A stretch of DNA of 64,000 bases from [Ruminococcus] torques ATCC 27756 (GTDB lineage: Bacteria; Bacillota; Clostridia; Lachnospirales; Lachnospiraceae): contig NZ_DS264349.1 in NCBI RefSeq assembly GCF_000153925.1, forward strand, positions 3,334-67,333. Direction: 5' to 3'. Made by a program: the position numbers and the translations under genes. The notes below the pieces were generated by a model. That model did no database searches, had not been told where the DNA came from, and saw only the letters and a program-made list of their open reading frames with translations. Below are positions 1-64,000 of this stretch, piece after piece; the stretch's first letter is position 1; every line of letters begins with the position of its first letter.

Positions 1-266
1 TTTTTTTATATTGGAACTTTCCCCCTTAAGGTGGGAATTTTATAACGGAAAAAGGGAAATTCCTCCGAAATTGGGATAACCTTCAACGGGGGTTGTGATT
101 GGAATACCAAGATTGCAGACTTGGTTTGGGGAGTTTGTGAAAAAAAAACAAAAAACATTCCTTATAAAAAAAAGGTTTTTAGGAAAATGTGTGAGTAATT
201 CCGACGGTTTCCTCCATGTTAAGGGTGCGCCTCAGACTGTCTTTCGTTAGAGGAGTAAATTGAGAA
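1..266. other. Degenerate left edge without an intact gene
   Basis: This stretch carries no intact reading frame. It is rich in homopolymer runs (T7, C5, G5 and several A7-A9 runs). Short readable pieces in different frames vaguely recall the middle of a tyrosine recombinase, but stops and frame changes break them up. It may be a decayed integrase front half or low-quality sequence at a contig end; the sequence alone cannot decide between these. Confidence 0.5.
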
Positions 267-650
267 ATGTATATCAACAGGAAGAAACGGAACCGGAAAG
301 CACGGATGTTCTATCATCCAAATCAAAGACTTGGAAAGCAATATGATTCCCCTTCTATAAAACAGCGATTATCTTTTCAAGATAAAGGACAAACTCACTC
401 TGGTTTCTTGGTCTGTACATACGACAAATATGCAAGTCGTTTTGAAAAGGTTGTTAAACAATTAAACTTGAATCCCGAACACAGACCTCATGATCCTCGA
501 ACAACATTTGTTACGATGGGTAAAAAAGCCGGAATGGATGAATACGCCCTCAAAGAAATGGTCGGTCATTCAATTCAAGATATAACTGAATCCACTTACA
601 CCGTACGTGATTTAGAATGGTTGCGAGAGGATATAGAAAAAATAAAATAA
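267..650 (+). pseudogene. Tyrosine recombinase/integrase, C-terminal fragment
   Basis: A 127-residue frame that matches only the C-terminal catalytic part of a phage-type tyrosine integrase. Visible active-site elements are the HxxR box (HDPR, residues 75-78), the following MVGH box (His101) and a candidate nucleophile Tyr111 in STYTVRDL. A family member is normally 350-400 residues with an N-terminal arm-binding domain and the first catalytic Arg, and these are missing. An in-frame stop lies just before the Met at 267, although an AGGAG precedes it by chance or design. It is most likely the tail of a broken integrase, left at the edge of an integrated element that lies off the left side of the window. 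It is unlikely to be active. Confidence 0.75.
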
Positions 651-661
651 TATGTTTTTTC

Positions 662-739
662 AGTGTAGGAATAGGTGTGTAGAAGTAGTGTAGGAATAAT
701 GTATGAATAACATACATTTTCCTACTTTTTTCTACTTCT
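662..739. repeat. Long imperfect hairpin plus direct repeat between integrase remnant and core gene
   Basis: Arms at 681-705 and 711-739 pair through AGAAGTAG/CTACTTCT and GTAGGAATAATGTATG against CATACATTTTCCTAC, with a 5-nt loop (AATAA) and one bulge. A direct repeat AGTGTAGGAATA occurs at 662-673 and 687-698. The element sits between the integrase fragment and the 3' end of the GGGtGRT gene. It could terminate transcription from both sides, or be part of an attachment-site or integrase-binding region. The pairing is seen; the role is inferred. Confidence 0.55.
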
Positions 740-774
740 TACAACTTCTTAAACCCTTGATTTTACTGGATTTC

Positions 775-1785
775 TTAGAACTTGCCTTCCTTAGCTGCCT
801 CCTCGATGGAAACTGCAACAGCTACAGTCATACCAACCATCGGGTTGTTTCCTGCTCCGATAAGTCCCATCATCTCAACATGAGCCGGTACGGAAGAAGA
901 TCCTGCGAACTGAGCATCTGAATGCATACGTCCAAGTGTATCTGTCATACCGTAAGAAGCCGGTCCTGCTGCCATGTTGTCCGGGTGAAGTGTACGTCCT
1001 GTACCACCGCCTGAAGCAACTGAGAAATATTTTTTACCCTGCTCGATACATTCTTTTTTGTATGTACCTGCAACCGGGTGTTGGAAACGAGTCGGGTTTG
1101 TAGAGTTTCCTGTAATAGAAACATCAACACCCTCTTTCCACATAATTGCAACGCCTTCACGAACATCGTTTGCTCCGTAGCAGTTTACTTTAGAACGAAG
1201 TCCGTCAGAGTAAGCTGTTCTGGAAACTTCTTTAAGTTCGCCTGTATAATAATCATAATCTGTCTGAACATATGTAAATCCGTTGATTCTGGAAATGATC
1301 TTTGCAGCATCTTTTCCAAGACCGTTCAAGATAACACGAAGCGGTTTTTTACGAACTTTGTTTGCTTTTTCCGCAATACCGATTGCACCTTCTGCTGCTG
1401 CGAATGACTCATGTCCTGCAAGGAATGCAAAACAGTCTGTTTCCTCTTCAAGAAGCATCTTTCCAAGGTTTCCGTGACCAAGACCTACTTTACGCTGATC
1501 TGCTACAGAACCCGGAATACAGAATGCCTGAAGTCCCTCTCCGATTGCTGCTGCTGCGTCTGCTGCTCTTGTACATCCTTTTTTGATTGCGATTGCCGCA
1601 CCCGTAATATAAGCCCAGCATGCATTTTCAAAACAGATCGGCTGAATGCCTTTGATCTGGTTGTATACGTCCAGTCCGGCATCCTTCGTAATCTTCTCTG
1701 CTTCTTCAAGAGAAGCGATACCGTAGCTGTTTAAAACTTCATTGATTTTATCAATTCTTCTTTCATATGATTCAAATAAAGCCAT
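775..1785 (-). CDS. GGGtGRT-family protein (function unknown)
   Basis: A 336-residue protein of the conserved anaerobe family named after its glycine-rich motif, seen here as ASGGGTGRTLHPDN near residue 265. The family has no established reaction. The sequence looks cytoplasmic, with no signal peptide or membrane span. Gly- and Ala-rich blocks (GHGNLGKM, GLIGAGNNP) suggest nucleotide or cofactor binding, but this is inference. The ATG has a good AGGAGG about 7 nt upstream (ATCAGGAGGATACATAA before it). It lies 48 bp downstream of an IscU/NifU-like scaffold gene on the same strand. The same pairing recurs in anaerobic Firmicutes and points to a role linked to Fe-S clusters or redox chemistry. 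Confidence 0.85.
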   Translation of the reverse strand: MALFESYERRIDKINEVLNSYGIASLEEAEKITKDAGLDVYNQIKGIQPICFENACWAYITGAAIAIKKGCTRAADAAAAIGEGLQAFCIPGSVADQRKVGLGHGNLGKMLLEEETDCFAFLAGHESFAAAEGAIGIAEKANKVRKKPLRVILNGLGKDAAKIISRINGFTYVQTDYDYYTGELKEVSRTAYSDGLRSKVNCYGANDVREGVAIMWKEGVDVSITGNSTNPTRFQHPVAGTYKKECIEQGKKYFSVASGGGTGRTLHPDNMAAGPASYGMTDTLGRMHSDAQFAGSSSVPAHVEMMGLIGAGNNPMVGMTVAVAVSIEEAAKEGKF

Positions 1786-1833
1786 TTATGTATCCTCCTG
1801 ATTTATTTACCTTAATATGTCGCTAAATCCCGA

Positions 1834-2526
1834 TTACTCCTTACGCGGGTCGATGATCTTCGCTGCGTCATCAACACGGCCGTACTGTCCTTTTGCTTTT
1901 TCCCAAGCATCGTTCGGCGTATCGCCTGCTTTGATGAAATCTGTGAATTTTCCGAGGCTTACGAACTGGTATCCGATGATCTCGTTGTTTTCGTCAAGAG
2001 CGATTCCTGTTACATAACCTTCTGCCATCTCAAGGTAACGAGGACCTTTTGCAAGTGTTCCGTACATTGTACCAACCTGAGAACGAAGTCCTTTTCCAAG
2101 ATCCTCAAGTCCTGCTCCGATCGGAAGTCCGTCTTCAGAGAATGCACTCTGAGTTCTTCCGTATACGATCTGAAGGAAAAGTTCTCTCATTGCTGTATTG
2201 ATCGCATCACAGACAAGGTCTGTGTTAAGTGCCTCTAAGATTGTTTTGCCCGGGAGGATCTCAGATGCCATAGCTGCGGAATGTGTCATTCCCGAACATC
2301 CGATTGTCTCTACAAGCGCTTCCTGGATAATACCGTCTTTCACGTTCAGAGTCAGCTTACATGTACCCTGCTGCGGAGCACACCAGCCAACACCATGTGT
2401 CAAACCGGAAATATCCTTTACTTCTTTCGCTTTCACCCATTTTGCTTCTTCCGGGATCGGAGCCGGTCCGTGATTTGCGCCCTGCGCTACCGGACACATC
2501 ATTTCTACTTCATGTGAATAAATCAT
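1834..2526 (-). CDS. IscU/NifU-N-like iron-sulfur scaffold-type protein
   Basis: A 230-residue protein with an IscU-like fold signature. The segment GWCAPQQGTCKLTL replaces the usual GAPACGDVMKL loop, ETIGCSGMTHSAAMASEIL replaces the second Cys loop, and a third Cys lies in LVCDAINTAM. These cysteines would hold a cluster. It is longer than IscU (about 130 residues), with an extra C-terminal part. The start is placed at MIYSHEV because AAAGGAG lies 7 nt upstream; a longer upstream frame lacks an RBS. No IscS, SufBCD or other cluster machinery is nearby, so its specific client is probably the GGGtGRT protein encoded just downstream. Biochemical function is unproven. Confidence 0.85.
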   Translation of the reverse strand: MIYSHEVEMMCPVAQGANHGPAPIPEEAKWVKAKEVKDISGLTHGVGWCAPQQGTCKLTLNVKDGIIQEALVETIGCSGMTHSAAMASEILPGKTILEALNTDLVCDAINTAMRELFLQIVYGRTQSAFSEDGLPIGAGLEDLGKGLRSQVGTMYGTLAKGPRYLEMAEGYVTGIALDENNEIIGYQFVSLGKFTDFIKAGDTPNDAWEKAKGQYGRVDDAAKIIDPRKE

Positions 2527-2595
2527 GTTAAAACTCCTTTCAATATCTATGATTTTCTTCTGCATACGAACACATACTCGTGCCATACCTATTTT

Positions 2596-2624
2596 ATTTT
2601 CTCATAAATTACCGCATTCGTCAA
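2596..2624 (-). promoter_or_regulatory. Putative promoter of the scaffold/GGGtGRT operon
   Basis: Reading the minus strand, TTGACG (2624-2619) and GAAAAT (2601-2596) are separated by 17 bp, about 70 bp before the scaffold gene start. The -35 is good and the -10 is weak. Confidence 0.4.
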
Positions 2625-2626
2625 TC

Positions 2627-2643
2627 AAACTTTGACAAAGTTT
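2627..2643. promoter_or_regulatory. 17-bp perfect palindrome beside the promoter
   Basis: AAACTTTG-A-CAAAGTTT is an 8+1+8 perfect palindrome that abuts the upstream side of the putative -35 box of the scaffold/GGGtGRT operon. Its shape and place suit a dimeric regulator. A second short repeat (CACT-CAA-AGTG) follows at 2645-2654. The regulator is unknown. It could also help terminate cinA transcription, though no T-run follows. Confidence 0.5.
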
Positions 2644-2720
2644 TCACTCAAAGTGTTCACTTTATGTTTTTATAATGCTTTTATACTATTTTAAAATTTT
2701 CTTTCCTATTTCCGAAAATC

Positions 2721-3236
2721 CTATTCTTTTAACAATGCATCTTTCAGCATCTCAAGTGCAGTTTCAACTGTTTGAGCTCTGTTTTCCATACGATTTCCGT
2801 GAAAACGGCATTCTTTTACTACTGTCTCCCCGTTCAGATAACATCCTATATACACGAGTCCGACAGGCTTGTCCTCTGTTCCTCCACTTGGACCGGCAAT
2901 TCCTGTCGCGCTAAGAGCCGCTTCTGCACCTGCGGCTTTTGCCGCTCCTTCCGCCATCTCTTTCGCCGTCTGTTCACTGACTGCCCCATAAGTTTCAAGC
3001 GTCTCATGAGAAACTCCAAGCAGGCGCTCTTTCGCTTCATTTGAGTAAGTGACATACCCCTCATTCAATACTGCAGACGCGCCTGCCGCATTTACAAGTG
3101 TTCCTGAAATCAGTCCTCCTGTACAGGACTCTGCAGTCGTCACGTGAAGGTATTTTTCAGATAAAAGTTCCGTCACCGTTTCCTCTAAAGTTTTCTCATA
3201 TGCTTTTTTTTCTTTTAAATACCATTCAAGATACAT
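2721..3236 (-). CDS. CinA C-terminal domain protein (nicotinamide-nucleotide amidase family)
   Basis: A 171-residue stand-alone CinA C-terminal domain. The family hydrolyses the amide of nicotinamide mononucleotide in pyridine nucleotide recycling. Conserved blocks are TTAESCTGGLI (residues 33-43), GYVTYSNEAKERLLGV and SATGIAGPSGGT. The N-terminal MoCF domain of full CinA is absent, as in PncC-type enzymes. It starts 3 nt after the pgsA stop, with AAGGTGGG inside the end of pgsA as RBS. So it is the last gene of rimO-pgsA-cinA. No recA follows, unlike the classic cinA-recA pair of Bacilli. The family is clear; the activity is by family. Confidence 0.87.
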   Translation of the reverse strand: MYLEWYLKEKKAYEKTLEETVTELLSEKYLHVTTAESCTGGLISGTLVNAAGASAVLNEGYVTYSNEAKERLLGVSHETLETYGAVSEQTAKEMAEGAAKAAGAEAALSATGIAGPSGGTEDKPVGLVYIGCYLNGETVVKECRFHGNRMENRAQTVETALEMLKDALLKE

Positions 3237-3238
3237 GT

Positions 3239-3781
3239 TTACATCCCACCTTGTGTAAGTACCTGTTTATTTTTCCACACGTAATCGATCAGAGAAATGA
3301 TCGTAAGTGCCACTGCTGCCCAAATAAGAATTTCTCCGATCAAGTCGAACACACCGCCTAAATCTGCAATAAGAACGATGATCATCGCCATCTGAAATAC
3401 AGTTTTGAATTTTCCCCAATAGCTTGCTGCGATCACAATTCCGTTGTCAGATGCCACGAGACGGAATCCGCTTATAATAAACTCTCTTGCAATAATGATT
3501 ATTACAATTTCGGCAGCTAATTTTCCGGAAGGAATCAGACAGATCATAGCCGAACAAACAAGCAGTTTATCTGCCAAAGGATCCATAAATTTTCCGAAAT
3601 TTGTCACAAGATTATATTTTCTCGCTATTTTCCCATCTAAAAGATCCGTCAGACTCGCAACTGCAAAAATTGCGAGAGCAATCCACTTATTAGCCGCTCC
3701 GCCTACATCCGTAAGCATAAAAAATACAAAAAACGGTACCATGATAATGCGCAAAACAGTTAATTTATTTGGTAAATTCAT
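3239..3781 (-). CDS. pgsA: CDP-diacylglycerol--glycerol-3-phosphate 3-phosphatidyltransferase
   Basis: A 180-residue integral membrane enzyme making phosphatidylglycerol phosphate, the committed step to phosphatidylglycerol and cardiolipin. The CDP-alcohol phosphotransferase signature (D..DG..AR...T..G...D...D) is visible as SLTDLLDGKIARKYNLVTNF followed by GKFMDPLADKLL. Four or five hydrophobic segments are present. Its ATG overlaps the rimO stop (ATGA), so translation is probably coupled. It is co-oriented with rimO upstream and cinA downstream, an order common in Firmicutes. Confidence 0.95.
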   Translation of the reverse strand: MNLPNKLTVLRIIMVPFFVFFMLTDVGGAANKWIALAIFAVASLTDLLDGKIARKYNLVTNFGKFMDPLADKLLVCSAMICLIPSGKLAAEIVIIIIAREFIISGFRLVASDNGIVIAASYWGKFKTVFQMAMIIVLIADLGGVFDLIGEILIWAAVALTIISLIDYVWKNKQVLTQGGM

Positions 3782-5100
3782 AACAATTCTCCTATCAGAT
3801 CATATTCTAAAGCTCCGGTTATTTTCACTTTTGCGAAATCGCCGGATATCAGTTCTTCTTCTGTGTTAATAAAGATCAATCCGTCCACATTCGGCGCATC
3901 GCGGTATGTCCTGCCGACATAAGCATTTTCATCCGCAACTTTGCCTTCAATCATAACAAGCATTTCTCTGCCGATCATATTTTCTGCATTGTCAAATGCA
4001 ATTTCCTGCTGAAGTTCCATCAGATCCGCCTGTCGTTCTTCTTTTACTTCTTCTGCGATCTGATCTGGCATAACAGCCGCCGGGGTATCTTCTTCCGGTG
4101 AGTAGGTAAAGACTCCTAAACGATCAAACTCCATTTCGTCGACAAACTGCATCAATTCTTCATGCTGATCTTCTGTTTCGCCGGGAAAGCCGGTGATCAA
4201 CGTCGTACGAAGGCAAATATCAGGAATTTCTTTTCTCAATTTTTTTACAATATCTGTCAGTTCCTGTTTTGACGTTCTTCTGCCCATCCTTTTCAAAATA
4301 CTGTCGCTTGCATGTTGGATCGGAAGATCAAGATAATGACACACTTTCGGTTCTTTTTTTATCACTTCTATCAATTCATCTGTAATTTCCTCCGGATAGC
4401 AATACAAAATTCGGATCCAGCGGATTCCCGCAATCTTGCATAACTCTTCCACAAGCCTGTGAAGACATTTTTCTCCATACAGATCTTTTCCATAAAGTGT
4501 CGTTTCCTGTGCCACAAGGATCAGTTCTTTGACACCTTGCTCTGCCAGCTCTTTCGCTTCTTTGATCAGTCGTTCCATGGGAACACTTCTGAAATTTCCA
4601 CGTATTTTCGGAATAATGCAATATGTACAATGCTTATCGCACCCTTCCGCAATCTTTAAATATGCAAAATGTCCTCCCGTCGTCACAAGACGCTTTGCTC
4701 CTGAAACCGGAAGCGCATTAAGATCCGAAAGTATAATGCCCTGCTCTCCTTCCAATGCTCGGTCTACCACATCTAAAATCTTATCATATGCCGTCGTTCC
4801 GAGAACTTCATCTACTTCCGGAATTTCATCTAATATTTCCTGTCTGTATCTCTGTGCCAGACATCCTGTCACGATCAACGCTTTTACCTGTCCCGACTTT
4901 TTATATTCTGCCATCTCAAGAATATTTTGAATGCTCTCTTCTTTTGCGTCATGGATAAAGCAGCATGTATTAATTACAATAATATCTGCCTGTCTTTCAT
5001 CATCTGTCATCTCATATCCTCTAGATGCCAAAAGTCCGAGCATCACTTCTGTATCTACGAGATTTTTGTCACATCCAAGAGAGATAAACAATATTTTCAT
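3778..5100 (-). CDS. rimO: Ribosomal protein S12 methylthiotransferase
   Basis: A 440-residue radical-SAM methylthiotransferase that thiomethylates an aspartate of ribosomal protein S12. The order is: N-terminal UPF0004/MTTase domain (SLGCDKNLVDTE, then NTCCFIHDAKEES) with three Cys for the auxiliary cluster; radical-SAM core with CDKHCTYCIIPKIRG near residue 150; C-terminal TRAM domain ending in EYDLIGELL. SLGCDKNLVD separates it from MiaB. The start is set at MKILFISLGC, with AGGAGG 12 nt upstream; the longer frame lacks an RBS. It heads the rimO-pgsA-cinA unit after a terminator behind rpoZ. Confidence 0.95.
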   Translation of the reverse strand: MKILFISLGCDKNLVDTEVMLGLLASRGYEMTDDERQADIIVINTCCFIHDAKEESIQNILEMAEYKKSGQVKALIVTGCLAQRYRQEILDEIPEVDEVLGTTAYDKILDVVDRALEGEQGIILSDLNALPVSGAKRLVTTGGHFAYLKIAEGCDKHCTYCIIPKIRGNFRSVPMERLIKEAKELAEQGVKELILVAQETTLYGKDLYGEKCLHRLVEELCKIAGIRWIRILYCYPEEITDELIEVIKKEPKVCHYLDLPIQHASDSILKRMGRRTSKQELTDIVKKLRKEIPDICLRTTLITGFPGETEDQHEELMQFVDEMEFDRLGVFTYSPEEDTPAAVMPDQIAEEVKEERQADLMELQQEIAFDNAENMIGREMLVMIEGKVADENAYVGRTYRDAPNVDGLIFINTEEELISGDFAKVKITGALEYDLIGELL

Positions 5101-5128
5101 ATCTGTTCCATACCTCCTCTTCCTTTTT

Positions 5129-5134
5129 ATTATA
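5129..5134 (-). promoter_or_regulatory. Putative -10 box for rimO
   Basis: A consensus TATAAT on the minus strand lies 29 bp before the rimO start. No good -35 is visible at 16-18 bp, so this call is weak. Confidence 0.35.
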
Positions 5135-5181
5135 CTTTTCACTTTTGTACTTTAATGTGGCAAGATTCATCCGCTAACATG

Positions 5182-5212
5182 AAAAAGGCAGATACCGTTT
5201 GGTTCTGCCTCA
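5182..5212 (-). terminator. Rho-independent terminator after rpoZ
   Basis: On the minus strand AGGCAGA and TCTGCCT (5210-5204 and 5192-5186) form a 7-bp stem with an 11-nt loop followed by TTTTTC. It ends the yicC-gmk-rpoZ transcript just after the rpoZ stop. Confidence 0.8.
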
Positions 5213-5218
5213 TTGTTT

Positions 5219-5467
5219 TTACTCTTCTTCTGCCGCACTCTCGGCTTTGATCTTCAACTCGCCTTTGTTCAATTCTTCGATTGCGATCGACAATGGTTTC
5301 TCTCCCTCTTTCACATCGACAAGCGGAAGGTCTCCGGCAATCAGTTGTCTGGCACGTTTCGATGTTGCCATAACGATCGAATAACGACTGTTGACGATCT
5401 TTGTTTCCCCTTCTTCGACATCTTTGTTTACAACTTTCATCAAATCTGTATAAGACGGATGCAGCAT
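5219..5467 (-). CDS. rpoZ: DNA-directed RNA polymerase omega subunit
   Basis: An 82-residue omega subunit that helps assembly and stability of RNA polymerase by clamping beta-prime. The family core SRYSIVMATSKRARQLI (residues 27-43) is intact. The acidic tail ends in AAEEE. It starts 3 nt after the gmk stop with GAAAGGAG as RBS. The order yicC-gmk-rpoZ is the standard Firmicutes arrangement. Confidence 0.93.
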   Translation of the reverse strand: MLHPSYTDLMKVVNKDVEEGETKIVNSRYSIVMATSKRARQLIAGDLPLVDVKEGEKPLSIAIEELNKGELKIKAESAAEEE

Positions 5468-5469
5468 AT

Positions 5470-6105
5470 TTAATTTTCTCCTTTCAATCTTTCCAAATCT
5501 TCTTTTATTGTCTTCATGAATGCTTCATTCCGAAAACTTCTTCGGTGCTCTCCCTGAATGATCATATGCATTTCTTCAACGCACATATTCAGGTCGTCAT
5601 TAACGACAAGGTAATCGTAATAATCCATTCCCTCCGCTTCCTCACATGCACGGTTCATTCTGGACTCGATCACATCCATCGTCTCTGTGCCTCTGCCTAC
5701 GAGCCTTTTTTTCAGTTCACCGGCGCTCGGAGGTGTCACAAACAAAAGCAAAGTATCGGGAAATTCCTCTTTCACTTTTAATGCGCCTTGAATCTCTATT
5801 TCAAGGATCACATCTTTTCCCGCATCCAACTGCTTTCGCACATACTCTTTTGGAGTACCGTAATAATTTTTCACATATCTAGCATACTCTATCAATTCAT
5901 CTTTGGCAATCATTTTTTCAAATTCATCTTTTGATATGAAAAAATATTCTCTTCCATCCTGTTCCCCATCTCTTGGCTGCCTCGTAGTCGCCGAGACAGA
6001 AAGTGCATACGTATCAGGATATCTTGACAGAAGTTCTTTCATCAGCGTTCCTTTTCCCGAACCCGAAAATCCCGATACAACGATCAAAATTCCTTTTCTG
6101 TTCAC
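5470..6105 (-). CDS. gmk: Guanylate kinase
   Basis: A 211-residue kinase converting GMP to GDP with ATP. The P-loop is SGFSGSGKGTL (residues 11-21). The GMP-binding domain shows SVSATTRQPRDGEQDGREYF. LVVNDD and the C-terminal helix follow. The start codon is GTG (6105-6103): AGGAGG lies 7 nt upstream and no other start fits. It lies between yicC and rpoZ in one operon. Size and motifs are standard. Confidence 0.95.
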   Translation of the reverse strand: MNRKGILIVVSGFSGSGKGTLMKELLSRYPDTYALSVSATTRQPRDGEQDGREYFFISKDEFEKMIAKDELIEYARYVKNYYGTPKEYVRKQLDAGKDVILEIEIQGALKVKEEFPDTLLLFVTPPSAGELKKRLVGRGTETMDVIESRMNRACEEAEGMDYYDYLVVNDDLNMCVEEMHMIIQGEHRRSFRNEAFMKTIKEDLERLKGEN

Positions 6106-6116
6106 TTTGTTTCCTC

Positions 6117-6995
6117 CTATTCGATATTCTGTATCTGTTCTCTGATCTTCTCAATCTCTGTTTTCAGACTGATCGCGCGGTTTGATATATCCAGATCATT
6201 CGCCTTAGACAAGATCGTGTTCGCCTCACGATTCATCTCCTGTGCGATAAAATCAAGTTTTCTTCCGATTCCGTTAGACTCTTCCAATGTCTCCTTCATA
6301 TGCTGAATATGACTTTTTAGTCTTACAACCTCCTCATCTGTACAGATCTTATCCGCAAAGAGAATCACTTCTGCCGCAATCCGATTATCGTCAATCTGCG
6401 TATCCTCTAATAATTCCCGCATCTTTTCTTCTAATTTTGTCCTGTATTCTGCAATAATCTGCGGCGAACGCTCTTCTATAAACCGAATCTGTTCACTGAG
6501 CAGATCCAATTTCAAAAGAATATCTTCTTTCAAACGTTCTCCTTCTTTTGTCCTCATCTCTACAAACTGTGAAAACGCGCCTTCCAACGCTTCTTTTAAT
6601 CCATTCCAAAGCTCGTCTTCATCCTCGCTGCATTCTTCCATCGTAAAGACTTCGGGATATCTGGACAATGTACTGACGCGAACATCATTATCTAACGAAA
6701 ATTCTTCTGCCATCTGATTCAGATATTTTAAATATTCTGCCGCAAGAGCCGCGTTATACTTTACCGACACCTGCGATTGAGACAGATCTTCATACGTGAT
6801 AAAAATGTCAACCTTTCCCCGGTCTGCATATGATTTAAGGAGCGTCCTGATGGACGTCTCGAAAAAATTCAATTTCTTCGGCATCCGAATGTTTACATCG
6901 AGATATCTGTGATTCACACTTTTTAATTCTACCGTAAATTTTCTTGAGTCCTTCAGAACTTCACATCTTCCGAACCCTGTCATACTTTTTATCAT
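6117..6995 (-). CDS. yicC: YicC/YloC family endoribonuclease-type protein
   Basis: A 292-residue member of the YicC family. It begins with the signature MIKSMTGFGR, followed by VNHRYLDVNIRMP, and ends with the C-terminal domain EMNREANTILSKANDLDIS. E. coli YicC is reported to act as an endoribonuclease on small RNAs; that role here is by family only. It is the first gene of yicC-gmk-rpoZ. A strong promoter lies about 90 bp upstream, and GAGGA serves as RBS. Confidence 0.92.
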   Translation of the reverse strand: MIKSMTGFGRCEVLKDSRKFTVELKSVNHRYLDVNIRMPKKLNFFETSIRTLLKSYADRGKVDIFITYEDLSQSQVSVKYNAALAAEYLKYLNQMAEEFSLDNDVRVSTLSRYPEVFTMEECSEDEDELWNGLKEALEGAFSQFVEMRTKEGERLKEDILLKLDLLSEQIRFIEERSPQIIAEYRTKLEEKMRELLEDTQIDDNRIAAEVILFADKICTDEEVVRLKSHIQHMKETLEESNGIGRKLDFIAQEMNREANTILSKANDLDISNRAISLKTEIEKIREQIQNIE

Positions 6996-7082
6996 CTTGT
7001 CTTTCCTCGTGTTCTTCTCCTTGGCAGTCTATATATCAAATTTATCTGTTTTTTAGAACTGCCGATTACTGCAATTTTAGTT

Positions 7083-7112
7083 ATTATACCTCTAATGCGC
7101 GTAAATGGTCAA
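7083..7112 (-). promoter_or_regulatory. Promoter of yicC-gmk-rpoZ
   Basis: On the minus strand TTGACC (7112-7107) and TATAAT (7088-7083) are separated by 18 bp. The leader to yicC is about 80 nt and contains a GGCAGT/ACTGCC inverted repeat. Confidence 0.7.
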
Positions 7113-7224
7113 CAGGTCTTTTTTCATTCTCCTCTTTATGATATACTTTCTTATATATTCATGTTCAAAAGAAAAATGTTTTATCATTTCCCTTCTGAAC
7201 AATTCAAAATATGGAGAATTTATT

Positions 7225-8967
7225 ATGGCTTTTGACGGAATTGTCGTGGCAGGTCTTGTCCACGAACTGAAACAAAAACTAACAGACGGACGAATTGCGA
7301 AAATCGCGCAGCCGGAAGCAGATGAACTGCTTCTTACGATCAAATCCCCCTGTGGACAACATCGGCTTTTAATCTCAGCAAACGCTTCTCTTCCGCTTAT
7401 TTATCTTACAGACACAAATAAACCAAGCCCGATCACGGCTCCTAATTTTTGTATGCTTCTTAGAAAACATATCAGTAACAGCCGGATCACGGATATTTCA
7501 CAGCCAAAACTGGAGCGTATCATCTGTTTTACAATCGAACATTTTGATGAGTTGGGCGACCTTTGCCAAAAGAAGCTCATTGTTGAAATCATGGGGAAAC
7601 ACAGCAACATCATTTTCTGTTCCGAAGACGGAACGATCATTGACAGTATCAAGCATGTATCTGCACAGATGAGTTCTGTCAGAGAAGTTCTTCCCGGACG
7701 GAAATATTTTATTCCTGATACAATGCATAAAAAAGATCCGCTCACAACAGAATGGAAAGAATTTTCCCTTTCCGTTAATGATAAACCGATGTCTGTGGCA
7801 AAAGCTCTTTATACAAGCTTTACAGGGATCAGTCCTGTTACCGCAGAGGAAATCTGTTATCTTGCCGGTATCGACTCAACTCTTCCGGCAAAAGAATACA
7901 GTCAGGATGTTCTTTTCCATCTGTATACCCAGTTTACGATCTATCTGTCAGCAATAAAAGAAGGCAGATTTGAGCCCGCTATCTACTATGACAAACAAGA
8001 ACCGAAGGAATTTTCCGCTCTTGAACTGACGTATCTTTCAGCATATGAAAAACGTCTCTTTCCTTCTGTTTGCGAAATTCTTCGTACTTACTACTCTGAG
8101 CGGAGCCTGATTACGAGGATTCGCCAGAAATCCGTCGATCTTAGACACATTGTACAAACTGCTCTTGAAAGGAATCGGAAAAAATATGATCTGCAGATGC
8201 GGCAGTTAAAAGATACCGAAAACAGAGACAAATACAAAGTTTACGGCGAACTGATCAACGCTTATGGTTACAATGTTCCCGAAGGCGCCAAACAGATGGA
8301 GGCGCTGAACTATTACACAAACGAAACGGTTACGATCCCGTTAGATCCAACAAGCACTCCGCAGGAAAACGCACAGCGTTTTTTTGCCAAATACAACAAA
8401 CAAAAACGTACTTTTGAAGCGCTCACCCAGTTGATCCGGGAAACAAAAGATGAAATTTCCTATCTCGAATCCATACAGACCTCTCTCGATATTGCAATGA
8501 CAGAGGACGATCTTGCCGCCATCAAAGAAGAGCTGTCTGAAACAGGATATGTGCGCCGCAAAACCGTACGAAAGAAAATAAAACTTAAAAACGAACCGCT
8601 GCACTATATTTCAAGCGATGGTTTTCATATGTATGTAGGGAAAAATAATCTTCAAAACGACGCCCTTACATTTGATTTTGCCGCCGGATGCGACTGGTGG
8701 TTTCATGCAAAACAAGCTCCCGGATCACATGTGATCGTAAAAACAAACGGGGAAGAACTTCCCGACCGTACATTTGAAGAAGCGGGCAAACTTGCCGCTT
8801 ATTATTCAAGTATGCGAGGCAGCGAAAAAGTCGAAATCGATTATATAGAGAAAAAACATATTAAAAAACCAAAAGGCGCAAAACCCGGTTTTGTTGTCTA
8901 TTATACAAATTACTCTCTCGTCATCGACAGCGATATAAGAGGCATCCAAAAAATATCCGGCAGTTAG
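7225..8967 (+). CDS. rqcH: Rqc2 homolog RqcH (NFACT protein), ribosome quality control
   Basis: A 580-residue NFACT protein. RqcH binds stalled 50S subunits and recruits tRNA-Ala to add C-terminal alanine tails to nascent chains. The order is: NFACT-N (MAFDGIVVAGLVHEL, PNFCMLLRKHI), a helix-hairpin-helix and coiled-coil middle (about residues 270-420), and NFACT-R near the end (FHMYVGKNNLQND, WWFHAKQAPGSHVI). Older annotation calls it fibronectin-binding protein FbpA. The start is at MAFDG with GGAG 8 nt upstream; the frame runs further upstream but the extra part covers the yicC promoter. It is transcribed alone, divergently from yicC. Confidence 0.93.
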   Translation: MAFDGIVVAGLVHELKQKLTDGRIAKIAQPEADELLLTIKSPCGQHRLLISANASLPLIYLTDTNKPSPITAPNFCMLLRKHISNSRITDISQPKLERIICFTIEHFDELGDLCQKKLIVEIMGKHSNIIFCSEDGTIIDSIKHVSAQMSSVREVLPGRKYFIPDTMHKKDPLTTEWKEFSLSVNDKPMSVAKALYTSFTGISPVTAEEICYLAGIDSTLPAKEYSQDVLFHLYTQFTIYLSAIKEGRFEPAIYYDKQEPKEFSALELTYLSAYEKRLFPSVCEILRTYYSERSLITRIRQKSVDLRHIVQTALERNRKKYDLQMRQLKDTENRDKYKVYGELINAYGYNVPEGAKQMEALNYYTNETVTIPLDPTSTPQENAQRFFAKYNKQKRTFEALTQLIRETKDEISYLESIQTSLDIAMTEDDLAAIKEELSETGYVRRKTVRKKIKLKNEPLHYISSDGFHMYVGKNNLQNDALTFDFAAGCDWWFHAKQAPGSHVIVKTNGEELPDRTFEEAGKLAAYYSSMRGSEKVEIDYIEKKHIKKPKGAKPGFVVYYTNYSLVIDSDIRGIQKISGS

Positions 8968-9023
8968 AATTAGCAAAGGAGTCTCTATTCTCTCTGCCCG
9001 GCTTTTCACTGTTAAAACATCAC

Positions 9024-9073
9024 AAGGCGTCAAACATGCCGAAAAACACCGATACATGTCTGACGCCTTTTAT
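9024..9073 (+). terminator. Terminator of rqcH
   Basis: AAGGCGTCA-A-ACATG pairs with CATGT-C-TGACGCCTT, giving a stem of about 14 bp, followed by TTTTATCG. It lies between the convergent rqcH and the DUF815 gene. Confidence 0.75.
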
Positions 9074-9078
9074 CGTTC

Positions 9079-10371
9079 TTAATTCTGTCCCATAAGATAA
9101 TCAATAAACTGCTGTGCCGTCCTTCCCGACAAACCTCCATGAGACAATTCCCATTTATTTGCTTCCAGAAGCAGATCTTCTTCCGGCATTTCTATTTTAT
9201 TTTTCTGCGCAAGCGTACGAACAATCTGACGAAATTCTTTCTTATCGGGCGAGCCAAAGTAAATCGTCACGCCAAACCTTGCGACAAGCGATAACTTTTC
9301 CTGAACCGTATCATTTGTATGAAGCTCTTCATCTCTGTCTGCTTTATCCCGAAACGTCTCACGGATCAGGTGACGTCTGTTAGAAGTCGCATAAATCAAA
9401 ACATTATCCGGCTTTCTCTCAAGACCTCCTTCTATTACCGCTTTCAAATACTTGTATTCAATCTCAAACTCTTCAAATGAAAGATCATCCATGTATATAA
9501 TAAACTTATAATTCCGATTTTTAATCTGCGCGATCACATCATTTAAATCTTGAAACTGATGCTTGTATACTTCGATCATCCGAAGCCCCTGATCGTAATA
9601 CTGATTTAAAACAGCTTTGATCGACGTAGATTTTCCTGTTCCGGCATCGCCGAATAAGAGACAGTTATTTGCTTTTTTCCCTTTCACAAAAGCCTCAGTG
9701 TTATCGATCAGCTTCTTCTTCGCAATCTCATAACCTACAAGATCATCAAGATGTACATGCGCAATATTTGTGATCGGTTCTACCGACATCGTCTTTCCTT
9801 CCGGATGATCGATACGAAACGCTTTATGAAGGCCGAATTTACCGACTCCGAATTCTTTGTAAAACTGTGTCATCTTCCTCTTGAAGTCTATTGCGTCCGA
9901 CGAATCTGCAAGTCCTTCTGCCAGATTACAGATACGATCCCGAATACGCCGGTTAAAAACCTTCCCCGCATTGCTCGTATTTTTATATTCAAAAAGAATC
10001 TGCATACATTCTGCCGAAAATTCACGCTCCATCTCCTGAAAATCATAATCAAACAATTCTTTAAATATCTGAAAGTCATGAAGGGCAATCCTGTTAATGC
10101 TTCCGTCAATCTCTCCTACAATCTCACATGACGTGCTGTAAGCATTTTCATCATTTACAAGAAGAAACGTCAGATATGTATGCCAAAGATTCCCCTCGAA
10201 TCCATGACTGGCAGAAATCTCTAATATCTCATTCATACATTCAAAAAGAAGACTTCTCAAATCTTCCCTGTTATAGTAATCATTTCCACAATTTTCCATG
10301 AGAAACGTCATGTTTTTTAATATTCTGCCATGCTCCATATTTTTATACAGCATCAGTTCATTTGTACGCAT
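9079..10371 (-). CDS. DUF815-family AAA-type ATPase
   Basis: A 430-residue ATP-binding protein. The N-terminal half (about 1-200) is helical and has no recognised domain. The C-terminal half is the DUF815 AAA module, with Walker A GDAGTGKST near residue 245, Walker B FIIYMDDLSF, and the sensor-like ATSNRRHLIRETF. Members are annotated as DnaA/DnaC-like ATPases without a known client. The start is ATG with GGAAGGAG 8 nt upstream. It ends against the rqcH terminator and is followed upstream by pheA on the same strand. The cellular role is unknown. Confidence 0.85.
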   Translation of the reverse strand: MRTNELMLYKNMEHGRILKNMTFLMENCGNDYYNREDLRSLLFECMNEILEISASHGFEGNLWHTYLTFLLVNDENAYSTSCEIVGEIDGSINRIALHDFQIFKELFDYDFQEMEREFSAECMQILFEYKNTSNAGKVFNRRIRDRICNLAEGLADSSDAIDFKRKMTQFYKEFGVGKFGLHKAFRIDHPEGKTMSVEPITNIAHVHLDDLVGYEIAKKKLIDNTEAFVKGKKANNCLLFGDAGTGKSTSIKAVLNQYYDQGLRMIEVYKHQFQDLNDVIAQIKNRNYKFIIYMDDLSFEEFEIEYKYLKAVIEGGLERKPDNVLIYATSNRRHLIRETFRDKADRDEELHTNDTVQEKLSLVARFGVTIYFGSPDKKEFRQIVRTLAQKNKIEMPEEDLLLEANKWELSHGGLSGRTAQQFIDYLMGQN

Positions 10372-10466
10372 TGTTCTCTCTCCTTCCGTTTTTTCCTGCT
10401 TTACCGTTTTATGTTAAACATCCTGTCTTTTCTCCCAGAAACTACTGGATTACGGCATCTGCCGTC

Positions 10467-11597
10467 TCAATAATTGCCGAGTATTTTTAAGTTTGTTGCC
10501 TCTTCACGAAGTCCGCGAATTGCATTTTTCACAGCAGGGTCTTCAAGGTTTCCTTCAAAATCAACAAAAAAACAATATTCCCAAGGTCTCCCTTTGATCG
10601 GACGAGATGCAATCTTCGTCATATTCAGATCATTATAAATAAAATGTGATAAAATTCCATACAAAGAACCGCTCTGATGCGGCGAATCAAAACGGATGCT
10701 TATCTTGGAAGCATTTTTCAAAAATATTTTTTGATTCGTTACAACGATAAAACGTGTGGAATTGTCCTCATCATCATTAATTTCATCGACTAAAACTTCC
10801 AGTCCGTGGACTTTTGCCGCATAAGCACTGCATACTGCAGCTTGTGAAATATCCTGTTCTTCAATCACTTTCTTTGCCGCCACCGCAGTATTGACAACAC
10901 TGATTTTCTGCCAATCACCATGGTCGTCTAAAAACTCAGACGTCTGCATAAGAGCTTCTGTTTTTGAATATACTTTTTTTATATCCGAAAGCTTCGCGCC
11001 CGGAAGTCCCGACAATGTATGCACAACCGGAAGGATCGTCTCTGCTACAATATAGTTTTCAAATTCATCAAGCAGGTCATACATCTCGTTCACCGTACCG
11101 GCAGTGGAATTCTCGATCGGAAGCACCGCATAGTCAGCCGAACCTTCCTCTATCGCTTCCATCGCTTCCCGAAATGTCCTCACATGAAAATTATTTACAT
11201 CTCTTCCGAAAAACTGATACATTGCAGCCTGTGAATAAGCTCCTTCTGTTCCCTGAAATACAACACGGGCATTTTCACGATCCAGATTTTCGATTCTGAT
11301 AAACGGAAGGCGTCCCAGCGCTCCCGCTTCCACAAGCTGACTGTACTGAAGCTTCCTGCTCATAGACATGAGCTGCTGATACAGCTCCTGGATTCCTTTC
11401 TTATTGAAATCCCCCTCTACTTTTGACATTACATCTGCAAGTTTTTCTTTTTCTCTTTGCCTGTCAAACACCTTTTTTCCTGATTTCACTTTATATTCTC
11501 CGACTTTTCTGCAGACTTCCATCCGTTTTTCATAAAGCTCTGCTATTTCATTATCAATTTTATCAAGTGCTTCTCTCAATTCTCCAAGCGATGTCAT
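10467..11597 (-). CDS. pheA: Bifunctional chorismate mutase/prephenate dehydratase
   Basis: A 376-residue enzyme that converts chorismate to prephenate and then to phenylpyruvate, the route to phenylalanine. Residues 1-90 are an AroQ-type chorismate mutase (LREALDKIDNEIAELYEKR). Then comes the prephenate dehydratase (VVFQGTEGAYSQAA, IENSTAGTVNEM, and the TRF motif in NSTRFIVV). Residues about 295-376 are an ACT domain with SRPIKGRPWEYCFFVDFEG, the usual phenylalanine-binding site for feedback inhibition. RBS GGAGGAG precedes the ATG. No leader peptide or attenuator was recognised upstream. Confidence 0.94.
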   Translation of the reverse strand: MTSLGELREALDKIDNEIAELYEKRMEVCRKVGEYKVKSGKKVFDRQREKEKLADVMSKVEGDFNKKGIQELYQQLMSMSRKLQYSQLVEAGALGRLPFIRIENLDRENARVVFQGTEGAYSQAAMYQFFGRDVNNFHVRTFREAMEAIEEGSADYAVLPIENSTAGTVNEMYDLLDEFENYIVAETILPVVHTLSGLPGAKLSDIKKVYSKTEALMQTSEFLDDHGDWQKISVVNTAVAAKKVIEEQDISQAAVCSAYAAKVHGLEVLVDEINDDEDNSTRFIVVTNQKIFLKNASKISIRFDSPHQSGSLYGILSHFIYNDLNMTKIASRPIKGRPWEYCFFVDFEGNLEDPAVKNAIRGLREEATNLKILGNY

Positions 11598-11740
11598 TTT
11601 TTCTCCTCCGATGCCCCCAAATTTTTCTTTTCACAACAGTATAGTATATTTTTCTTTCAAAATCTACATGTTTACAAAATTAATGACAAACTAAGATAAC
11701 AGTTCATCCATACAGGTGTCCGCTTATGAGTAAAAGAGTG

Positions 11741-11780
11741 GCGTCTTCGTTTTATGATACGATACGCCGCCTTCTTTTTC
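11741..11780 (+). terminator. Possible terminator or attenuator hairpin upstream of pyrB
   Basis: GGCGTCTTCG (11741-11750) and CGATACGCC (11761-11769) pair with one bulge around a 10-nt loop, followed by GCCTTCTTTTT. It lies 140 bp ahead of the recognised pyrB promoter, so it would block transcription entering from the left rather than attenuate from that promoter. Confidence 0.4.
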
Positions 11781-11911
11781 ATATTTTGTTTCTGTTTTTC
11801 CGGCTTTAAACTTTTCTTTTTGTTCATTCTTCTTTGCCGTATCTCTCTATTTTAGCAAATATACATTTATCTGTTTATAAAATTTCCGACTGTTTGTTTT
11901 CTCTATACGGT

Positions 11912-11943
11912 TGAAAAGAAAAGGGTTTTATTATATTATAATT
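11912..11943 (+). promoter_or_regulatory. Promoter of pyrBI
   Basis: TTGAAA (11912-11917) is followed 17 bp later by TATTAT (11935-11940); an overlapping perfect TATAAT lies at 11938-11943 with a longer spacer. The pyrB ATG is only 22 bp away, with AGGAGG at 11955-11960, so there is no room for a leader attenuator. Confidence 0.65.
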
Positions 11944-11965
11944 AAAGATTTTTAGGAGGTTTTGT

Positions 11966-12886
11966 ATGAGACATTTAATGAGTCCGCTGGATTTCTCAGT
12001 GGAAGAACTTGACAAACTGCTGGATCTTGCTCAGGATATTGAAGCACATCCGGCAAAATATGCACATGCCTGTGCAGGAAAAAAACTTGCAACACTTTTT
12101 TATGAACCGAGTACACGCACACGGTTAAGTCATGAGGCAGCCATGTTAAATCTGGGCGGAAGTATCATGGGATTTTCTTCTGCCGATTCCAGTTCCGCAG
12201 CAAAAGGAGAAAGTGTATCTGATACGATCCGCACGATTTCCTGCTATGCAGACATCTGTGCTATGAGACACCCGAAGGAAGGCGCTCCTATGGTCGCCTG
12301 TCAGCACTCTTCAATTCCTGTTATCAACGCAGGAGACGGCGGGCATCAGCATCCGACACAGACGCTGACCGACCTGCTCACAATCCGCAACGTAAAAGGA
12401 CGTCTTAAAAATATGACGATCGGTTTATGCGGCGACTTAAAATTCGGACGTACCGTTCACTCTTTGATCAATGCTCTCGTCAGATATGAAGGAATCCGGT
12501 TTATCTTGATTTCCCCCGAAGAATTAAGGCTTCCCGATTATATCCGCCACGAAGTACTTGACCGGAACAACATCCCATATGAAGAAGTTGTCCGTCTGGA
12601 AGATGCAATGCCCTCTCTGGACATTCTCTATATGACAAGAGTTCAAAAAGAACGCTTTTTCAATGAAGAAGATTATGTCCGCATGAAAGATTTCTACATA
12701 CTTGACAAAGCAAAAATGAAGCTTGCGCCGGAAGATATGTATGTTCTCCATCCGCTTCCGCGAGTAAATGAGATTTCAACCGAAGTTGACAATGATCCGC
12801 GCGCCGCTTATTTTCGTCAGGTTCAGTACGGCGTATACGTGCGCATGGCATTAATTCTTACACTGCTTGAAATTCATGTTGATTAA
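11966..12886 (+). CDS. pyrB: Aspartate carbamoyltransferase catalytic subunit
   Basis: A 306-residue catalytic chain that condenses carbamoyl phosphate and aspartate, the committed step of pyrimidine synthesis. The carbamoyl-phosphate loop [13 protein letters not shown] (residues 46-58), [11 protein letters not shown] and [10 protein letters not shown] are all present. pyrI follows 21 bp downstream, so the enzyme is of the allosteric PyrB6-PyrI6 type. An ideal AGGAGG lies 5 nt before the ATG. Confidence 0.96.
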
Positions 12887-12907
12887 GAAAGGTAAAAGGA
12901 ACAGATC

Positions 12908-13351
12908 ATGGTAAAAAACACATTGAATGTCGGAAGCATTACAGAAGGCTTCGTCCTTGATCATATCGAGGCCGGAAAAAGTATGGAAATTTATAAATAT
13001 CTCCACCTTGATAAACTGGACTGCTGTGTAGCCATTATCAAAAATGCCCGCAGTAATAAAATGGGAAAGAAAGATATTATGAAAATCGAATGTCCGATTG
13101 ATTTCATGGATCTTGATATTTTAGGTTTTATCGATCACAATATCACCGTCAATATTATAGAAAACAAACAAATTGTCGCTAAAAAGCAGCTCACGCTTCC
13201 AAAAGAGATCCGAAATGTGATCCGGTGCAAAAACCCACGCTGCATCACTTCGATCGAACAGGAACTGGATCATGTCTTTGTTCTGACAGATGAAGAAAAT
13301 CAGATCTACCGCTGTAAATATTGCGAAGAAAAACATCGAAGACAACGATAA
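12908..13351 (+). CDS. pyrI: Aspartate carbamoyltransferase regulatory subunit
   Basis: A 147-residue regulatory chain that gives CTP/ATP allosteric control to PyrB. The N-terminal nucleotide-binding part is followed by the zinc domain, with four cysteines in CKNPRC and CKYCEE (about residues 107-140). Size fits the family. It is translated after pyrB from the same transcript and is followed by a strong terminator. Confidence 0.95.
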   Translation: MVKNTLNVGSITEGFVLDHIEAGKSMEIYKYLHLDKLDCCVAIIKNARSNKMGKKDIMKIECPIDFMDLDILGFIDHNITVNIIENKQIVAKKQLTLPKEIRNVIRCKNPRCITSIEQELDHVFVLTDEENQIYRCKYCEEKHRRQR

Positions 13352-13381
13352 TAAAATCCGGCTTTATAAGTCGTAATATAC

Positions 13382-13438
13382 AAAAGGAAATGGTGAGCTG
13401 TAAGAACAATTTTTTACACTGCATCCATTTCCTTTTTA
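13382..13438 (+). terminator. Terminator of pyrBI
   Basis: AAAAGGAAATGG (13382-13393) pairs with CCATTTCCTTTTT (13425-13437); an inner GTAA/TTAC stem closes the loop. The A/T flanks let it act for the convergent aroF as well. Confidence 0.8.
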
Positions 13439-13502
13439 TAATCACTCTTATTTTACACTTGTTTTTTCTGCTGTATGCCAAACTGAATCGGCTTGCTTTT
13501 TA

Positions 13503-14534
13503 TCAGCATTCTTCTGCGATCTTATAGATCAGTCTTTCCGTATCGTCCCAGCCAAGGCACGGATCTGTGATCGACTTTCCGTAAATGCGGTTTTCCTCGA
13601 TCTTCTGGCATCCTTCTTCCAAATAGCTTTCGATCATTACCCCTTTGATCAGTTTTTTTAATTCACTGTTATAATTTCTGCTGTGAAGCACTTCACTGAC
13701 AATTCGGATTTGTTCTTTAAACTGTTTATTTGAATTTGAATGGTTTGCGTCAATGATCGCCGCCGGATTTTTCAATTCCCTTTGCCTGTACATATCCAAA
13801 AGACGGATAAGATCTTCATAATGATAGTTTGGGATACATGTCCCGTATTTATCTACGCCTCCGCGCAATATGACATGTGCCAGATCATTTCCCTCTGTCG
13901 TCACATCCATTCCCCTGTATATAAAAGAATGAGAACTCTGTGCTGCCACTACAGAATTGAGCATTACAGAAAAATCTCCGCTTGTCGGATTTTTCATTCC
14001 TACAGGTATATCCATCGCACTTGCCGTCAGACGATGCTGCTGATTTTCCACAGATCTTGCTCCGATTGCCTCATAAGACAAAATATCGTCAAGATAACTT
14101 CTATTTTCGGGATAGAGCATCTCATCTGCCCCGGTAAGTCCGCTCTCCTCAATCGCTCTTATATGCATCTTTCGGATCGCTATGATTCCGGCTAACAGAT
14201 CCGGAGCTTCGTCCGGCTTTGGCTGATGAAGCATTCCTTTATATCCTTCTCCTGTTGTTCTCGGCTTATTCGTATAAATTCTTGGGATGATCATCAAGCG
14301 ATCTGATACTTTTTCGTTGATTGTCGCCAATTTCGATACATACTCACATACGGAATCTTCATTGTCCGCCGAGCATGGTCCTACAATTACAAGAAACTTG
14401 TCTGATTTCCCTTCAAAAATCTCTCTGATTTCCCGATCCCTTTTTTCTTTCAGTTTAAGAATTTGAGAAGAAAGCGGATATTCTGCTTTCAAATCAGCAG
14501 GAATCGGAAGGTGTGCATTTATTTTCATACCCAT
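13503..14534 (-). CDS. aroF: 3-deoxy-7-phosphoheptulonate synthase, AroF/G/H type
   Basis: A 343-residue class I-alpha DAHP synthase joining PEP and erythrose 4-phosphate, the entry to the shikimate pathway. Motifs seen: FLVIVGPCSADNED (residues 47-60), IYTNKPRTTGEGYKGM, ENQQHRLTASAMDIPVGMKN, and DANHSNSNKQF. The E. coli-like class is notable next to the class I-beta/II enzymes of many Firmicutes. Which amino acid inhibits it cannot be told. RBS AGGAG lies 7 nt before the ATG. It is transcribed alone, convergent with pyrI. Confidence 0.93.
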   Translation of the reverse strand: MGMKINAHLPIPADLKAEYPLSSQILKLKEKRDREIREIFEGKSDKFLVIVGPCSADNEDSVCEYVSKLATINEKVSDRLMIIPRIYTNKPRTTGEGYKGMLHQPKPDEAPDLLAGIIAIRKMHIRAIEESGLTGADEMLYPENRSYLDDILSYEAIGARSVENQQHRLTASAMDIPVGMKNPTSGDFSVMLNSVVAAQSSHSFIYRGMDVTTEGNDLAHVILRGGVDKYGTCIPNYHYEDLIRLLDMYRQRELKNPAAIIDANHSNSNKQFKEQIRIVSEVLHSRNYNSELKKLIKGVMIESYLEEGCQKIEENRIYGKSITDPCLGWDDTERLIYKIAEEC

Positions 14535-14595
14535 AGTTTTTCTCCTGTTTCTTTTTAAATTAGTATCCTCTTGACAGATCCGACATGTATTTTAG

Positions 14596-14627
14596 CGAAT
14601 CACAGCTTTATATTGCTAAAGCATTCG
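14596..14627 (-). terminator. Weak hairpin downstream of rnpB
   Basis: On the minus strand CGAAT-GCTTTA ... TAAAGC-(TGTG)-ATTCG forms an 11-bp stem with a bulge, shortly after the RNase P RNA 3' end. The T-run is poor (CTAAAAT), so termination is only possible. Confidence 0.3.
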
Positions 14628-14639
14628 GGGTAACAAAAT

Positions 14640-14998
14640 GTGTTAAGCAAAACGATAAGCCGGGTTATGTCGTGGACAATCATCTATCTAGGCACGACGT
14701 TGCCGCCGTGCTCAAGCGACCTACCTGAAGCGTGACGGGCCGCCACATTGCTTCTATCCGGTCTTGCTTCGAATGGGGTTTACATGTGCCCTCTCCGTTA
14801 CCGCAGAGGCGGTAGTCTCTTACACTGCCTTTCCACCCTTACGCCGATATGGAATCCGACGCGGTTTATTTCTGTTGCACTGGCCTGGGAGTCACCTCCA
14901 CCGGACGTTATCCGGCATCCTGCCCTATGAAGCCCGGACTTTCCTCGTCTGCTGCCTTTCGGCACTTACATCCGCGATTGTCTGTCTTACTTAACACA
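14640..14998 (-). ncRNA. rnpB: RNase P RNA
   Basis: The catalytic RNA of RNase P, which trims tRNA 5' leaders. On the minus strand the universal core is clear: GAGGAAAGTCCGGGCTTC, then AGGGCAGGATGCCGG, GGTGGAGGTGACTCCC, GGGTGGAAAGGCAGTG, and close to the 3' end CCACGACATAACCCGGCTTA. Helix P1 closes by GTGTTAAG at the 5' end and CTTAACAC at the 3' end (14640-14647), which sets the borders. It is about 359 nt long. It lies just after rnhA and has its own promoter inside the end of that gene. Confidence 0.96.
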
Positions 14999-15005
14999 GT
15001 ATCTG

Positions 15006-15034
15006 ATTATACTATTTTCCTACTCCTTCGTCAA
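15006..15034 (-). promoter_or_regulatory. Promoter of rnpB, inside the 3' end of rnhA
   Basis: On the minus strand TTGACG (15034-15029) and TATAAT (15011-15006) have a 17-bp spacer. The predicted start, about 7 nt downstream, coincides with the P1 helix of RNase P RNA at about 14999. Confidence 0.8.
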
Positions 15035-15491
15035 CAAAAAGTGTATCTCCATCCGCTGCCGAAGTGGCAAGCAGATCACACCTCTCATTTTGAGGATGTC
15101 CGTCATGTCCTTTCACCCAGTGAAACGACACTTTATGCTTTTCTTTTGCTTTGAGAAGACGCTTCCAAAGATCCGGATTTTTAACCGGTTCGTTTTTCCC
15201 ACGCTTCCATCCTTTCTTAATCCATCCGTCTACCCACTGTTTATTAAACGCATTTACAACATACTGTGAATCAGAATAAACTTCTACCTCACAAGGTCTG
15301 TTCAACGCTTCCAATCCTGCGATCACTGCCATCAGTTCCATTCTGTTGTTTGTTGTTCTGACATATCCCCGGGATAGTTCTTTTGTATGAAGCGTCCCTT
15401 TCGTATCTACATATTCAAGAATCGCTCCATATCCTCCCGGTCCGTCCGGATTTCCCCGTGCCGCCCCGTCTGTATATATTTTTACCTGCAT
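15012..15491 (-). CDS. rnhA: Ribonuclease HI
   Basis: A 159-residue RNase HI that cuts RNA in RNA-DNA hybrids. The catalytic carboxylates are visible: Asp in YTDGAARGNPDGPGG, Glu in TNNRMELMAV, Asp in YSDSQYV, and the last Asp in NERCD. The HWVKGHDGHPQNERCD stretch is typical of bacterial HI. The start is at MQVKIYTDG, overlapping the end of the upstream metallo-hydrolase gene by 10 nt; a longer frame only reads through that gene. The rnpB promoter sits within its last codons. Confidence 0.94.
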   Translation of the reverse strand: MQVKIYTDGAARGNPDGPGGYGAILEYVDTKGTLHTKELSRGYVRTTNNRMELMAVIAGLEALNRPCEVEVYSDSQYVVNAFNKQWVDGWIKKGWKRGKNEPVKNPDLWKRLLKAKEKHKVSFHWVKGHDGHPQNERCDLLATSAADGDTLFVDEGVGK

Positions 15492-16183
15492 AGAAATGTC
15501 TGTCCTTCCCTCTCGATCTTCACAATCTTGTCCTGATAATCTTTTGTGCATTCTTCGAGCATCAAACGGCTGCACACATCATAATTTCCCCAAAAATGCA
15601 TCGGAAATACTCTTTTTGTTTCCGTTCGTTTCATGAAACAGTCGATTCCGAGACAATACTGTTCCCCCAGTCTTGGATCGACCGGAACAAACGCCGCATC
15701 AATCTTTTCTCCGCAAAGCTTGTTGATCTCCGACTGATAAGAACGACGCATATTTTTATTATACTCGTCCGGCTCCCCTTCCCAGTGCCACCAATTCAAA
15801 TCCCCTGCGTGATAGATCGTCTGGTCTTTATAGCGAATGAAAAATGCCGTTCCCTCATCATTTGACCGGAGCGTTCGCACATAACATCCTTTTATGTCCG
15901 CCTCTTCTCCTGCTTTCATATAAATGATTTTATCGTTTTTCTCAGGATGAGAAGCCAGTTCATATACATCTGAAGAAATAATATATTGTATATCCCGGAA
16001 TTTTTCCTGCAGCCTGAAAATTTCCTCGTTATAATGATCATGATGCCTGTGACTTACGAAAACATACATTTTTTTGTTTCCGTCTGTTTCCGGAATCGTT
16101 CCTTTGTAATAATCAAATAAAAAGCAGGCATCTTCCATTTCCACAAAAAATCCGCTGTGTCCGATATATGTGATCTTCATCAT
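15482..16183 (-). CDS. Metallo-beta-lactamase-fold hydrolase
   Basis: A 233-residue protein with the MBL zinc motif HRHHDH in VSHRHHDHYNEE (about residues 44-55), a second-site AGDLNWWHW, and a late His in PMHFWGN. This resembles the L-ascorbate-6-P lactonase/UlaG-like and MBL-fold phosphohydrolase groups, but no substrate can be assigned. The ATG overlaps the stop of the MogA-like gene (ATGATGA), so the two are translationally coupled, and its own end overlaps rnhA. Cytoplasmic; no signal peptide. Confidence 0.85.
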   Translation of the reverse strand: MMKITYIGHSGFFVEMEDACFLFDYYKGTIPETDGNKKMYVFVSHRHHDHYNEEIFRLQEKFRDIQYIISSDVYELASHPEKNDKIIYMKAGEEADIKGCYVRTLRSNDEGTAFFIRYKDQTIYHAGDLNWWHWEGEPDEYNKNMRRSYQSEINKLCGEKIDAAFVPVDPRLGEQYCLGIDCFMKRTETKRVFPMHFWGNYDVCSRLMLEECTKDYQDKIVKIEREGQTFLCR

Positions 16184-16644
16184 AAGTTAATACTCTCCAC
16201 TACTTGTACTACTTCCGATAAAATGTATTCCATATCTTCTTTCGCTGTTTTTGCACTTTCCGGCAGATTCACAATAAGTGTATTTTTCCGAATGCCTGCC
16301 GCCATACAGTCGAGCATTGCTTTCTTGGAATACCTGAGATTATATGCCCTAAGCGCTTCCGGGATTCCCGGAATAAGCTGCTCTGCGACTTCTTCTACCG
16401 CCTTCGGAGCACAGTCCTGCTCTAAATATCCCGTCGCCCCTGTCGTTATGATCAGTTCGACAGAGCCCGAGTCTGCCAGCTGGCGAAAAACTGTCGCCAC
16501 AACTTCTTTATCTCTTGGCAAAACTTTCGCAGCTTTCACTTCCAGCCTGTTTTGTTCAAGCATACGCTTCAAAGCCTCTCCTGCCGCACTTTTTTTCTTT
16601 GCTTCATAACTTTCTGTATCGATCGTAAATATTGCTGTTCTCAT
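16180..16644 (-). CDS. MogA/MoaB-family molybdopterin-binding-like protein
   Basis: A 154-residue protein of the MoCF/MogA-MoaB fold, which in the classic case adenylates molybdopterin. The motif area reads LIITTGATGYLEQDCAPKAVEEV, where the usual TTGGTG is TTGATG and the following acidic residue is kept. NLPESAKTAKED matches the family C-terminal NLPG region but lacks the Gly. No other molybdenum cofactor genes are present in the window. The role may have drifted from cofactor synthesis. Confidence 0.8.
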   Translation of the reverse strand: MRTAIFTIDTESYEAKKKSAAGEALKRMLEQNRLEVKAAKVLPRDKEVVATVFRQLADSGSVELIITTGATGYLEQDCAPKAVEEVAEQLIPGIPEALRAYNLRYSKKAMLDCMAAGIRKNTLIVNLPESAKTAKEDMEYILSEVVQVVESINL

Positions 16645-16741
16645 TGCTTTGTAACCCCTTTCATTTGTTTCTCTCTATCTGTTTTAATCATTTGTTTCCC
16701 CTTCTGCACAAATAATAAATCTCCGATACGTCTGTGAGCAT

Positions 16742-18061
16742 TTATTCTTTGCCATCTAGTATCCTCTCTGCGATCCGGTTTGCATTTTCATAAATGTCTT
16801 CCACGCTTTCCCCGATTTTAAACTTCCCGTTTTGATAAACAGCTCTCCCGTTTATCATCGTCATTTTTACATTCAGCTTACTGGCGCTGTACACAACATT
16901 TTTTTCAATATTTTGTATCGGCTGCATATTCGGCTGCATCAGATCTATCATAATCAAATCTGCGTATTTTCCTTCTGCAAGTATATCACAGTTGTCAAGT
17001 CCCATCGCGTAAGCTCCGTTGACAGTCGCCATTTTCAGTACGTCTGCTGCCGGAACAGCCTCCGGATCATTATGAACTACTTTTTGAAGCCCTGTCACAA
17101 GAAACATTTCTTTAAACATATCAAGGCAATTATTACTTGCCGGTCCGTCTGTTCCTATAGCAACCGGAATTCCTTTTTCAAGATACGTTTTGACCGGGGC
17201 AATTCCGCTTGCCAGTTTTAAATTAGAAGCCGGATTTGTAACGACACATATTTTTTTCTTTTTCATAATGTCAAAATCTGCTTCATCTAAATGAACGCCG
17301 TGGAATAATCCTCCTCCGTTTTCAAAAAGGCCGAGAGAATCCATATATGCGATCGGTGTCATACCTGTTTTTTCCCGACATTCCTCCACTTCTCTTTTTG
17401 TCTCCGAACAATGGACATAAACAGGCTTTTTATATTTTCCGGCAAGCTGCGCGATCCCTTCCATCAAATTGCGGCTTGTCGTATATTCTGCATGAAATCC
17501 GAACTGATAGGACAAAAGCGGAGTTTCTTCACATTGGTACCGAAAATAATCTTGCTCCATCTCTTCTAAAGTACCGCCGAAATCATTGATATCTCCGCAA
17601 AAAACCATTCTAAAGCCCAGTTCTTCTGCCGCTTTTGCACTGTCTTGTTTTAATTTATACATATCAAAAGCCGCCGTAATCCCGCTTGTCAAATATTCCA
17701 AAATCGCAAGTTTTGTCAAATGATATACGTCATCGGATGTCAGCTTTGCTTCTGCCGGAAATACCTTATCAAAAAGCCATTCCTGAAGTTTCATATCATC
17801 TGCATAAGAACGCAGAAATGTCATAGCAGAATGAGTATGCGCATTTTTAAACCCGGGCATAATCAGATTTCCCTCTGCGTCGATTTCTTCGTCCCATTTT
17901 TCTTCTTCATTTAAAGCCGGTTTTTCTGTCCGCTCACTTTTTTCCGTTTTGGCTTCTTTTATGCGGAAAATCTTTCCGCCGTCAATATAGATCTCACCTT
18001 TAAAAACAGGTCGTTTTTCTTCCATTGTCAAAATTCTTGCATTGTATATTCTCGTCCTCAT
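16742..18061 (-). CDS. mtaD: Amidohydrolase, MTA/SAH deaminase type
   Basis: A 439-residue metal-dependent amidohydrolase of the 5'-methylthioadenosine/S-adenosylhomocysteine deaminase group. Metal ligands are seen in MPGFKNAHTHSAMTFLR, YVHCSETKREVEE, FHGVHLDE and IGTDGPASNN. The N-terminal beta-domain carries an unusual charged insert of about 25 residues (about 28-52, rich in Lys and Glu). The start at MRTRIYNARIL has AGGAG 7 nt upstream, 10 nt after the pnp stop. Next to pnp it probably deaminates MTA or SAH so that the inosine product can be phosphorolysed. Other deaminase substrates remain possible. Confidence 0.82.
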   Translation of the reverse strand: MRTRIYNARILTMEEKRPVFKGEIYIDGGKIFRIKEAKTEKSERTEKPALNEEEKWDEEIDAEGNLIMPGFKNAHTHSAMTFLRSYADDMKLQEWLFDKVFPAEAKLTSDDVYHLTKLAILEYLTSGITAAFDMYKLKQDSAKAAEELGFRMVFCGDINDFGGTLEEMEQDYFRYQCEETPLLSYQFGFHAEYTTSRNLMEGIAQLAGKYKKPVYVHCSETKREVEECREKTGMTPIAYMDSLGLFENGGGLFHGVHLDEADFDIMKKKKICVVTNPASNLKLASGIAPVKTYLEKGIPVAIGTDGPASNNCLDMFKEMFLVTGLQKVVHNDPEAVPAADVLKMATVNGAYAMGLDNCDILAEGKYADLIMIDLMQPNMQPIQNIEKNVVYSASKLNVKMTMINGRAVYQNGKFKIGESVEDIYENANRIAERILDGKE

Positions 18062-18071
18062 CCGTTTTCTC

Positions 18072-18914
18072 CTACTCTGATCTTTCATCCTCGCACATCT
18101 TTTCAATCGATCTTGTCACAAGACGTTCAAACTCCTGAGCTCTTCGATCTGCCACAGCCTGTACGTCAAGATGGCTTAATTCTTCACCCGACAATCCGCT
18201 TGCCATATTAGAGACGCATGAGATCCCGCACACCCGTATTCCCGCATGACGAGCTGCCATCGCTTCGCACGCCGTACTCATTCCGACTGCATCTGCACCT
18301 AATATTCCATACATACGCACTTCTGCCGGACTTTCAAAATTCGGACCGGACGTCTGAAGATATACCCCTTTTTTCAAAATAATCTTTTCTTCCGCGGCAG
18401 TTTTCTCAATGATCTGATTCAGATTGGCATCATAGATTTTTGTCATGTCGGGAAATCTTTCGCCAAGTTCCGATACGTTCTCTCCGATCAAAGGAGACGG
18501 AACGAAAGATGAAATATGATCTGTGATCATCATAAAATCTCCTACCTGAAAATCACGATTGATTCCACCTGATGCATTCGTCAGAAAAAGAATTTCAATC
18601 CCCATACGCTTCATAAGACGCACCGGAAGAACAACCTCCTGAGGCGTATATCCTTCATAAAAATGAACGCGTCCTTTCATTACCATTGCAGGAACTTTCC
18701 CTATATAACCAAGGAGAAATTTTCCATCATGTCCCTGCACTGTTGAAACCGGGAACCCCGGAATTTGGTCATATGATATCTCTTTTACAACTTTCATATT
18801 TTTCGCATATCCCCCGAGTCCGGATCCTAAGATCAGACCGACGCGGGGGATAAAATCTGTCACTGTTTTACAATATTCATAGCATTTCTCAAGTTTGTCA
18901 AACTGCGTACTCAT
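18072..18914 (-). CDS. pnp: Purine-nucleoside phosphorylase
   Basis: A 280-residue trimeric-type PNP that splits purine nucleosides with phosphate into base and ribose 1-phosphate. Motifs: GLILGSGLGGYA (phosphate loop, about residues 27-38), VMKGRVHFYEGY, NASGGIN (base binding), and GVYLQTSGPNFESPAEV. MSTACEAM fits PNP; the family also includes MTA/MTI phosphorylases, so methylthioinosine is a possible substrate given its neighbour. The start is at MSTQFDK with AGGAGG 6 nt upstream. It lies between spoIVA and the amidohydrolase. Confidence 0.92.
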   Translation of the reverse strand: MSTQFDKLEKCYEYCKTVTDFIPRVGLILGSGLGGYAKNMKVVKEISYDQIPGFPVSTVQGHDGKFLLGYIGKVPAMVMKGRVHFYEGYTPQEVVLPVRLMKRMGIEILFLTNASGGINRDFQVGDFMMITDHISSFVPSPLIGENVSELGERFPDMTKIYDANLNQIIEKTAAEEKIILKKGVYLQTSGPNFESPAEVRMYGILGADAVGMSTACEAMAARHAGIRVCGISCVSNMASGLSGEELSHLDVQAVADRRAQEFERLVTRSIEKMCEDERSE

Positions 18915-18988
18915 CTTACGCCTCCTATTGAATTCTTTTGTCATACTGAAAGCCTAGACTATTTTTATTTTCTTGTCAAGAACTGCCG

Positions 18989-20461
18989 TCAGATAATAAT
19001 ACATACCATGCCGCCATTTGAATCATTTACGATCTTCTGCATAGAATCCTGAAGTTTTACCTGGCTTTCATCATTAATCATCGCTATTTTATTTCTCATG
19101 CCGTCCATCACAAGCTCTTCTACTGTTTTTCCGAAAATATTTGTTCCCCATACGCCCTCCGGAGTCTCACTCTCTTTTTTAATGTATCCGGCAAGATCTT
19201 CCGCCTGCTTCTCATTTCCGACGATCGGTGCGATCTCTGTCTCTATATTTGCACGGATCATATGGATCGACGGCGCCTCCGAACGAATCTTTACTCCGAA
19301 TTTACTTCCCTGTTTGATAATCACCGGCTCTTCAAGCCGGATATCTTCTTTTGACGGACTCACGACGCCGTATCCTTTCATTTTCACATCGGCAAAAGCA
19401 TCTTTGATCCGGGAAAATTCTTCCCGCATTGCCGACAACTCTTTCATCACTGCCATAAGCTCATATTCGCCGTGAATCTCTTCTCCTGTCACTTCACTGA
19501 TCACTTCATAGTAATAAGATTCGGCAAATTCAATTTTCACCTGTACTTTTCCCGTATCCATCTCGATCTTTTCCGTCAGGATACGCTCTATGTACGGTCC
19601 TTCAGCCTCAAAAGACCGCGACACGACACTTCGGATATCATCCATCGTCTCCATGATCTTTCTTACATGCTCAAAAAGATCTTGTTTGATCTTATGTTCC
19701 CTCGAAAGCATTTCCACCCATTTCGGCACATAAAACTCGACCTCTGTGACCGGAAATTCATAGAGAACCTGACGCATAATTTCATGGATATCCTCTTCTT
19801 TCATCTGTTCACAATTCACAGGCAATACTGCCGTTTCGTATTTTTCACGAAGTTCTTCCTGAAGCTTCTTAGATTCTTCTGTATATGGTTTCTTACAGTT
19901 AAGCAATATCATAAACGGCTTTCCTATCGCTTTGAGTTCTTTTACCGTCCTTTCTTCTGCCTGAATATAATTTTCCCTCGGCAAATCCGTAACGCTTCCG
20001 TCTGTCGTTACAACAATCCCTATTGTAGCATGATCCCGGATCACTTTCTGCGTCCCGATTGCAGCCGCTTTCGTAAACGGGATCTCATATTCAAACCACG
20101 GTGTCTTTACCTGCCGCTCTTCGTCCTTTTCAATATGGCCGGATGCTCCTTCTGACATAAAACCGACACAGTCGATCATTCGTATCTTCACTTCCAGATC
20201 ATCTGACAGCTTCACCCCCGCCGCCTCTTTCGGAACGAACTTCGGTTCTGTAGTCATAATTGTCGTACCGGAAGCAGACTGCGGCAATTCATCTTGCGTC
20301 CGTTCTTTTGCATGTATATCTGTCATATTCGGAAGCACTAAAAGATCCATAAACCGCTTGATAAATGTTGATTTGCCTGTCCGAACCGGTCCGACTACCC
20401 CGATATAAATTTCCCCGTTCGTCCTCGCCTTCATATCTTTGTATACTTGAAATGATTCCAT
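18989..20461 (-). CDS. spoIVA: Stage IV sporulation protein A
   Basis: A 490-residue ATPase that polymerises on the forespore surface to form the basement layer of the spore coat. The Walker A loop GPVRTGKST (residues 24-32) is followed by a TRAFAC-like GTPase-derived core (IRMIDCVGFM) and a long C-terminal region ending in NSNGGMVCIII; the hydrophobic end is the membrane/SpoVM contact region in Bacillus. It marks the organism as an endospore former. The ATG follows AAGGGGG, which is half of a hairpin (20466-20515), and a sigma-E-like promoter lies just upstream. Confidence 0.97.
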   Translation of the reverse strand: MESFQVYKDMKARTNGEIYIGVVGPVRTGKSTFIKRFMDLLVLPNMTDIHAKERTQDELPQSASGTTIMTTEPKFVPKEAAGVKLSDDLEVKIRMIDCVGFMSEGASGHIEKDEERQVKTPWFEYEIPFTKAAAIGTQKVIRDHATIGIVVTTDGSVTDLPRENYIQAEERTVKELKAIGKPFMILLNCKKPYTEESKKLQEELREKYETAVLPVNCEQMKEEDIHEIMRQVLYEFPVTEVEFYVPKWVEMLSREHKIKQDLFEHVRKIMETMDDIRSVVSRSFEAEGPYIERILTEKIEMDTGKVQVKIEFAESYYYEVISEVTGEEIHGEYELMAVMKELSAMREEFSRIKDAFADVKMKGYGVVSPSKEDIRLEEPVIIKQGSKFGVKIRSEAPSIHMIRANIETEIAPIVGNEKQAEDLAGYIKKESETPEGVWGTNIFGKTVEELVMDGMRNKIAMINDESQVKLQDSMQKIVNDSNGGMVCIII

Positions 20462-20465
20462 AAAA

Positions 20466-20515
20466 ATACCCCCTTGTTCTGCTGATACAATTTATGCATC
20501 CGCAAACGGGGGTAT
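20466..20515 (-). promoter_or_regulatory. Hairpin that can hide the spoIVA ribosome binding site
   Basis: On the minus strand ATACCCCC (20515-20508) can pair with GGGGGTAT (20473-20466), and an inner stem GATGCA/TGTATC closes the loop. The 3' arm holds the Shine-Dalgarno AAGGGGG of spoIVA and is followed by TTTTTATG. In a transcript coming from gpsA both arms are present; a transcript from the sigma-E-like promoter lacks the 5' arm. Confidence 0.6.
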
Positions 20516-20517
20516 GA
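20489..20517 (-). promoter_or_regulatory. Candidate sigma-E promoter of spoIVA
   Basis: On the minus strand TCATACC (20517-20511) and CATAAATT (20496-20489) are 14 bp apart. The -10 matches the Bacillus sigma-E pattern CATACAHT in seven of eight places; the -35 is partial. spoIVA is a sigma-E gene in Bacillus. The predicted leader is about 20 nt. Confidence 0.55.
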
Positions 20518-20519
20518 CT

Positions 20520-21533
20520 TTATTTTTCCCATTGAAGCGCTCTATGCTCGGAACGCGACTCTCTAAGCATCAGGTCATCCACAGCTTCCGCCGGTGATTT
20601 CCCTTCAAAAAGCACTTTATTGACTTCTTCCACGATCGGCATGGGAACATCATATTTTTTTGCCAGCTTCGCCGCTGCCTTTGCCGAATAAACGCCTTCA
20701 ACAACCATCTGAACTTCATCCATTGCTTCCTGCATTGACCTTCCCTGTCCGATAAGATATCCTGCTTTCCGGTTTCTGCTGTGGACGCTGGCGCACGTAA
20801 CGATCAAATCTCCTATTCCCGTCAAACCTGTGAACGTCTCGATCTTCCCGCCCATCTTCACGCCCAGTCTGGCAATTTCCGCAATTCCGCGGGTAATAAG
20901 CGCTGCCTTTGTATTATCTCCGTAACCAAGGCCATCTGCGATTCCCGCTGCAAGAGCAATGACATTTTTCAAAGAACCGCCAAGCTCAATTCCTAAAATA
21001 TCCGGACTTGTATATACACGGAACACTTTATTAATAAACGCAGACTGCAAATATTCCGCCGTTTTTTTTGTTTTTGCTCCGATGACACATGTTGTCGGAA
21101 GCTTTCTTCCGACTTCTTCTGCATGGCTTGGTCCTGAAAGAACCGCTACGTCCGCCTGAGGGATTTCTTCTTCGATCTGAGCAGACAATGTCAAAAGTGT
21201 ACTCTCCTCGATTCCCTTTGCCACATCAACGATAATCTGACCTTTCCCGACGTAAGCTGACATCTTCTTCGCAGTTGCCCTTGTAAACGGCGACGGAACT
21301 GCAAGTACAAGAAAGTCTTTTCCCTTGACTGCCGATTCCAGATCACCCGTGATCGTCATGCCGTCGGAAAGTTTCACCCCCGGAAGCTTCGTCAGGTGTT
21401 CTCTCTTTTTATCCAGCATTTCAACTTCTTTTTCATCGATCGACCAGATCGTCACATGATGTCCGTTGTCAGCCAGAAGAACCGATAACGCCGTTCCCCA
21501 GCTTCCCGCACCGATTACTCCTACATTTGCCAT
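20520..21533 (-). CDS. gpsA: Glycerol-3-phosphate dehydrogenase [NAD(P)+]
   Basis: A 337-residue enzyme reducing dihydroxyacetone phosphate to sn-glycerol 3-phosphate for phospholipid synthesis. The NAD(P) loop GVIGAGSWGTALS (residues 4-16), the SGPSHAEEV block, catalytic Lys in GSLKNVIALAAG and TGIGDLIVTC are seen. It starts 3 nt after plsY, whose product uses its glycerol 3-phosphate, so the pair forms one pathway unit. spoIVA follows 58 bp downstream. Confidence 0.96.
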   Translation of the reverse strand: MANVGVIGAGSWGTALSVLLADNGHHVTIWSIDEKEVEMLDKKREHLTKLPGVKLSDGMTITGDLESAVKGKDFLVLAVPSPFTRATAKKMSAYVGKGQIIVDVAKGIEESTLLTLSAQIEEEIPQADVAVLSGPSHAEEVGRKLPTTCVIGAKTKKTAEYLQSAFINKVFRVYTSPDILGIELGGSLKNVIALAAGIADGLGYGDNTKAALITRGIAEIARLGVKMGGKIETFTGLTGIGDLIVTCASVHSRNRKAGYLIGQGRSMQEAMDEVQMVVEGVYSAKAAAKLAKKYDVPMPIVEEVNKVLFEGKSPAEAVDDLMLRESRSEHRALQWEK

Positions 21534-21536
21534 AAA

Positions 21537-22196
21537 TCAATGCCCCTTTCTTTTTGAACCGAATTTATTTTCTGTTCCTTTGACCAGACGCTTTATGTTC
21601 TCTCTATGGCGATACCATGCTAATGCAGTCAAAAGAACTGCGATCCCATATAGTTCATAACAGTAGCCTGCTTCCATATCGAACCATCCCCACTGTCCAA
21701 ATAGGATCATTTCAATTAAAAATGCTGTGTATGCACAAAGAGAACCGACAGATATGTACCTTGTCACGATCACAGGAATAAAAAAGAATAATGCCGTAAC
21801 AAGTATAAGAAAAAGACTCTGCGGCATATGCCACACACTGTTAATAAAGACAAGTCCTGCCATAACCGCAATTCCTTTTCCGCCTTTAAAGTTCATATAA
21901 AACGGAAAGTTATGTCCGAGAGTCACTCCTGCCCCTGCGTACATTACAAGCAACGGAAGACAATCGCTCCCCCGATACATAAAACGTACAATAAAATATG
22001 CAGCCACACATTTTAAAACATCTCCGAGAAAAGTGAAGATCCCCGCTTTCCATCCGAGCACACGAAGAGCATTTGTCGTTCCCGAATTTCCGCTTCCCTC
22101 TTTTCTGATATCTATATGGTTCATCTTACCGACCAGATATCCGGTCTGAAAAAGACCGCACACATATCCGACCGCAAGACAGATCAATCGTTCCAT
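21537..22196 (-). CDS. plsY: Acyl-phosphate glycerol-3-phosphate acyltransferase
   Basis: A 219-residue membrane enzyme that transfers the acyl group from acyl phosphate (made by PlsX) to glycerol 3-phosphate. Motif 1 GSGNSGTTNALRVLG (about residues 36-50) and the GHNFPFYMNFKGGKGIA region are intact; five hydrophobic segments are visible. plsX lies at 33277 in this window. The gene is 6 nt from der and 3 nt from gpsA. Confidence 0.95.
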   Translation of the reverse strand: MERLICLAVGYVCGLFQTGYLVGKMNHIDIRKEGSGNSGTTNALRVLGWKAGIFTFLGDVLKCVAAYFIVRFMYRGSDCLPLLVMYAGAGVTLGHNFPFYMNFKGGKGIAVMAGLVFINSVWHMPQSLFLILVTALFFFIPVIVTRYISVGSLCAYTAFLIEMILFGQWGWFDMEAGYCYELYGIAVLLTALAWYRHRENIKRLVKGTENKFGSKRKGH

Positions 22197-22202
22197 ATTT
22201 CT

Positions 22203-23528
22203 TTACCCCTTTTCTTTCCGTTCTCTTATAAAGAATTTCAGGGAAGTTCCTCTAAAACCAAACGCTTCTCTGATCTTATTTTCCAAATACCGCGTATATG
22301 AAAAATGCATCAATTCCTTATCGTTTACAAAGATAACAAAAGTCGGAGGTTTTACCGCAACTTGCGTAATATAATAAAGCTTCAGTCTTTTTCCTTTATC
22401 TGACGGAGGCTGCTGCATTGCCACTGCTTCTGTCATAATCTCGTTTAAAACTCCGGTTGCGATCCGAAGTGTCTGATTCTCGATAACCATATCGATCATA
22501 TCATATAACCGGTTCAATCTTTGACCGGTTGCTGCGGATACATACATAATTTCCGCATACGGCATATAAGAAAGCACCTGACGGATATCGCTTTCATACT
22601 CACGCATCGTTCTGTCGTTTTTCTCAATCGCATCCCATTTGTTCACAACGATGATCACGCCTTTTCCACGTTCATGAGCAATTCCCGCAATCTTTGCATC
22701 CTGCTCCGTCACTCCTTCTGTCGCATCGATAACCATAAGCACTACGTCTGCTCTTTCCACGGCTGTTACCGTACGGATAATACTGTAGCGTTCCAGTTCT
22801 TCTTTGATTTTATTCTTTCTGCGAAGTCCTGCCGTATCAATAAAAATATATTCTTTTCCGTTATGAAGAATCTCAGTATCAATGGCGTCTCTTGTTGTTC
22901 CCGCGATATCCGAGACGATTACTCGATTCTCTCCGAGCAGTTTATTGATAATCGACGACTTTCCGACGTTCGGTTTCCCTACGATCGCAACCCGCGGGCG
23001 GTCATCATCTTCCGCCTGAGCGCTTCCTTCCGGAAAGTTTTCCGCGACAATGTCAAGCATATCGCCAAGTCCCAATCTGGATGCTGCCGAGATCGGAACC
23101 GGATCCCCGATACCAAGATTATAAAACTCATATACATCTGCCATATATTTGTCAAAATTATCCACTTTATTTACAACAAGGACAACCGGCTTTCCGGATC
23201 TTCTGAGCATGTCCGCGACTTTAGAATCCGCATCCACAAGTCCCTGCTTCACATCAGTTATAAAAATAATAACATCCGCCGTATCAATCGCAATCTGAGC
23301 CTGCTCTCTCATCTGTGATAAAATGATGTCTTTGCTGTCCGGTTCTATACCGCCTGTATCGATCATTGTAAATTCTTTATCAAGCCATGTCACATCCGCA
23401 TAAATCCTGTCTCTTGTCACTCCCGGAGTATCTTTCACAATAGAAATCATCTCTCCTGCCAAAGCATTAAAAAGGGTTGACTTTCCGACATTCGGGCGGC
23501 CGACAATGGCAACTACTGGTTTACTCAT
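22203..23528 (-). CDS. der: Ribosome biogenesis GTPase Der
   Basis: A 441-residue protein with tandem GTPase domains needed for 50S assembly. The first domain has [11 protein letters not shown] (residues 10-20) with DTGG and NKVD. The second has [11 protein letters not shown] near residue 184 with DTAG and NKWD. The C-terminal KH-like domain ends in [13 protein letters not shown]. It lies between the DUF512 gene and plsY in an order conserved in Clostridia. Confidence 0.96.
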
Positions 23529-23540
23529 ATTATTTTCCTT

Positions 23541-24899
23541 TCAAATCAATCTTTCGGTTTTGCAGTCCGGATCTGTCTGTTTTTCTCCGATCACCGCATC
23601 TATAAAATCCTGTCCGCTTGATTTTACAATATCAATAGGCACTTGTAAAGCGTCGGATACTTGTCTTACCGTAAAATCATCAAGAAACACATCTTCATCT
23701 GTCTTTAACATATTGCACGGAATGAGCAGTCTGCTGCCAAGACGCTCTCCTTTAAGCTGCGCTGTCAGATCCTGCGCCGTGATCAGTCCGGACACAGTAA
23801 TGCGTTCTCCGAAAAAGTCGTTTCGGATAGAAAAGACATGAATTTCCAAATTAGGAAATTTCTCTTCTATCTTTTCCGCCATGGCGCTTATATAAGGATA
23901 TGCCAGCTTTCCTGTGGCAATCGACAGTTCTTCCTGCCGCTCGTCTCCTGTAAGGCTTTTATACCCTTCTGTAAATTCTTCAAAAAGAAGACGGAGCATT
24001 CCGACCCCATTTTCCAACTGAAGATATCCGTCATACCGCTCTTCCTCCGGCACCTCCTGTCCTGCGAGCAAATACCACTCATCCCCTGCATGAATGAAAT
24101 GAATTCCGTACTGCTCATAAATGCGATCCTGCCATTTGTGTATAACTGATAATACTTCTTTGGCATCCTCTTTCGTAAACGGCTCTAAATGATACAGACC
24201 GTCTCTGAACTTTGTAAGCCCTACCGGAACGACAGAAACGCTTCGAAGAAGCGGAATATATGCCGTCAGGTCTTTAATAGAACGTTCCAGCTCAGCCCCG
24301 TCGTTTTCTCCTTTGCACAGTACGATCTGTCCGTTCATTTCAATACCGCCTTCAAAAAGTCTGTCTACTTTTTTCAGCGCATCTCCCGCAAAACGATTGT
24401 GAAGCATCTTGCAGCGTAGTTGTGGATTCGTCGTTTGAAACGAAATATTGATCGGTTCTAACCTATACCTAATAATCCGCTCAATATCATGATCACTCAT
24501 ATTTGTAAGCGTCACATAATTTCCCTGTAAAAAAGACAATCTTGAATCATCGTCTTTAAAATAAAGAGTATCTCTCATTCCCTCCGGCATCTGATCGATG
24601 AAGCAGAACATGCACTTATTCCGGCAGGAACGATACTCATCCATCAACCCCTGCCCGAACTCTATTCCAAGCTGCTCGTCTGCATCTTTTTCAATCTCAA
24701 GCTCCCACTGTTCTCCGTCCTGTTTCTCAATCAAAAGTACGATTTCTTCGTCTTCCACGTAAAACTGATAATCAAAAATATCTTCAATCTCCTGACCGTC
24801 GATCGAAAGAAGTTTATCTCCGGGTTCAATGCCTAATTCCTCCGCAATACTGCCGGGCATGATTGATTTGACAATATGCTCATGTTTTTTTCCTGTCAT
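23541..24899 (-). CDS. DUF512 radical-SAM-like protein with N-terminal PDZ
   Basis: A 452-residue protein. Residues 1-65 form a PDZ-like domain (GSIAEELGIEPGDKLLSIDG). Next is a Cys cluster in YRSCRNKCMFCFIDQMP (about residues 91-107), which resembles a radical-SAM CxxxCxxC. The C-terminal DUF512 domain follows (about 230-440). It is conserved in Clostridia next to der and plsY, but no reaction is known. It starts the der-plsY-gpsA run, 12 bp before der. A link to Fe-S chemistry or membrane lipid genes is only suggested by context. Confidence 0.88.
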   Translation of the reverse strand: MTGKKHEHIVKSIMPGSIAEELGIEPGDKLLSIDGQEIEDIFDYQFYVEDEEIVLLIEKQDGEQWELEIEKDADEQLGIEFGQGLMDEYRSCRNKCMFCFIDQMPEGMRDTLYFKDDDSRLSFLQGNYVTLTNMSDHDIERIIRYRLEPINISFQTTNPQLRCKMLHNRFAGDALKKVDRLFEGGIEMNGQIVLCKGENDGAELERSIKDLTAYIPLLRSVSVVPVGLTKFRDGLYHLEPFTKEDAKEVLSVIHKWQDRIYEQYGIHFIHAGDEWYLLAGQEVPEEERYDGYLQLENGVGMLRLLFEEFTEGYKSLTGDERQEELSIATGKLAYPYISAMAEKIEEKFPNLEIHVFSIRNDFFGERITVSGLITAQDLTAQLKGERLGSRLLIPCNMLKTDEDVFLDDFTVRQVSDALQVPIDIVKSSGQDFIDAVIGEKQTDPDCKTERLI

Positions 24900-25009
24900 T
24901 TGTTATTCCCCTTATTTGCTGTTCATTCTATCACATACTATAACACATTTAAACCTCTTCGCAAAGACTGTACTTCACCAATACAACATACATACAAAAG
25001 AAGCGGCGC

Positions 25010-25038
25010 TTGAATTTCAGGCTGAAAAATGATATGAT
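25010..25038 (+). promoter_or_regulatory. Promoter of prs
   Basis: TTGAAT (25010-25015) and TATGAT (25033-25038) with a 17-bp spacer. It gives a leader of about 75 nt. The -35 lies in the string GGCGCTTGAAT, which recurs after the gene at 26353-26363. Confidence 0.65.
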
Positions 25039-25119
25039 TCTAGTGCTGTAAAGTCGTTTGCATTTTTCTATGCTCCGGCTTAAAACTCAATTTATACTAT
25101 TATTTAACAGGAGAATACT

Positions 25120-26301
25120 ATGTCAAATATCGAACTTTTAGAAAAAACTCTTCCGGCCGCACCGCTAAAACTCATTGCAATGGAAAGCTGCAGAGAACTC
25201 GGACAAAAAGTAAATGATTATATTGTTTCTTTTCGTGAAAATACAATCAACGAAGTATCCGAATCTTCTCTGTATGTAAACTACAAGTCAAACAACTATC
25301 TCGTAGACTGCTGCTGTCCCCGTTTTGGCACAGGAGAAGCAAAAGGACTTCTTAAAGAAACTATCCGGGGAACAGATCTTTTCATCATGACCGACGTTTG
25401 CAACCACAACCTTACTTACACTGTAAACGGACATCTAAACCACATGTCTCCTGATGATCATTTCCAGGACCTGAAACGAATCATCTCCGCTGCAACCGGC
25501 AAAGCAAAGCGTATTAACGTCATTATGCCTTTCCTGTACGAAAGCCGCCAGCACAAACGTACAAAACGCGAATCTCTTGACTGTGCGCTTGCTCTTGAAG
25601 AATTAAACGCAATGGGAGTTTCAAACATCGTCACTTTTGACGCCCACGATCCCCGCGTACAAAACGCGATCCCTCTAAGCGGATTTGACAGCTTCAATCC
25701 GCCGTACCAATTTATGAAAGCGCTGTTTCGCGCCGTTCCTGATCTTATCCCCGATAAAGATCACCTTATGATCATCAGCCCTGATGAGGGAGCGATGCAC
25801 CGCGCCGTTTATTTTTCCAATATTCTCGGTGTCGATATGGGAATGTTTTATAAACGCCGTGACTATTCTACAATCATCAATGGTAAGAATCCGATTGTGG
25901 CTCATGAATTTCTCGGCGATGACGTTGCCGGAAAAGATGTTATCATCGTAGATGATATGATCGCTTCCGGAGGAAGTATGCTTGATGTCGCAAAACAGTT
26001 AAAAGAAAGAAAAGCAGGCCGTGTATTTGTATGTACAACTTTTGGTTTATTCACCGAAGGATTTGAAAAATTTGACGAATACTATGAAAAGGGATATATC
26101 AATAAAGTTATTACGACAAACCTTACATATCTGCCTGCAGAATTATACAAAAAACCATATTTCGTAAAAGCAGATATGAGTAAGTTTCTCGCTTTGATCA
26201 TTGATTCTCTTAATCACGATATTACAATCGGTGCTGTAATGAATCCGACAGACAAAATTCATGCTCTGCTTGAAAAATATGCCCGCGGCGAACAGATTTG
26301 A
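25120..26301 (+). CDS. prs: Ribose-phosphate pyrophosphokinase, long form
   Basis: A 393-residue PRPP synthetase making PRPP from ribose 5-phosphate and ATP for purine, pyrimidine, histidine and tryptophan synthesis. The C-terminal PRPP loop VIIVDDMIASGGSML (about residues 284-298), the flexible loop FYKRRDYS and IISPDEGAMHRA are conserved. It is longer than the classic enzyme (about 315 residues) by an N-terminal extension (about 1-40) and a different C-terminus. It belongs to the long Clostridia subgroup. Transcribed alone, with an RBS ACAGGAG and strong terminator. Confidence 0.9.
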   Translation: MSNIELLEKTLPAAPLKLIAMESCRELGQKVNDYIVSFRENTINEVSESSLYVNYKSNNYLVDCCCPRFGTGEAKGLLKETIRGTDLFIMTDVCNHNLTYTVNGHLNHMSPDDHFQDLKRIISAATGKAKRINVIMPFLYESRQHKRTKRESLDCALALEELNAMGVSNIVTFDAHDPRVQNAIPLSGFDSFNPPYQFMKALFRAVPDLIPDKDHLMIISPDEGAMHRAVYFSNILGVDMGMFYKRRDYSTIINGKNPIVAHEFLGDDVAGKDVIIVDDMIASGGSMLDVAKQLKERKAGRVFVCTTFGLFTEGFEKFDEYYEKGYINKVITTNLTYLPAELYKKPYFVKADMSKFLALIIDSLNHDITIGAVMNPTDKIHALLEKYARGEQI

Positions 26302-26392
26302 TCGTGCATACAGTATAAAATATATTGTAACTAATTGATTTTAAAAGACCGGCGCTTGAATGTTTGTTTGCTATACAATGAAACTTAGAGCT

Positions 26393-26450
26393 ATAAAAAC
26401 GGTACAGTCAAAAGATTCTTTTATCTTGAGACTGTACCGTTTTTATAGTT
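26393..26450. terminator. Bidirectional terminator between prs and ilvA
   Basis: A perfect 19-bp stem: 26393-26411 (CTATAAAAACGGTACAGTC) and 26432-26450, with a 20-nt loop. A- and T-rich stem bases give a T-run on both strands, so it serves convergent prs and ilvA. Confidence 0.85.
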
Positions 26451-26480
26451 TCCAAATGTATCCCTCACCGCTTTGCAAAC

Positions 26481-27695
26481 TTAATACAGTTTAGCACCGA
26501 TCAATCTCGGACGGTATCCTTTTTTCTCTAATGCTTTTAGTATCTCCTGCTTGTGTTCTGTTCCAAATGCCTCCATCGTAATACGAAGCTCTACTGCCGC
26601 ATTTCTGTTTGTACTTACAAATTGGTTATGCTCCAGCTTAATTACATTTCCCTGAGCTTCTGCGATTGTCTGCGCCACCTGGACAAGTTCACCCGGTTTG
26701 TCAGGAAGAAGTACAGATACAGAAAAAATCCTGTCGCGTTGGATCAATCCATGCTGTACAATAGATGACATCGTAATTACGTCCATATTACCGCCGCTTA
26801 ATACACAGACTACCTTTTTCCCTTTGCAGTCAAGCTGCTTCAATGCCGCTACTGACAAAAGACCTGAATTTTCAACGATCATCTTATGATTCTCTACCAT
26901 GTCAAGAAATGCGCCGATCAATTCATCATCTTCTACAAGAAGAACGTCGTCTACATTTTCCTTAACAAAGGGCAGAATTTTATCTCCTACAGCTTTCACG
27001 GCCGTTCCGTCCGCGATCGTATTGGCGCTTTCAAGTTGTACGACTTCGCCTGCCGCAAGCGCCGCTTTCATACTTGCCGCCTCTGCCGGTTCTACTCCGA
27101 TTACTTTTATTTTCGGATTCAACATCTTAGCCAGCGTCGCAACGCCGGAAACAAGTCCGCCTCCTCCGATCGGAACAAGAATGTAATCAACAGTCGGAAG
27201 TTCCTGAACGATTTCCATTGCGATCGTTCCCTGGCCTGTTGCTACATCTATGTCATTAAACGGATGTACAAACGTATATCCCTCTTTTTCTGCCAGCTCA
27301 CACGCATAGGCATAAGCATCGTCATAGACATCTCCGTGCAGGATCACTTCCGCGCCGTAGCTCTTTGTACGGTTCACTTTTATAAGAGGTGTAACCGTAG
27401 GCATAACGATAACTGCTTTACAGCCAAATTTTTTTGCGGCAAAGGCAACGCCCTGAGCGTGATTTCCCGCCGATGCCGTGATCAGTCCTCTGCCTCGTTC
27501 TTCATCCGATAACGTACTGATTTTATAATAAGCTCCTCTGATCTTGTATGCTCCGGTATGCTGCATATTTTCCGGCTTTAAATAAACCTTTCCTCCGCTT
27601 TGCTCGCTTAAATAATCACTGTACACAAGCTTTGTAGAATTCGTCACTTTTTTTACAAGCTCGCTGGCTTCTTCAAATTTCTCCAATGTCATCAT
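26481..27695 (-). CDS. ilvA: Threonine ammonia-lyase
   Basis: A 404-residue PLP enzyme deaminating threonine to 2-oxobutanoate. PLP Lys lies in MQHTGAYKIRGAYYK (about residues 46-60), the phosphate loop is in PIGGGGLVSG, and SAGNHAQGVAFA is conserved. Residues about 325-404 form one ACT domain (VLLPDKPGELVQVAQT). This is the short, single-ACT form rather than the long biosynthetic IlvA; it may feed isoleucine synthesis or threonine fermentation. The ATGATG start overlaps the ftsY stop, so it is coupled to ftsY. Confidence 0.93.
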   Translation of the reverse strand: MMTLEKFEEASELVKKVTNSTKLVYSDYLSEQSGGKVYLKPENMQHTGAYKIRGAYYKISTLSDEERGRGLITASAGNHAQGVAFAAKKFGCKAVIVMPTVTPLIKVNRTKSYGAEVILHGDVYDDAYAYACELAEKEGYTFVHPFNDIDVATGQGTIAMEIVQELPTVDYILVPIGGGGLVSGVATLAKMLNPKIKVIGVEPAEAASMKAALAAGEVVQLESANTIADGTAVKAVGDKILPFVKENVDDVLLVEDDELIGAFLDMVENHKMIVENSGLLSVAALKQLDCKGKKVVCVLSGGNMDVITMSSIVQHGLIQRDRIFSVSVLLPDKPGELVQVAQTIAEAQGNVIKLEHNQFVSTNRNAAVELRITMEAFGTEHKQEILKALEKKGYRPRLIGAKLY

Positions 27696-28630
27696 TTTTC
27701 TTCATCCTCTCTGTAAAACAATGCGTTTACAAACTCATCTGCATCAAATTTCTGAAGATCGTCTATCGTCTCTCCGACTCCGATATATTTTACGGGAATT
27801 CCAAGTTCTGCCTGAATCGCAACTGCAATTCCACCTTTTGCCGTTCCGTCCATCTTTGTAAGAATAACACCTGTAATGTCTGCCACTTCATTAAACTCTT
27901 TTGCCTGTGCCAAAGCATTTTGTCCTGTTGTCGCATCTAATACGACAAGTGTCTCCCGAAAAGCTTCCGGATACTCTCTGTCGATCACACGGTTGATCTT
28001 CTTAAGTTCCTCCATCAGGTTCTTTTTATTGTGAAGTCTTCCTGCCGTATCACAGAGAAGCACATCTGCATGACGTGCTTTTGCCGCAGCTACCGCGTCA
28101 TAGATTACAGCTGCCGGATCTGCTCCTTCCTGCCCTCCGATCATATCTGCATCGGCACGGTTCGCCCATTCTCGAAGCTGTTCTCCCGCCGCAGCACGAA
28201 AAGTATCGGCTGCCGCCAAAACAACCTTTTTCCCCTGACTTTTCAACTTTCCCGCCAGTTTTCCGATCGTAGTTGTTTTCCCGACTCCGTTTACTCCGAT
28301 CACAAACACGACAGATGTTCTGTTTTCAAACTCATATGCCGTCTCTCCTACATCCATTTGTTCCCGGATACTGTCAATCAATAATTGTCTGCACTCAATC
28401 GGTTCTTTGATATGTCTTTCTTTTACTTTTGCCCGGAGGTCTTCTAATATTTCCATTGTAGAGTGTACTCCGAGATCGCCCATGATCAACGTCTCTTCCA
28501 GCTCCTCATAAAACTCCTCGTCTATTTTTGAAAAGCCATGAAAAATACTGTCCATCCCGGATACAATATTATCTCTTGTCTTTGCAAGACCTGATACAAG
28601 ACGCCTGAAAAATCCTTTTTTTTCTTCCAT
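27692..28630 (-). CDS. ftsY: Signal recognition particle receptor FtsY
   Basis: A 312-residue SRP GTPase that docks the SRP-ribosome complex on the membrane. The N domain is followed by the G domain with GVNGVGKTTTIGKLAGKL (about residues 113-130), DTAGRLHNK, TKMDGTAKGG and the C-terminal GVGETIDDLQKF. It has a short N-terminal region, as is usual in Gram-positives. It lies 40 bp after smc in the conserved rnc-smc-ftsY order. Confidence 0.96.
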   Translation of the reverse strand: MEEKKGFFRRLVSGLAKTRDNIVSGMDSIFHGFSKIDEEFYEELEETLIMGDLGVHSTMEILEDLRAKVKERHIKEPIECRQLLIDSIREQMDVGETAYEFENRTSVVFVIGVNGVGKTTTIGKLAGKLKSQGKKVVLAAADTFRAAAGEQLREWANRADADMIGGQEGADPAAVIYDAVAAAKARHADVLLCDTAGRLHNKKNLMEELKKINRVIDREYPEAFRETLVVLDATTGQNALAQAKEFNEVADITGVILTKMDGTAKGGIAVAIQAELGIPVKYIGVGETIDDLQKFDADEFVNALFYREDEEK

Positions 28631-28670
28631 TTATCTAATTAATTCCTTTCTCTGATTCCTTTATCAATTC

Positions 28671-31600
28671 TCAGCGATCCAATTTATCTTCCAAAAGATC
28701 GACTGAAACAAGCGTTGAAACGCCTTTTTCCTGCATCGTGATTCCATACAGTCTATCTGCTGCCGTCATCGTTCCTCTACGATGCGTAATTACGATAAAC
28801 TGCGTATTTTTCGTCAGTTTATGCAGATATTGTGCAAAGCGGGTCACGTTATTATCATCCAGCGCCGCTTCAATCTCATCAAGAAGACAAAACGGCGACG
28901 GTTTTAAATTCTGGATCGCAAATAATAAAGAAATTGCCGTCAACGCTTTTTCGCCGCCGGAAAGCTGCATCATATTTTGAAGTTTTTTCCCTGGCGGCTG
29001 GGCAATGATACGGATTCCCGCCTCCAAAATATCCTCATCTTCCATCAACTCCAATGTTCCTTTTCCGCCTCCGAACAACTGTCGGAACACTGTGTTGAAC
29101 TCTTCTTTTATTTTTAAAAACTGCTCGGCAAACTGTTTTCTCATTGCAGCATCTAATTCATCAATGATCTGCATCAGCGTCTGCTCCGCCTCGACAAGGT
29201 CGTCATGCTGATTTTTCAAAAATGCATATCTTTCGGAAATATTTTTAAAATCTTCAATCGCATTGACATTGACTGTGCCGAGTTTTCGGATCTCATTTTT
29301 CAACTCTTGTATCTGACGCTTCATATACGCAAGATCCGTCAGATTTTCGTCACGAAGCTTCATCGCATGATTGTATGTGATCTCATATTCTTCCCACATA
29401 TAATTCATCTGCTTTTCAGACGCCGCCTCGTAAGATTGTTTTTGACTGTCCAGGCGGAAACATTCTTTATCGAGAGCCGAAATATGTTTTGACAAGTCTT
29501 CCCGCATTTGCAGAAACTGTTTATGCTTCCTGTTTAATGCATCTCTTCCCTCTGTCTGTTCTTTTATTTCTTTTTCAATTTCATCAAACAATTCTCTTGA
29601 ATTATCAATCGTTCCCCGAAGCTCTTTTATCTTGTCTTCCTTTTCCTTAATCTCATCTGACGCATAATCTTTATTTTTATCCAATTCTTCCAGTTCTGCC
29701 TGAAACTTGACGATCTCTTCTTCAATACGTGAAATATTTTCCGATACGAAAAGATTCTGCTGTTCCATTCCTGCCAAAGATAAATGTGATTCTTCTGAGA
29801 TCTTAAGCTGTTCACTCTCCGTATCTCTTTCTTTTTCAAGCAGAGCATGAAGTTCTTCGATCCGAAGATTGAGTTCTTTTTCTAAATTTTCAGATACCTC
29901 AAGTTCCATCCTGATCGACTCTTCGTTCTCTATTATCTCTCCTAACTCTCTTTCAAGCTTTCCTTGTTCTGCGACATAACCTGCACAGCTTTGTTTTGCC
30001 TCCTCCATACGCGTCTTCGTCTGCTCGGCATTCATCTTCGCTGTATTTTCGATGACCGATGCCTTTCTGAGTTCCTGACGGATATCATCTACCATATTGT
30101 AGCATCCCGCGCGTTCAGATTTAATCCTGCTTACATCTGCCTCGGCGGCATCCATATCTTTTTTCAGCATGGCTACCGTCTTTTCAAATTCTTCGATCTC
30201 TCGTCTTCTGCTCAGCAGGTTGCTGGAATTTTTAAATGCGCCTCCCGTCATCGATCCTCCCGGATTGATCAATTCTCCTTCCAAAGTAACAAGTCTAATC
30301 GACTGCTTATATTTTCTTGCAATGAGAATTCCGTCATCGATCGTTCTAACGACAAGGGTTCTTCCTAACAACTGCTCTGCCAGTCCGGTAAAACGCGCCT
30401 CTACATAAACAAGCTTATCTGCCGTACCGATCACTCCCGGTTCTTTAAGCGCTTCTTCATTGCGAATTCCGCCTCCGCCTCTCATACTTGTAAGCGGCAA
30501 AAATGTTGCCCGGCCGAACTTATTCGTCTTTAAAAAAGAAATCATTTTCTTGGCTGTATCTTCATTATCCGTAACAATATTTTGAATACTTCCGCCCAAA
30601 GCAGTCTCAATCGCAATCTCATATTCTTTATCGACTTTGATAATATCTGCAACAACGCCGATCAATCCCGGATTTTTATCCTTATTTGCCATCACTTTAC
30701 GGATACTGTTTCCATATCCATCATAACGCTCCGTAATATTTTTCAGTGATTCCAGCCTGGATGCCTCTCTGTGATATGCTGTTCGTCCGACATTCAATTT
30801 TTCCTGTCTGACATTTAACTCTTCTTGAAGTTTTTGTATCTTCTGTTCATTTTCGGTAATCTGCATATTATAGAGCCGAATCTTATCTTGAATCTCAGAC
30901 AACCGCTCTTCATGTTCATGCAGCTGCTCTTCCTGCTCTTTCGCCTTTGCCGACACTTCTAAAATATTTCTTGCAAGCACGGATTTTCTTGTTGATATTT
31001 GATCTCTCGTTGTATCAAAATGTTGGATTTTTGCTTTCGTAGAAGCTCTGTTTCCAAGAAGATCCATAATTTCCTGTTTCCGCTGTTCGATCTCTTCTGT
31101 ATGCTCCGCAATCTGTGTCTGCACATCGATCAGTCGTTTTTTTACAACCGTATCTGCCTGCGACGCTTCACGCAGCTTTTCCGAAAGATTTTTCTTTTCT
31201 TCTTCAAAAGACGCTTTCTGCTCTTTTCTCATATTGATTTCCGATTGGACGGTATTCAACCGGTTATCATAATGCTCATCATTCATACGAGCCGTATTGA
31301 TCTGTTCTCTCAATACATTGATCTGACCTTCCAGTTGCTGCTTCAGTAAATTTGTTTCATTCAAACGATTTTTTGCAGTTTCGATTGCAAGGTCGATCTC
31401 TTCTACTTCCTCTTCAATCGCCTCATACTCCGTTTTCATCTTATCATAACTGATATTTGACTCTTCTAATTCTAATGATGCGATCTCCAGTTTCTTTTGT
31501 GTTTCTTTTAAACAGTCACGGATCCTCTCTTCTTCCAAAAGGAACATATTAATATCATATGTCTTTAACTCTTCCTTTTTCTTTAAATACTCTTTCGCTG

Positions 31601-32231
31601 TTTCCGACTGTTTTTCCAAAGGTCCCAACTGCTTTTCCAGTTCCTGTAAAATATCGTTTACGCGGGTTAAGTTCATACGTTCTTCTTCAAGTTTCTTTAC
31701 CGATAGGTTTTTTCTCCGCTTAAACTTTACGATTCCGGCAGCCTCGTCGAACAATTCTCTTCTTTCTTCCGGCTTCCCGCTTAATATTTTATCGATCTGT
31801 CCCTGACCTATAATCGAATATCCTTCTTTACCGATACCTGTGTCATAAAACATTTCATTAATATCTTTCAGCCGACAGGACGCTCCGTTGATCAGATATT
31901 CACTTTCTCCTGAACGGTACAGCTTTCTCGTCACAGTAACTTCTTCATAATCAACAGGCAATTTGTGATCCGCATTATCCAATGTGATCGCTACAGAGGC
32001 ATAACTTAACGGTTTCCTGTTCTCTGTTCCCGAAAAGATTACGTCCTGCATCGTACCGCCGCGGAGCTGTTTTACCCGTTGCTCTCCCAGTACCCAGCGA
32101 ACTGCATCCGCAACATTGCTCTTTCCGCTTCCATTTGGTCCGACAATACCTGTAATTCCGTTATGAAAGTCAAATTTAATCTTATTTGCAAAGGACTTAA
32201 ACCCCTGCACTTCTATACTTTTTAAATACAT
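28671..32231 (-). CDS. smc: Chromosome segregation protein SMC
   Basis: A 1186-residue SMC ATPase. N-terminal Walker A GPNGSGKSNVADAVRWVLGE (residues 32-51), a first coiled coil (about 170-500), the hinge (about 515-680, with SMRGGGGIRNEEA and GGSMTGGAF), a second coiled coil, and the C-terminal head with LSGGEKALTAISLLFAIQ and the Walker B CLLDEIEAALDD. Length and layout are normal. It forms condensin with ScpA/ScpB, which are not in this window. It lies between rnc (12 bp) and ftsY. Confidence 0.97.
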   Translation of the reverse strand: MYLKSIEVQGFKSFANKIKFDFHNGITGIVGPNGSGKSNVADAVRWVLGEQRVKQLRGGTMQDVIFSGTENRKPLSYASVAITLDNADHKLPVDYEEVTVTRKLYRSGESEYLINGASCRLKDINEMFYDTGIGKEGYSIIGQGQIDKILSGKPEERRELFDEAAGIVKFKRRKNLSVKKLEEERMNLTRVNDILQELEKQLGPLEKQSETAKEYLKKKEELKTYDINMFLLEEERIRDCLKETQKKLEIASLELEESNISYDKMKTEYEAIEEEVEEIDLAIETAKNRLNETNLLKQQLEGQINVLREQINTARMNDEHYDNRLNTVQSEINMRKEQKASFEEEKKNLSEKLREASQADTVVKKRLIDVQTQIAEHTEEIEQRKQEIMDLLGNRASTKAKIQHFDTTRDQISTRKSVLARNILEVSAKAKEQEEQLHEHEERLSEIQDKIRLYNMQITENEQKIQKLQEELNVRQEKLNVGRTAYHREASRLESLKNITERYDGYGNSIRKVMANKDKNPGLIGVVADIIKVDKEYEIAIETALGGSIQNIVTDNEDTAKKMISFLKTNKFGRATFLPLTSMRGGGGIRNEEALKEPGVIGTADKLVYVEARFTGLAEQLLGRTLVVRTIDDGILIARKYKQSIRLVTLEGELINPGGSMTGGAFKNSSNLLSRRREIEEFEKTVAMLKKDMDAAEADVSRIKSERAGCYNMVDDIRQELRKASVIENTAKMNAEQTKTRMEEAKQSCAGYVAEQGKLERELGEIIENEESIRMELEVSENLEKELNLRIEELHALLEKERDTESEQLKISEESHLSLAGMEQQNLFVSENISRIEEEIVKFQAELEELDKNKDYASDEIKEKEDKIKELRGTIDNSRELFDEIEKEIKEQTEGRDALNRKHKQFLQMREDLSKHISALDKECFRLDSQKQSYEAASEKQMNYMWEEYEITYNHAMKLRDENLTDLAYMKRQIQELKNEIRKLGTVNVNAIEDFKNISERYAFLKNQHDDLVEAEQTLMQIIDELDAAMRKQFAEQFLKIKEEFNTVFRQLFGGGKGTLELMEDEDILEAGIRIIAQPPGKKLQNMMQLSGGEKALTAISLLFAIQNLKPSPFCLLDEIEAALDDNNVTRFAQYLHKLTKNTQFIVITHRRGTMTAADRLYGITMQEKGVSTLVSVDLLEDKLDR

Positions 32232-32243
32232 AGAACACCTGCT

Positions 32244-32930
32244 TTATCTTTTTTTCAGCACATGAATCGCCTCATAGGCAGCCTGCTGTTCCGCCGCTTT
32301 TTTAGTCCTTCCTTTGCCTTTACCGTACGACCTGCCCCGGATCGTCAGTTCCACAGAAAATGATTTGTTATGATCAGGTCCTTCCTCGCCTATCAGATGA
32401 TATTCTATCTCTCCTAGTTTTTCAGCCTGAACAATCTCTTGAAGGATAGTTTTACTATCATAAAAGAGTTTCTTATCTTCCTGATCCGTCAAAACAAAAC
32501 GATGTATAAACTCTTTTGCATTAGTAAAACCACCATCCAGATATATTGCTCCGATCAAAGCTTCCAGTGCATCTGAAGTCACAGAATCACGAAAACGCCC
32601 TCCTGTTACCTCTTCCCCTTTTCCGAGAAGAAGATAGCTTCCAAGATCGATGTCTCTCGCGCACATAGCCAATGACTGCTCACACACCATGCTTGCCCTT
32701 GTTTTTGTCAGCTCTCCTTCCGGAACTTTCGGAGACTGCCGAAACAAAAACTCACTGGAAATCAGTTCTAAGACCGCATCTCCCAAAAACTCTAAACGTT
32801 CATTGCATCTGTATTTTTCCATCCGATGCTCATTCGTATAGGAACTGTGCATCATTGCCTGTTCAAGAAAAGAAAAATTTCTGAATCGATAACCTATCTT
32901 CTGTTCTAACTCTTTTAATTTCTTATGCAT
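32244..32930 (-). CDS. rnc: Ribonuclease III
   Basis: A 228-residue double-strand-specific endoribonuclease for rRNA and mRNA processing. The RNase III signature NERLEFLGDAVLELISSE (about residues 43-60) is exact, and the second catalytic block SDALEALIGAIYLDGG is present. The dsRNA-binding domain occupies about 155-228 (GKGKGRTKKAAEQQAA). It starts after an AAGAGTAG RBS and heads the rnc-smc-ftsY-ilvA run. Confidence 0.96.
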   Translation of the reverse strand: MHKKLKELEQKIGYRFRNFSFLEQAMMHSSYTNEHRMEKYRCNERLEFLGDAVLELISSEFLFRQSPKVPEGELTKTRASMVCEQSLAMCARDIDLGSYLLLGKGEEVTGGRFRDSVTSDALEALIGAIYLDGGFTNAKEFIHRFVLTDQEDKKLFYDSKTILQEIVQAEKLGEIEYHLIGEEGPDHNKSFSVELTIRGRSYGKGKGRTKKAAEQQAAYEAIHVLKKR

Positions 32931-32978
32931 TTTCTACTCTTTCCCGGTGTCTTGCACCGTCCTTTATTTCTTTTCCAT

Positions 32979-33017
32979 GTAAAACGAAAAAGCCCACAGG
33001 GGCTTTTTCATTTTACA
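32979..33017 (-). terminator. Terminator after acpP
   Basis: TGTAAAA-CG-AAAAAGCCC ... GGGCTTTTT-CA-TTTTACA forms a long stem around ACAG. On the minus strand it ends in GGGCTTTTTCGTTTTA. It closes plsX-acpP. Confidence 0.85.
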
Positions 33018-33022
33018 CCAAA

Positions 33023-33253
33023 TTATTCCACTGCTTTTTTGATCTGATCAACAGCATCCTGAACTGTTGTTATTTTCTCCGCTTCTTCATTATCGATCTC
33101 AATGTCAAACTCTTCTTCGATTCCCATGATGATCTGGAATACATCAAGAGAATCTGCTCCGAGATCATCTACAAATGTACTGTCCGGTCTAATCTCTTCC
33201 TCACTTAAATTAAGAACTTCCGCGATAATTTTTTGAAGCTTTTCAAATTCCAT
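33023..33253 (-). CDS. acpP: Acyl carrier protein
   Basis: A 76-residue acidic carrier. The phosphopantetheine Ser is in [13 protein letters not shown] (Ser37 region). RBS AAGGAG. It follows plsX by 23 bp; PlsX uses acyl-ACP, so both belong to lipid synthesis. Length and sequence are standard. Confidence 0.96.
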
Positions 33254-33276
33254 AATATCTTCTCCTTACCTGATCT

Positions 33277-34296
33277 TTAAATATTTTCCTGATTTTTTTG
33301 AATAACTGACGTTATCTTTTCGTTGATCTTCTGCTCTTTAAATGTCACACATTGAATAATCGAATTACATACTTCTTTTGATGTCGAGCTTCCATGTGTT
33401 TTGACAACAAGACCTTTCAATCCGAGCAGCGGTGCTCCGCCATGTTCGCTTGTGTCGAAATCTTTCAACGTATCTTTCAAGGCCGGTTTCACCAAAAGAC
33501 CGCCTATTTTGCTCTTCAGATTTGCCATCATACCACTTTTGATCTTCTTGACAAGCGCCCCTGCAACGCCTTCATAAAGCTTAAGGATCACGTTGCCGAC
33601 AAAAGCTTCACATACGATGACATCTACATCGCCATAGGGGATCTCTCTCGCTTCCACGCTTCCGATAAAATTGATATCAGGACACTCTTTCAGAAGCGGA
33701 AACGTCTCTTTCACAAGGGCATTCCCTTTCTCTTCTTCCGCGCCGATATTCACAATGCCAACCGTAGGATTCTTCTTACCTACAACGCTCTCCATATAGA
33801 TAGATCCCATCTTTGCAAACTGGACAAGATGAGACGGTCGGGCATCTACATTCGCTCCGCAGTCGATCAAAAGGGAAACTCCTTTCAGCGTCGGAATCAG
33901 CGGCGCAAGCGGCGGACGCTCTACCCCTTTAATCTTGCCGACAAGAAGCTGTCCTCCAACGAGAACCGCGCCTGAATTTCCTGCCGAAACAAAAGCGTCT
34001 GCCTCACCGTTTCTGACAAGTTTCATTGCCGTCACAAGAGAGGAATCTTTCTTGCTGCGGATTGCTTTTACCGGCGGCTCTGCAGTTTCGATCACTTCAG
34101 TCGCATTCACAATATGAATCTTTTCATCCGGATATGTATACTTTGCAAGTTCTTCCTTCAATATCTCTTCTTTTCCTGTGAGCAGAACCTGAATATCGTT
34201 CCGCTTTTGTACTGCTTCTACAGCGCCTTTTACCATCTCCACCGGCGCATTATCGCCGCCCATTGCATCAAGCGCTACTCTTGTCATGTCAGACAT
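33277..34296 (-). CDS. plsX: Phosphate acyltransferase PlsX
   Basis: A 339-residue enzyme that makes acyl phosphate from acyl-ACP, the substrate of PlsY. The start block ALDAMGGDNAP and the core VSAGNSGA, DCGANVDARPSHL and NIGAEEEKGN are conserved. The start is set at MSDMTRVALDAMGG because AGGAGG lies 7 nt upstream; longer starts read into the promoter. It has its own promoter (34325-34353) and is followed by acpP. Confidence 0.96.
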   Translation of the reverse strand: MSDMTRVALDAMGGDNAPVEMVKGAVEAVQKRNDIQVLLTGKEEILKEELAKYTYPDEKIHIVNATEVIETAEPPVKAIRSKKDSSLVTAMKLVRNGEADAFVSAGNSGAVLVGGQLLVGKIKGVERPPLAPLIPTLKGVSLLIDCGANVDARPSHLVQFAKMGSIYMESVVGKKNPTVGIVNIGAEEEKGNALVKETFPLLKECPDINFIGSVEAREIPYGDVDVIVCEAFVGNVILKLYEGVAGALVKKIKSGMMANLKSKIGGLLVKPALKDTLKDFDTSEHGGAPLLGLKGLVVKTHGSSTSKEVCNSIIQCVTFKEQKINEKITSVIQKNQENI

Positions 34297-34324
34297 CTTC
34301 ATTCCTCCTAACGCTACTGAAATC

Positions 34325-34353
34325 ATTCTAATTGATATTATTGTAAAAATCAA
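34325..34353 (-). promoter_or_regulatory. Promoter of plsX-acpP
   Basis: On the minus strand TTGATT (34353-34348) and TAGAAT (34330-34325) with a 17-bp spacer, 28 bp before the plsX start. Confidence 0.65.
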
Positions 34354-34360
34354 CTAAAAA

Positions 34361-34375
34361 ATGTCCGTCGGACAT
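34361..34375. promoter_or_regulatory. Palindrome upstream of the plsX promoter
   Basis: ATGTCCG-T-CGGACAT, a 7+1+7 perfect palindrome located 7 bp upstream of the -35 of plsX and flanked by A- and T-runs. It may be an operator or a small bidirectional terminator; the 1-nt centre makes a DNA-binding site as likely as an RNA hairpin. Confidence 0.45.
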
Positions 34376-34397
34376 CTTTTTATCATACGCATAGCAA

Positions 34398-34431
34398 TAA
34401 AAAAAGGACGTAAAATCATATTTTACGTCCT
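34398..34431 (-). terminator. Terminator after rpmF
   Basis: On the minus strand AGGACGTAAAAT/ATTTTACGTCCT (12-bp stem, 3-nt loop) followed by TTTTTTTATTG. It separates yceD-rpmF from plsX-acpP. Confidence 0.9.
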
Positions 34432-34448
34432 CTTCATTCAATTCACGA

Positions 34449-34628
34449 TTAGTCAACGGAAATAATCTCACGTTTATTATATGCGCCACAAGCTTTGCAT
34501 ACACGGTGAGGCATCATGAGTTCGCCGCACTTGCTGCATTTTACAAGGTTCGGAGCGCTCATCTTCCAGTTAGCTCTTCTTTTATCTCTTCTTGCTTTAG
34601 AAGATTTATTCTTTGGGCAGATTGACAT
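34449..34628 (-). CDS. rpmF: 50S ribosomal protein L32
   Basis: A 59-residue L32. It begins MSICPKNKSSKARRDKRRAN, and the C-terminal zinc ribbon has CSKCGE and CKACGAYN. RBS AAGGAGGTG lies 6 nt before the ATG. It follows yceD by 3 bp, the usual Firmicutes pair, and ends at a strong terminator. Confidence 0.96.
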   Translation of the reverse strand: MSICPKNKSSKARRDKRRANWKMSAPNLVKCSKCGELMMPHRVCKACGAYNKREIISVD

Positions 34629-34631
34629 AGG

Positions 34632-35159
34632 TTACACCTCCTTAAAATTCTTAAATAAGTCACGGACAACTGACATTCTAGGATCAAGCCCCGTATCTTC
34701 ACAATCGCAGGACTTTGTATTCAAATTTTGACCGCATACCGGGCAAAGACCTTTACAATCTTCCTTGCACAGTACTTTTTCCGGCCATCCCGACAAGATC
34801 TCATTACTGAGTAGTTTGTCCACGTCAAGATGATATCCGTCAATAAAGTTTGATTCATCCAGCTCCTCTGTCAGTTCTGCGTCGGAGAGACCTATGTCGA
34901 CATGTTTTGCAAAATCTAAAGCAAATTCATATCTTACATCCTCCAAGCATCTGTCACAGGGAATGACCGTCACAAGTCTGGTATCTGCATAAATAAGCAT
35001 TTCCTTTCCCCTGACATGTTCTACCCGGACATGAACCGGCTCACTCTCGACAATCGGATACTTCCCGAATTTCATCCGGATCTCTCCCATTGTAAGCGGC
35101 ACAGTCTCTTCAACTGTCTTATGCTGGTCTGACAAAACGTCTGATAGGTTAATTAACAT
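34632..35159 (-). CDS. yceD: YceD family protein (DUF177)
   Basis: A 175-residue protein of the YceD/DUF177 family linked to 23S rRNA accumulation and always found before rpmF. CDRCLED (about residue 70) and a Cys-rich C-terminus (CKEDCKGLCPVCGQNL, SCDCED) suggest metal binding. The ATG follows AGGAG. It is the first gene of yceD-rpmF, with a good promoter at 35189-35216. Confidence 0.9.
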   Translation of the reverse strand: MLINLSDVLSDQHKTVEETVPLTMGEIRMKFGKYPIVESEPVHVRVEHVRGKEMLIYADTRLVTVIPCDRCLEDVRYEFALDFAKHVDIGLSDAELTEELDESNFIDGYHLDVDKLLSNEILSGWPEKVLCKEDCKGLCPVCGQNLNTKSCDCEDTGLDPRMSVVRDLFKNFKEV

Positions 35160-35188
35160 TGTTATTTACTCCTATTCATACCTGAATT

Positions 35189-35216
35189 ATTATATCATGT
35201 AAATTCTGTTTGTCAA
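35189..35216 (-). promoter_or_regulatory. Promoter of yceD-rpmF
   Basis: Consensus TTGACA (35216-35211) and TATAAT (35194-35189) with a 16-bp spacer on the minus strand. Confidence 0.8.
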
Positions 35217-35287
35217 CCGTCATTTTCATGAAAACACACAAAATATAGTATTTTCCATACGATCTTTAAGACAACTCAACTCATTTA

Positions 35288-36484
35288 CTATTTTACAAGC
35301 GCCAATGTCTCTCTTGCAATCGCAAGCTCTTCATTTGTCGGAATAACAAATACCCTTACTTTTGAACCCGCTTTTGTAATCTCAGCCTGTTTTCCTCTCA
35401 AACCTGTATTTGCCTCTTTATCAAAGTCAACTCCGAGATATCCCAGATAAGAACACACCTGTTCTCTTACATAATCGTCATTCTCACCGATTCCCGCAGT
35501 AAATACAATATCGTCTACCCCATTCATTACCGCCGCATATGCTCCGACATATTTGGCAACATTATAGGAAAATACGTCCATTGCGATCTTCGCTTTTTTA
35601 TCTCCTGAATTCATCGCATTTGTCAGATCACGGAAATCGCTTGAGAGTTCTCCCGAAATACCGAACACACCTGACTTCTTATTAAGAACGTCCATCACGC
35701 CTGCAATATCAAGATGTTCTTTCTCTGCGATAAATTCCATGATCGCAGGATCGATATTTCCCGAACGTGTTCCCATTACAAGACCTTCCAACGGAGTCAT
35801 TCCCATAGAAGTATCTACAGATTGTCCGTTCATGACAGCTGTCACACTTGATCCGTTTCCGAGATGACATACGATCGTCTTCAGTTCTTCATACGGTTTT
35901 TCCATCACTTCCGCCGCTTTCTTAGATACGAAACTGTGGCTTGTTCCATGGAAGCCGTAACGTCTGATCTTATAATCCTCATAATAATTGTATGGAAGTC
36001 CGTACATATATGCTTTTTCCGGCATTGTCTGATGGAACGCCGTATCGAATACAGCTGTCATAGGTGTATTCGGCATAAGTTTTTCGCAGGCTGTAATACC
36101 GATCAAGTTTGCCGGATTATGAAGCGGCGCAAGATCATTACATTCCTCTATCGCTTTCTTCACTTCTTCTGTAATCACAACTGAGGATGCAAACTTTTCT
36201 CCGCCGTGTACGACACGATGTCCTACAGCTCCGATTTCATCCAAACTCTTAACAACACCCGTTTCCGGATTTGTAAGAGCTTCAATCACAAACTGAATTG
36301 CCTCTGTATGGGTCGGCATCGCCTTTTCCGACACCTCTTTTTCTCCGCCTTCCGGCTGATACGTCAGACGTCCGTCAATTCCGATCCTCTCACAAATTCC
36401 TTTCGCCAAAACTTCTTCTGATTCCGCGTTAATGAGCTGAAATTTCAATGAAGAACTTCCACAGTTGATTACTAATACGTTCAT
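35288..36484 (-). CDS. ackA: Acetate kinase
   Basis: A 398-residue kinase that makes acetate and ATP from acetyl phosphate, the final ATP-yielding step of acetate fermentation. It begins VLVINCGSSSLKFQL, with HGGEKF, AVFDTAFHQTMP, HLGNGSS and GTRSGNIDP all present. It lies 74 bp downstream of pta on one transcript. Size and motifs are standard. Confidence 0.97.
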   Translation of the reverse strand: MNVLVINCGSSSLKFQLINAESEEVLAKGICERIGIDGRLTYQPEGGEKEVSEKAMPTHTEAIQFVIEALTNPETGVVKSLDEIGAVGHRVVHGGEKFASSVVITEEVKKAIEECNDLAPLHNPANLIGITACEKLMPNTPMTAVFDTAFHQTMPEKAYMYGLPYNYYEDYKIRRYGFHGTSHSFVSKKAAEVMEKPYEELKTIVCHLGNGSSVTAVMNGQSVDTSMGMTPLEGLVMGTRSGNIDPAIMEFIAEKEHLDIAGVMDVLNKKSGVFGISGELSSDFRDLTNAMNSGDKKAKIAMDVFSYNVAKYVGAYAAVMNGVDDIVFTAGIGENDDYVREQVCSYLGYLGVDFDKEANTGLRGKQAEITKAGSKVRVFVIPTNEELAIARETLALVK

Positions 36485-36558
36485 TACTTCTCCTCCATTT
36501 TTGTTTTTATAAACTATATAAACAGAAAGTTTTACTGAAACTCTCTATGTACTCGATC

Positions 36559-37554
36559 TTACTCTGCCTGTGCCTGCACCGCCGTAATTGCAACAACACC
36601 CACAATATCTTCTGCGCTGCATCCGCGTGACAGATCGTTGACAGGAGCTGCGATTCCCTGTGTAAGCGGTCCGTATGCCTCTGCCTTTCCAAGTCTTTGT
36701 ACAAGTTTATATCCGATATTGCCGGCATCAAGATCAGGGAAGATCAACACGTTCGCTTTACCTGCCACTTCACTGCCCGGAGCTTTCGATGCTCCGACTT
36801 CCGGAACGATAGCGGCGTCAAGCTGAAGCTCTCCGTCTAATTTTAATTCCGGCGCAAGTTCGTGCGCGATCTTTGTTGCTTCTACAACTTTATCGACATC
36901 TGCATGTTTTGCACTTCCTTTTGTAGAATGAGAAAGCATCGCTACAATCGGTTCTTTTCCTGTCAGCGTCTCGAAAGATTCTGCGGAAGAAAGTGCAATG
37001 TTTGCCAGTTTTTCCGGATCAGGGTTTTGCTCAAGTCCGGCATCTCCGAAGATGAACGTTCCGTCCGCTCCCATATCACAGTCAGGAACAACCATTAAAA
37101 AGAATGCAGATACAAGTTTTGTTCCCGGCTTTGTCTTCAAGATCTGAAGACACGGACGAAGTGTATCCGCCGTAGAATGACATGCTCCGGACACCATACC
37201 GTCGGCGTCTCCCATTTTCACCATCATAACGCCGTAGTACAGATAATTATTCAGGAGGAGCTCTCTTGCCTGCTCTTCTGTCATTCCTTTTTTCTGTCTT
37301 AATTCAACAAGCTTTGCAATATACTCTTCTGTTTTATCATTTTTAGCCGGATCAACGATCACAGCGCCTGTAATATCATATGCGCCTTTATTTTTCTCGA
37401 TTTCTTCTTCGTTTCCTACGAGAATCAAATCTGCAATCCCTTCTCTTAAGACCGTCTGCGCAGCCTTATAAGTTCTTTCGTCCTCTGTCTCAGGAAGAAC
37501 AATCACCTTTTTATCAGCTTTTGCTCTTGCCTTGATTTCATCGATAAATCCCAT
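36559..37554 (-). CDS. pta: Phosphate acetyltransferase
   Basis: A 331-residue short-form Pta that turns acetyl-CoA and phosphate into acetyl phosphate. PTA/PTB motifs are clear: VLPETEDERTYKAA, MVSGACHSTADTLRP, and the C-terminal VNDLSRGCSAEDIVG. It lacks the N-terminal regulatory domain of E. coli Pta. A strong promoter precedes it, and ackA follows. Confidence 0.96.
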   Translation of the reverse strand: MGFIDEIKARAKADKKVIVLPETEDERTYKAAQTVLREGIADLILVGNEEEIEKNKGAYDITGAVIVDPAKNDKTEEYIAKLVELRQKKGMTEEQARELLLNNYLYYGVMMVKMGDADGMVSGACHSTADTLRPCLQILKTKPGTKLVSAFFLMVVPDCDMGADGTFIFGDAGLEQNPDPEKLANIALSSAESFETLTGKEPIVAMLSHSTKGSAKHADVDKVVEATKIAHELAPELKLDGELQLDAAIVPEVGASKAPGSEVAGKANVLIFPDLDAGNIGYKLVQRLGKAEAYGPLTQGIAAPVNDLSRGCSAEDIVGVVAITAVQAQAE

Positions 37555-37594
37555 GATTTAAAAGCCACCTTTCATTTTTCACAATTATATTTTT

Positions 37595-37623
37595 ATTATA
37601 ACGCAAAGGGATTTTGTATACAA
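37595..37623 (-). promoter_or_regulatory. Promoter of pta-ackA
   Basis: TTGTAT (37623-37618) and TATAAT (37600-37595) with a 17-bp spacer on the minus strand. The -35 lies in the palindrome TTGTATACAA (37614-37623), the same 10-bp word found in the operator of the citrate synthase operon. Confidence 0.7.
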
Positions 37624-37771
37624 GGGGATTCCATGTGCATTTTTAAGTACAATTTTATACAATTTCTTTTCATCTTTGTATGATTGTTATAAAAATATCA
37701 ATCTTTGGTTTCTTATGCCCTTTGTTATTTGTTTTCTCTTCCCTTTGTTCTTTTCTTCCGTTCTTTTACCC

Positions 37772-39124
37772 TCACAGCCTAAACATCGTTGTTACGATGT
37801 TAAAATAAACAAGGATTGTGCATGTATCAAGAATTGTTGTAATAAGCGGAGCCGCCATGATTGCCGGATCAAGTCCGATCTTCTTTGCCAGAAGAGGAAG
37901 GATACACCCGATACACTTTGCCATCATTACAACTGCGATCATTGTAATTCCAAGGGCAACTGCCAGCATAATGTTACGATCATACATAATACAGATTCTT
38001 ACCCCGTTCACAAACGCAAGAAGAGTTCCGACAACAAGCGCCACTCTGATCTCTTTAAAGATAACTTTAAAAATATCCGAAAACTCAATTTCGCCGACCG
38101 CAAGACCTCGAATAATCAGAGTCGAGCTTTGAGATCCGCAGTTTCCTCCCGTTCCCATCAACATCGGAATAAATGTGATCAAGATCGGCATCGCAGCCAT
38201 CGCCTGCTCATAATATCCCAGTATTTCGCCCGTGATCGTTGCCGAAAGCATCAGTAGCATCAACCACGGCGTACGGTTTTTCGCCTGTTGGAAAACGGAT
38301 GTTTCAAAATAAGAATCTTCATTTGGACTGACACCGGCCATAATACTGATATCTTCTGTCGTTTCATCCTGCAATACAAGCATCGCATCATCTACTGTTA
38401 CGATTCCGACAAGACAGTCTTCATGATCAATTACGGGAATTGCTACTAATCCGTATTTATTGATCATATTCGCCACATGCTCCTGATCATCCAGTGTGCG
38501 GGCGTAAAGCACGTTTTCATCCATGATCTCTTCTATCAGTCTCGACTCTCCTGCCGTAAGAAGATCCTTTACATCGACCATGCCGATCAATCTTCTTTTT
38601 TCCGTCACATAGCATGTATAAATCGTCTCTTTATTAATACCGACCTGACGAATCTTTAAAATAGCATCCGCAACCGTCATCTCTTTACGAAGGCTGATAT
38701 ACTCGATATTCATAATGCTGCCCGCACTGTCCTCCGGATACTGCAAAAGCGCATTTATCTTCTTTCTTGTCTCTTCATCCGTTGCCATCAAAAGACGATC
38801 CACTACATTTGCCGGCATTTCTTCTAATACGTCGACGGTGTCATCAACGTACATCTCTTCCATAACTTCTTCCAACTCCGAATCCGTCAGCGCATTGATC
38901 AAATCTTCTCTCATGTCGCTGTTCATATCCGTAAACACTTCCGCCGCTTCTTCTTTTGCCAGAAGACGGAAGATCAAAATACGTTGTTTTTTGTCCAATT
39001 CTTCCAATGCATCTACAATGTCTACCGGATGCACAGACTCCAGTTCTTCCTTTAATTTTTTAAAATCATGCTTTTCAAGCAGTTCGATCATCTGCTCTAC
39101 GTCAAGTCTGTTTTCCTGATCCAT
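37772..39124 (-). CDS. mgtE: Magnesium transporter MgtE
   Basis: A 450-residue Mg2+ channel. Residues 1-125 form the helical N domain, 126-255 the CBS pair (DSAGSIMNIEYISLR; VVAI-like VAIPVIDHEDCLVGIVTVDD), followed by a connecting helix and five membrane helices with TITGEILGYYE and PMLMGTGGNCGSQSSTLIIRG. The start is at MDQENRL, because AGGAG lies 6 nt upstream and gives the usual family length; an upstream Met 16 codons earlier lacks an RBS. No Mg riboswitch was seen. Confidence 0.92.
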   Translation of the reverse strand: MDQENRLDVEQMIELLEKHDFKKLKEELESVHPVDIVDALEELDKKQRILIFRLLAKEEAAEVFTDMNSDMREDLINALTDSELEEVMEEMYVDDTVDVLEEMPANVVDRLLMATDEETRKKINALLQYPEDSAGSIMNIEYISLRKEMTVADAILKIRQVGINKETIYTCYVTEKRRLIGMVDVKDLLTAGESRLIEEIMDENVLYARTLDDQEHVANMINKYGLVAIPVIDHEDCLVGIVTVDDAMLVLQDETTEDISIMAGVSPNEDSYFETSVFQQAKNRTPWLMLLMLSATITGEILGYYEQAMAAMPILITFIPMLMGTGGNCGSQSSTLIIRGLAVGEIEFSDIFKVIFKEIRVALVVGTLLAFVNGVRICIMYDRNIMLAVALGITMIAVVMMAKCIGCILPLLAKKIGLDPAIMAAPLITTILDTCTILVYFNIVTTMFRL

Positions 39125-39229
39125 GCCTAACTCCTCATCTTCCAAGATATCTTTTTGTAACAATTCAGCCATAATAGGCACGCAGTGCGGTTTTATGAAC
39201 AACACGGACTGAACCGTTACATATTCCAC

Positions 39230-39258
39230 TGTAAAAATTCATCTTTTTATAGTATAAT
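39230..39258 (+). promoter_or_regulatory. Putative promoter of tmcAL
   Basis: A perfect TATAAT at 39253-39258 with only a weak -35 (TGTAAA, 39230-39235) 17 bp upstream. The ATG is 31 bp further. Confidence 0.5.
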
Positions 39259-39289
39259 ATGGCAGAAAATGATATACAAGGAGTTTCTT

Positions 39290-40585
39290 ATGAAAATTGT
39301 AGGACTTATTACAGAATATAATCCATTTCACAATGGACATCTCTACCATATCCAACAGGCAAAACGTACAACCGGTGCCGACGCTGTCATCGTTGTTATG
39401 AGCGGCGATTATGTCCAAAGAGGTGTTCCGGCTGTCATGCCAAAGCGTTTAAGAGCCGAATCCGCTCTGGAATGCGGTGCTTCCGCTGTATTTGAACTTC
39501 CTGTCTGCTATTCTACCGGAAGCGCAGAATTGTTTGCCGAAAGCGCTGTCGCTTTGTTGGACCAGCTTCAAATTGTAGACTCGCTTTGTTTCGGGAGTGA
39601 ATGCGGAGATTTAGATGCTTTATCCGAAATTGCAGACCTTCTCTGTCAAGAGCCAAAAGATTACCGTTCTCTTTTAAAAAAACATTTAAGAAACGGACTT
39701 TCCTTTCCGTGTGCACGCAGAAAAGCTTTGAAAGAATATCTTCCGGAAAAAAACTTTGCGGCTCTTTTAGATGAACCTAATAATATTCTCGGAATCGAAT
39801 ACCTAAAAGCGATCAGAAAATTAAAAAGCACGATCAAACCATATACGATCCTCAGAAAAGGCGCCCGGTATCACGACCAAGAACTCAGTACAGAGAATTT
39901 AAGTTCTGCATCGGCGATCCGTTCTCTTCTTTCGTATTCAGGATCTTCTTTAAGAAAATATGACGATCTGCCAAAGGGAGCTTTTGACGACACCGCCCCT
40001 TTTAACATTTTCGGAGAATTGGAATCACAAGTGCCGCAGTGCTGCCTGAAACTTTTAAAAGATTGCCACAAAGTTTCTTACCCGATTTATCAAAACGACT
40101 TTTCTCTTATCCTGAAATACAAATTATTAAACAAATATCCCGAAAACCTGCTTCGATACATGGATGTCTCTGAAGAACTGGCAAACAGAATCTGTTCCCG
40201 GCTTAATTACTTTTTCAACTACAAACAGTTCTGTGACCTTCTAAAAACAAGAGAACTTACGCAGACACGGATCAACCGGGCACTCCTTCATATAATGCTC
40301 GGAATAAAGAAAACAGACGTAGAGGAATATATTGATGGCGGATATCATTTTTACGCCCGCCTTTTAGGCTTTCGGAAAGACCGGGAAAAACTGCTCACAC
40401 GCATTTCAAAAGAAAGTTCACTGCCGCTTCTTATCCGGTTGTCTGAAACCGAAACCATCCCTCCTCTAGGCCGCAAAATGCTTCGCAATGACATGCTTGC
40501 ATCTAATTTATACACTTCCGTCGTCACCGATAAGTTTAAAACAGCCTTCCAAAATGAATACAAGCAGAAGGTGATCAAAATTTAA
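39290..40585 (+). CDS. tmcAL: tRNA(Met) cytidine acetate ligase
   Basis: A 431-residue enzyme (former YlbM) that acetylates the wobble cytidine of elongator tRNA-Met using acetate and ATP. The HIGH-type nucleotidyl-transferase motif is in EYNPFHNGHLYHIQ (residues 9-22); VMSGDYVQRG and YSTGSAELFAESAV follow. It is next to acetate genes pta-ackA by one locus, which may be chance. The start is set by AAGGAG 6 nt before MKIVGLI. Divergent to mgtE. Confidence 0.93.
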   Translation: MKIVGLITEYNPFHNGHLYHIQQAKRTTGADAVIVVMSGDYVQRGVPAVMPKRLRAESALECGASAVFELPVCYSTGSAELFAESAVALLDQLQIVDSLCFGSECGDLDALSEIADLLCQEPKDYRSLLKKHLRNGLSFPCARRKALKEYLPEKNFAALLDEPNNILGIEYLKAIRKLKSTIKPYTILRKGARYHDQELSTENLSSASAIRSLLSYSGSSLRKYDDLPKGAFDDTAPFNIFGELESQVPQCCLKLLKDCHKVSYPIYQNDFSLILKYKLLNKYPENLLRYMDVSEELANRICSRLNYFFNYKQFCDLLKTRELTQTRINRALLHIMLGIKKTDVEEYIDGGYHFYARLLGFRKDREKLLTRISKESSLPLLIRLSETETIPPLGRKMLRNDMLASNLYTSVVTDKFKTAFQNEYKQKVIKI

Positions 40586-40596
40586 TTTCCGCCAGA

Positions 40597-40648
40597 CAAA
40601 AACATGCCCGCAGCGGTCTTTTTCCACCACTGCGGACATGTTTTTATT
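40597..40648. terminator. Bidirectional terminator between tmcAL and icd
   Basis: AAAAACATG-C-CCGCAG-C-GG pairs with CC-A-CTGCGG-A-CATGTTTTT around TCTTTTTCCA. A T-run follows on both strands. Confidence 0.85.
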
Positions 40649-40666
40649 TTTCTGTTATTTCAATCA

Positions 40667-41863
40667 TTACAGTCTCTTTGCGATTGCTTTAATAAACTGC
40701 TCGCTGTTGAGTACCGTCGGATTTTCAAGCGTTGTGATCAATGCGAGATCTTTTGTCATCTCTCCCGCCTCGATCGTATCTATCGTTGCTTTTTCCAACT
40801 TATCCGCAAACTCCATCAATTCGGTATTGCCGTCAAGTTCTCCTCTTTTTCTAAGCGCACCTGTCCATGCAAAAATCGTTGCCACTGAGTTTGTCGATGT
40901 CTCTTCCCCTTTTAAATGCTTATAGTAGTGGCGCTGAACAGTTCCGTGAGCCGCTTCATATTCATAGTATCCTTCCGGTGAAACGAGAACAGATGTCATC
41001 ATCGCCAACGAACCAAAGGCAGAAGACACCATATCACTCATCACATCTCCGTCGTAGTTTTTGCATGCCCAAATATATCCGCCTTCTGATTTCATTACAC
41101 GGGCAACCGCATCATCGATAAGCGTGTAAAAATACTCAATGCCTGCTTCTTTGAACTTCTCATCAAACTCAGCGTCATAAATCTCTTGAAAAATATCTTT
41201 AAATGTATGATCATACTTTTTGGAAATCGTATCTTTTGTGGCAAACCAAAGATCCTGCTTTGTATCAAGAGCATAAGAAAAACAGCTTCTTGCAAAACTT
41301 TCGATCGAACGGTTGATATTATGCATTCCCTGCACAATACCCGGTCCGTCAAAATTATGTACAAGCTCTTTCGTCTCGCTTCCGTCCTCTGCTGTATATA
41401 CAAGTTCAACTTTGCCGGCTCCCGGAATTTTCATCTCAGAACCTTTGTATACATCACCATATGCATGTCTTGCAATCGTAATCGGTTTCTTCCAATTCTT
41501 CACACACGGCTCGATTCCTTTCACCACGATCGGAGCACGAAATACCGTTCCGTCAAGAATCGCACGAATCGTACCGTTTGGACTTTTCCACATCTCTTTC
41601 AAATCATACTCATCCATGCGCGCTGCATTTGGAGTAATTGTAGCACATTTTACCGCAACCTTATATTTCTTGGTCGCCATTGCAGAATCAACCGTGACCT
41701 GATCGTCTGTCTCGTTTCTATGCTCTAATCCAAGATCATAATATTCTGTTTTTAGATCAATATACGGAATAAGAAGCTCGTCTTTGATCATTTTCCAAAG
41801 AATTCTTGTCATCTCATCTCCGTCCATCTCCACAAGCGGTGTCGTCATTTTGATTTTTCCCAT
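40667..41863 (-). CDS. icd: NADP-dependent isocitrate dehydrogenase
   Basis: A 398-residue enzyme of the dimeric, eukaryotic-like IDH subfamily that makes 2-oxoglutarate, CO2 and NADPH. Substrate binding is seen in [18 protein letters not shown] (about residues 90-107) and the metal/NADP site in [17 protein letters not shown] and [10 protein letters not shown]. The start is at MGKIKMTTP with GGAG upstream. It is the last gene of a unit with the candidate citrate synthase and a GntR regulator, so it likely feeds glutamate synthesis. Confidence 0.94.
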
Positions 41864-41961
41864 TGTTATTTTCTCCTTTTTAATATATGAACTTTTTGCC
41901 CCCATCTATTCAACACATCTTCCGCTTATACAGCTTCCGATGTAGCTGTACTTTTTGCAAT

Positions 41962-42618
41962 CTAATATCCCTGCTTTTTCAAATTTTGCATTACATGAAT
42001 AATATGCTCATTAGCAAGCTGTTCTGCCATCTCTGCATCTCTGTCTTTGATCGCACGTAAAATCTGTCTGTGTTCACGTATCGACTTTCTGGCTCTTTCT
42101 TCTGATACGATCGATGATTTTCTGGCTCTTTGCACATAATTATGAAAATCCGTCAGAACATGTTTCAGCATTCTGCTTCCCGAAGCTTCATAGAGAACAG
42201 CGTGAAAACGACCATCCAACGCCGCAACCTGCTCCGTGCTGAAGCCGCTTTCCTTTTTCATTTGAAACTCTGAAAGAAGAAGCGATTCTTCCAACTGGTC
42301 AAGCTGCTCTTCTGTAATATGTTCTGCCGCCCAGCGGGCGCACAATCCTTCCAGCATCGAGCGGATCTTATAGATATCCCATATATCTTTATGAGATATA
42401 CCCGATACATAAGCTCCTCTGTTCGGAATAATCGTCACAAGCCCTTCCAACTCAAGCTGACGAAGAGCCTCCCGTACAGGCGTCCGGCTCACTCCTAATT
42501 CTTTCCCTATCGCCGTTTCCCTAAGTTCGTCGTTTTCTTTATATGTTCCATTTAAAATATTATCCCTTATCTTCTGAAACACACGACTTCCAAGGGAATG
42601 ATCCTGATATTCTTCCAT
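41962..42618 (-). CDS. GntR family transcriptional regulator, FCD type
   Basis: A 218-residue regulator. The winged helix (about residues 12-75) shows LGVSRTPVREALRQLELEGL and the wing IIPNRGAYVSG. The FCD ligand domain (about 85-210) has YKIRSMLEGLCARWAAE and HAVLYEASGSRML, and the metal-binding His are plausible. The ligand may be a carboxylate such as citrate. It lies between the citrate synthase-like gene (21 bp) and icd, and probably binds the palindromes upstream of that operon. Confidence 0.9.
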   Translation of the reverse strand: MEEYQDHSLGSRVFQKIRDNILNGTYKENDELRETAIGKELGVSRTPVREALRQLELEGLVTIIPNRGAYVSGISHKDIWDIYKIRSMLEGLCARWAAEHITEEQLDQLEESLLLSEFQMKKESGFSTEQVAALDGRFHAVLYEASGSRMLKHVLTDFHNYVQRARKSSIVSEERARKSIREHRQILRAIKDRDAEMAEQLANEHIIHVMQNLKKQGY

Positions 42619-42639
42619 CTGAAATCCTCCGACTATAAT

Positions 42640-44028
42640 CTACAATACAACATGCAGTTCCCTACATACACTTTCTATTTTGGCAATTAATTCTTCATCT
42701 GTCAAGACCGTAACGCGTCCGTCCTCATACTGTTTATCAACCCATTCTTTCAGACGATGTACCAGTTCCGAATTTTTATCAACTTTCCGTTCTTCCAGAA
42801 GTTTAAAATACGCATTGATCCAATATGCGATCCCCGCTGTTCCGGATGTATTGGAAACCGACACCAGTGCGGGACGGTTTAAAAATTTATCCGTATCAAA
42901 AATATTGTATATTTCCTCATTTTTCAACATGCCGTCCGCGTGAATCCCCGCACGCGTCACATTAAAATTCTTACCTACGAAAGGCGTTCTTGAAGGTACA
43001 GTATATCCGATTTCTTTCTCATAATATTCTGCAAGCTCCGTGATCACAGTTGTATCCATACCATCCAAAGTTCCGCGAAGCTGCGCATACTCAAATACCA
43101 TTGCCTCAAGGGGAGTATTTCCGGTTCTTTCCCCGATACCAAACAATGAACAGTTTACACCGCACGCCCCGTAAAGCCACGCTGTCGTTGAATTATTCAC
43201 CGCTTTATAAAAATCATTATGTCCGTGGAATTCGATCAGTTCACTTGGAACACCGGCATGAGTCATTAAGCCATATATGATTCCCGGAATCGATCTTGGA
43301 ATTACAGCTCCCGGAAAATTCACTCCGTATCCCATCGTATCACAAACACGGATTTTTACCGGTATTTTATATTCATCCATCAATTTCATTAATTCCATAC
43401 AAAACGGAATCACAAATCCGTAAATATCCGATCTCGTAATATCTTCCAGATGACATCGCGGACGAACTCCCGTCTCCATACACTCACGAACTACAGTAAG
43501 ATAATGTTCAAGGGCCTCTTTTCTCGTCATTTTCAACTTATAAAAAATATGATAATCCGAACAGCTTACAAGAATCCCCGTCTCTTTTAATCCGATCTCC
43601 TTCACAAGCTCAAAATCTTTTTTGCTTGCTCTGATCCAACTCGTAATCTCCGGAAATTCATACCCTTTTTCCAGGCAGCGATAGACAGCATCTCTGTCTT
43701 TTTTACTGTATAAAAAGAATTCGCTCTGCCGTACTTTTCCTTTCGGGCCGCCGAGTCTGTGCAAATATTCATAAATCGAAACAATCTGTTCAGTCGTATA
43801 TGGAGCTCTCGACTGCTGACCATCTCTGAATGTTGTGTCTGTGATCCATATTTCATCCGGCATATTATGAGGTACAATCCTGTCATTAAATGCAATCTTC
43901 GGAATCTCATCATAATGAAACAAATTACGAAATACATTCGGTGTATCCACATCAACAAGGGGATACATATGTTCTTCTAATTCAAGCAAGTTCGTATGCT
44001 TATTCAAAAATACTTTTCTGTTTTCCAT
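42640..44028 (-). CDS. Homocitrate/isopropylmalate synthase-family protein, candidate Re-citrate synthase
   Basis: A 462-residue DRE-TIM barrel Claisen condensation enzyme. The metal/catalytic start DTTFRDGQQSRAPYT (about residues 64-78) and the HxH motif FHGHNDFYKAVNN are intact. It is unlike LeuA: no LeuA allosteric C-domain is visible, and its neighbour is isocitrate dehydrogenase rather than leuBCD. Re-citrate synthase of Clostridium kluyveri belongs to this family, so citrate formation from oxaloacetate and acetyl-CoA is the best guess. Homocitrate or methylcitrate-type products are alternatives. ATG at 44028, with AGGAGG 7 nt upstream. Confidence 0.78.
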   Translation of the reverse strand: MENRKVFLNKHTNLLELEEHMYPLVDVDTPNVFRNLFHYDEIPKIAFNDRIVPHNMPDEIWITDTTFRDGQQSRAPYTTEQIVSIYEYLHRLGGPKGKVRQSEFFLYSKKDRDAVYRCLEKGYEFPEITSWIRASKKDFELVKEIGLKETGILVSCSDYHIFYKLKMTRKEALEHYLTVVRECMETGVRPRCHLEDITRSDIYGFVIPFCMELMKLMDEYKIPVKIRVCDTMGYGVNFPGAVIPRSIPGIIYGLMTHAGVPSELIEFHGHNDFYKAVNNSTTAWLYGACGVNCSLFGIGERTGNTPLEAMVFEYAQLRGTLDGMDTTVITELAEYYEKEIGYTVPSRTPFVGKNFNVTRAGIHADGMLKNEEIYNIFDTDKFLNRPALVSVSNTSGTAGIAYWINAYFKLLEERKVDKNSELVHRLKEWVDKQYEDGRVTVLTDEELIAKIESVCRELHVVL

Positions 44029-44074
44029 CAAATTTCCTCCTATGATTGCATCTTTTTATATGTATACACGTATA

Positions 44075-44091
44075 TATGTATGCTATACATA
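44075..44091. promoter_or_regulatory. Second palindrome in the leader of the citrate synthase operon
   Basis: TATGTAT-GCT-ATACATA, a 7+3+7 palindrome about 45 bp before the start codon and inside the predicted leader. It contains GTAT/ATAC, like the operator at the promoter. Another GTATAC lies nearby at 44062-44067. Confidence 0.45.
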
Positions 44092-44123
44092 CTCTTGCAC
44101 CTCGTGCTCAGATATATGTATTC

Positions 44124-44149
44124 TTGTATAATTGTATACAAATATACAA
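44124..44149. promoter_or_regulatory. 26-bp inverted repeat operator candidate over the -10 box
   Basis: An inverted repeat with one mismatched pair: TTGTATA at 44124-44130 mirrored by TATACAA at 44143-44149, with the perfect core TTGTATACAA at 44132-44141. The core fits the TNGTnnACNA pattern of FadR/VanR-type GntR sites. It covers the -10 hexamer, so binding would repress. Confidence 0.65.
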
Positions 44150-44159
44150 AATATGTCAA
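44131..44159 (-). promoter_or_regulatory. Promoter of the citrate synthase-gntR-icd operon
   Basis: A consensus TTGACA (44159-44154) and TACAAT (44136-44131) with a 17-bp spacer on the minus strand. The predicted leader is about 95 nt. The rest of the 305-bp gap 44032-44336 is AT-rich with no ORF seen. Confidence 0.75.
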
Positions 44160-44248
44160 TCCTTCATTAAAGTATTTTATTATACAAAAGTAACAATTCT
44201 GCCTGCGCTATTCACGAACCCTTACTGTATAGCCGGACTGTTACATAC

Positions 44249-44288
44249 AAAAAGAGAGCGCAAACAGTTCTGTCATTCACACTCTCTT
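44249..44288 (-). terminator. Terminator after serA
   Basis: On the minus strand AGAGAG(TG) and (CG)CTCTCT pair across a loop of about 20 nt, followed by TTTTTG. It closes the leuB-ilvD-ilvB-serC-serA run. Confidence 0.65.
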
Positions 44289-44336
44289 TCTCAACGATAT
44301 CTAATTTATTTTACTCTCTTCACAGTAAGAGTTCAC

Positions 44337-45500
44337 TTATCTGATCACTCTTACTTTCAACACGCCTTCTACCGCTGCTAACTGCGCTTCCACATCTTCT
44401 GAAACTGTTCCATCCACATCAAGCATCGTATATGCGTATTCTTTACGGCTTTTATTTGTCATAACTTCAATATTCATATTCTTTTCAGCCAAAAGAGCGG
44501 TGAACTGTCCGATCATATTCGGAATATTTTTATGAAGGATTGTAATTCTCTCTCCTTCTCCTTTCGCTCCCATATCGCAATCCGGGAAGTTTACAGAATG
44601 TGTGATATTTCCATTCTCGAGAAAATCTTTCACCTCTGCCGCAGCCATTTTAGCACAGTTATCTTCCGACTCCTCTGTAGATGCACCAAGATGCGGAATC
44701 ACGATCGCGCCTCTGACACCGACTATCTCTTTTGTCGGGAAGTCCGTTACGTAGCAGCGCACTTTCTCCGATACAAGCGCGTCTACGATGTCTTCCTGAT
44801 TCACAAGAACATCTCTGGCAAAATTCAAAATAACAACGCCTTTTTTCATAAGACTGATAGCGTCTTTGTTGATCATACCTTTTGTATCTTCCAATGCAGG
44901 CACATGAACTGTAATATAATCACACTCTTTATAAATTTCATCTGCTGTTTTCGCGTGATGAATATTGCGCGACAATCTCCATGCCGAATCAACAGAAACA
45001 TATGGATCATATCCATAAACTTCCATTCCAAGATGAACGGCTGCATTTGCCACAAGAACACCTATCGCGCCAAGACCTATAACGCCAAGTTTTTTCCCTT
45101 CAAGTTCTGTTCCTGCGAATACTTTTTTCTTTTTCTCTGTGATCTTTGCAATATCGCCATCCTCTTCGTATTCCTGAACCCAGTTGATTCCTCCGATAAT
45201 ATCTCTTGCTGCCAAAAGCATTCCCGCAATCACAAGTTCTTTTACGCCGTTTGCGTTTGCTCCCGGCGTATTGAATACAACAACCCCTTCTTCGGCACAG
45301 CGTTCAAGCGGTATATTATTCACACCTGCGCCCGCACGGGCGATCACTTTCAAGTTTTTATCAAACTCCATCTCGTGCATCTTTGCGCTTCGCACAAGAA
45401 TAGCGTCTGCTCCTTTTGCAGTCTCCACATTCACATAATTTTCATCCAGCTGATCAAGTCCTACTGCCGAAATTGGATTTAAGCAATGATATTTATACAT
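44337..45500 (-). CDS. serA: D-3-phosphoglycerate dehydrogenase
   Basis: A 387-residue short-form PGDH, the first step of serine synthesis. The Rossmann loop LGVIGLGAIGVLVANAA (about residues 144-160), VHVPALEDTKGMINKDA and the catalytic His in PHLGASTEESE are present. A C-terminal ACT domain (about 315-387, MIGQFTALLAEKNMNIE) gives possible serine feedback. It starts 2 nt after serC, so both are cotranslated. Confidence 0.95.
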   Translation of the reverse strand: MYKYHCLNPISAVGLDQLDENYVNVETAKGADAILVRSAKMHEMEFDKNLKVIARAGAGVNNIPLERCAEEGVVVFNTPGANANGVKELVIAGMLLAARDIIGGINWVQEYEEDGDIAKITEKKKKVFAGTELEGKKLGVIGLGAIGVLVANAAVHLGMEVYGYDPYVSVDSAWRLSRNIHHAKTADEIYKECDYITVHVPALEDTKGMINKDAISLMKKGVVILNFARDVLVNQEDIVDALVSEKVRCYVTDFPTKEIVGVRGAIVIPHLGASTEESEDNCAKMAAAEVKDFLENGNITHSVNFPDCDMGAKGEGERITILHKNIPNMIGQFTALLAEKNMNIEVMTNKSRKEYAYTMLDVDGTVSEDVEAQLAAVEGVLKVRVIR

Positions 45501-45502
45501 GA

Positions 45503-46585
45503 TTATGCATTCTCCTCTTCAAATTTTTTCATAAATTCCACCAGAGCCACAACGCCTTCATACGGCATCGCATTGTAAATACTTGCGCGCATTCCGCCGA
45601 CTGATCTGTGTCCTTTTAAGTTCTCAAGTCCTGCTTCTTTCGCTTCTTTTACAAATTTAGCATCAAGATCTGCATCTCCTGTTACAAACGGAACATTCAT
45701 AAGGGAACGATCTTTTTTGACAACTGTTCCTTTAAACATTTTACTCTGATCAAGGAAATCATAAAGCACTTTCGCCTTTTTCTCATTTTTCTCTTTGATC
45801 GCAGCAAGTCCCCCCTGTGCTTTCAGCCATTTAAACACTTTTCCGCAAATATAAATTCCATATGCCGGAGGTGTATTATAAAGCGATTTTGCATCAGCAT
45901 GTGTCTTATATGTAAGCATTGTCGGCGTTCCTTCAAGCACATCTTCTGTAATGAGATCTTCACGGATAATCGCAATTACAACACCTGCAGGTCCTATATT
46001 TTTCTGAACTCCGCCATAGATCATTCCATATTTTTCTACATCAACCGGCTCTGAAAGGAAACAGGACGACACATCAGCGATCAATGTTTTTCCCTTTGTG
46101 TTCGGAAGTTCTTTAAACTTCGTTCCGTAAATCGTATTGTTTTCACAAATGTATACATAATCCGCATCTTCCGAAACAGGCAGGTCGGAACAATCCGGAA
46201 TATATGAGAAAGTCTGATCTTCCGAAGACGCAATCCGATTTACCTTCCCGTATTTTTCTGCCTCTTTCGCCGCTTTTTTCGCCCACTGTCCTGTAATAAT
46301 ATAATCAGCCACTCTGTTCTTCATAAAATTCATCGGGATCATAGCAAATTGCTGAGACGCTCCTCCCTGCATGAACAACACCTTATAATTATCCGGTATA
46401 TTCATCAGATCTCTCAAATCCTGTTCTGCCGAATTAATGATCTCCTCAAACGCTTTCGACCTGTGGCTCATCTCCATAACTGACATTCCTGTTCCGTTGT
46501 AATCAAGCATTTCTGCGGCAGCCTCTTTCAATACCTCTTCCGGCAGCACGGCCGGTCCTGCTGAAAAGTTATATACTCTGCTCAT
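45503..46585 (-). CDS. serC: Phosphoserine aminotransferase
   Basis: A 360-residue PLP enzyme for 3-phosphohydroxypyruvate to phosphoserine. It starts MSRVYNFSAGPAVLP with AGGAGG about 8 nt upstream; a longer frame has no RBS. Conserved QGGASQQFAMIPMN and the PLP Lys in YGGVQKNIGPAGV are seen. It lies between ilvB and serA. serB is not in the window. Confidence 0.95.
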   Translation of the reverse strand: MSRVYNFSAGPAVLPEEVLKEAAAEMLDYNGTGMSVMEMSHRSKAFEEIINSAEQDLRDLMNIPDNYKVLFMQGGASQQFAMIPMNFMKNRVADYIITGQWAKKAAKEAEKYGKVNRIASSEDQTFSYIPDCSDLPVSEDADYVYICENNTIYGTKFKELPNTKGKTLIADVSSCFLSEPVDVEKYGMIYGGVQKNIGPAGVVIAIIREDLITEDVLEGTPTMLTYKTHADAKSLYNTPPAYGIYICGKVFKWLKAQGGLAAIKEKNEKKAKVLYDFLDQSKMFKGTVVKKDRSLMNVPFVTGDADLDAKFVKEAKEAGLENLKGHRSVGGMRASIYNAMPYEGVVALVEFMKKFEEENA

Positions 46586-46653
46586 TTTCCTTCCTCCTGT
46601 TTTTATTTTTAATTTATTTGTTTTTATAATTACACATATGCCCATGCAGACTT

Positions 46654-48339
46654 TTACATGTCATCTTCGTCAAACGCTTCACTGATTGCGGCCCCGGGCG
46701 CTACCATAGGCCACACTTTATCATCACTGTCTATCTGGCAGTCAATCACAACCGGACGATTCAATGTCAGCGCTTTAGAGAACGCCTCCTTAAATTCTTC
46801 CTGCGACACAGCCCGCATTCCTTCTGCTCCCATAGCTTCTGCAAGTTTCACAAAATCAACTGCATCTCTGAGCACGGTAGCCGAATACCTCTCATCATAA
46901 AAGAGATCCTGCCATTGACGAACCATCCCAAGCACATGATTATTCACTACAACTTGTATAATCGGAATATTGTGCCGGACTGCAGTCGCAATCTCATTCA
47001 TATTCATTCGGAAACATCCGTCTCCCGCAATATTTACTACGATTTTATCCGGACATCCTGTCTTTGCGCCAAGCGCCGCTCCAAGACCATATCCCATCGT
47101 TCCAAGTCCGCCTGACGTAAGAAGGGTTCTCGGTTTTGTATATTTATAATACTGTGCAGCCCACATCTGATGCTGTCCCACTTCCGTAACAATGAGCGCT
47201 TCACCGTTTGTCTGACGATAGATCTCTTCTACAAGAAACGGTCCCGATAATACATTCGGATGATATTTCAGAGGATATTTTTCTTTATACCCTTGTATTT
47301 TTTCAAGCCATTCTGCATGATTCTGCTGTTTTAAACGCTTATTAAGCGTCTTTAAAACATCTTTTAGATCGCCGATGATTTCTTCCGTAATCAAAACGTT
47401 TTTATTAATTTCAACCGGATCGATATCTAACTGTATAATTTTTGCATTTTTTGCAAATTTTTCTGTATTCCCCGTCACACGATCACTGAACCTTGCCCCC
47501 ATAACAACCAAGAGGTCACATTCACTTACTCCGAAATTGGACGCTTTCGTTCCATGCATGCCAAGCATACCTGTATACCGCGGATCTGTTCCCGGAAAAG
47601 CGCCTTTGCCCATAAGAGAATCCGTAACCGGAGCATCCAGCTTGTCAACAAACTCTTTTAATTCTTGACTCGCCCCTGAAAGAACCGCTCCGCCTCCGAC
47701 GAAAACAAACGGTTTTTCTGCTTCTTCCAACATAGAAATCACCCGGTCAAACCGTTGTTCATCCATCCTCGGAGTTTTTCTCGAGGAATCTTCCTTTGTG
47801 CATTTTCCCAATTCTTCCGGAATATATTCCGTTACTTTAGCCGTAATATCTTTCGGTATATCGACAAGCACCGGCCCGGGACGTCCTGTCTTTGCAATCC
47901 GAAATGCCTTACGGATAGTATCCGCCAATTTTGTCACATCTTTTACAATAAAACTATATTTCGTAATCGGCATTGTAATTCCCGCTATATCTATTTCCTG
48001 AAAACTGTCTTTTCCAAGAAGTGATACCCCTACATTGCAGGTGATTGCCACAATAGGAATTGAATCCATATATGCCGTTGCAATTCCGGTAACAAGATTC
48101 GTCGCCCCCGGTCCGCTCGTAGCAAGGCAGACGCCGACTTTTCCCGTTGCTCTCGCATATCCGTCAGCCGCATGAGAAGCCCCTTGTTCATGGGAGGTAA
48201 GGATGTGCCTGATTTCATCCCGATGTTTGTACAATTCATCATATACATTGAGAATCGCACCGCCCGGATAGCCGAAAACCGTGTCTACTCCTTGTTCTTT
48301 CAAACATTCTATTACAATTTCTGCTCCATTTAACTGCAT
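46654..48339 (-). CDS. ilvB: Acetolactate synthase large subunit
   Basis: A 561-residue ThDP enzyme making acetolactate or acetohydroxybutyrate for valine, leucine and isoleucine. The catalytic Glu is in LTSHEQGASHAADGYAR (about residues 45-61), TPP binding is in NIAGDGCFRMNMNE, and the FAD region is in GMLGMHGTKASNF. No ilvN small subunit gene is adjacent. RBS AAAGGAG lies 7 nt before ATG. It follows ilvD. Confidence 0.95.
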   Translation of the reverse strand: MQLNGAEIVIECLKEQGVDTVFGYPGGAILNVYDELYKHRDEIRHILTSHEQGASHAADGYARATGKVGVCLATSGPGATNLVTGIATAYMDSIPIVAITCNVGVSLLGKDSFQEIDIAGITMPITKYSFIVKDVTKLADTIRKAFRIAKTGRPGPVLVDIPKDITAKVTEYIPEELGKCTKEDSSRKTPRMDEQRFDRVISMLEEAEKPFVFVGGGAVLSGASQELKEFVDKLDAPVTDSLMGKGAFPGTDPRYTGMLGMHGTKASNFGVSECDLLVVMGARFSDRVTGNTEKFAKNAKIIQLDIDPVEINKNVLITEEIIGDLKDVLKTLNKRLKQQNHAEWLEKIQGYKEKYPLKYHPNVLSGPFLVEEIYRQTNGEALIVTEVGQHQMWAAQYYKYTKPRTLLTSGGLGTMGYGLGAALGAKTGCPDKIVVNIAGDGCFRMNMNEIATAVRHNIPIIQVVVNNHVLGMVRQWQDLFYDERYSATVLRDAVDFVKLAEAMGAEGMRAVSQEEFKEAFSKALTLNRPVVIDCQIDSDDKVWPMVAPGAAISEAFDEDDM

Positions 48340-48396
48340 GCCATAACTCCTTTAAACATCCTGTATCTCTTATCCGCACAGCCTGTAACCGCGCTC

Positions 48397-50070
48397 TTAT
48401 TTTTCTTTCGGTATTTCCAGAATCGCACCTCTGTTTCCGGATGTGACCATAGACGCATATCTTGCCAGATATCCGGTCTTTACTTTCGGTTCTCTCGGCT
48501 GCCATTTTTCTCTTCTCTTCTTCAGTTCTTCTTCTGAAACTGCCAGATTCAAAGATAAATTCGGAATATCAATCTGTATAATGTCTCCCTCTTCTACAAG
48601 AGCGATCGGTCCTCCCACCGCCGCTTCCGGAGAAACATGACCGATAGATGCGCCTCTTGACGCGCCGCTGAAACGTCCGTCTGTAATAAGCGCTACTTCC
48701 GAGCCGAGTCCGTATCCTGCAATCGCCGAAGTCGGATTGAGCATCTCCCGCATTCCCGGACCGCCTTTCGGTCCTTCATAACGGATCACGATCACATCCC
48801 CCGGATTGATCTTTCCTGTTTTGATTGCTTCCGTTGCCTCTTCATCACTTTCAAAAATACGGGCAGGACCTTCATGTACAAGCATCTCATCGCAGACAGC
48901 AGATCGTTTTACAACGCTTCCGTCAGGTGCAAGATTTCCTTTTAACACAGCCAATCCACCTGTTTCACTGTATGGATGATCGATCGGACGAATTACATCG
49001 GGATTTTTATTTTCGCATCCCGCAATGTTCTCCCCAACTGTCTTGCCGGTTACTGTCAGACAATCTGTATGAAGAAGTCCTTTTTTATTCAGCTCATTCA
49101 TAACCGCATAGACTCCGCCTGCCTCATTAAGGTCTTCGATATATGTATGGCCTGCCGGAGCAAGATGACAAAGGTTCGGCGTCTTCTCACTGATTCCGTT
49201 CGCAAAATCAATCTCAAAATCCATTCCTATCTCATGTGCGATTGCCGGAAGATGAAGCATACTGTTTGTCGAACATCCAAGAGCCATATCGACTGTAAGA
49301 GCGTTCAAAATCGCATCTTCCGTCATAATATCTCTAGGTCGGATATTGTTTCTCACAAGCTCCATAATCTGCATTCCCGCATGTTTTGCAAGCTGAAGTC
49401 TCGCAGAATATACCGCGGGAATCGTTCCGTTTCCACGAAGTCCCATTCCCAATGCTTCTGTCAGACAATTCATGCTATTGGCTGTATACATTCCGGAACA
49501 CGAACCGCACGTCGGACATGCTTTATTTTCAAATTCATAAATTTCTTCATCGTTCATTTTGCCTGCCGCATAAGATCCGACCGCTTCAAACATGCTTGAC
49601 AAACTTGTCTTTTGCCCTTTTACATGTCCTGCAAGCATCGGTCCTCCGCTCACAAAGATCGTAGGTATATTGACACGCGCAGCAGCCATAAGAAGTCCCG
49701 GCACATTTTTATCACAGTTCGGAATCATAACAAGACCGTCAAACTGATGTGCCATTGCAAGCGCCTCTGTTGAATCTGCGATAAGATCTCTCGTAACAAG
49801 AGAATATTTCATGCCGATATGTCCCATCGCAATACCGTCGCAAACAGCAATAGCCGGAACCATAATCGGTGTTCCTCCTGCCATTGCAACTCCCATTTTT
49901 ACCGCTTCTGTAATTTTATCAAGATTCATATGCCCGGGAACAATCTCATTATAAGAGCTTACAACTCCGATCAGCGGTCTGTCTAACTCCTCCTGCGTCA
50001 TTCCAAGCGCATTAAATAAAGAACGGTGCGGCGCCTGCTGCACCCCTTTTTTCACTGTATCGCTTCTCAT
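48397..50070 (-). CDS. ilvD: Dihydroxy-acid dehydratase
   Basis: A 557-residue Fe-S dehydratase of branched-chain synthesis. Cysteines for the cluster lie in [26 protein letters not shown] and the [12 protein letters not shown] region. The start is placed at [11 protein letters not shown] (ATG 50070), since the upstream GTG lacks an RBS. It lies 24 bp after leuB and 57 bp before ilvB. It needs a cluster, so it depends on the Fe-S systems. Confidence 0.95.
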
Positions 50071-50094
50071 TATCCTATGCCTCTCTTTCACGTT

Positions 50095-51177
50095 TTATAT
50101 ATAAGAACAGATTCGTTCTCCCATCTCTTTTGTTCCGATCTGCGTCATTCCTTCTGACATAATATCAATCGTCCGGTATCCTTCCTCGAGTACTTTCTCT
50201 ACCGCCGCCTCAATCGCATCTGCTTCTTGATCGAGATCAAACGAATATCTAAGCATCATCGCCGCCGATAAAATTGTAGCAATCGGATTTGCGATTCCTT
50301 TTCCCGCAATGTCGGGAGCCGAACCTCCGCTCGGTTCGTAAAGGCCGAACTTTGTATCGTTTAAACTTGCGCTTGCAAGCATTCCGATTGAGCCGGTCAC
50401 CATACTCGCCTCATCAGATAAAATGTCACCAAACATATTTTCCGTTAATATTACATCAAATTGTGCCGGATCCTTCACAAGCTGCATAGCCGCATTATCC
50501 ACTAACATATGTTCAAGCGTTACTTCCGGATATTCTTTCGCAACTTCTTCAACAATTTTTCTCCATAATCTTGAAGAATCCAATACATTCGCCTTATCAA
50601 CGCTTGTCACTTTTTTCCGACGTTTCATCGCAATGTCAAATCCGCGCTTCGCAATTCGCCTTATCTCCGTTTCACTATATGTAAGCTCATCTCTTGCAAC
50701 GAGAACTCCGTCTTCTTCTTCCGTACTTCTTTTTCCGAAATAGAGTCCGCCTGTCAGCTCCCGCATGATCATCATATCAAAACCTTGTTCTGCAATCTCC
50801 TCTTTGAGCGGGCAGGCTCCTTTTAATTCACTGTAAAGAACTGCCGGGCGCAGATTTGCAAAAAGGTTTAACCCCTTTCTAAGCTGTAAAAGCCCCGCCT
50901 CCGGACGTTTAGACGGTTCCAGACGATACCATGGCGATGTCTTTGCATCTCCTCCTATCGATCCCATCAATACGGCATCACTTTTTTTCGCCTGTTCCAA
51001 TGTTTCTTCCGTAAGAGGCACTCCGTTTACATCAATGGATGCTCCTCCCATCAAAAGCTGAGTATATTCTATCTGATGCCCGTAAACTTCTGCCGTTTTA
51101 TCGAGCACTTTCATCGCCTCATCTACAATCTCCGGACCGATTCCGTCGCCTTTGATCACACCGATGTTCATATCCAT
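50095..51177 (-). CDS. leuB: 3-isopropylmalate dehydrogenase
   Basis: A 360-residue NAD enzyme of leucine synthesis. It begins [30 protein letters not shown], the substrate-loop [15 protein letters not shown] and [16 protein letters not shown] are conserved. The start MDMNIG follows GGAGGGACGGG. It is the first gene of the leuB-ilvD-ilvB-serC-serA run. leuA, leuC and leuD are absent from this window. Confidence 0.95.
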
Positions 51178-51213
51178 AATTTCCCGTCCCTCCAAACTAA
51201 AATGTTACTGTTT

Positions 51214-51242
51214 ATAATACAGCATTTTTATACACGTTTCAA
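51214..51242 (-). promoter_or_regulatory. Promoter of leuB-ilvD-ilvB-serC-serA
   Basis: TTGAAA (51242-51237) and TATTAT (51219-51214) with a 17-bp spacer on the minus strand. The leader is only about 30 nt, which leaves no room for a T-box. An AGAGT-GT-ACTCT inverted repeat lies at 51263-51274, upstream of the -35. Confidence 0.65.
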
Positions 51243-51275
51243 GTATTTGCGTCTAAAAATTAGAGTGTACTCTGT

Positions 51276-51320
51276 GATTTTTTCAAATTCACGCGCTAAA
51301 GTGATGAATTTGAAAAAATC
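51276..51320. repeat. Hairpin with 16-bp perfect stem, adjoining the yajC terminator
   Basis: GATTTTTTCAAATTCA (51276-51291) mirrors 51305-51320 around a 13-nt loop. It shares the ATC/GATTTTTT junction with the next hairpin, so on the minus strand its 5' arm is the T-tail of the yajC terminator. The two cannot fold fully without sharing bases at the joint. Confidence 0.7.
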
Positions 51321-51358
51321 AGGGAGAATTTTGAAAATATTTCAAAATTCTCCCTGAT
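51318..51358 (-). terminator. Terminator after yajC
   Basis: A 19-bp perfect stem with a 3-nt loop: ATCAGGGAGAATTTTGAAA (51318-51336) and its mirror at 51340-51358. On the minus strand it is followed by TTTTTTC, a strong intrinsic terminator for the tgt-yajC side. Confidence 0.85.
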
Positions 51359-51386
51359 CTCATAATGCAAAATAATTGACTTAAAA

Positions 51387-51665
51387 TCAATCTGCATTCG
51401 GTTTTTCAATCTGAGCAATCGCAGCTTTCTGCATCGGAATACGACAGTTTTTATTATTTCCGAACTCTACAATCACATCTTCATCTGTAATATCAATGAT
51501 GACTCCGTAAAAACCGCTTGTCGTCAGAGCTGTGTCTCCGACCTCCATAGAAGCCAGCATCTGCTGGATACGTTTCTGTTCTTTTTTCTGTGGACGCATA
51601 AGCAAAAACCACATTACACCGATAACTACAAGCCAAAGAACAAGCATTGTTACCATTTCACCCAT
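51387..51665 (-). CDS. yajC: Preprotein translocase subunit YajC
   Basis: A 92-residue protein with one N-terminal membrane helix (about residues 4-22) followed by the family signature FLLMRPQKKEQKRIQQML, and the small domain VGDTALTTSGFYGVI. It associates with SecDF. It lies downstream of tgt, the usual order, with its own promoter (51706-51734). Confidence 0.93.
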   Translation of the reverse strand: MGEMVTMLVLWLVVIGVMWFLLMRPQKKEQKRIQQMLASMEVGDTALTTSGFYGVIIDITDEDVIVEFGNNKNCRIPMQKAAIAQIEKPNAD

Positions 51666-51705
51666 GATTATAATTTCCTCCTAACTTTCCTAACGCAATA
51701 AGACT

Positions 51706-51734
51706 ACTATACACAACTTTCTTCCATACTTCAA
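51706..51734 (-). promoter_or_regulatory. Promoter of yajC
   Basis: TTGAAG (51734-51729) and TATAGT (51711-51706) with a 17-bp spacer on the minus strand, about 40 bp before the start codon. An inverted repeat (ACTTCA/TGAAGT) at about 51728-51758 overlaps the -35 and may end tgt. Confidence 0.6.
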
Positions 51735-51795
51735 GGATATTTTTCAAAATACTGAAGTAACTTGAAATAAACATAATTTTGAGAAGCTTATCCGG

Positions 51796-52920
51796 TTATT
51801 GCATCATACCTTCCAGTTTTCTCTTTTTATAAGCCTTATACTCTCCCGCTTCAATCGCTTCTCTGATTTCTTCCATCATCGTATTATAAAAATACAGGTT
51901 ATGAAGAACGCAAAGACGCATCCCGAGCATTTCTTTTGCTTTTAACAGGTGACGGATATATGCTCTGCTATAACTTCTGCATGCCGGACATCCGCATCCT
52001 TCTTCGATTGGACGGTCATCTAACTCATACTTTGCATTGAATAAGTTCATTTTTCCATGATTTGTATAAACATGCCCGTGCCGCCCGTTTCTGCTCGGGT
52101 ATACGCAGTCAAAAAAGTCCACTCCTCTGTCTACCGCCTCCAAAATATTCGCCGGAGTTCCCACTCCCATCAAATAGGTCGGCTTATTTTCAGGAAGATG
52201 AGGAACAACCGCCTCCAGAATACGGTACATATCTTCATGACTCTCTCCTACTGCAAGACCGCCTACCGCATAACCGTCCAAATCAAGCTCCGCGATCTGT
52301 CGTGCGTGCTCCACGCGGATATCTTCATAGATTCCGCCTTGATTAATACCAAAAAGCATCTGGTTATGATTAATCGTATCTTCCAAAGAATTCAGCCTGT
52401 TCATTTCCGCTTTACATCGTTTCAGCCATCTTGTCGTTCTCGCCACCGAATGGACCATATACTCTCTGTCCGCTACGCTTGAGGGACATTCGTCAAACGC
52501 CATCGCGATCGTAGACGCAAGATTAGACTGAATCTGCATACTTTCTTCCGGACCCATAAAGATTTTACGTCCGTCTATATGAGAGTGAAAATGAACTCCT
52601 TCTTCTTTAATCTTGCGCAATGATGCAAGTGAAAACACTTGAAATCCGCCTGAGTCCGTGAGAATCGGCTTATCCCAATTCATAAAGCGATGCAGACCGC
52701 CCATTTTTTTCACGATTTCATCCCCCGGTCTGACATGAAGGTGATATGTATTTGACAGTTCAACCTGCGTTTTAATCTGACGGAGATCATCTGTTGATAC
52801 GGCTCCCTTAATTGCCGCCGCCGTTCCTACGTTCATAAAAACCGGCGTCTCGATCGTTCCGTGTACCGTATGGAACCTCCCTCTTTTTGCCATACCGTCT
52901 TTTTTTAGCAATTCGTACAT
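51796..52920 (-). CDS. tgt: Queuine tRNA-ribosyltransferase
   Basis: A 374-residue tRNA-guanine transglycosylase that puts preQ1 or queuine in the wobble position of GUN anticodons. The nucleophile region is DSGGFQVFSLASLRKI (about residues 89-104), and VGGLAVGE and FDCVYPSRNGRHG follow. The zinc site is in EGCGCPACRSYSRAYIRHL. The start is at MYELLKKDG with AGAGG upstream. queA is not in the window. Confidence 0.95.
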   Translation of the reverse strand: MYELLKKDGMAKRGRFHTVHGTIETPVFMNVGTAAAIKGAVSTDDLRQIKTQVELSNTYHLHVRPGDEIVKKMGGLHRFMNWDKPILTDSGGFQVFSLASLRKIKEEGVHFHSHIDGRKIFMGPEESMQIQSNLASTIAMAFDECPSSVADREYMVHSVARTTRWLKRCKAEMNRLNSLEDTINHNQMLFGINQGGIYEDIRVEHARQIAELDLDGYAVGGLAVGESHEDMYRILEAVVPHLPENKPTYLMGVGTPANILEAVDRGVDFFDCVYPSRNGRHGHVYTNHGKMNLFNAKYELDDRPIEEGCGCPACRSYSRAYIRHLLKAKEMLGMRLCVLHNLYFYNTMMEEIREAIEAGEYKAYKKRKLEGMMQ

Positions 52921-52975
52921 GTATATAACCTCTGATTTTCTGTTTTTCAATAAATTCTAAGTCTTATCATTTACA

Positions 52976-54385
52976 TTAATAATGAAGAACAACCGGCGTT
53001 CCCGCGCTAAGCATATTAAATAAAGCTCCCGCCTGATCTACCGGCATATTAACACAGCCGTGAGAACCATATGACTGATATCTCGAACCGCCGAATGCTG
53101 TCTGCCAGTCTGCATCATGAAAGCCATGTCCTTGATAAGTAAACGGCATCCAGTAGCGGACATACGTTTCGTAAATCGGTTTCCCTGTTTCCGGATCTTT
53201 TTCACCGATTAATTTTGAATCCGGTTCTGTATAAAGAATCGAATATACACCTGCCGGAGTCGCATGCTTCGCATCGGGAAGGCCTGTAACAACATCTGTC
53301 TCCAGTGCGATCGCCCCGTTTACAATATACCACATATGCTGTGCGGAAAGGTCCACCTCAAGGTACGTCGTTCCCCAGTCTTGTGCCGCATGAGATGCCG
53401 CTGTCTTTTCATATGCAGGTTCTCTTGTCACAACTTCTCCGTTTTTAATACTTGCGATCAAATTCTGCGTTTCTGCCTCTTCGTCGATCGACCAGCCGTA
53501 AGTACCTCCTGATACTTCCACTGTCTTTCCTGTCGGAGAAGTGATCGTTCTCGTTGTTCCGACTGTATCATAAGTTTTTCCGAAATCTCTCATCCATGCC
53601 CGGACAGCTTCTTCATTGAATGTTACATTCATATCAGCATCCGCCGAAACCCATGTCGAAATAAGAGCTTTGTCTACAACTACATTTTCTTTCATCGGAT
53701 AGGTAATACTTGCCTGACAATATTTATTCATATCGTCACACGCTTTTTGAACTTCTTTTGATTCCGTTGTATATTTAGGTACTTTATAGCATTTTTCATT
53801 CAGAAGATTTAATTCCGGTTCAAAATTGGTAATATACTCTTTGATCTTTTTAGTCAAAATTTCCATATCTACCGCACTTCCATACACTTCCGGCTCTACT
53901 TTGAATGATTCACCGTCAAATTTAGGATATGCAGATACCGGTTCCGTCTGCTCTGCTTTCACTGCCTGAATCGACCCGATTGCTTTACTCAGTGCATCCT
54001 CATTATAATCAACGTTGATCGTCACTTCTGCGCTGGATTTTGAAAAAAGCGCTCGTATCCACAGAAGAGGATTCTGATTTTTCAATGCGTCTTTTACACT
54101 ATCATCTTTTTTATACGTCATTGAAATTGCCTCTCCATTAATCTCGTCCGTCTTATTATCAGCTTCTATAATCTTCAAAGAATACCCTTCCACTTGGTCT
54201 TTCATATATGCTACGACATCCGATTCTGTTTTCCCCGAAAAGTCTTTTCCGTTAATTGTTGTATTAATATAGAAATGACTGATAAAAAACGCCGAAATAC
54301 CAAGGTATATCACGAGCAGTCCGCCTATGATGCTTCCTCCAATGATCCACGCTTTTTTACTCCGCTTTCCTTTATTTTCTTTCAT
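52976..54385 (-). CDS. L,D-transpeptidase with peptidoglycan-binding domain
   Basis: A 469-residue membrane-anchored cell-wall enzyme. Residues 1-12 are basic, 13-35 a signal anchor. The middle (about 60-330) holds two peptidoglycan-binding-4-like repeats. The C-terminal YkuD domain (about 345-469) has the catalytic HGFHDADW and SHGCVNMP, with the Cys nucleophile. It forms 3-3 cross-links or modifies peptidoglycan outside the membrane. The start MKENKG overlaps the stop of the acidic small ORF (ATGA), which suggests coupling; a GTG 13 codons earlier is the alternative. Confidence 0.88.
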   Translation of the reverse strand: MKENKGKRSKKAWIIGGSIIGGLLVIYLGISAFFISHFYINTTINGKDFSGKTESDVVAYMKDQVEGYSLKIIEADNKTDEINGEAISMTYKKDDSVKDALKNQNPLLWIRALFSKSSAEVTINVDYNEDALSKAIGSIQAVKAEQTEPVSAYPKFDGESFKVEPEVYGSAVDMEILTKKIKEYITNFEPELNLLNEKCYKVPKYTTESKEVQKACDDMNKYCQASITYPMKENVVVDKALISTWVSADADMNVTFNEEAVRAWMRDFGKTYDTVGTTRTITSPTGKTVEVSGGTYGWSIDEEAETQNLIASIKNGEVVTREPAYEKTAASHAAQDWGTTYLEVDLSAQHMWYIVNGAIALETDVVTGLPDAKHATPAGVYSILYTEPDSKLIGEKDPETGKPIYETYVRYWMPFTYQGHGFHDADWQTAFGGSRYQSYGSHGCVNMPVDQAGALFNMLSAGTPVVLHY

Positions 54386-54627
54386 CTTTTTCTGCCGACG
54401 TCTTTTTCCCCTTCTTCGGAGCACTTTCTTTTTTTCTTTTCTCCCTCTTCATCTTCATCTTCATACAGCTCATCGTCATCAATATCATCATCGTCAAAGC
54501 TGTCGTCCGCGCTGAAGTTGTCACTCTCCGAAAAATCTTCCTCATCTTCAAATTCTTCAAACACTTCTTCATCTAAAAGCCGTACGTCTTCTTGCCGGCG
54601 TAAGGATTTATTTTTCTTTTCACTCAT
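54382..54627 (-). CDS. Small highly acidic protein, function unknown
   Basis: An 81-residue protein. The middle (about residues 12-62) is nearly all Asp/Glu with few hydrophobics, so it is likely disordered. It ends in a basic patch (GEKKKRKCSEEGEKDVGRKR). GGGAGAGAG precedes the ATG. It overlaps the L,D-transpeptidase start by ATGA. No domain is recognised. It could be a low-complexity regulator or partner of the transpeptidase, or a poorly conserved leader ORF that couples translation. Confidence 0.6.
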   Translation of the reverse strand: MSEKKNKSLRRQEDVRLLDEEVFEEFEDEEDFSESDNFSADDSFDDDDIDDDELYEDEDEEGEKKKRKCSEEGEKDVGRKR

Positions 54628-54733
54628 CCGTTAATCATCTCTCTCCCTTTTTCAATATCACGGCAACATTATATTACGATTGTAAAAAAAAGTACAGTAT
54701 ATTGTTTTATTTTAAGAAAAATTAAGACCTTGC

Positions 54734-54762
54734 TTGTAACTGCTCCTTTCTTCCTATATAAT
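54734..54762 (+). promoter_or_regulatory. Promoter of aroC-potABCD
   Basis: TTGTAA (54734-54739) and TATAAT (54757-54762) with a 17-bp spacer. The leader to aroC is about 60 nt. The neighbouring gap to 54628 holds the divergent start of the acidic ORF. Confidence 0.7.
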
Positions 54763-54828
54763 GACTTTTGTAATTCTGCTTTTCGACAGAACTTTACATA
54801 TAACAGAATTTTGAAAGGAGATCATTTT

Positions 54829-55935
54829 ATGAGTGGCTCAACTTTTGGTAAAATATTTCGCATCACGACTTGGGGAGAATCTCACGGATCCGGCATCGGC
54901 GTCGTGATCGACGGATGCCCTTCCGGAATTTCTCTAAATGAAGAAGATATTCAGATATTTCTTGACCGCCGAAAACCCGGTCAGAGTAAATTTACAACGA
55001 GACGCAGCGAGGAAGATACTGTCGAGATTCTCTCGGGAATCTTTGAAGGCAAAACGACCGGAACACCGATTTCTCTTCTCGTACGTAATAAAGACCAACG
55101 TTCCCGAGATTATGGAAACATTGTTTCTATGTTTCGTCCGGGGCATGCGGATTATCCTTTTACGGAAAAATACGGCATCCGCGATTACAGAGGAGGCGGG
55201 CGTTCTTCCGGTCGGGAAACAATCGGCCGTGTCGCAGCAGGCGCGATTGCCTCTAAAATCTTAAACGAACTCGGAATTTCTCTTTGTGCTTACACGAAGG
55301 CAATCGGTCCTTACGTAATAAATGAAACAGAATATAACTACTCCGAGATCAGCCAGAACAGTCTTTATATGCCAAACAACAATATCGCCGAGCAGGCTGG
55401 ACAGTACATTACTTCTTTAATGAAAGAAACTAATTCCTGCGGCGGAGTTATCGAATGTATTGCAGACGGACTGCCTGTCGGCTTAGGAGAACCGGTCTTT
55501 GACAAGCTGGACGCGCTTCTCGCACAAGCTGTCATGTCGATCGGCGCTGTTAAAGGCGTAGAAATCGGAGATGGGTTTCAGGCAGCCTCTTCTGTCGGCT
55601 CAAAAAATAACGATCCTTTCTATGTTGAAAATGGAGAAGTACATAAGAAGACAAATCATTCCGGAGGTACGCTTGGAGGCATGAGCGACGGCTCCCGACT
55701 GATCGTCCGGGCAGCAGTAAAACCGACATCCTCTATCGCAATACCGCAGGAGACGATAAATACAGCGCATGAGAATACCGAAATCGTCATCCACGGAAGA
55801 CACGACCCTGTAATCGTTCCCCGCGCAGTCGTTGTTGTAGAAGCTATGACCGCGATCACGCTTACCGATCTTCTTCTGCAGAATATGACAGCGAAGATGG
55901 ATCATTTAAAACAAATCTATACAAAAGAAATTTAG
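54829..55935 (+). CDS. aroC: Chorismate synthase
   Basis: A 368-residue FMN-dependent enzyme, the last step of the shikimate pathway. It begins GSTFGKIFRITTWGESHGSG. RPGHADYPF, GGGRSSGRETIGRVAAGA and NHSGGTLGGMSDG are conserved. The start is set by AAAGGAG 8 nt upstream; a longer frame runs through the promoter. It forms an unusual operon with polyamine transport genes, 9 bp apart. Confidence 0.96.
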   Translation: MSGSTFGKIFRITTWGESHGSGIGVVIDGCPSGISLNEEDIQIFLDRRKPGQSKFTTRRSEEDTVEILSGIFEGKTTGTPISLLVRNKDQRSRDYGNIVSMFRPGHADYPFTEKYGIRDYRGGGRSSGRETIGRVAAGAIASKILNELGISLCAYTKAIGPYVINETEYNYSEISQNSLYMPNNNIAEQAGQYITSLMKETNSCGGVIECIADGLPVGLGEPVFDKLDALLAQAVMSIGAVKGVEIGDGFQAASSVGSKNNDPFYVENGEVHKKTNHSGGTLGGMSDGSRLIVRAAVKPTSSIAIPQETINTAHENTEIVIHGRHDPVIVPRAVVVVEAMTAITLTDLLLQNMTAKMDHLKQIYTKEI

Positions 55936-55944
55936 GAGGCCGCT

Positions 55945-57018
55945 ATGTCTAACCGATTGATCGATATTGTCGATATTACAAAATCTTATGGGGATTCTGT
56001 CATTTTAGACCAACTGAATCTTTATATACGGGAAAACGAATTTTTGACTTTGCTCGGACCAAGTGGGTGCGGGAAAACAACACTGCTGAGAATTTTAGGT
56101 GGTTTTGAAACACCTGATTCCGGAAAGATCATTTTTGATGGAAAAAATATTAATGACATTCCGCCAAACCGCCGGCAGCTAAACACCGTTTTCCAAAAAT
56201 ATGCTCTTTTTTCCCACATGACAATCGCTGACAACATTGCGTTCGGCTTAAAGATCAAAGGGAAATCAAAAGCTTACATTAAAGATAAAATCCGCTATGC
56301 TTTAAAACTTGTCAATTTGGAAGGTTTTGAAGACCGGTCACCGGACTCATTAAGCGGCGGACAACAACAGCGTATAGCCATTGCGCGGGCGATCGTAAAT
56401 GAACCCAAAGTGCTCCTTTTAGACGAACCGCTCGGAGCTCTTGATCTGAAGCTTCGCCAAGATATGCAGTACGAACTGATCCGTCTGAAAAACGAACTCG
56501 GCATCACCTTTGTTTACGTTACTCACGATCAGGAAGAAGCGCTTACAATGTCTGATACGATCGTTGTTATGAATCAAGGCTATATCCAACAGATCGGTAC
56601 GCCGGAGGACATTTACAATGAACCGCAAAATGCTTTTGTCGCAGATTTTATCGGTGACAGTAATATTCTGCCTGCTACGATGGTAGAAGATAAAGTCGTA
56701 AAGATACTCGGAGCTGTCTGGAACTGTGTAGACGTCGGATTTGGTCATAATAAACCGGTAGATGCTGTAATCCGACCTGAGGACATTGATCTTGTTGCTC
56801 CTGGAGAAGGAGTTATCAACGGAGTTGTCACAAATCTGATCTTCAAAGGGGTTCACTATGAAATGGAAGTTCTCGCAAACAATTATGAGCTTCTTGTTCA
56901 TAGCACCGATATGTTCCCGGTTGGAACAGAAGTCGGAGTAAAAGTCGATCCTTTTGATATCCAGATCATGAAAAAACCGGAATCCGAAGATGAGGAGGCT
57001 GTTCCGATTGAAGAATAG
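55945..57018 (+). CDS. potA: Spermidine/putrescine ABC transporter ATP-binding protein
   Basis: A 357-residue ATPase. Walker A is [16 protein letters not shown] (about residues 38-53), the signature is [16 protein letters not shown], Walker B is [12 protein letters not shown], and the C-terminal TOBE domain spans about 280-350. AGGAGGCCGCT precedes the ATG. It is the first of three pot genes, and its 3' end overlaps potB. Confidence 0.93.
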
Positions 57019-57823
57019 AAAAATACTCGCAGGTCCATATTTATTCTGGGCAATGTCTTTTATCATTATTCCTCTGCTCATGATCTTGTACTATGGACTC
57101 ACAGACAAAAACGGGAGTTTTACTCTGAATAATCTTTCCCAGATGACAACTCCCGAAAATTTAAAAGCGCTCGGACTGGCTCTTTTACTGTCGTTTATCA
57201 GCACTTTAATCTGCTTAGTCCTCGCCTATCCACTGGCTATGATTCTTGCCGAGAAAAATATGAATCAGACAAGTTTTATCGTACTGATATTCATTCTTCC
57301 GATGTGGATGAATTTTCTTCTTCGGACATTAGCGTGGCAGACACTTTTGGAAAAAAACGGAGTCATTAACAGCATACTTAATTTCCTCCATCTTCCGGAG
57401 CAGTCGATCATCAATACTCCATCTGCCATTGTTCTCGGAATGGTATACAATTTTCTTCCTTTTATGGTACTTCCGATCTACAATGTGCTGTCTAAGATTG
57501 ATAAAGATGTTATCCACGCTGCCAGAGATCTCGGTGCGAACACTGCGCAGACATTTTTTAAGATCATAATGCCGCTTAGTATTCCCGGAATCATCAGCGG
57601 CATCACAATGGTATTTGTACCGTCTCTTACGACATTTGTAATATCTGATCTTCTCGGAGGAAGCAAGATCCTTCTGATCGGAAATGTTATAGAGCAGGAA
57701 TTTAAACAAGGAAGCAACTGGAATGTCGGTTCCGGGCTTTCTCTTGTTTTGATGTTGTTCATCATTGCAAGCATGGCTCTGATTGCCAAATACGATAAAA
57801 ACGGGGAGGGAAATACATTTTGA
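57008..57823 (+). CDS. potB: Spermidine/putrescine ABC transporter permease PotB
   Basis: A 271-residue permease with about six membrane helices. The EAA loop is seen as [22 protein letters not shown] (residues about 177-198). The most likely start is TTG at 57008: AGGAGG lies 9 nt upstream within potA, and the protein then begins [14 protein letters not shown]. An ATG at 56990 gives six extra residues but has no RBS. It overlaps potA by 11 nt and potCD by 4 nt. Confidence 0.9.
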
Positions 57824-59706
57824 TCAAATCAACCGCAAAAAAAATCTACCTTTTCCTGATCTTTGTATTGTTATACGCTCCCATTATCACTTTGATGGTT
57901 CTTTCTTTTAACAATACAAAAACACGTTCCAAATGGAACGGTTTTACAGGAAAATGGTATTTACAGCTTTTTCAAAACAAAGACATCATGAATGCGCTTT
58001 ATACAACACTTATCATCGCCTTTCTTTCCGCTCTGATCGCAACTTTGATCGGAACTGCCGCCGCCCTCGGCATCCAGGCAATGCGTACAAAAGCACGTAC
58101 ATTACTTCTCGGAGTCACAAATATTCCGATGCTCAACGCCGATATTGTAACAGGAATTTCTCTCATGCTCCTTTTCATTGCATGTCGGTTTACACTTGGA
58201 TTTTCCACAATATTGCTAGCACATATTACATTTAATATCCCCTATGTTATCCTAAGTGTCATGCCTAAATTAAAACAGACGAGCAAACGCACTTATGAAG
58301 CGGCGCTTGACCTCGGCGCATCTCCTTCTTATGCGTTCAGAAAGGTCGTTCTGCCGGATATCATGCCCGGAATTTTTTCAGGATTTCTGCTGGCATTTAC
58401 TATGTCGCTGGATGATTTTGTAATCACCCACTTCACAAAAGGACCCGGAATAGATACACTGTCTACAAAAATATACAGTGAAGTCAGAAAGGGAATCAAA
58501 CCGGAAATGTACGCACTGTCCACAATCATGTTTCTGACGGTTCTCATTCTGCTTTTTCTTGTCAATATGACCCCAGACGATCCGAAGGTCAAAAAAGCTG
58601 CCGTTCATGCGCCTGCCGGAAAATTCCGCAAATTCAGCAGATTTTTCTTTCATCGTTTCGCTCCTGCCGCAATCATGCTTGTCATCGTTATCGGCGGGTT
58701 CGTATATGGTTCTTCCTCCGGAAATATGTCCGGCGAAAAAGTCATTGTATACAACTGGGGAGACTATATTGATCCTGAAATTATTACGATGTTTGAAGAC
58801 GAGACCGGAATCGACGTTGTATATGAAGAATATGAAACAAATGAAATCATGTACCCGAAAGTGCAGTCCGGCGCGATTGCTTATGACGTCGTCTGTCCTT
58901 CTGACTATATGGTGCAAAGAATGATCGAAAACGATCTGCTTGCCGAGATTAATTATGAAAATGTACCGAATTTAAAATATATTGATGATATTTATATGGA
59001 AATGTCAAAACAATATGACCCGGAAAACAAATACTCCGTTCCGTATCTTTGGGGAACGGTCGGAATACTTTATAACAAGAAAATGGTGGACGAACCTGTA
59101 GACAGCTGGAATATTTTATGGGATGAAAAGTATACGGACAGCATCCTCATGCAAGACAGTGTAAGAGACGCTTTTGCCGTTGCTTTAAAATCACTCGGAT
59201 ATTCTTTGAACTCAACAGATCTTGATGAATTAGAAGCCGCCAAAAAGCTTCTCATCAAACAAAAACCTCTTGTTCAGGCCTATGTCATCGATCAGGTTCG
59301 GGATAAAATGATCGGAAACGAAGCTGCACTCGGCGTTATTTATTCGGGAGAAGCACTTTATTGCCAAAAGGAAAATCCCGATCTGGAGTATGTGATTCCG
59401 AAAGAGGGATCGAACTTGTGGATTGACGCTCTCGTCATTCCGAAAAATGCACAAAACAAAAAGAACGCAGAGGCGTTTATCAACTACCTCTGCCGTCCTG
59501 ATATTGCAAAAATGAATTTTGATTATATTACATATTCTATTCCCAACTCAGCAGGAAGAGAACTGATTGAAGACGAATCAATGCGCGAAAGCAACATTGC
59601 ATTCCCCGATATCTCCCAACTTAAAAATTGCGAGACGTTTAATTTCCTCGGAGACGAAAACGAAATCATCTATAATCAACTGTGGCGGGAAATAAAATCA
59701 AAATGA
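57820..59706 (+). CDS. PotC-PotD fusion: permease plus polyamine-binding protein
   Basis: A 628-residue fusion. Residues 1-265 are PotC, with six membrane helices and the EAA loop YEAALDLGASPSYAFRKVVLP. A short basic linker (about 262-282) leads to an extra helix (about 283-303), then a PotD-like periplasmic-binding fold (about 310-628) with VIVYNWGDYIDPEI. The binding domain is thus tethered to the outer face by a membrane helix and has no lipobox of its own. Substrate, spermidine or putrescine, is by family. The start overlaps the potB end. Confidence 0.92.
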   Translation: MIKSTAKKIYLFLIFVLLYAPIITLMVLSFNNTKTRSKWNGFTGKWYLQLFQNKDIMNALYTTLIIAFLSALIATLIGTAAALGIQAMRTKARTLLLGVTNIPMLNADIVTGISLMLLFIACRFTLGFSTILLAHITFNIPYVILSVMPKLKQTSKRTYEAALDLGASPSYAFRKVVLPDIMPGIFSGFLLAFTMSLDDFVITHFTKGPGIDTLSTKIYSEVRKGIKPEMYALSTIMFLTVLILLFLVNMTPDDPKVKKAAVHAPAGKFRKFSRFFFHRFAPAAIMLVIVIGGFVYGSSSGNMSGEKVIVYNWGDYIDPEIITMFEDETGIDVVYEEYETNEIMYPKVQSGAIAYDVVCPSDYMVQRMIENDLLAEINYENVPNLKYIDDIYMEMSKQYDPENKYSVPYLWGTVGILYNKKMVDEPVDSWNILWDEKYTDSILMQDSVRDAFAVALKSLGYSLNSTDLDELEAAKKLLIKQKPLVQAYVIDQVRDKMIGNEAALGVIYSGEALYCQKENPDLEYVIPKEGSNLWIDALVIPKNAQNKKNAEAFINYLCRPDIAKMNFDYITYSIPNSAGRELIEDESMRESNIAFPDISQLKNCETFNFLGDENEIIYNQLWREIKSK

Positions 59707-59714
59707 TCCGCCAT

Positions 59715-61385
59715 CTATAAACGGAAGCATCCACCGCCGACAAACTCTCTTAACAGAGAGTTTGTCGGTATAAATTCACTTCCAATCCCAACAAAGTAAT
59801 CAAAAAACTTAAGAAGCCTTTTTGCTTCAATAAATTCTTTTGAATCTTTATCCACCGCAAAAAGAAGCGGTTCCACATATTGCTTCAGCACTGCCAGTTC
59901 ATAGATCAAAGAAGAATTAAACATCACATCCGCTTCTTCCTGAAACGGAAATATGTTTTTTTCCTCTCCTCTTCTTACTGAAGCCCACATAGAAATCGTC
60001 TTCGATGCAGAAGCGCCGCGTGTGCGGGAATCTCTTACAATCCTCCTGATCAACCTTCCGTCTGTCGTAGGGATCCGATTATGTTCATCGATGTTCAACT
60101 GAGTCAATGCGCTGATATAAATCTTAAATTTGTTCGCATCTGCCATTGTCTCTGTCAATTTTGGATTCAAACAATGGATTCCTTCTATTACAAGAATATC
60201 CTGTGAACCAAGTTTTTTCGGTTTAGATTCATACTTTCTCTTACCGCTTTTAAAGTCAAAAATGGGAAGATACACTTCCTCTCCTTTTAAAAGAGCCCTC
60301 ATATCTTCATTAAATTTGGGAATGTCGATTGCTTCCAAACACTCAAAATCATAATTTCCATCTGAATCTTTCGGAGTATGTTCCCGATCGACAAAATAAT
60401 TATCTACCGCAATCGGATGAGGTTTTAATCCATTCACCCTAAGCTGAATGGACAACCTATGTGAAAATGTCGTTTTTCCGGAAGATGATGGCCCTGCGAT
60501 CAAAACAAACCGAACATCTTTCCGGTCTGCAATCTGTCTGGCAATCTCGCCTATTCTCCGTTCCTGATAAGCTTCCTGCACAAGCACAACTTCCCGCATA
60601 TCTCCTTTTGTTACCATCTCATTAAGCGCTCCGACTGTTTCTATGTCCTGACAATCTCCCCATAAAACAGACTCTTTCAATACATGAAATAATTTAGGAC
60701 TTGGTCTAAATTCGGGAATCTTTTCCGGCTGTTCTTTCACCGGCATCTGAATGACAAAGCCTTCATCATACAAATGAAGAGAAAAATATTTCAGATATCC
60801 GGTATCAGGAACCATATATCCGTAATAATAATCTTCAAACTCATTAATACTATATATGTTTACTTTTGAAACCCTCCGGTATTCAAATAATTTTTCCTTA
60901 TCATACATTCCATGTCTGTGAAATAATTCGATCGCATCATCTGTATGAATTGTCTTCTTTTTAATCGGAATTTTTTCATCTGAGAGCCAACGCATCCGCT
61001 TCGCCACATCCGCAAGGAACTGCTCTGTAATTTTTATATCTCCGTCAACTGTGCAATAATATCCTTTATCCACCGAAAAATGAATTCTGACGCGTTCGAT
61101 CTTATCATGTCCTGCCACATCATGAACCGCTTTTACAAGAAGAAAGCACAAACTTCTTTTATAAGTTTCATGTCCGATTGCATCTGCTGTCGTAATAAAC
61201 TTCAATTCACAGTCTTTCTCAACTGTTTTTCTTAGTTCCTGCAGTCTGTTTTCTCCTTCCACTGCAAGAACGGCAGGATGAGAAAAACTACCGCAGAACT
61301 CTTTTGCAACAGCTTGATATGTTGTTCCTTCCTCAAATTCTTTTGTCTCGTTACCTACTGTAATATTATACTTTTTTTTCTCCAT
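59715..61385 (-). CDS. TGS-containing nucleoside (uridine-type) kinase
   Basis: A 556-residue protein. Residues 1-65 resemble the TGS domain, and 66-175 the second additional domain of threonyl-tRNA synthetase (IGHETYKRSLCFLLVKAV, VDKGYYCTVDG). The C-terminal half is a uridine-kinase-like P-loop kinase with GPSSSGKTTF (298-307) and RIPTTDGRLIRRIVRDSRTRG. It has been annotated as nucleoside kinase in Firmicutes and Thermotoga-like genomes; the role of the ThrRS-like part is unknown. The ATG at 61385 has a distant AGGAG; a TTG nine codons earlier is possible. Confidence 0.88.
   Translation of the reverse strand: MEKKKYNITVGNETKEFEEGTTYQAVAKEFCGSFSHPAVLAVEGENRLQELRKTVEKDCELKFITTADAIGHETYKRSLCFLLVKAVHDVAGHDKIERVRIHFSVDKGYYCTVDGDIKITEQFLADVAKRMRWLSDEKIPIKKKTIHTDDAIELFHRHGMYDKEKLFEYRRVSKVNIYSINEFEDYYYGYMVPDTGYLKYFSLHLYDEGFVIQMPVKEQPEKIPEFRPSPKLFHVLKESVLWGDCQDIETVGALNEMVTKGDMREVVLVQEAYQERRIGEIARQIADRKDVRFVLIAGPSSSGKTTFSHRLSIQLRVNGLKPHPIAVDNYFVDREHTPKDSDGNYDFECLEAIDIPKFNEDMRALLKGEEVYLPIFDFKSGKRKYESKPKKLGSQDILVIEGIHCLNPKLTETMADANKFKIYISALTQLNIDEHNRIPTTDGRLIRRIVRDSRTRGASASKTISMWASVRRGEEKNIFPFQEEADVMFNSSLIYELAVLKQYVEPLLFAVDKDSKEFIEAKRLLKFFDYFVGIGSEFIPTNSLLREFVGGGCFRL
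59737..59768. repeat. Perfect hairpin within the 3' end of the nucleoside kinase gene
   Basis: CCGACAAACTCTCT (59737-59750) and AGAGAGTTTGTCGG (59755-59768) form a 14-bp perfect stem with a 4-nt loop. It lies in the last codons of the minus-strand gene and just after the convergent potCD stop. No T-run follows on either strand, so it is not a normal terminator, but it may stop read-through. Confidence 0.6.
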
Positions 61386-61426
61386 TTTCCGGAACACACT
61401 CCTTTTACCCAAATAAAGTCCACCTT

Positions 61427-62209
61427 TTAAAGCACTTGGAATGGATGAACTATCGGAATCGACATCACATCCAATACCGGAAGTTTTTCATGTAAAAAGC
61501 ATTTCATATCGTCTATGAATATATACTCTGTTCCATAATGTCCCGCATCAATGACCGCCAACCCCTGTTCAACCGCATCAATACCGTCATGATGACCTAT
61601 GTCGCCTGTCACAAGCACATCTGCTCCTTTTTTTATCGCCGGCATTATCGCCGACTTTCCCGCCCCGGGAGAAACAGCAAGACAATGTACATTTTTTTTC
61701 ATATCTCCATACACTTTCACACTTCCCAATTTCAATTTATGCTTCACATAGAGACAACATTCTTCCAATGTCATTTCCCGCTCAAGCATTCCGATTCTTC
61801 CGATTCCTTCTTCTGCTCCGTCTTTTTCCATTGTCACATCAAGCACATATGTTTTCTCAATACCAAGAATATCTTCTGCCAGCTTCGCCATGCCAAGCAC
61901 ATCATAATTTGTGTGCATTGCATAATAAGAAATGTCATTTTGAAGCAGCTTTACAACACGGCGTCCTATAAAATCTTCATCTGTCACTCTCTTCATTGGG
62001 GAAAATATAAGAGGATGATGCGTAATAAGCATATCTGTTCCTAATGCAATCGCCTTATCGATCACCTCTTCTGTCGCATCGAGCGCCAGATAAACCTTAC
62101 TTACTTCTTTTTCCAGCCGCCCTGCCAAAAGTCCCACATTATCAAAATCAAGCGCCGCTTCTTTCGGATAAGACGCCTCTATCACTTGAATGATCTCTTT
62201 ACAAAGCAT
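61427..62209 (-). CDS. Nif3-like dinuclear metal centre protein
   Basis: A 260-residue protein of the Nif3/YqfO family. Metal ligands are seen in LITHHPLIFSP (about residues 62-72), MHTNYD, TGDIGHHDG and DAGHYGTE. Often annotated as GTP cyclohydrolase I type 2 homolog, but the substrate is not settled. It starts inside the end of trmK with a weak AAAGGGATGG RBS. trmK-nif3 is a conserved pair in Firmicutes. Confidence 0.9.
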   Translation of the reverse strand: MLCKEIIQVIEASYPKEAALDFDNVGLLAGRLEKEVSKVYLALDATEEVIDKAIALGTDMLITHHPLIFSPMKRVTDEDFIGRRVVKLLQNDISYYAMHTNYDVLGMAKLAEDILGIEKTYVLDVTMEKDGAEEGIGRIGMLEREMTLEECCLYVKHKLKLGSVKVYGDMKKNVHCLAVSPGAGKSAIMPAIKKGADVLVTGDIGHHDGIDAVEQGLAVIDAGHYGTEYIFIDDMKCFLHEKLPVLDVMSIPIVHPFQVL

Positions 62210-62921
62210 AGTATTCCATCCCTTTCTCTGCAATATTTAATTCTTCTTCCAATTGCCGCTTTCTCACTTGTATCTTCTGAGAATCTTTCTTTTCAATCGA
62301 CTTTAATATATCTGTTCTGATACGAATCTCCCGTTCCAAATAACGCTTTAACACCGGATGACGCTTTTCAAGAAGAAGCTTTCCATATTGAAGCTGTACG
62401 TCATTCCACATTTCCGATTTTATTCCGTCTTTCTTTCCGCTCTTCTTTGGAGGCCGGACTTTCATCATCGGATAGTATTTTCCGTCCTCTTCAACCATGT
62501 CTTCCTCTATAAAGAAAAAACCCTCCTGCAAAAGAAAGGCTCTTACTTTATCCGGTTCAGACTGCGGCTGAAGAATACACTCTTTTAAGCATGAAACTAC
62601 ATCATGCCCTTCCTCCAAAATACGAATCACAAGATTTCCACCCATCCCCGCAATTACTGCAGACTGCACCTCTTGTACTTTCAATGCAGAAAATCCATCT
62701 GAGAGACGTGTTTCTATCTGTTCTTCCATTTTATACGCACAAATATTTTCCTGCGCTTTTCTAAGCGGTCCTTTATTGACATCCATTGCTACCGCATAAT
62801 CTGTTTTTCCTGTCTCTGTCAGAAAAATCGGTATGTACGCATGATCCGTTCCGATATCGGCCACTTGATATCCGGCAGTTACAAGATCTGCAACTGCACG
62901 GAGTCTTTTTGATAATTCCAT
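62199..62921 (-). CDS. trmK: tRNA (adenine(22)-N(1))-methyltransferase
   Basis: A 240-residue SAM methyltransferase for A22 of bacterial tRNAs. The SAM loop is VADIGTDHAYIP (about residues 19-30), and VIAGMGGNLVIRIL is conserved. The C-terminal part (about 165-240) is helical and coiled. It lies 39 bp downstream of rpoD and overlaps nif3, the common rpoD-trmK-nif3 order. Confidence 0.93.
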   Translation of the reverse strand: MELSKRLRAVADLVTAGYQVADIGTDHAYIPIFLTETGKTDYAVAMDVNKGPLRKAQENICAYKMEEQIETRLSDGFSALKVQEVQSAVIAGMGGNLVIRILEEGHDVVSCLKECILQPQSEPDKVRAFLLQEGFFFIEEDMVEEDGKYYPMMKVRPPKKSGKKDGIKSEMWNDVQLQYGKLLLEKRHPVLKRYLEREIRIRTDILKSIEKKDSQKIQVRKRQLEEELNIAEKGMEYYAL

Positions 62922-62960
62922 CTGTATCCTCTTTTCTCGGTTACACTGTTTGCCGGATAA

Positions 62961-64000
62961 TTAATCAAGATAATCTCTTAATTTTCTGCTTCGACTTGGA
63001 TGGCGCAGCTTCCGAAGAGCTTTTGCTTCAATCTGACGGATACGCTCTCTCGTAACGTCAAATTCTTTTCCCACTTCCTCCAATGTACGCGCTCTTCCGT
63101 CATTCATTCCAAAACGAAGACGTAATACTTTCTGCTCCCTTTCGGTCAGTGTATCGAGCACTTCATCAAGTTGTTCTTTTAAGAGCGTCTGCGCCGCAGC
63201 TTCTGCCGGTACAGGCACGTTATCATCCTGAATAAAATCTCCTAAATGGCTGTCCTCTTCCTCGCCGATCGGAGTTTCGAGCGAAACCGGTTCTTGAGAA
63301 ATCTTCAAAATCTCCCGAACACGCTCAACAGGCATATCCAGCTCTTTGGCGATTTCTTCCGGAAGCGGTTCTCTTCCAAGTTCCTGCAGAAGCTGTCTTG
63401 ACACACGGATCAGTTTATTGATCGTCTCTACCATATGAACCGGAATTCTAATTGTCCTTGCCTGATCCGCTATAGCTCTTGTGATCGCCTGACGAATCCA
63501 CCATGTCGCATATGTGCTGAATTTATAACCTTTATGATAATCAAACTTTTCAACAGCTTTGATCAAGCCTAGATTTCCTTCCTGGATCAGATCAAGAAAG
63601 AGCATGCCTCGTCCTACATACCGCTTCGCAATGCTGACAACAAGACGCAGGTTCGCTTCTGCCAGCTCTTTTTTTGCATCCTCGTCGCCTTCTTCCATCC
63701 GTTTCGCCAGTTCAATCTCTCGCTCTGCACTTAAAAGCGGTACTTTTCCGATTTCTTTCAAATACATACGAACCGGATCTTCAATACTTACTCCTTCCGG
63801 AACGGAAAGGTCGATATTCTCCATATCGACTTCTTCTTCCTCTGCGATCATATTGTCGATATCTACATCATCGTCCGTATCAGCCGTGATCCGCAAGACG
63901 TCAATATTATGTCCTTCTAAATACTCAAAAACTTTTTCCATCTGTTCGGCGCTTAATTCCATGTCCGCAAAAAAGTCATTGATCTCCTGAACATCAAGTA
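62961..64000 (-). CDS. rpoD: RNA polymerase primary sigma factor, N-terminus beyond the window
   Basis: The frame is open to the end of the window and the start codon lies outside; an internal Met at 63962 is not the start, since [13 protein letters not shown] runs on before it. Visible regions: 1.2 ([16 protein letters not shown]), 2 ([32 protein letters not shown]), 3, and 4.2 ([29 protein letters not shown]). It is the housekeeping sigma, and directs the promoters listed here. dnaG probably lies just past the end. Confidence 0.97.

Follow-up and report, generated by a model that had tools for sequence, protein, structure and literature searches.

A probable Re-citrate synthase operon for 2-oxoglutarate supply in [Ruminococcus] torques, with a predicted FCD-type GntR repressor and operator that recur across the class

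Introduction

Labelling experiments in Clostridium thermocellum found both a Re- and a Si-citrate synthase in use, and the same report treats the reason why Clostridia have both as an open question (PMC6115520). Catenibacillus, a member of the Lachnospiraceae, likewise encodes the two kinds (PMC11170127). Clostridium acetobutylicum carries a putative citrate synthase-aconitase-isocitrate dehydrogenase (Icd) operon, CAC0970-0971-0972, and its aconitase mutant is restored by glutamate (PMC4383383). In Clostridium propionicum the Re-citrate synthase gene lies upstream of an aconitase gene (PMC4832176). The open-licence literature searched, as far as its available text goes, yielded no dedicated regulator of the citrate branch in Clostridia. 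A relative of known structure to the regulator considered here is Atu1419 of Agrobacterium fabrum, an FCD-type GntR repressor of the VanR group that binds ATGTATACAT over -10 boxes, where the G at position 3 is required and is read by Arg45, with Glu34, Thr46 and Arg49 also used; Atu1419 has an Asn/His3 zinc site, and citrate occupies the effector pocket in its crystals yet does not release the DNA (PMC7797058).

The locus described here lies within a 64-kb stretch (the window) of the [Ruminococcus] torques ATCC 27756 genome, a 2.74 Mb assembly that is 98.95% complete. By sequence its first enzyme appears, like the Re-citrate synthase of Clostridium kluyveri, CLO1313_RS03665 of C. thermocellum and CAC0970, to be a citrate-branch member of the DRE-TIM enzymes (PMC6115520, PMC12016533, PMC4383383). 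The synthase-aconitase-Icd order of CAC0970-0972 (PMC4383383) also occurs in some loci of the class, whereas the operon in the window has gntR rather than acn between synthase and icd, and is without aconitase. A regulator gene accompanies branch genes in Caproicibacterium lactatifermentans as well, where Rex is encoded in an acn-icd operon, but Rex is not a GntR, and the motif searched for in that study, TTGTTAANNNNTTAACAA, differs from the operator here (PMC9600882). The regulator of the window resembles Atu1419 (PDB 6z74, 6za0, 6za3, 6za7) in its domains, contact residues, metal-site positions, TGTATACA core and overlap of the -10 box; it differs in that Atu1419 belongs to hydroxycinnamate catabolism, has methylene-tetrahydrofolate as its proposed effector, and binds 10-bp palindromes instead of the 24-bp one found here (PMC7797058). 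We think it probable that the locus is a Re-citrate synthase operon for 2-oxoglutarate supply, governed by a dedicated FCD-GntR repressor and operator that recur class-wide.

Results

Layout of the locus

The enzyme, gntR and icd genes share one strand with short gaps, from 44028 to 40667, as the first-pass annotation of this DNA had described (Table 1). The enzyme frame as listed begins three bases earlier, at a TTG. Icd scores 686 bits against PRK08299, for which the cut-off is 335. The operon, on the minus strand, is downstream of ilvD, ilvB, serC and serA, the last of which is found no more than 600 bp from the locus in 38 of 80 named relatives. An IlvA scoring above its cut-off is encoded within the window, so that CimA is unneeded for isoleucine, and a role for the enzyme as citramalate synthase in isoleucine formation was set aside. 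Between 40000 and 45600, Rfam at gathering scores returned zero matches to a riboswitch or other RNA.

Table 1. Features of the locus, in positions of the window.
Feature	Position	Strand	Remarks
DRE-TIM (HMGL-like) enzyme, type I Re-citrate synthase candidate, 462 aa	42640-44028	-	ATG at 44028 behind GGAGG
FCD-type GntR regulator, 218 aa	41962-42618	-	21 bases past the enzyme gene
NADP-dependent isocitrate dehydrogenase (Icd), 398 aa	40667-41863	-	likely start; open frame to 41905
serA (phosphoglycerate-dehydrogenase-like)	44337-45500	-	upstream, same strand; neighbour, outside the operon
Operator palindrome, 26 bp	44124-44149	-	12/13 pairs; recurs in named relatives and class
Promoter TTGACA-17-TACAAT	44131-44159	-	TTGACA 44159-44154, spacer 17, TACAAT 44136-44131
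Possible extra half-site AGAATACA	44117-44124	-	8 bp after the last half-site; weak

Identity of the enzyme

The enzyme has an HMGL-like Pfam match of 118.8 bits (cut-off 29), and residues D64, R68, D69, E195, H268 and H270 are invariant in 50 sequences; we take the D/R/D, E and HxH residues to be those of a DRE-TIM active site. Its model superposes on homocitrate synthase 6ktq with Z 34.4 and rmsd 2.9 over 375 aligned residues. Structure search returned homocitrate synthase (HCS), LeuA, CimA and MAM synthases all at Z of about 31-34, with residues 1-48 barely covered, and because these enzymes score so similarly the fold does not determine the substrate. All 18 NCBIfam models matched have cut-offs far above the score of the enzyme, the best being 147.8 of 517 bits, and the equivalog cut-offs missed include those of leuA_bact (116.4/598.7 bits), citramal_synth (59.9/450) and nifV (146.1/462.9).

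A sample of 291 genomes, which we take to be Clostridia from the names of the relatives described below, served to represent the class. Among the matches listed, identities to the enzyme were either 48-100% or at most 33%, and the upper group, here type I, was present in 66 genomes. In a tree of 57 rows, with type I thinned to 35, a 100/100 branch separates those 35 rows from 21 others; LeuA, NifV and type II (HCS-like) rows stand opposite type I, with type II nearer NifV, and a single long-branched Deinococcus row falls on the type I side. The first-pass annotation had proposed a Re-citrate synthase. At the level of sequence the distinct clade and the scores below cut-off support this identity over LeuA, CimA and NifV; the phylogeny, run as a check on the proposal, set the enzyme apart from LeuA and the NifV/HCS-like enzymes. 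The most fitting reading of the protein is as a Re-citrate synthase of the C. kluyveri type, an already known kind of enzyme, with orthology to the assayed protein drawn from reported identities and gene order. That it is a citrate synthase is very likely, and Re stereochemistry is predicted to go with this activity. Of 60 type I loci in the class sample, 25 have an aconitase-family gene nearby and 17 have Icd, so neither neighbour is universal.

The plasmid-borne relatives of the enzyme are headed by two Deinococcus proteins of 36-39% identity; as anchors for the comparison these relatives were dropped, since none was close. On plasmid pDrdI of Deinococcus wulumuqiensis (L299, 2721-5299) the relative, of 39% identity, is divergent beside a citrate/2-methylcitrate synthase gene.

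Two type II proteins were scanned and exceed the NifV cut-off (498 vs 462.9 bits). An aconitase-family gene adjoins 12 of 13 type II loci, the exception being L191, with none in its 11 kb; PF00285 is absent from 11 of the 13 type II genomes; and the operator described below is present at three of the loci (L191, L272 and L277). The window enzyme and the HCS-like protein of L191 are 29% identical over 344 columns, which resembles the roughly 28% given in published accounts for the two kinds of Re-citrate synthase. Size, identity and gene order suggest that type I is the kind found in C. kluyveri, and type II that of C. difficile/Heliomicrobium.

Operator and promoter

The 26-bp inverted repeat with one mismatched pair, recognised at first pass, was confirmed (12 of 13 pairs), and it is the sole even-length 26-bp site with at least 12/13 pairs in the window; shuffling the 309-bp leader by dinucleotides gave a 26-bp palindrome of at least 12/13 pairs in 4 of 5000 trials. 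Its 24-bp consensus, TGTATAATTGTATACAATTATACA, lies at 44125-44148, where the version in the window, TGTATATTTGTATACAATTATACA, agrees at 23 of 24 positions. That the palindrome covers the promoter -10 also proved correct, with the whole TACAAT inside the operator. The promoter has 11 of 12 consensus bases and ranks top of nine promoter-like sites in 40400-44420, a number that does not exceed the average of 10.4 in shuffled sequence. In 72 non-redundant relatives (111 sites, reduced to 85 with 40 bp on both sides and to 72 by a 75% identity filter) TTGACA keeps its distance from the operator, with 92-97% conservation at every base, and this fixed distance implies a 17-bp spacer to the TACAAT inside the operator. 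At the possible extra half-site, footprint positions 28-31 are only 57-65% conserved. A second GTAT/ATAC palindrome, claimed earlier for the leader, did not hold up: ATGTATAGCATACAT is present from 44090 on the minus strand, yet it occurs in the upstream stretches of none of the 80 relatives, and even-length 24-bp palindromes with 9/12 pairs arose in 1103 of 5000 shuffles, so the candidate was rejected.

The named relatives are the best 80 of 583 from a contig scan, 84-94% identical, mostly from Mediterraneibacter, Faecalicatena, Dorea and other Lachnospiraceae, with a few named only as Eubacteriales, Clostridiales or bacterium; C. kluyveri is not among these 80. An operator of at least 19/24 precedes the enzyme gene in all 79 testable loci (L062, with 29 bp of upstream DNA, was dropped), while none of 1580 shuffles reached 19. 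In all 80, gntR lies within 301 bp downstream on the same strand. Icd is present in 79, or 78 under a strict order rule, since the Icd match of L037 begins 4 bases before the gntR end; the remaining locus, L043, has zero Icd matches within its 7385 bases. Across the class sample, 32 of 60 type I loci have an operator of at least 19/24 (0 of 1200 shuffles) and 28 fall under this score, L170 among them with 18 and an intact core. These 60 were drawn from 67 type I places, omitting the window's own, G073, G098, G125, G163, G244 and the split G285.

The regulator

The GntR protein combines a PF00392 helix-turn-helix (HTH; 68.5 bits) with a PF07729 FCD domain (106.6 bits), and beyond residue 75 its model (pLDDT 93.0) shows seven helices, of which that at 163-169 is short. 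Residues E34, R45, T46 and R49, which are the DNA-contact residues of Atu1419, are invariant in 42 sequences. H139, H183 and H205 are invariant in the same set and D135 is found in at least 90%; together they form a predicted metal site of Asp/Asn plus three His. The nearest structure to the model is Brucella 7u5q (Z 23.0, rmsd 3.3, 210 aligned), tied with PmiR of Pseudomonas aeruginosa (PDB 7xp0, 7xp1; 34% identity, Z 22.4, rmsd 2.9, 198 aligned), which comes from another organism and pathway; Atu1419 follows at Z 21.1, rmsd 3.9 and 212 aligned. Foldseek agrees with the other structure search, and DhdR structures with inducer are among the matches. A paper title has PmiR sensing 2-methylisocitrate, and one DhdR structure title names L2HG; these ligands fit, without showing, a carboxylate effector from the citrate branch.

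The regulator had been proposed to act on its own operon through the palindrome, a proposal that gains support from operator conservation, from co-occurrence and from the likeness to Atu1419. With almost the confidence that we place in a citrate synthase activity, we predict that the operon's GntR reads the operator; that the result is repression we judge quite likely.

Distribution of the operator across the class

Of the 291 class genomes, 59 contain the 16-mer TGTATACAATNATACR and four its backward reading. Merging gave 69 exact places, and 58 of these have gntR or a gene of the branch no more than 450 bp away: Re-citrate synthase at 29, a 640-aa aconitase at 11, GntR at 9, GltA at 3, a 336-aa Icd at 3, and HCS-like enzyme, Icd and the 757-aa hydratase type at one each. 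Eight of the nine GntR-headed places lead into GltA and one into Icd. The 29 Re-citrate synthase places are partly circular, because the 16-mer was taken from Re-citrate synthase upstream stretches; the independent part is that 29 of the other 40 places fit. Under the 450-bp rule only genes of the query set were annotated, which comprised gntR, the branch genes and some controls, and an unannotated gene may therefore stand closer. The one 640-aa aconitase scanned, from L231, matches PRK07229 at 1021 bits (cut-off 612).

Eleven places had no branch gene: L189, L190, L194, L200 (cut by a contig end), L209, L210, L212, L213, L219, L220 and L232. The neighbours in L209, L210 and L212 look to us like an aminotransferase gene and dapF, and these places are either further targets or chance. 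Near the gntR, icd or aconitase genes of L216-L218, L231 and L183 stands a gene that we take, by its look, to be rex-like, an arrangement similar to that published for Caproicibacterium (PMC9600882).

Operator and regulator go together. The 16-mer is found in 48 of 61 genomes with an orthologue of the operon GntR vs 11 of 230 without (Fisher p 4e-32, kinship ignored); the orthologues were delimited after the match list had been viewed, at about E 1e-43 with one truncated copy added. With 18/24 as threshold and L266 left out, 59 type I loci were compared: GntR and operator agree in 53 and disagree in six. Two exceptions, G012 and G019, have the GntR without the operator at the tested gene; both carry it at a different gene for citrate synthase (L206 and L272). 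In G092 (L222) and G186 (L221) a more distant GntR is adjacent; the others are G233 and G278. Among phylogenetically independent pairs, 4 favour the link, 0 oppose it and 4 are undecided; the direction is as expected, but the pairs are too few (p 0.125). The open-licence literature searched, in the text available, gave no account of this regulon, so reports elsewhere would be missed; within that literature the target set appears undescribed, and the regulator appears to be an addition to the FCD-GntR repressors.

Other citrate synthase and regulator genes of the genome

The absence of gltA and aconitase from the window, stated at first pass, is borne out, and matches to PF00285 and PF00330 lie on other contigs. 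The first-pass annotation had also raised the case of a gltA elsewhere doing the job, and the genome search bears this out in part: a PF00285 protein exists, matching PRK14032 at 704.6 bits (cut-off 426), while the operator was not found upstream of its gene. A 757-aa aconitase-family hydratase, on another contig as well, matches PRK11413 at 1348 bits (cut-off 641). LeuC-like, LeuA and OadA/PycB-like proteins are also encoded. The LeuA (L004 1399-3393, contig C40) is an enzyme-regulator fusion of 664 aa, with the usual domains followed by a C-terminal AraC-type HTH (PF12833, 75.9 bits).

The GltA homologue could be the main citrate synthase, leaving the operon enzyme as a minor isozyme or backup. 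A PF00285 protein accompanies the type I enzyme not only here but in 36 of the 66 type I genomes sampled, with none in the other 30; C. thermocellum uses both synthases (PMC6115520); and a correlation study regards Si-citrate synthase as the likely function of the PRK14032-type proteins in Lachnospiraceae (PMC11964587). The same study, however, notes that PRK14032 has zero characterised members and that a 2-methylcitrate synthase cannot be excluded, and in R. torques it is the type I enzyme and icd, not gltA, that share the regulated promoter. We consider a main role for GltA rather unlikely.

It is improbable that the operator is read by another regulator, or that the operon GntR is an activator. 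The obvious candidate for such a reader is a second FCD-GntR (contig C41, L289 1243-1926), 35% identical to that of the operon and with SRTPIREA in the recognition stretch, which might conceivably recognise the same core; it stands behind a gene that we assume to be ispE-like, upstream of which is ATGTATACAA (about 301-340 of L289). Similar paralogues, of about 33-41% identity, occur in many class genomes. Moreover, Atu1419 shares the TGTATACA core, so the core alone cannot separate FCD proteins, and four operator-bearing type I loci are without a close GntR orthologue. Against this reading, the operator tracks the operon-GntR orthologue, albeit with kinship ignored, and in G012 and G019, where the GntR is present and the tested gene has no operator, a different citrate synthase gene carries one; overlap with the -10 suits repression better than activation. 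Within the R. torques genome the exact operator occurs only at this operon, and a scan allowing up to 2 mismatches did not reveal a wider regulon (21 matches vs 18 in the control). The only other exact matches to TTGTATACAAGTATAC, on contig C28 at 19844 (L117, about 1501-1518) and 87471 (L118), have a differing flank and a CTTGTATACAAG-like centre; no citrate-branch gene was seen beside them in the open reading frame lists by eye, and they are possibly sites of another FCD-GntR.

That the enzyme is instead a 2-isopropylmalate, citramalate or homocitrate synthase sharing an operon with icd by chance is very improbable: its best NCBIfam and PDB matches bear those names, the operon of this lineage stands beside ilvD, ilvB, serC and serA, and the fold search is blind to these substrates, but all 18 NCBIfam matches fall far short and the clade is separate, the genome has its own LeuA and IlvA, Icd adjoins in 79 of the 80 named loci and the class loci have the branch neighbours counted above, 30 of the 66 genomes with the enzyme are without PF00285, and GltA stands behind the same operator in other genomes.

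Discussion

In the reading that we prefer, the operon would supply 2-oxoglutarate, and hence glutamate, from acetyl-CoA and oxaloacetate, with the DRE-TIM enzyme forming citrate as its Re-type counterpart in C. kluyveri does, and with Icd catalysing the last step; the aconitase step would presumably be carried out by the PRK11413 hydratase encoded elsewhere in the genome. GntR dimers would bind the TGTATACA core and the flanking TGTA/TACA half-sites of the 24-bp palindrome. With the operator placed between the -35 and the start, over the -10, bound GntR would exclude RNA polymerase. Its occupancy would most likely be set by a metal-bound di- or tricarboxylate, namely isocitrate, citrate or 2-oxoglutarate. 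Many genomes of the class may use this regulator and operator for the branch, irrespective of the type of citrate synthase that they encode.

A broader proposal, whose chances we put at about even, is that one FCD-GntR and its 24-bp operator act throughout the class as a homeostatic switch for supply along the route from citrate through 2-oxoglutarate to glutamate, one that has persisted while the citrate synthase itself was repeatedly replaced (type I Re-citrate synthase, HCS-like type II, Si-type GltA), that marks the branch enzyme where two are kept, and whose effector is a tricarboxylate or 2-oxoglutarate at the FCD metal.

The candidate regulator, its operator and its predicted targets make both the two-synthase question and the regulation of the branch testable. 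The operator, in turn, offers context-based evidence of function for enzymes annotated as homocitrate or 2-isopropylmalate synthase.
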